From positions 10,081 to 19,832 of the forward strand of contig DMPB01000083.1 of assembly GCA_003456175.1 (NCBI GenBank): a DNA stretch of 9,752 nt, written 5' to 3'. Below the pieces are notes generated by a model. That model did not search any database, had not been told where the DNA came from, and saw only the letters and a program-made list of their open reading frames with translations. Below, in pieces: positions 1 to 9,752 of this stretch. Each line of letters starts with the position of its first letter. Position 1 is the first letter of the stretch. The position numbers were made by a program, and so were the translations under genes. Origin of the DNA: Chitinophagaceae bacterium. Its GTDB lineage: Bacteria > Bacteroidota > Bacteroidia > Chitinophagales > Chitinophagaceae.

Positions 1-25
1 CAACCATCTGTTTGTAAGAAAACGA

Positions 26-2665
26 TTAACGAATTAATACAACCGTACCTTTTTTAACAATCACTTTTCCTGTAAAATCAACGCCTTCAACCGTCCATAC
101 ATAAGTGCCGCTCGGTTGTGCAACACCATTATACATACCATCCCAACCACGGCCTATTTCACTAGTTTGAAATACTAAGTTACCCAAACGATTGTACACT
201 CTGAAGTAGGTAATTCTACTTACACCAATAGGAATCGGACGTAATACATCGTTTCTACCATCGGCATTAGGTGTAAAGCCCGTAGGAACAAATATTTCAG
301 GATCGGTTTGAAATACCTTTACCATCACCTCATCTACACCTTCGCACCCTTCGGCACTAAAAGCACGTACTCTAAAGAGAATACTATCGTAAATCACTGG
401 TATCACCGCCACAGGGTTTGAAATATCGGCTTGATTCAATGGCCAACTTGGCGTCCATAAATAACGCACACCACCCGTTGCTTGTAATTGTAATGGCTGG
501 CTACCTACCACAGCCGTATCGTTACCTGCAAATGCACGAACGGGCGGTATCACCCGCACAAGAATCGTATCACTTACTGGCTTCGGGCAACCTACGGTAT
601 CAGTTACCGATAATACATAAGCTGTTGTAACTGAAGGAGAAGCTGTAGGTGTTAATGTATTCGGATTTGTTAAGCCAAGTGTTGGGCTCCAACTGTAGGC
701 GCTTCCTACAATGTTACCTCGTAATGTAACAGCGTTTCCGCTACAGATGAAGGTATCAACACTTACACTCACTTGAGGGTATGGTGCTACCTTAACGGTC
801 ATAAATGCAGTATCGGCACAAAAATCGCCAAGATTAGCAATGACACGATATGTGACTGTATTACTTGGAGATGCCATAGGATTTTTTGCACTAGCGTTAC
901 TTAATCCGTTACTAGGCGACCAACTGTACCGTAGTGCTTCACTAACGGTATTAATTCGAAACGAATCTGTTTGACACAATGTGGTATCGGGCGGTAGTGC
1001 TACAGATATAAAGGGTAGCACATTCACCTGAATGCTATCGGTTGCAATACAACCATTGTTGTTTAAGGTTACTACATACACTGTTGTATCTCTTGGAAAT
1101 ACAAGCGGATTGGCAGTTGTACGGTTAATAATGCGATTATTGGGTGTCCATGTGAAAACACCTGAACCTTGTGCAATCAAAGGAAGCGTATCTACATTAC
1201 ATATTAGGGTGTCGCGGAATGGTAAGTTCAATGGTGGCTTATCATTTACCGCAAGGTTAAACGTATGGCTATCTTCACAACCTCTTGTATTGCGTGTTAC
1301 CAATGTAACTACATAGTTTGCAGCATTGGGGTAAGTATAATTCGGGTTGGCAATGCGGCTTGTATCGTTGGTGGCGGCATTATTACCAAAATCCCATCGC
1401 CAATAATTCACTACACCGTAAGGCGATACAGTTCTATCCCTGAATTCGTAAGGATTTTGAAAACAAGTACCTGTAACATCGAAATTGGTATTGTATCCTG
1501 GGTATATCCCCAATTCTAAAGAATCAGTAGCATTACAACCGTTCGGGCCAAATACAGTAAGCATTACTTTATAAATGCCAGTATCGGGAAACGTGAATGA
1601 GGGTGTTGGTAAGTTGCTGGTATCGTTGGTACGGTTAGGTACGCCAAAATCCCAGTGGTAAGCTAGAATTGACGAAGATGTAGACCCGTTCTGAAAATTG
1701 TAATTGAACGTTTCGCAGAATGTTCTTTTATTCGGATTCAGGTTGGCTTCTGCAAAATCGCAATCGCCAATAGTCATGATAAAATCTTTACGAGCCTCAC
1801 TAATTTTGATACCTGCTCGCCATTCTTCAACCACAACACAAATTACAAACTTGCCAGCTGTAGCAGGCGCTATGCCGCTAATTACGCCAGTTCGGGAGTT
1901 GATTGTAGCTCTTGGGCCTAATGGTTGTGTTGGTGAATATACACCCGTGTAATTCAGGGGAATGAGTTGTAAAGTTGCAGGAGGCGGAGGATTCGGAGGG
2001 TTAGCACTACCTTGCCCGTCTAAAGCGGCAGCAAAGCGATACACCAAAGAATCGCCATCGGGATCGGTTGCGAAGAATGGTAAGGTGAATGCTTTATCTC
2101 TACAAACAATAGAAGTGTCTTTAATAGCAAACTGTGCACTGCTATTGAACCCTTGCGGTAAAACGTTGGAGCCCGGAATGGTAACAATAAAAGTAGCACC
2201 TGTTTGGCTTGGTGTTACAATAGCATTGTCTAAAGATGTTCTTGTAAAACGTAGCCATGCCATGGTATAACCACCTGCATTAATTGCTAAATCTACCTCT
2301 GCAGAAAATTCGCGGATTTGATAACACAAATTCGGGTCGTTATTCAAACAAGGTATTGCTCCGGGTGTGTTGCGAATGGTTCTGATGGGCGTACCAGCCA
2401 AAGGCAAGCTTTGTATCAAACTCATATCGGCTGTACTATAAATACCTACTGTAACGGTTTCGCCATCTAAAGATTGCCCCTGAGAGGCGCACTCACGAAA
2501 TAATCGCATAGTTACACGATAGCGATTGGTATTAGGATTGGTGCCGGCACCAATACGTTCATAAAACAATTCGCCACCCGCAATGTGCGTTGCCAATGCT
2601 GGCACAACGCCGCAACAAATTAATAATAATGTTACTACTACAACTCTACACCAAGCCATGTACAA
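26..2665 (-). CDS. Secreted PKD-domain protein with T9SS type B (gliding motility-associated) C-terminal domain, paralog 1
   Basis: An 879-residue exported surface or extracellular protein, presumably structural or adhesive; no catalytic motif is seen. Residues 1-26 form a signal peptide (hydrophobic core, cleavage after ALA). Residues 27-300 form the THIAGGE-type N-terminal module common in Bacteroidota PKD proteins, including an ATDPDGDSL segment. Two PKD-like domains follow, at about 304-388 (WDFG at 338-341) and 390-475 (WDFG at 424-427). Four Ig-like repeats then run from about 476 to 786, each with a W-[ST]-P or W-T-P core. The type B sorting domain covers about 789-879 (FVPTGFTPNADGRNDV, then GWDG, PSGTY and KKGTVVLIR), which family knowledge links to export by the type IX secretion system. 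The ATG at 2663-2665 is used here; a second in-frame ATG two codons later is equally possible. It lies 135 bp after its paralog. Unlike the paralog it lacks the RCCR motif in the N-terminal module, having RFTR at 139-142. The exact ligand or role is unknown. Confidence 0.93.
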   Translation of the reverse strand: MYMAWCRVVVVTLLLICCGVVPALATHIAGGELFYERIGAGTNPNTNRYRVTMRLFRECASQGQSLDGETVTVGIYSTADMSLIQSLPLAGTPIRTIRNTPGAIPCLNNDPNLCYQIREFSAEVDLAINAGGYTMAWLRFTRTSLDNAIVTPSQTGATFIVTIPGSNVLPQGFNSSAQFAIKDTSIVCRDKAFTLPFFATDPDGDSLVYRFAAALDGQGSANPPNPPPPATLQLIPLNYTGVYSPTQPLGPRATINSRTGVISGIAPATAGKFVICVVVEEWRAGIKISEARKDFIMTIGDCDFAEANLNPNKRTFCETFNYNFQNGSTSSSILAYHWDFGVPNRTNDTSNLPTPSFTFPDTGIYKVMLTVFGPNGCNATDSLELGIYPGYNTNFDVTGTCFQNPYEFRDRTVSPYGVVNYWRWDFGNNAATNDTSRIANPNYTYPNAANYVVTLVTRNTRGCEDSHTFNLAVNDKPPLNLPFRDTLICNVDTLPLIAQGSGVFTWTPNNRIINRTTANPLVFPRDTTVYVVTLNNNGCIATDSIQVNVLPFISVALPPDTTLCQTDSFRINTVSEALRYSWSPSNGLSNASAKNPMASPSNTVTYRVIANLGDFCADTAFMTVKVAPYPQVSVSVDTFICSGNAVTLRGNIVGSAYSWSPTLGLTNPNTLTPTASPSVTTAYVLSVTDTVGCPKPVSDTILVRVIPPVRAFAGNDTAVVGSQPLQLQATGGVRYLWTPSWPLNQADISNPVAVIPVIYDSILFRVRAFSAEGCEGVDEVMVKVFQTDPEIFVPTGFTPNADGRNDVLRPIPIGVSRITYFRVYNRLGNLVFQTSEIGRGWDGMYNGVAQPSGTYVWTVEGVDFTGKVIVKKGTVVLIR
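1244..1257 (+). repeat. Dispersed motif relative, one mismatch
   Basis: ATTTACCGCAAGGT, differing from the 14-mer only by T to C at the ninth base. It lies in the PKD paralog 1 gene and encodes LAVN (residues 471-474) in the same frame as the exact copies. Confidence 0.55.
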
Positions 2666-2800
2666 TAATTCTATTCAATAAAAGGCGGAAATTACAAATA
2701 ACTATCATCTGCAAGATGAAACATTAGATATTATCGCTGCTTTCTTTAAAAAGTACCCCCAAGTATAGTATGGCTTTAACATTTTACCAACGCATTAACG
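2666..2800. other. Intergenic gap between the two PKD/T9SS paralogs
   Basis: A 135-bp AT-rich gap. A 5-bp hairpin (CATCT-GCA-AGATG, 2708-2720) is the only structure noted, and it has no T-tract. No exact TAnnTTTG promoter element is found on the minus strand. The larger gap than elsewhere in the run leaves open whether the downstream paralog has its own promoter. Confidence 0.4.
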
Positions 2801-5419
2801 CTAGCGAATGAGTACTACTGTTCCCTTCTTTTGGATTAACCTTCCGATAAAATCAACACCTTGTGCCATAAAAACATAGGTACCACTTGGTTGTGCAGCA
2901 CCGTTAAAATTTCCATCCCAACCTTTCGAAGCATCTTGTGTGGTGAAAACAACTTGTCCGTATCGGTTAAATACAGAAAATACGGTAAACTGCTGAATAC
3001 CTACAGGAATGGCCTTAAGCACATCGTTGCGACCATCGGCATTAGGCGTAAACCCCGTAGGAATAAATATATCTGGCGCTGTATTAAACACCACCACTTT
3101 AATATCGTCAGATGCAAAACATCCGTTTGCTTGGCTTACTTGTACACGCAATCGAACACTATCGAAACCTACTGGTATACGTAACACAGGATTTGAAATA
3201 GCAGCATTATTGAGCCATGTAGCAGGGCTCCATAAATACGTTTCGCCACCCGTTGCGAATAATTGCAACGGCTGACCTTCTACAATAGCAGTATCGTTAC
3301 CTGCAAATGCACTTACTGGAGGTATTACCTGAATGGTTACTGTATCAAAAACTGTTTTAGGGCAACCCTGATTACCAATAGCACTTAGAATATACTGCGT
3401 TGAATTAATAGGTGCTACTAACGGACTTAAACTATTGGTGTTTGATAAGCCTACTGCGGGTAACCATGTAAAATTATTAGCTTGTACTGCCCCAATTAAA
3501 CGCATGCTAGTACCACTACATATAAAACTATCTTTTCCTGCATTGGCAAGGGGATAAGGATGAGTAGTTACTTGCATTTGTGCTGTAGCAATACATCGGC
3601 CAACTGCTGCTGTTACTGTATATGTGTTATTGGGCGCTGATGGTGCCACCTTGGGCGTTGCAACTGTAGCATTACTGAATGCATTGGCTGGCTCCCAACG
3701 ATATGAAGTTGCGTTACCTGCTGCAAACAGCGTGATGGAATCGGTGCTGCAAATACTTGTATCTCTATTTACCGTAAGGGTAACATTGTTAATAACCCGA
3801 ACTAAAATACTGGCTTGACCTATACAAGCACCTTCGGTAACTTGTACTGTGTAACGTATATCGGCTGGCGGGAAAACGATTGGCCTAATACTGGTTGGAT
3901 TCGTAATAAACTGTGCCGGTTGCCATTGAACAGTATAATTGGCTCCTAATAAAGTAGGTGCTAGTTGTAATGAATCGAGCCGACACATTAATGTATCTGG
4001 ACTGAGACCAATAAATGGTGCATCTTCTAAATTCAAGGTTTTAGTAACGGTACCAAAACAACCCTTACTACTTACTACTTGTAATACAACAGTACGAGAA
4101 CCAATGCTGTTATAGGTGTATGTAGGATTAGCTAGATTGCTAGTATCGGCAAGGGTTGACAAATCACCAAAATTCCATAAACGTGCTGTAATAGTTCCAT
4201 AACGAGCATTGCTTGTATCTGTAAACTGAATTGGGTTACGATAGCACAAAGTATTAAAGGCGAAGCCAGGATTGAATCCTGGATAAACTCTTACCGTAGT
4301 ATTGGTGGTTGCGCTACAACCATCGGCACCAGCAACACGTAGGGTTACATTGTACGTGCCGGTATCGGCATAGGTAAATGTGGGGGTAGGCTGCGTGCTA
4401 GTATCGGCCTGTGAATTTGGAACACCAAAATCCCAACGATAGGATTGAATAGTGGAGCTGGTAGATTCGTTTTCAAAATTTACCGTAAGGTTATTACAGT
4501 TGATTTTGGGAGATAGTACAGCTTCAATAAAAGAGCAGTCGCCTACTTTCAACACAAAATCTTTACGATGCCGATTGATGGCAACCCCGTTTCGCCATTC
4601 GGTAACAGTTACATTCACTACATAACGCCCTATATTGCCGGGGGCAAAGCCACTTATAACACCCGTTACCTGATTGATAACTACTAAAGGACCTAAAGGA
4701 AGTACTCCGCTATAACCTGCTGCATACATTAAAGGCGTAGTAGTAAAAGTTGCTGGTGGCGGCCCATTGGGAGATTGCGACCCACCATTATAAGCATCGG
4801 TAAATGCATAACTTAAGCTATCTCCATCGGCATCGGTAGCACCAAAATCGAGTGAAAAACTTTTGCCAGCGCATACTAAAGAAGTATCTCGAACATTAAA
4901 CTCTGGACTGGTATTCCAACGATCGTTCACTAAGGCAGAACCAGGCAATTGCGTAGTGTACATGGCTCCAACGCCTGAACCTTGTTCTAAGTTACCCAAA
5001 CGATCTACCCTACAACAACGCCCCCATGCCAAGGTATAGCCTGCAGTGTTATTATCAACTACAATGGTATTTACAAACTCTGCAACTTGGTAGCACACTA
5101 AAGTATCGCCACTAATACATGGAATTCGACTTGCATTCAGTTGAATGGTACGTACGGCGCCTGCAAGCGGTAAGTTAACAGAACGTACGAGCTGACTAGT
5201 GGCATTATCGTAAATACCTAAATTCACCACCTCGCCATTTAGTTGTGGGCCATTACTGGTACATTCTCTAAACAACCTGAGCGTTACTTGATACGTACTA
5301 ACACCATTGGCAGTGTTTAAAAAACGATAATAAATTTCGCCTCCGGCAATATGCGATGCCATTACTGCTTGGTACAACAAGCAGCACAACAAAACTAATA
5401 TTACACGGATGTATGACAT
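2801..5419 (-). CDS. Secreted PKD-domain protein with T9SS type B (gliding motility-associated) C-terminal domain, paralog 2
   Basis: An 872-residue exported protein with the same architecture as the next gene downstream. It has a signal peptide (1-21, cleavage after VMA) and a SHIAGGE-type N-terminal module (22-295) that keeps the RCCR motif at 134-137. PKD-like domains lie at about 297-378 (WDFG at 329-332) and 380-465 (degenerate WNFG at 415-418). Four Ig-like repeats cover about 466-778, and the type B sorting domain covers about 783-872 (FIPTGFTPNADGRNDV, GWDG, KKGTVVLIR). The family is exported by the type IX system and is often surface attached. The cysteines probably form disulfides outside the cytoplasm. 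The start ATG is 3 bp beyond the stop of the alpha/beta hydrolase gene, so the two are very likely co-transcribed and perhaps translationally coupled. Two exact copies of the dispersed motif ATTTACCGTAAGG fall inside the gene, both encoding LTVN. The substrate or partner is unknown. Confidence 0.93.
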   Translation of the reverse strand: MSYIRVILVLLCCLLYQAVMASHIAGGEIYYRFLNTANGVSTYQVTLRLFRECTSNGPQLNGEVVNLGIYDNATSQLVRSVNLPLAGAVRTIQLNASRIPCISGDTLVCYQVAEFVNTIVVDNNTAGYTLAWGRCCRVDRLGNLEQGSGVGAMYTTQLPGSALVNDRWNTSPEFNVRDTSLVCAGKSFSLDFGATDADGDSLSYAFTDAYNGGSQSPNGPPPATFTTTPLMYAAGYSGVLPLGPLVVINQVTGVISGFAPGNIGRYVVNVTVTEWRNGVAINRHRKDFVLKVGDCSFIEAVLSPKINCNNLTVNFENESTSSTIQSYRWDFGVPNSQADTSTQPTPTFTYADTGTYNVTLRVAGADGCSATTNTTVRVYPGFNPGFAFNTLCYRNPIQFTDTSNARYGTITARLWNFGDLSTLADTSNLANPTYTYNSIGSRTVVLQVVSSKGCFGTVTKTLNLEDAPFIGLSPDTLMCRLDSLQLAPTLLGANYTVQWQPAQFITNPTSIRPIVFPPADIRYTVQVTEGACIGQASILVRVINNVTLTVNRDTSICSTDSITLFAAGNATSYRWEPANAFSNATVATPKVAPSAPNNTYTVTAAVGRCIATAQMQVTTHPYPLANAGKDSFICSGTSMRLIGAVQANNFTWLPAVGLSNTNSLSPLVAPINSTQYILSAIGNQGCPKTVFDTVTIQVIPPVSAFAGNDTAIVEGQPLQLFATGGETYLWSPATWLNNAAISNPVLRIPVGFDSVRLRVQVSQANGCFASDDIKVVVFNTAPDIFIPTGFTPNADGRNDVLKAIPVGIQQFTVFSVFNRYGQVVFTTQDASKGWDGNFNGAAQPSGTYVFMAQGVDFIGRLIQKKGTVVLIR
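3767..3779 (+). repeat. Dispersed motif ATTTACCGTAAGG, exact copy
   Basis: Exact 13-mer inside the PKD paralog 2 gene, followed by G. In the gene's reading frame it encodes LTVN (residues 548-551) as CTT ACG GTA AAT. Confidence 0.7.
4478..4490 (+). repeat. Dispersed motif ATTTACCGTAAGG, exact copy
   Basis: Exact 13-mer, extended by T to the 14-mer, inside the PKD paralog 2 gene. It encodes LTVN (residues 311-314) in the same frame and with the same codons as the other copy in this gene. Confidence 0.7.
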
Positions 5420-5422
5420 TGA

Positions 5423-6223
5423 TTAAGCGTGTACTCCTTTTAAGAATGCTAATAAGTATTGATTCACTTGCTGCGGCGCTTCTAACATACCCATGTGCCC
5501 TACTGCAGGTAGCACATGAATATACGTAAGTTCGGCCATTGCAGCTTGCTGCAAGATATCGTTGAGTGGTACAGCCCCATCTTCAGTACCTGCTATCCAC
5601 AAAACAGGCTTTTTCAGTTGTAACACACTGCTATTATCGGGCCGCATCATCATAGCATAGTAGTATGCTTGGAGTGTAATGGTAGGAAAGATATTGCTAT
5701 TATCTATACAAGCTGCTACCACTTCGGGATGTTCATTTTTAAAAGCTGCTCCAAAGAAATTAGGCATAATAGATTGTAAAAAGCTAGCACCACCATATTG
5801 CTCCATTACGGCTATTGCCTTACGTCTGTTTTCTTTCTTCTCAGCACTATCTGCATAAGTCGTACTGTGTACAAAACCAATCGCTTTAACTCTTTTAGGA
5901 TGCGAAGCAGCCATTGCTGCTGCAATATAGCCGCCCATACTATGCCCTATAATTACAGCCGCACTTACGTGCAAATGATCAAGCAAGGCTACCACTACAT
6001 CGTTGTAATCAGTTAAGCTGGCTTCAATTTTACCCGTAAGGGAACTCCCTTCTTTAATGCCGGGCAAGTAAGGCACAATACATTGGTAAGATGTTGCCAA
6101 TGCTGCTATTTGATGCTTCCAAATAGTTGCATCAAAACCGAAACCATGTAGCAGCACAACAGGTGCACCCTGCCCATGGGTTTCAAAATACTGTGTGGTA
6201 TGTTGATATTGAAATTGTTGCAT
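5423..6223 (-). CDS. Alpha/beta-fold hydrolase
   Basis: A 266-residue soluble alpha/beta hydrolase, a normal length for the family, with no signal peptide and so probably cytoplasmic. The oxyanion-hole segment LLHGFG lies near residues 24-29 and the nucleophile elbow GHSMGG at 93-98 gives Ser95. The acid is probably Asp215 in AGTEDGAVP and the base His243 in AVGHMGMLE, so the Ser-Asp-His triad looks complete. A helical cap lies between about 120 and 195. The family includes esterases, lactonases, C-C hydrolases and haloperoxidase-like enzymes, and the sequence alone does not identify the substrate. It sits 7 bp downstream of the DUF4105 gene and 3 bp upstream of the large PKD protein, inside the four-gene run. 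No Shine-Dalgarno sequence is visible before its ATG, which is usual in this phylum. Confidence 0.92.
   Translation of the reverse strand: MQQFQYQHTTQYFETHGQGAPVVLLHGFGFDATIWKHQIAALATSYQCIVPYLPGIKEGSSLTGKIEASLTDYNDVVVALLDHLHVSAAVIIGHSMGGYIAAAMAASHPKRVKAIGFVHSTTYADSAEKKENRRKAIAVMEQYGGASFLQSIMPNFFGAAFKNEHPEVVAACIDNSNIFPTITLQAYYYAMMMRPDNSSVLQLKKPVLWIAGTEDGAVPLNDILQQAAMAELTYIHVLPAVGHMGMLEAPQQVNQYLLAFLKGVHA
5434..5439 (-). promoter_or_regulatory. Possible Shine-Dalgarno AAGGAG before the second PKD protein gene
   Basis: On the minus strand AAGGAG (in the last codons of the hydrolase gene) precedes the ATG at 5417-5419 by 14 bases. The match to anti-Shine-Dalgarno is perfect but the spacing is longer than usual, and this phylum relies little on such sites, so it may be incidental to the K-G codons. 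Confidence 0.25.
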
Positions 6224-6230
6224 GCTTAAC

Positions 6231-7391
6231 TCACTTACGATTACGACTATTTACCCAACCCATTACGCTTAACCAAATTACCAATGGCACTACTGGCAAA
6301 GGCAGTTGCTGTGGTAGCCACCACCAGCTCGCCAATAACAGAGCCATTGCAATAGCTTGAAAATATTGATACCGCTGCCACCATTTTGGCTGCTTCACCA
6401 CAGCCCATGCTGCTACAATATGCCAAGGCCATGCCCAAAGTATATTTAAGTTGTTACGACAAGTTTGATGATCGGTGCCCAACCACATGAACAACAATAA
6501 CACACCCACTACACCAAGCAAATACAACAACAGCGAATACAAAGTAGTAATGAATCGTTGTACAGATGTTTTTTTAGAAAATGCTGATAGTACCAACAAC
6601 CCAAAAAGAATACCAGTTACCCACAGAGGCGGAATTGTTGTTGATGTTTCGCTGGCTAACCTTGCGGTAAATGTTTGCTGCTTTACTTGTACTAAGCGAT
6701 TACTGCTGGCATCTACCGCTTTTAATAAATAGTCTGGTAAGAACTGGCTTTCGTTAATATCAACCACTTTATCGCAAGGCATACCCAACAGCAGATCAAT
6801 ACCGAACTTACTCCAAGGCTGCTTACCGGCATCTAAGTATTGATGCAGCATATTACGATAAGTAGTACCGACTGGTACTAAAGGTTGTTGTATGGTTAAT
6901 CCTTTAGTGTACTTAACAATTAAATCTCTAATACGTGTAGTACAATTATCTAACAAAAAATCGTAATGATAGTATTTATTTGCTGGTAGTAAGTTATGAT
7001 TTAAAGCATCGTACAGCGCTAACTTTTCTTCGCAAGAAAGTTGAAGTACTTGTTCTGTAACAGAACGATTTTCGTATTGATATATCGCTAAGAAATTCAC
7101 ATAGCTTTCTGGGTTCAAATAGTAATCGAGCTTACCTCTTACAAACTTGGTATAAAAATTAGGATCATTAAAGTCAAAAGTTCCATAATTGTACACCACA
7201 TCCATACCAGTAATAGTATCTACAATTCTAAGGGCAGTATGCCCAAACAAGGCATACAGTTCGTTCCCCGGTGCACATGTAAGCACACTTACTTGCATAT
7301 GACATGTAGTAGCGGTATTTTCTTGTGCTTGTACATTTACCGTAAGGTAACTTAACCACAAACTGCAAAAGAGCAGCAATACTTTTTTCAT
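6231..7391 (-). CDS. DUF4105 (Lnb N-terminal periplasmic domain-like) membrane protein
   Basis: A 386-residue membrane protein. Residues 1-22 form a signal peptide (cleavage near VQA/QE). Residues of about 30-220 match my recollection of the DUF4105/Lnb N-terminal family: ELYALFGHTALRI (44-56), a YNYGTFDF block (67-74), FVRGKLDYYL (83-92) and HYDFLLDNCTTRIRDL (142-157). The conserved His51 and Cys150 are plausible active-site residues by analogy with cysteine-peptidase-like folds, but this is inference. The C-terminal part holds about five hydrophobic segments (roughly 255-271, 283-304, 319-332, 345-360 and 363-381), so the globular domain is expected in the periplasm, anchored by a multi-pass tail. 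The gene starts 6 bp after the trans-sulfuration enzyme gene and ends 7 bp before the hydrolase gene. The biochemical role of the family is not established. An exact copy of the dispersed 13-mer lies within the signal-peptide codons. Confidence 0.88.
   Translation of the reverse strand: MKKVLLLFCSLWLSYLTVNVQAQENTATTCHMQVSVLTCAPGNELYALFGHTALRIVDTITGMDVVYNYGTFDFNDPNFYTKFVRGKLDYYLNPESYVNFLAIYQYENRSVTEQVLQLSCEEKLALYDALNHNLLPANKYYHYDFLLDNCTTRIRDLIVKYTKGLTIQQPLVPVGTTYRNMLHQYLDAGKQPWSKFGIDLLLGMPCDKVVDINESQFLPDYLLKAVDASSNRLVQVKQQTFTARLASETSTTIPPLWVTGILFGLLVLSAFSKKTSVQRFITTLYSLLLYLLGVVGVLLLFMWLGTDHQTCRNNLNILWAWPWHIVAAWAVVKQPKWWQRYQYFQAIAMALLLASWWWLPQQLPLPVVPLVIWLSVMGWVNSRNRK
6659..6672 (-). repeat. 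Dispersed motif relative, one mismatch, opposite orientation
   Basis: ATTTACCGCAAGGT read on the minus strand, with the same single T to C change as the copy at 1244-1257. It lies in the DUF4105 gene in sense orientation and encodes different residues (TFTARL), so protein similarity does not explain it. Confidence 0.55.
7335..7347 (+). repeat. Dispersed motif ATTTACCGTAAGG, exact copy
   Basis: Exact 13-mer, extended by T, within the signal-peptide codons of the DUF4105 gene. It again encodes LTVN (residues 16-19) with identical codons, although the host protein is unrelated to the PKD proteins. Confidence 0.7.
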
Positions 7392-7397
7392 GTCATT

Positions 7398-8624
7398 TTA
7401 TTTTAATGCCTGTGCAATATCGGCGATAATATCTTCAATGTTTTCAATACCTACACTCATACGAATGAGGCCGTCGGTAATACCATATTTCAAGCGTTCT
7501 TCCCTAGGCACTCCATAGTGCGTCATACTTGCAGGATGCGACACCAATGTATCTAAAGTGCCTAACGATACGGCTTTTGTAAGCATTCGTAGCTTATCAA
7601 TAAACTGCTTGCCTTGCGGCAAACCACCAGCCAACTCGAAACTTAGCATAGCACCAGGATGCTTCATTTGTTGTTGTGATATAGCGTAGCCGCTATGGCT
7701 TGGTAACCCATTATAATTCACTTGTACCACTTGCGGATGCTGTGCTAAAAAAGCAGCCACTTGCTCGGCATTGCTACAATGGCGCTCCATCCGCAACTCT
7801 AATGTTTTAAGGCCTTGATGCAATAAAAAAGCATCGAAAGGGTTACTGTTACCACCAAGTAGCCGATGCCACTTGGTGGCTTTGGTTGCCATAAAATCGA
7901 GGTCTTTGCCAATTAATATACCTCCCATAGCTGTGCCATGCCCATTTAAAAATTTAGTGGTACTATGAAAAACAAAATCAACGCCTTTGTATTTGAAAGG
8001 TTGCTGCAAGTACGGTGTAGCAAACGTATTATCAACAGATACCTTTACGCCGTACTGTTGTGCAATTGCTGCAACCGCAGCAATATCAATACATTGAATG
8101 GTAGGGTTCGCTGGCGTTTCAATATGTATCAACTTAATGTTCGGGTGTTGCTCCAAAGCCGCCGCAACCAACGCAGGCTGCTGCATATCTACAATAATTG
8201 TGGTAACACCAGCATCGTGCAACACTTTATGTAGTATTTCGTGCGTACCACCGTACAAAGAATAATGCGAAAGCACTGCATCGCCACTTTGCAAATTGCT
8301 TAAAAACAAAGTACTCATAGCAGCTTGTCCGCTTGCATGTAGCAATGCTTTTAATTCGAGGGGCGTACCATTATCGTTTAAAATACCTTGGGCTTCTAAC
8401 GCTGCGATGGTAAGTTCTACAGGCGTGAATGATGGGTTGCCCCAACGACTATAAATATACCCGGGTGCTTCGCCGGCAAAGCGTTGCATACCCTCGTCGG
8501 CAGTATCGAAGGTAAAAGTTGAAGTAGCAAAAATCGGGTTCAAATGTGCATGCTCAGGAAGTGATTGGCTAGCCGTATGCAAGGCAATACTACTCACTCC
8601 TTTTAACGTTGAAGAAGTACTCAT
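7398..8624 (-). CDS. PLP-dependent trans-sulfuration family enzyme (cystathionine gamma-synthase / methionine gamma-lyase-like)
   Basis: A 408-residue cytosolic fold-type I PLP enzyme of the Cys/Met metabolism family, at full family length. Visible landmarks are YSRWGNP at 58-64 (the Tyr and Arg reach the phosphate of the neighbouring subunit's PLP), SGQAAM at 98-103 (phosphate loop), Tyr124 in YSLYGGTH (ring stacking) and Asp198 in VDNTFATP (pyridine nitrogen). Lys224 in STTKFLNGHG is the Schiff-base lysine, and Arg388 in LIRMSVGIE binds the substrate carboxylate. The VSLGTLDTL...HPASMTH block (352-369) looks more like methionine gamma-lyase. However, the position of the lyase-specific cysteine (YGCT) is Gly here (YGGT), as in cystathionine synthases and lyases and in acetylhomoserine sulfhydrylases. 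Exact specificity therefore stays open. It is probably the first gene of the four-gene run, 111 bp after the receiver gene; no methionine-type riboswitch was recognised in that gap. Confidence 0.93.
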   Translation of the reverse strand: MSTSSTLKGVSSIALHTASQSLPEHAHLNPIFATSTFTFDTADEGMQRFAGEAPGYIYSRWGNPSFTPVELTIAALEAQGILNDNGTPLELKALLHASGQAAMSTLFLSNLQSGDAVLSHYSLYGGTHEILHKVLHDAGVTTIIVDMQQPALVAAALEQHPNIKLIHIETPANPTIQCIDIAAVAAIAQQYGVKVSVDNTFATPYLQQPFKYKGVDFVFHSTTKFLNGHGTAMGGILIGKDLDFMATKATKWHRLLGGNSNPFDAFLLHQGLKTLELRMERHCSNAEQVAAFLAQHPQVVQVNYNGLPSHSGYAISQQQMKHPGAMLSFELAGGLPQGKQFIDKLRMLTKAVSLGTLDTLVSHPASMTHYGVPREERLKYGITDGLIRMSVGIENIEDIIADIAQALK

Positions 8625-8702
8625 ACTACGAATGTAATAGCAATCTGTTTAGGCATAACACCTTGCTGTAATAAATCGGCGAGCCTCAGCTAGCAATGTT
8701 TT

Positions 8703-8718
8703 AGGTATAAGCATACCT
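8703..8718 (-). other. Short hairpin downstream of the receiver gene
   Basis: AGGTAT and ATACCT form a perfect 6-bp stem with a 4-base loop (8709-8712), five bases beyond the previous hairpin. On the minus strand it is followed by AAAACATT, not by Ts, so it is not a standard intrinsic terminator. Its right arm (in plus-strand order) overlaps the dispersed motif copy at 8716-8728. Confidence 0.4.
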
Positions 8719-8728
8719 TACGGTAAAT
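8716..8728 (-). repeat. Dispersed motif ATTTACCGTAAGG, exact intergenic copy
   Basis: Exact 13-mer (14-mer with the following T) on the minus strand in the gap after the receiver gene, where no protein constraint applies. It bridges the two small hairpins at 8703-8718 and 8724-8742. Confidence 0.7.
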
Positions 8729-8742
8729 AGATTTGCTATTTA
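8724..8742 (-). other. Hairpin overlapping the receiver gene stop codon
   Basis: TAAATAG / CTATTTA form a perfect 7-bp, AT-rich stem around a 5-base loop (8731-8735). The stop codon TAG of the receiver gene (8736-8738) sits in one arm. No U-tract follows, so it is not a standard terminator; it could affect mRNA ends or be incidental. Confidence 0.4.
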
Positions 8743-9101
8743 GACGTAAGTTGTAATGCTAAAGCAATCAGCTCTTTAGGAATAACAGGCTTACGCAAAT
8801 AAGCCGCTACCCCCATTTTCACACTTTCTAATTCAGAAGCTTGTGTTGTTACCGCTGTAAGTACAATGATGGGCGTATCCTTTGTTTCAAAGTTTCTCTT
8901 AACCCTATCTACTACTTCTAATCCATTGGCATAAGGCATCATTAAATCGGTTACGATGAGATCGTACTTTTGTTGCTCTGCCATGGCAATGCCTTCTTTG
9001 CCATCTTTAGCCATAGCAATATCAAAGCCTTGTTGCTTAAAAATAATTTCGAGCACTTTCAAAAGAGTGGCATCGTCTTCTATCAGTAGTACTTTTTTCA
9101 T
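8736..9101 (-). CDS. Stand-alone response regulator receiver domain (CheY-like)
   Basis: A 121-residue single-domain receiver with no output domain. The acidic pocket is Glu8-Asp9-Asp10 (LLIEDD) and the phosphoacceptor is Asp52 in VTDLMMP. The switch Thr is Thr82 in VLTAV, the switch aromatic is Tyr101 and the conserved Lys is Lys104 in LRKPV, so all key residues are present and it should be phosphorylated normally. Single-domain receivers usually act by protein-protein contact or as phosphorelay intermediates. No histidine kinase gene is in this window, so its partner is unknown. It follows the fabH terminator and probably has its own promoter in 9102-9152. The only partial match to the Bacteroidota -7 element there is TATTTTG (TAnnTTTG less one spacer base), without a well-spaced upstream element, so I do not annotate a promoter. 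Confidence 0.95.
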   Translation of the reverse strand: MKKVLLIEDDATLLKVLEIIFKQQGFDIAMAKDGKEGIAMAEQQKYDLIVTDLMMPYANGLEVVDRVKRNFETKDTPIIVLTAVTTQASELESVKMGVAAYLRKPVIPKELIALALQLTSK

Positions 9102-9154
9102 GGTTACTAGTCAGGTGGCTTTGTGTTAGCAAAATATTATTATTATAGGAACAA

Positions 9155-9185
9155 AAAAAGCAGCCTTTTAGAAAGACTGCTTTTT
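9155..9185 (-). terminator. Intrinsic terminator downstream of fabH
   Basis: Read on the minus strand, AAAAAGCAGTCTTT, a three-base loop and AAAGGCTGCTTTTT form a 14-bp stem followed by a run of seven Ts. The only irregular pair is U-G on the minus-strand RNA; the same position is a C-A mismatch on the plus-strand RNA. The stem is therefore best formed by the fabH transcript, matching its position 20 bp after the fabH stop codon. It separates fabH from the receiver gene. Confidence 0.88.
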
Positions 9186-9204
9186 AATACATCAAATTGT
9201 GTTA

Positions 9205-9752
9205 TTACTCGGTATCATAAGCCCATTTAATCCAAGTAGCACCCCATGTGAAACCGCCACCGAAGGCTGCGAGTATAATATTATCGCCTTTTTTTAGTTG
9301 CTTTTCCCAATCCCACAAGCATAAAGGTAGCGTACCTGCGGTGGTATTGCCATAACGTTGAATATTCACCATTACCTTATCCATAGATACACCCATACGT
9401 TCGGCGGTTGCACTGATAATACGTAAGTTGGCTTGGTGGGGTACCAACCACGCTACATCATTTGCCGTAAGGCCATTACGTTCCATAATTTCTGCACTTA
9501 CATCGGCCATGCCGGTTACAGCGAACTTAAAAACGGTTTTACCATCTTGATATACATAATGCTCTTTGGCAGCTACAGTAGCCGCAGATGCAGGCTTAAC
9601 ACTACCACCAGCTTTCATGTGCAAGTAATTACGCCCCTGACCATCGCTGCGCAGAATACTATCTTGCAAGCCCATACCTTCTGTATTGGGCTCTAATAAA
9701 ACTGCGCCTGCACCATCGCCAAAAATGATACAGGTAGCCCGATCGGTATAAT
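9205..9752 (-). CDS. fabH: 3-oxoacyl-[ACP] synthase III (FabH), C-terminal part, start outside window
   Basis: The C-terminal 182 or so residues of beta-ketoacyl-ACP synthase III, which condenses acetyl-CoA (or a branched acyl-CoA) with malonyl-ACP to start fatty-acid synthesis in the cytosol. The reading frame stays open to the window edge (complete codons from 9750). Upstream of the first in-frame Met at 9675 it reads [18 protein letters not shown], the classic FabH block, so that Met is internal and not a start. The catalytic His is in [10 protein letters not shown] and the catalytic Asn in [12 protein letters not shown]; the glycine-rich [11 protein letters not shown] lies near the end. 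The active-site Cys and about 150 N-terminal residues lie beyond the window. The gene ends with TAA at 9205-9207, and a strong terminator follows within about 20 bp. A dispersed-motif relative at 9460-9473 falls in this gene. Confidence 0.95.
9460..9473 (+). repeat. Dispersed motif relative, two mismatches
   Basis: ATTTGCCGTAAGGC in fabH, encoding GLTAN. It keeps the CCGTAAGG core. On its own it would not be notable; it is listed because it joins the set of related sites. Confidence 0.3.

What the first reader, a model, noticed from the sequence alone, without database searches (positions are those of the whole stretch)
1244..8728. A 13-mer, ATTTACCGTAAGG, is dispersed through the window in four exact copies plus close relatives
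Seen: exact copies at 3767-3779, 4478-4490 and 7335-7347 (plus strand) and 8716-8728 (minus strand); three are followed by T. One-mismatch 14-mers occur at 1244-1257 and 6659-6672. Weaker relatives are at 9460-9473, 2151-2163 (TTTACCGCAAGG on the minus strand), 6028-6042 (one inserted C) and 1415-1423 (ACCGTAAGG core). With equal base frequencies, one given 13-mer is expected about 0.0003 times in this window counting both strands. Copies occur in unrelated genes, in a gap and in both orientations. Known analogues are DNA uptake sequences (Haemophilus, Neisseria), HIP1 in cyanobacteria and Chi-like or other protein-binding words. I know of no such word with this sequence in Bacteroidota. Inference: a genome-wide iterated word, possibly tied to uptake, recombination, repair or restriction-modification.
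Basis: partly seen in the sequence, partly recalled or inferred. Interest (0 to 1): 0.72.

Follow-up and report, generated by a model that had tools for sequence, protein, structure and literature searches.

The report
Strand-specific hairpin word marks genome
One bacterial genome, by its proteins likely of the phylum Bacteroidota, carries 1,879 copies of a short DNA word whose paired letters change together like a tiny hairpin and which avoids copies of itself on the same strand; it likely acts as a self-label for taking up DNA, which would be the first such label in that phylum.

Summary
The genome (G000, 3.12 Mb draft) holds 1,879 exact copies of TTTRCCGYAAGG, reversed control 0. None of 393 other genomes of the family holds more than 13 copies of the narrower TTTACCGYAAGG. 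A scan of one genome for each of 84,980 species for its inverted-pair form found nothing (own genome may be left out). Copies arose by substitution in place, even at a near-invariant residue, and are scarce in AT-rich stretches. These traits resemble DNA uptake sequences (USS/DUS).

Two traits do not. The word is a covarying mini-hairpin, 5'-CATTT-[R C(1-3)]-GNAA-[G(1-3) Y]-3': stem letters and stem length change together. And copies of the same orientation avoid each other within about 1 kb while opposite orientations ignore each other; Pasteurellaceae USS show no such rule beyond 200 bp. Both suggest a signal read on one folded strand, more likely DNA than RNA.

Best reading: an independently evolved uptake word in a bacterium with ComEC and DprA but no type IV pilin found. 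No uptake experiment exists.

The parts
1245..1256 (+). form 1 word TTTACCGCAAGG, antisense in PKD/CHU_C protein (reads NLAVN)
   Evidence: protein family
2151..2162 (-). form 1 word TTTACCGCAAGG, sense in the same PKD/CHU_C protein (reads LPQG)
3768..3779 (+). form 1 word TTTACCGTAAGG, antisense in second PKD/CHU_C protein (reads LTVN)
4479..4490 (+). form 1 word TTTACCGTAAGG, antisense in second PKD/CHU_C protein (reads NLTVN)
6029..6042 (+). form 3 word TTTACCCGTAAGGG (stem one pair longer), in the alpha/beta hydrolase gene 5423-6223
   Evidence: this form is enriched in the genome sample, TACCCGTAAGGG 17 vs 0.06 expected
6660..6671 (-). form 1 word TTTACCGCAAGG, sense in Lnb_N protein (reads FTAR)
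7336..7347 (+). form 1 word TTTACCGTAAGG, antisense in Lnb_N protein (reads YLTVN); folds as a 5-bp stem with GTAA loop
7612..7623 (-). form 1 word TTTGCCGCAAGG, sense in Cys/Met PLP enzyme; reads LPQG where 113 of 120 aligned homologs have alanine at the Q position
8716..8727 (-). form 1 word TTTACCGTAAGG between the PLP enzyme and response regulator genes
8789..8800 (-). form 2 word ATTTGCGTAAGC (stem one pair shorter, G-C outer pair), in the response regulator gene 8736-9101
   Evidence: form 2 is enriched in the genome sample, ATTTACGTAAGT 59 vs 0.32 expected
9461..9472 (+). form 1 word TTTGCCGTAAGG followed by C (G-C outer pair), antisense in the ACP synthase III gene (reads LTAN)

Best explanation
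This is a genome-wide, strand-specific DNA word that covaries as a mini-hairpin (5'-CATTT, then a stem R C(1-3) / G(1-3) Y closed by a GNAA loop), and it most likely works as a DNA uptake sequence, a self-label that the transformation machinery would read on one single strand of incoming DNA. Shown: copy number, absence from all relatives examined, origin by substitution in place, scarcity in AT-rich stretches, stem covariation, and same-orientation exclusion over about 1 kb. Inferred: fragments that carry the word are taken up or processed preferentially and recombined into the chromosome, so a mutation that makes a word spreads by biased gene conversion, as argued for USS and DUS. Inferred: because the signal is read on one folded strand, a second copy on the same strand within the length of an imported piece adds nothing and is not kept, while a copy on the other strand serves the other strand. 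Inferred: the reading protein is not a type IV minor pilin, as none was found.
For: 1,879 copies, near 1:1 orientation, control 0. Absent from relatives and, in its pair form, from the species collection. No orientation bias against GC skew (p = 0.49) and no contig-level strand bias. Denser outside ORFs, 1.18 vs 0.35 per kb; 34 close inverted pairs. Published USS/DUS traits agree: about 10% inverted repeats, no orientation bias, non-coding excess (passages of PMC1939737). Birth by substitution: 0 of 17 sites with a gap within 3 residues in orthologs of at least 45% identity. Scarce in AT-rich stretches. Covariation: outer pair Fisher p = 9e-35, inner pair 25 compensated doubles vs 1.55 expected, stem-length match. 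Same-orientation exclusion, also between forms of different stem length. ComEC, DprA, a triple-HHH protein, NamZ_N/DUF1343 and Mg_chelatase_C/ComM type are present. Riemerella transforms with such genes and homolog-poor extra proteins (PMC8459023), and R. columbina prefers its own DNA (passages of PMC7965970).
Against: No competence or uptake has been shown. The same ComEC and DprA genes occur in relatives without the word. DUF5689, essential in Riemerella, was not found in G000 (draft 81% complete); ComF and RecA were not searched. No type IV pilin was found and the only ATPase match over the cut-off is partial, 25.2 bits over 56 of 370 positions. USS show neither strand exclusion beyond 200 bp nor, to my knowledge, hairpin reading. 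Low G+C alone lowers the chance of words in islands. Single words fold weakly alone, -1.1 to -2.7 kcal/mol as DNA. One genome only.
Confidence: 0.5

Rival explanations
1. The word is a chromosome-maintenance signal read as a hairpin on single-stranded DNA during replication or repair (priming, fork restart or a Chi-like recombination site), needed at regular spacing on each strand.
For: Strand-specific spacing with no effect of the opposite strand and hairpin covariation fit a signal read on one strand. Spacing within each orientation is more even than random: CV 0.71 and 0.79.
Against: No orientation bias against GC skew and no contig-level strand bias, unlike Chi in E. coli (recalled). Absent from all relatives examined. 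Selection on single sites would have to hold about ten invariant positions in some 1,900 copies with few near misses. Scarce in AT-rich stretches.
Confidence: 0.2
2. The word is a double-strand binding site for a nucleoid, segregation or modification protein, like HIP1 or other iterated words.
For: Genome-wide, both orientations, near-even density.
Against: Stem letters covary across the loop, whereas the double-strand palindrome partner pos3/pos7 is not positively linked (odds ratio 0.43). A double-strand site should not exclude only its own orientation.
Confidence: 0.1
3. The word acts in RNA, as a GNRA-loop hairpin read by an RNA-binding protein or nuclease.
For: GNAA loop closed by C-G and covarying stem are RNA-like; RNA folding energies -2.2 to -4.6 kcal/mol.
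Against: Between tandem genes the words are not oriented with transcription: 54 with, 45 against, p = 0.42. In ORFs 139 of 219 form 1 words (R core) are antisense.
Confidence: 0.08
4. The words are REP-like elements kept by a REP-associated tyrosine transposase (RAYT), which binds single-strand hairpins with a short 5' foot.
For: A 5' foot (CATTT) followed by a hairpin, and inverted pairs, match the REP layout as I recall it.
Against: Copies arose by substitution, not insertion; about half lie in ORFs (219 of 462). No RAYT was identified: a crude motif scan of the sample gave 4 ORFs that I did not examine further, and the genome-wide family search was not run.
Confidence: 0.06
5. The same-orientation exclusion is only the trace of deletions between short direct repeats, and says nothing about function.
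For: Only direct copies are excluded, and most strongly at short range.
Against: Pairs that differ by a base are excluded about as strongly as identical ones (T with C 6:34, T with T 5:21 at 80-700 bp). Forms of different stem length exclude each other, 5:21 at 80-400 bp, p = 0.0025. Ordinary 10-13-mer direct repeats outnumber inverted ones at 80-1000 bp, though protein repeats add to them. USS direct pairs are not depleted beyond 200 bp.
Confidence: 0.06

Closest known systems
Uptake signal sequences (USS) of Pasteurellaceae
   Same: Short word at about 0.6-0.8 per kb, both orientations, inverted pairs. Both known USS types share an inner GCGG (passage of PMC12616744), and the complement of the C variant here, CCTTGCGGTAAA, contains it.
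   Different: USS in the 75 loci kept show no same-orientation exclusion beyond 200 bp (25:25 at 200-400 bp; neighbours 129:136). Pasteurellaceae have type IV pili (same paper); no pilin was found here.
DNA uptake sequences (DUS) of Neisseriaceae
   Same: Inverted pairs in high numbers and word variants within the family (passages of PMC3630211).
   Different: Read by the minor pilin ComP (passage of PMC12616744); no pilin here, and no shared word in the relatives examined. DUS letters were not compared here.
Pilus-free natural transformation of Riemerella (Bacteroidota)
   Same: ComEC, DprA, an HHH protein and DUF1343 are shared by gene family (PMC8459023). R. columbina prefers its own DNA (passages of PMC7965970).
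   Different: DUF5689 not found in G000. No uptake word turned up in the passages of these papers that I read.
REP elements with RAYT transposases (recalled)
   Same: 5' foot plus single-strand hairpin; inverted pairs.
   Different: Substituted rather than inserted, half in genes.

Membership tests
USS/DUS-type uptake sequence | about a thousand or more copies of a 9-12-nt word in one genome | tested here: met
   948 + 931 copies, control 0
USS/DUS-type uptake sequence | equal orientations without replication bias | tested here: met
   948:931; GC-skew test p = 0.49, contig-level strand bias absent; no complete chromosome to test against the origin
USS/DUS-type uptake sequence | excess outside genes and a share as inverted pairs | tested here: met
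   1.18 vs 0.35 per kb; 34 close opposite pairs among 462 sites, 0 of the 22 '-+' pairs inside an ORF
USS/DUS-type uptake sequence | words arise by substitution in homologous DNA | tested here: met
   0 of 17 with a gap within 3 residues; PLP enzyme
USS/DUS-type uptake sequence | type IV pilus with a word-binding minor pilin | tested here: not met
   no N_methyl pilin in G000, only a partial weak T2SSE match; draft is 81% complete
USS/DUS-type uptake sequence | word enhances DNA uptake | not testable with these tools
   needs an isolate
USS/DUS-type uptake sequence | competence genes | tested here: met
   ComEC, DprA, Mg_chelatase_C/ComM type; these also occur in relatives without the word
Chi-like recombination site | orientation bias with replication | tested here: not met
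   GC skew used as a proxy on contigs
HIP1-like palindromic word | double-strand palindrome | tested here: not met
   pos3/pos7 not positively linked; the word is not its own reverse complement
REP/RAYT | foot plus hairpin | tested here: met
   stems of 2-4 pairs, shorter than REPs as I recall them
REP/RAYT | extragenic, spread by insertion | tested here: not met
   219 of 462 sites in ORFs; no gaps at 17 sites
REP/RAYT | RAYT gene in the genome | not tested
   only a motif scan of the sample, 4 unexamined ORFs

The most novel reading that the evidence does not exclude
A new class of genome-wide code: more than two thousand single-strand DNA hairpins, defined by structure (covarying stem of variable length, fixed CATTT foot and GNAA loop), laid down by substitution on each strand independently, and used to recognise self DNA as imported single strands in a pilus-free Bacteroidota transformation system.
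Probability: 0.35. Interest if true: 0.94.

Novelty: new variant of a known kind. Interest (0 to 1): 0.87.

Why it matters
[quoted passage not shown] A third, independent case in Bacteroidota would show convergent evolution of self-labels and give a handle on the poorly known pilus-free uptake machine of that phylum. The hairpin covariation and the one-strand spacing rule would make directly testable which strand is read and how long the imported pieces are. In the PLP enzyme the word coincides with a change at a near-invariant alanine, which looks like DNA-level drive overriding protein sequence.

Tried and rejected
Direct-repeat deletion as the cause of exclusion: judged unlikely on the variant and stem-length tests and the repeat control. 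Chi-like or replication-oriented site: no strand bias. Double-strand palindrome or dimer site: wrong covariation. Insertion element: no gaps within 3 residues at 17 sites. Another dialect in relatives: 40 stretches from 40 genomes showed no dispersed 11-mer in more than 4 copies, while five of six G000 stretches showed the word at 7-10; the sixth (L036) was topped by an unrelated local repeat at 6. Twenty kb per genome would miss a sparse word. Phage carriage: 47 viral contigs with one match each and none with two, which I judge to be background; the expectation was not computed. comEC neighbourhood: 10 proteins around comEC gave no uptake candidate. Species name: not obtained; the closest proteins with names are Chitinophagaceae and Sediminibacterium. 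Plasmids: no match for the PLP gene. Idea that the G variant escapes exclusion: dropped, because part of the signal comes from one run of three copies in L141. Print search: the ten paper searches listed no report of this word or of an uptake word in Bacteroidota that I recognised; lists are capped (12 of 3,811), and preprints and most subscription papers are not held.
Full report
WHAT WAS CHECKED. The four exact 13-mers are present at the stated places, with 8 matches at up to two mismatches against a mean of 0.30 in shuffles. The window lies in G000 contig 114, in a 3,122,328-bp draft of 213 contigs, 81% complete. There the 13-mer with up to one mismatch occurs 908 + 920 times, against 3 + 6 for the reversed pattern. 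The refined core TTTRCCGYAAGG occurs 948 + 931 times, against 0 + 0. In the first 275,605-bp sample TTTACCGTAAGG was counted 110 times against 0.17 expected from an order-4 Markov model.

WHO HAS IT. Among 78 relatives (one of the same genus, the rest of family and order) the 13-mer with up to one mismatch occurs 1 to 21 times per genome, like its reversed control. Among 393 other genomes of the family, drawn evenly from a larger group, TTTACCGYAAGG occurs 0 to 13 times. The inverted-pair form CCTTRCGGTAAAN{4,34}TTTACCGYAAGG was found 0 times in a collection of one genome for each of 84,980 species; the own genome may be left out there. The same-genus G001 has 0 cores in about 0.43 Mb and no comparably enriched word of its own in its first sample. 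Forty stretches from 40 relatives (39 of 20 kb, one of 10 kb) show no other dispersed 11-mer in more than 4 copies; five of six G000 stretches used as positive controls show the word at 7-10 copies, and the sixth (L036) is topped by an unrelated local repeat. The family is likely Chitinophagaceae, from the names of the closest named proteins.

WHAT THE WORD IS. I took 61 stretches of G000 (756,443 bp, of which 40,780 are masked N). The core occurs 462 times: A..T 283, A..C 109, G..T 60, G..C 10. The ten invariant positions have 1 to 7 near misses each, 32 in all. After masking the core, two related words remained strongly enriched, CATTTACGTAAGT and TTTACCCGTAAGGG. The three forms fit one shape: CATTT, a stem of R C(1-3) with G(1-3) Y, and a GNAA loop. 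The numbers of sites in the sample are 480, 99 and 23 for forms 1, 2 and 3, 0.84 per kb, or about 2,600 if scaled to the draft. C-run and G-run lengths agree: (1,1) 158, (2,2) 408, (3,3) 24, against off-diagonal (1,2) 11, (1,3) 3, (2,1) 12, (2,3) 66, (2,4) 6, (3,1) 1, (3,2) 6. At the outer pair A goes with T (269) and G with C (60 of 71 Gs); Fisher p = 9e-35 on the A/G by T/C table. The link G-with-C holds in coding (p = 1e-20) and non-coding DNA (p = 6e-17) apart. A with G, C or A is also tolerated (67, 45, 27), so A seems to be read directly. At the inner pair, compensated double changes number 25 against 1.55 expected, other non-consensus combinations 9 against 4.86. The middle C-G pair hardly varies (316 consensus, 3 others), which says nothing for or against. 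The partner expected for a double-strand palindrome, pos3 with pos7, is not positively linked (odds ratio 0.43, p = 0.02). Single words fold weakly on their own (-1.1 to -2.7 kcal/mol as DNA; -2.2 to -4.6 as RNA), so a protein would probably have to hold the fold.

SPACING RULE. For TTTACCGYAAGG (392 sites), pairs of the same orientation are 1 against 12.1 expected at 80-200 bp and 2 against 19.9 at 200-400, rising to 0.98 of expectation at 1.5-2 kb. Opposite pairs stay at 0.87-1.33 of expectation from 80 bp to 2 kb. Neighbours at least 80 bp apart are 109 same and 204 opposite (p = 9e-8); lags 2-5 show nothing. With the G variants included the effect is weaker but clear (3 vs 16.8 and 7 vs 27.6 expected; neighbours 133:239). 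The rule is present in the first set (2:23 at 80-400 bp) and in the second set taken later (1:13, p = 0.002); at 400-1000 bp the second set alone is not significant (9:16, p = 0.23). It holds within one gene (11:31), between gene and intergenic sites (19:48) and between intergenic sites (12:29); pairs in two different genes are too few to judge (7:11 same direction, 1:6 opposite direction). Forms 1 and 2, which differ in length, exclude each other (5:21 at 80-400 bp, p = 0.0025); form 2 with itself does not show it (3:3 at 80-400, 3:0 at 400-1000), on few pairs. Over all three forms neighbours are 177 same and 313 opposite. Pasteurellaceae USS, measured the same way with the seed hairpins left out, give for the 9-mer (53 loci with at least 4 sites, of 75 kept) 9:18 at 80-200 bp, 25:25 at 200-400 bp and 129:136 for neighbours; the 10-mer gives 92:113 for neighbours, p = 0.16.

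HOW IT ARISES AND WHERE IT IS MISSING. In 17 sites within orthologs at least 45% identical to G001 there is no gap within 3 residues, and word residues are less conserved than flanks (39% vs 62%, p = 0.0015). With all identities and a window of 6 residues either side, 15 of 42 sites had a gap, two of them at 45% or more, with the gap further than 3 residues from the word. In the window, the PLP enzyme reads LPQG at a place where, among the 120 listed homologs (the own one included, best of 7,422), the third residue is alanine in 113 and Q only in the own protein. Coding copies prefer one frame: 104 of 219 antisense, giving L-T/A-V-N. Of the five largest word-free gaps, three are low in G+C (29%, 33%, 34% against 40%) and two are not (37%, 39%). 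I scanned 20 proteins of the three low ones: they hold a tyrosine integrase and a two-component pair, mostly unassigned genes, and a glycosyltransferase-capsule-Wzt cluster. Density rises with G+C (rho 0.43); windows under 33% hold 2 sites in 8 windows. Low G+C itself lowers the chance of such words, so this is supporting, not decisive.

GENES. ComEC, DprA, a 313-aa protein with three HHH_3 repeats, NamZ_N/DUF1343 and a ComM-type C-terminal domain are present. DUF5689 was not found, nor a type IV pilin; the one T2SSE match over the cut-off is partial (25.2 bits over 56 of 370 positions). The genome is incomplete, so absences are weak. ComF and RecA were not searched. In Riemerella anatipestifer ComEC, DprA, ComF, RecA, an HHH protein, DUF1343, a DUF5689 protein and a protein with a carboxypeptidase-regulatory domain proposed as a barrel are essential (abstract, passages and section 20 of PMC8459023). 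R. columbina prefers its own DNA (passages of PMC7965970).

READING. The copy number, equal orientations, non-coding excess, inverted pairs, birth by substitution and scarcity in islands are what biased uptake is held to give in USS and DUS genomes (passages of PMC1939737, and PMC3630211; island scarcity from my own knowledge). The covarying stem and the one-strand exclusion suggest that the signal is read on a folded single strand. Lack of orientation relative to tandem genes (54:45) makes DNA likelier than RNA. Transformation yields long single-stranded self DNA and can write words by substitution, so I commit to an uptake or import label, at about even odds. A replication or repair signal on single strands is the main rival. 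The exclusion range of about 1 kb would then estimate the length of the imported or recombined strand; that is inference.

LIMITS. One draft genome, a 24% sample for most statistics, self-made ORF calls (longest open frames of at least 90 aa), and no experiment. The p-values treat sites as independent.

Noticed in passing
L036 (G000 contig 28, first 4.7 kb): A local family of dispersed repeats (CAGTAGTACAA six times, CCGAAAATAAA five times, TTTGTACAAAA five places) in register, unrelated to the word.
   Followed up: no
G000 sample of 756 kb: After masking the word, GGCCGCCCCA is also enriched, 17 counted against 0.51 expected.
   Followed up: no
window 26-5419: Two neighbouring, similar genes for PKD-domain proteins with CHU_C type IX secretion signals; blocks of 70-76% DNA identity 2,775 bp apart.
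   Followed up: partly
L031 1-14683 (G000 contig 6): Word-free stretch of 29% G+C with a tyrosine integrase and a histidine kinase / LytTR regulator pair.
   Followed up: partly
G418 (family member, 67% complete): Highest background count in the family search, 13 copies of TTTACCGYAAGG with 12 on one strand; its first 20 kb shows no dispersed word.
   Followed up: partly
word complement CCTTGCGGTAAAT: Contains GCGG, the inner core of both Pasteurellaceae USS types (passage of PMC12616744); may be coincidence.
   Followed up: no
flank at -9 of the word, G000 sample: G at 45% nine bases before the core and low G for about a dozen bases after it, outside the hairpin; meaning unknown.
   Followed up: no
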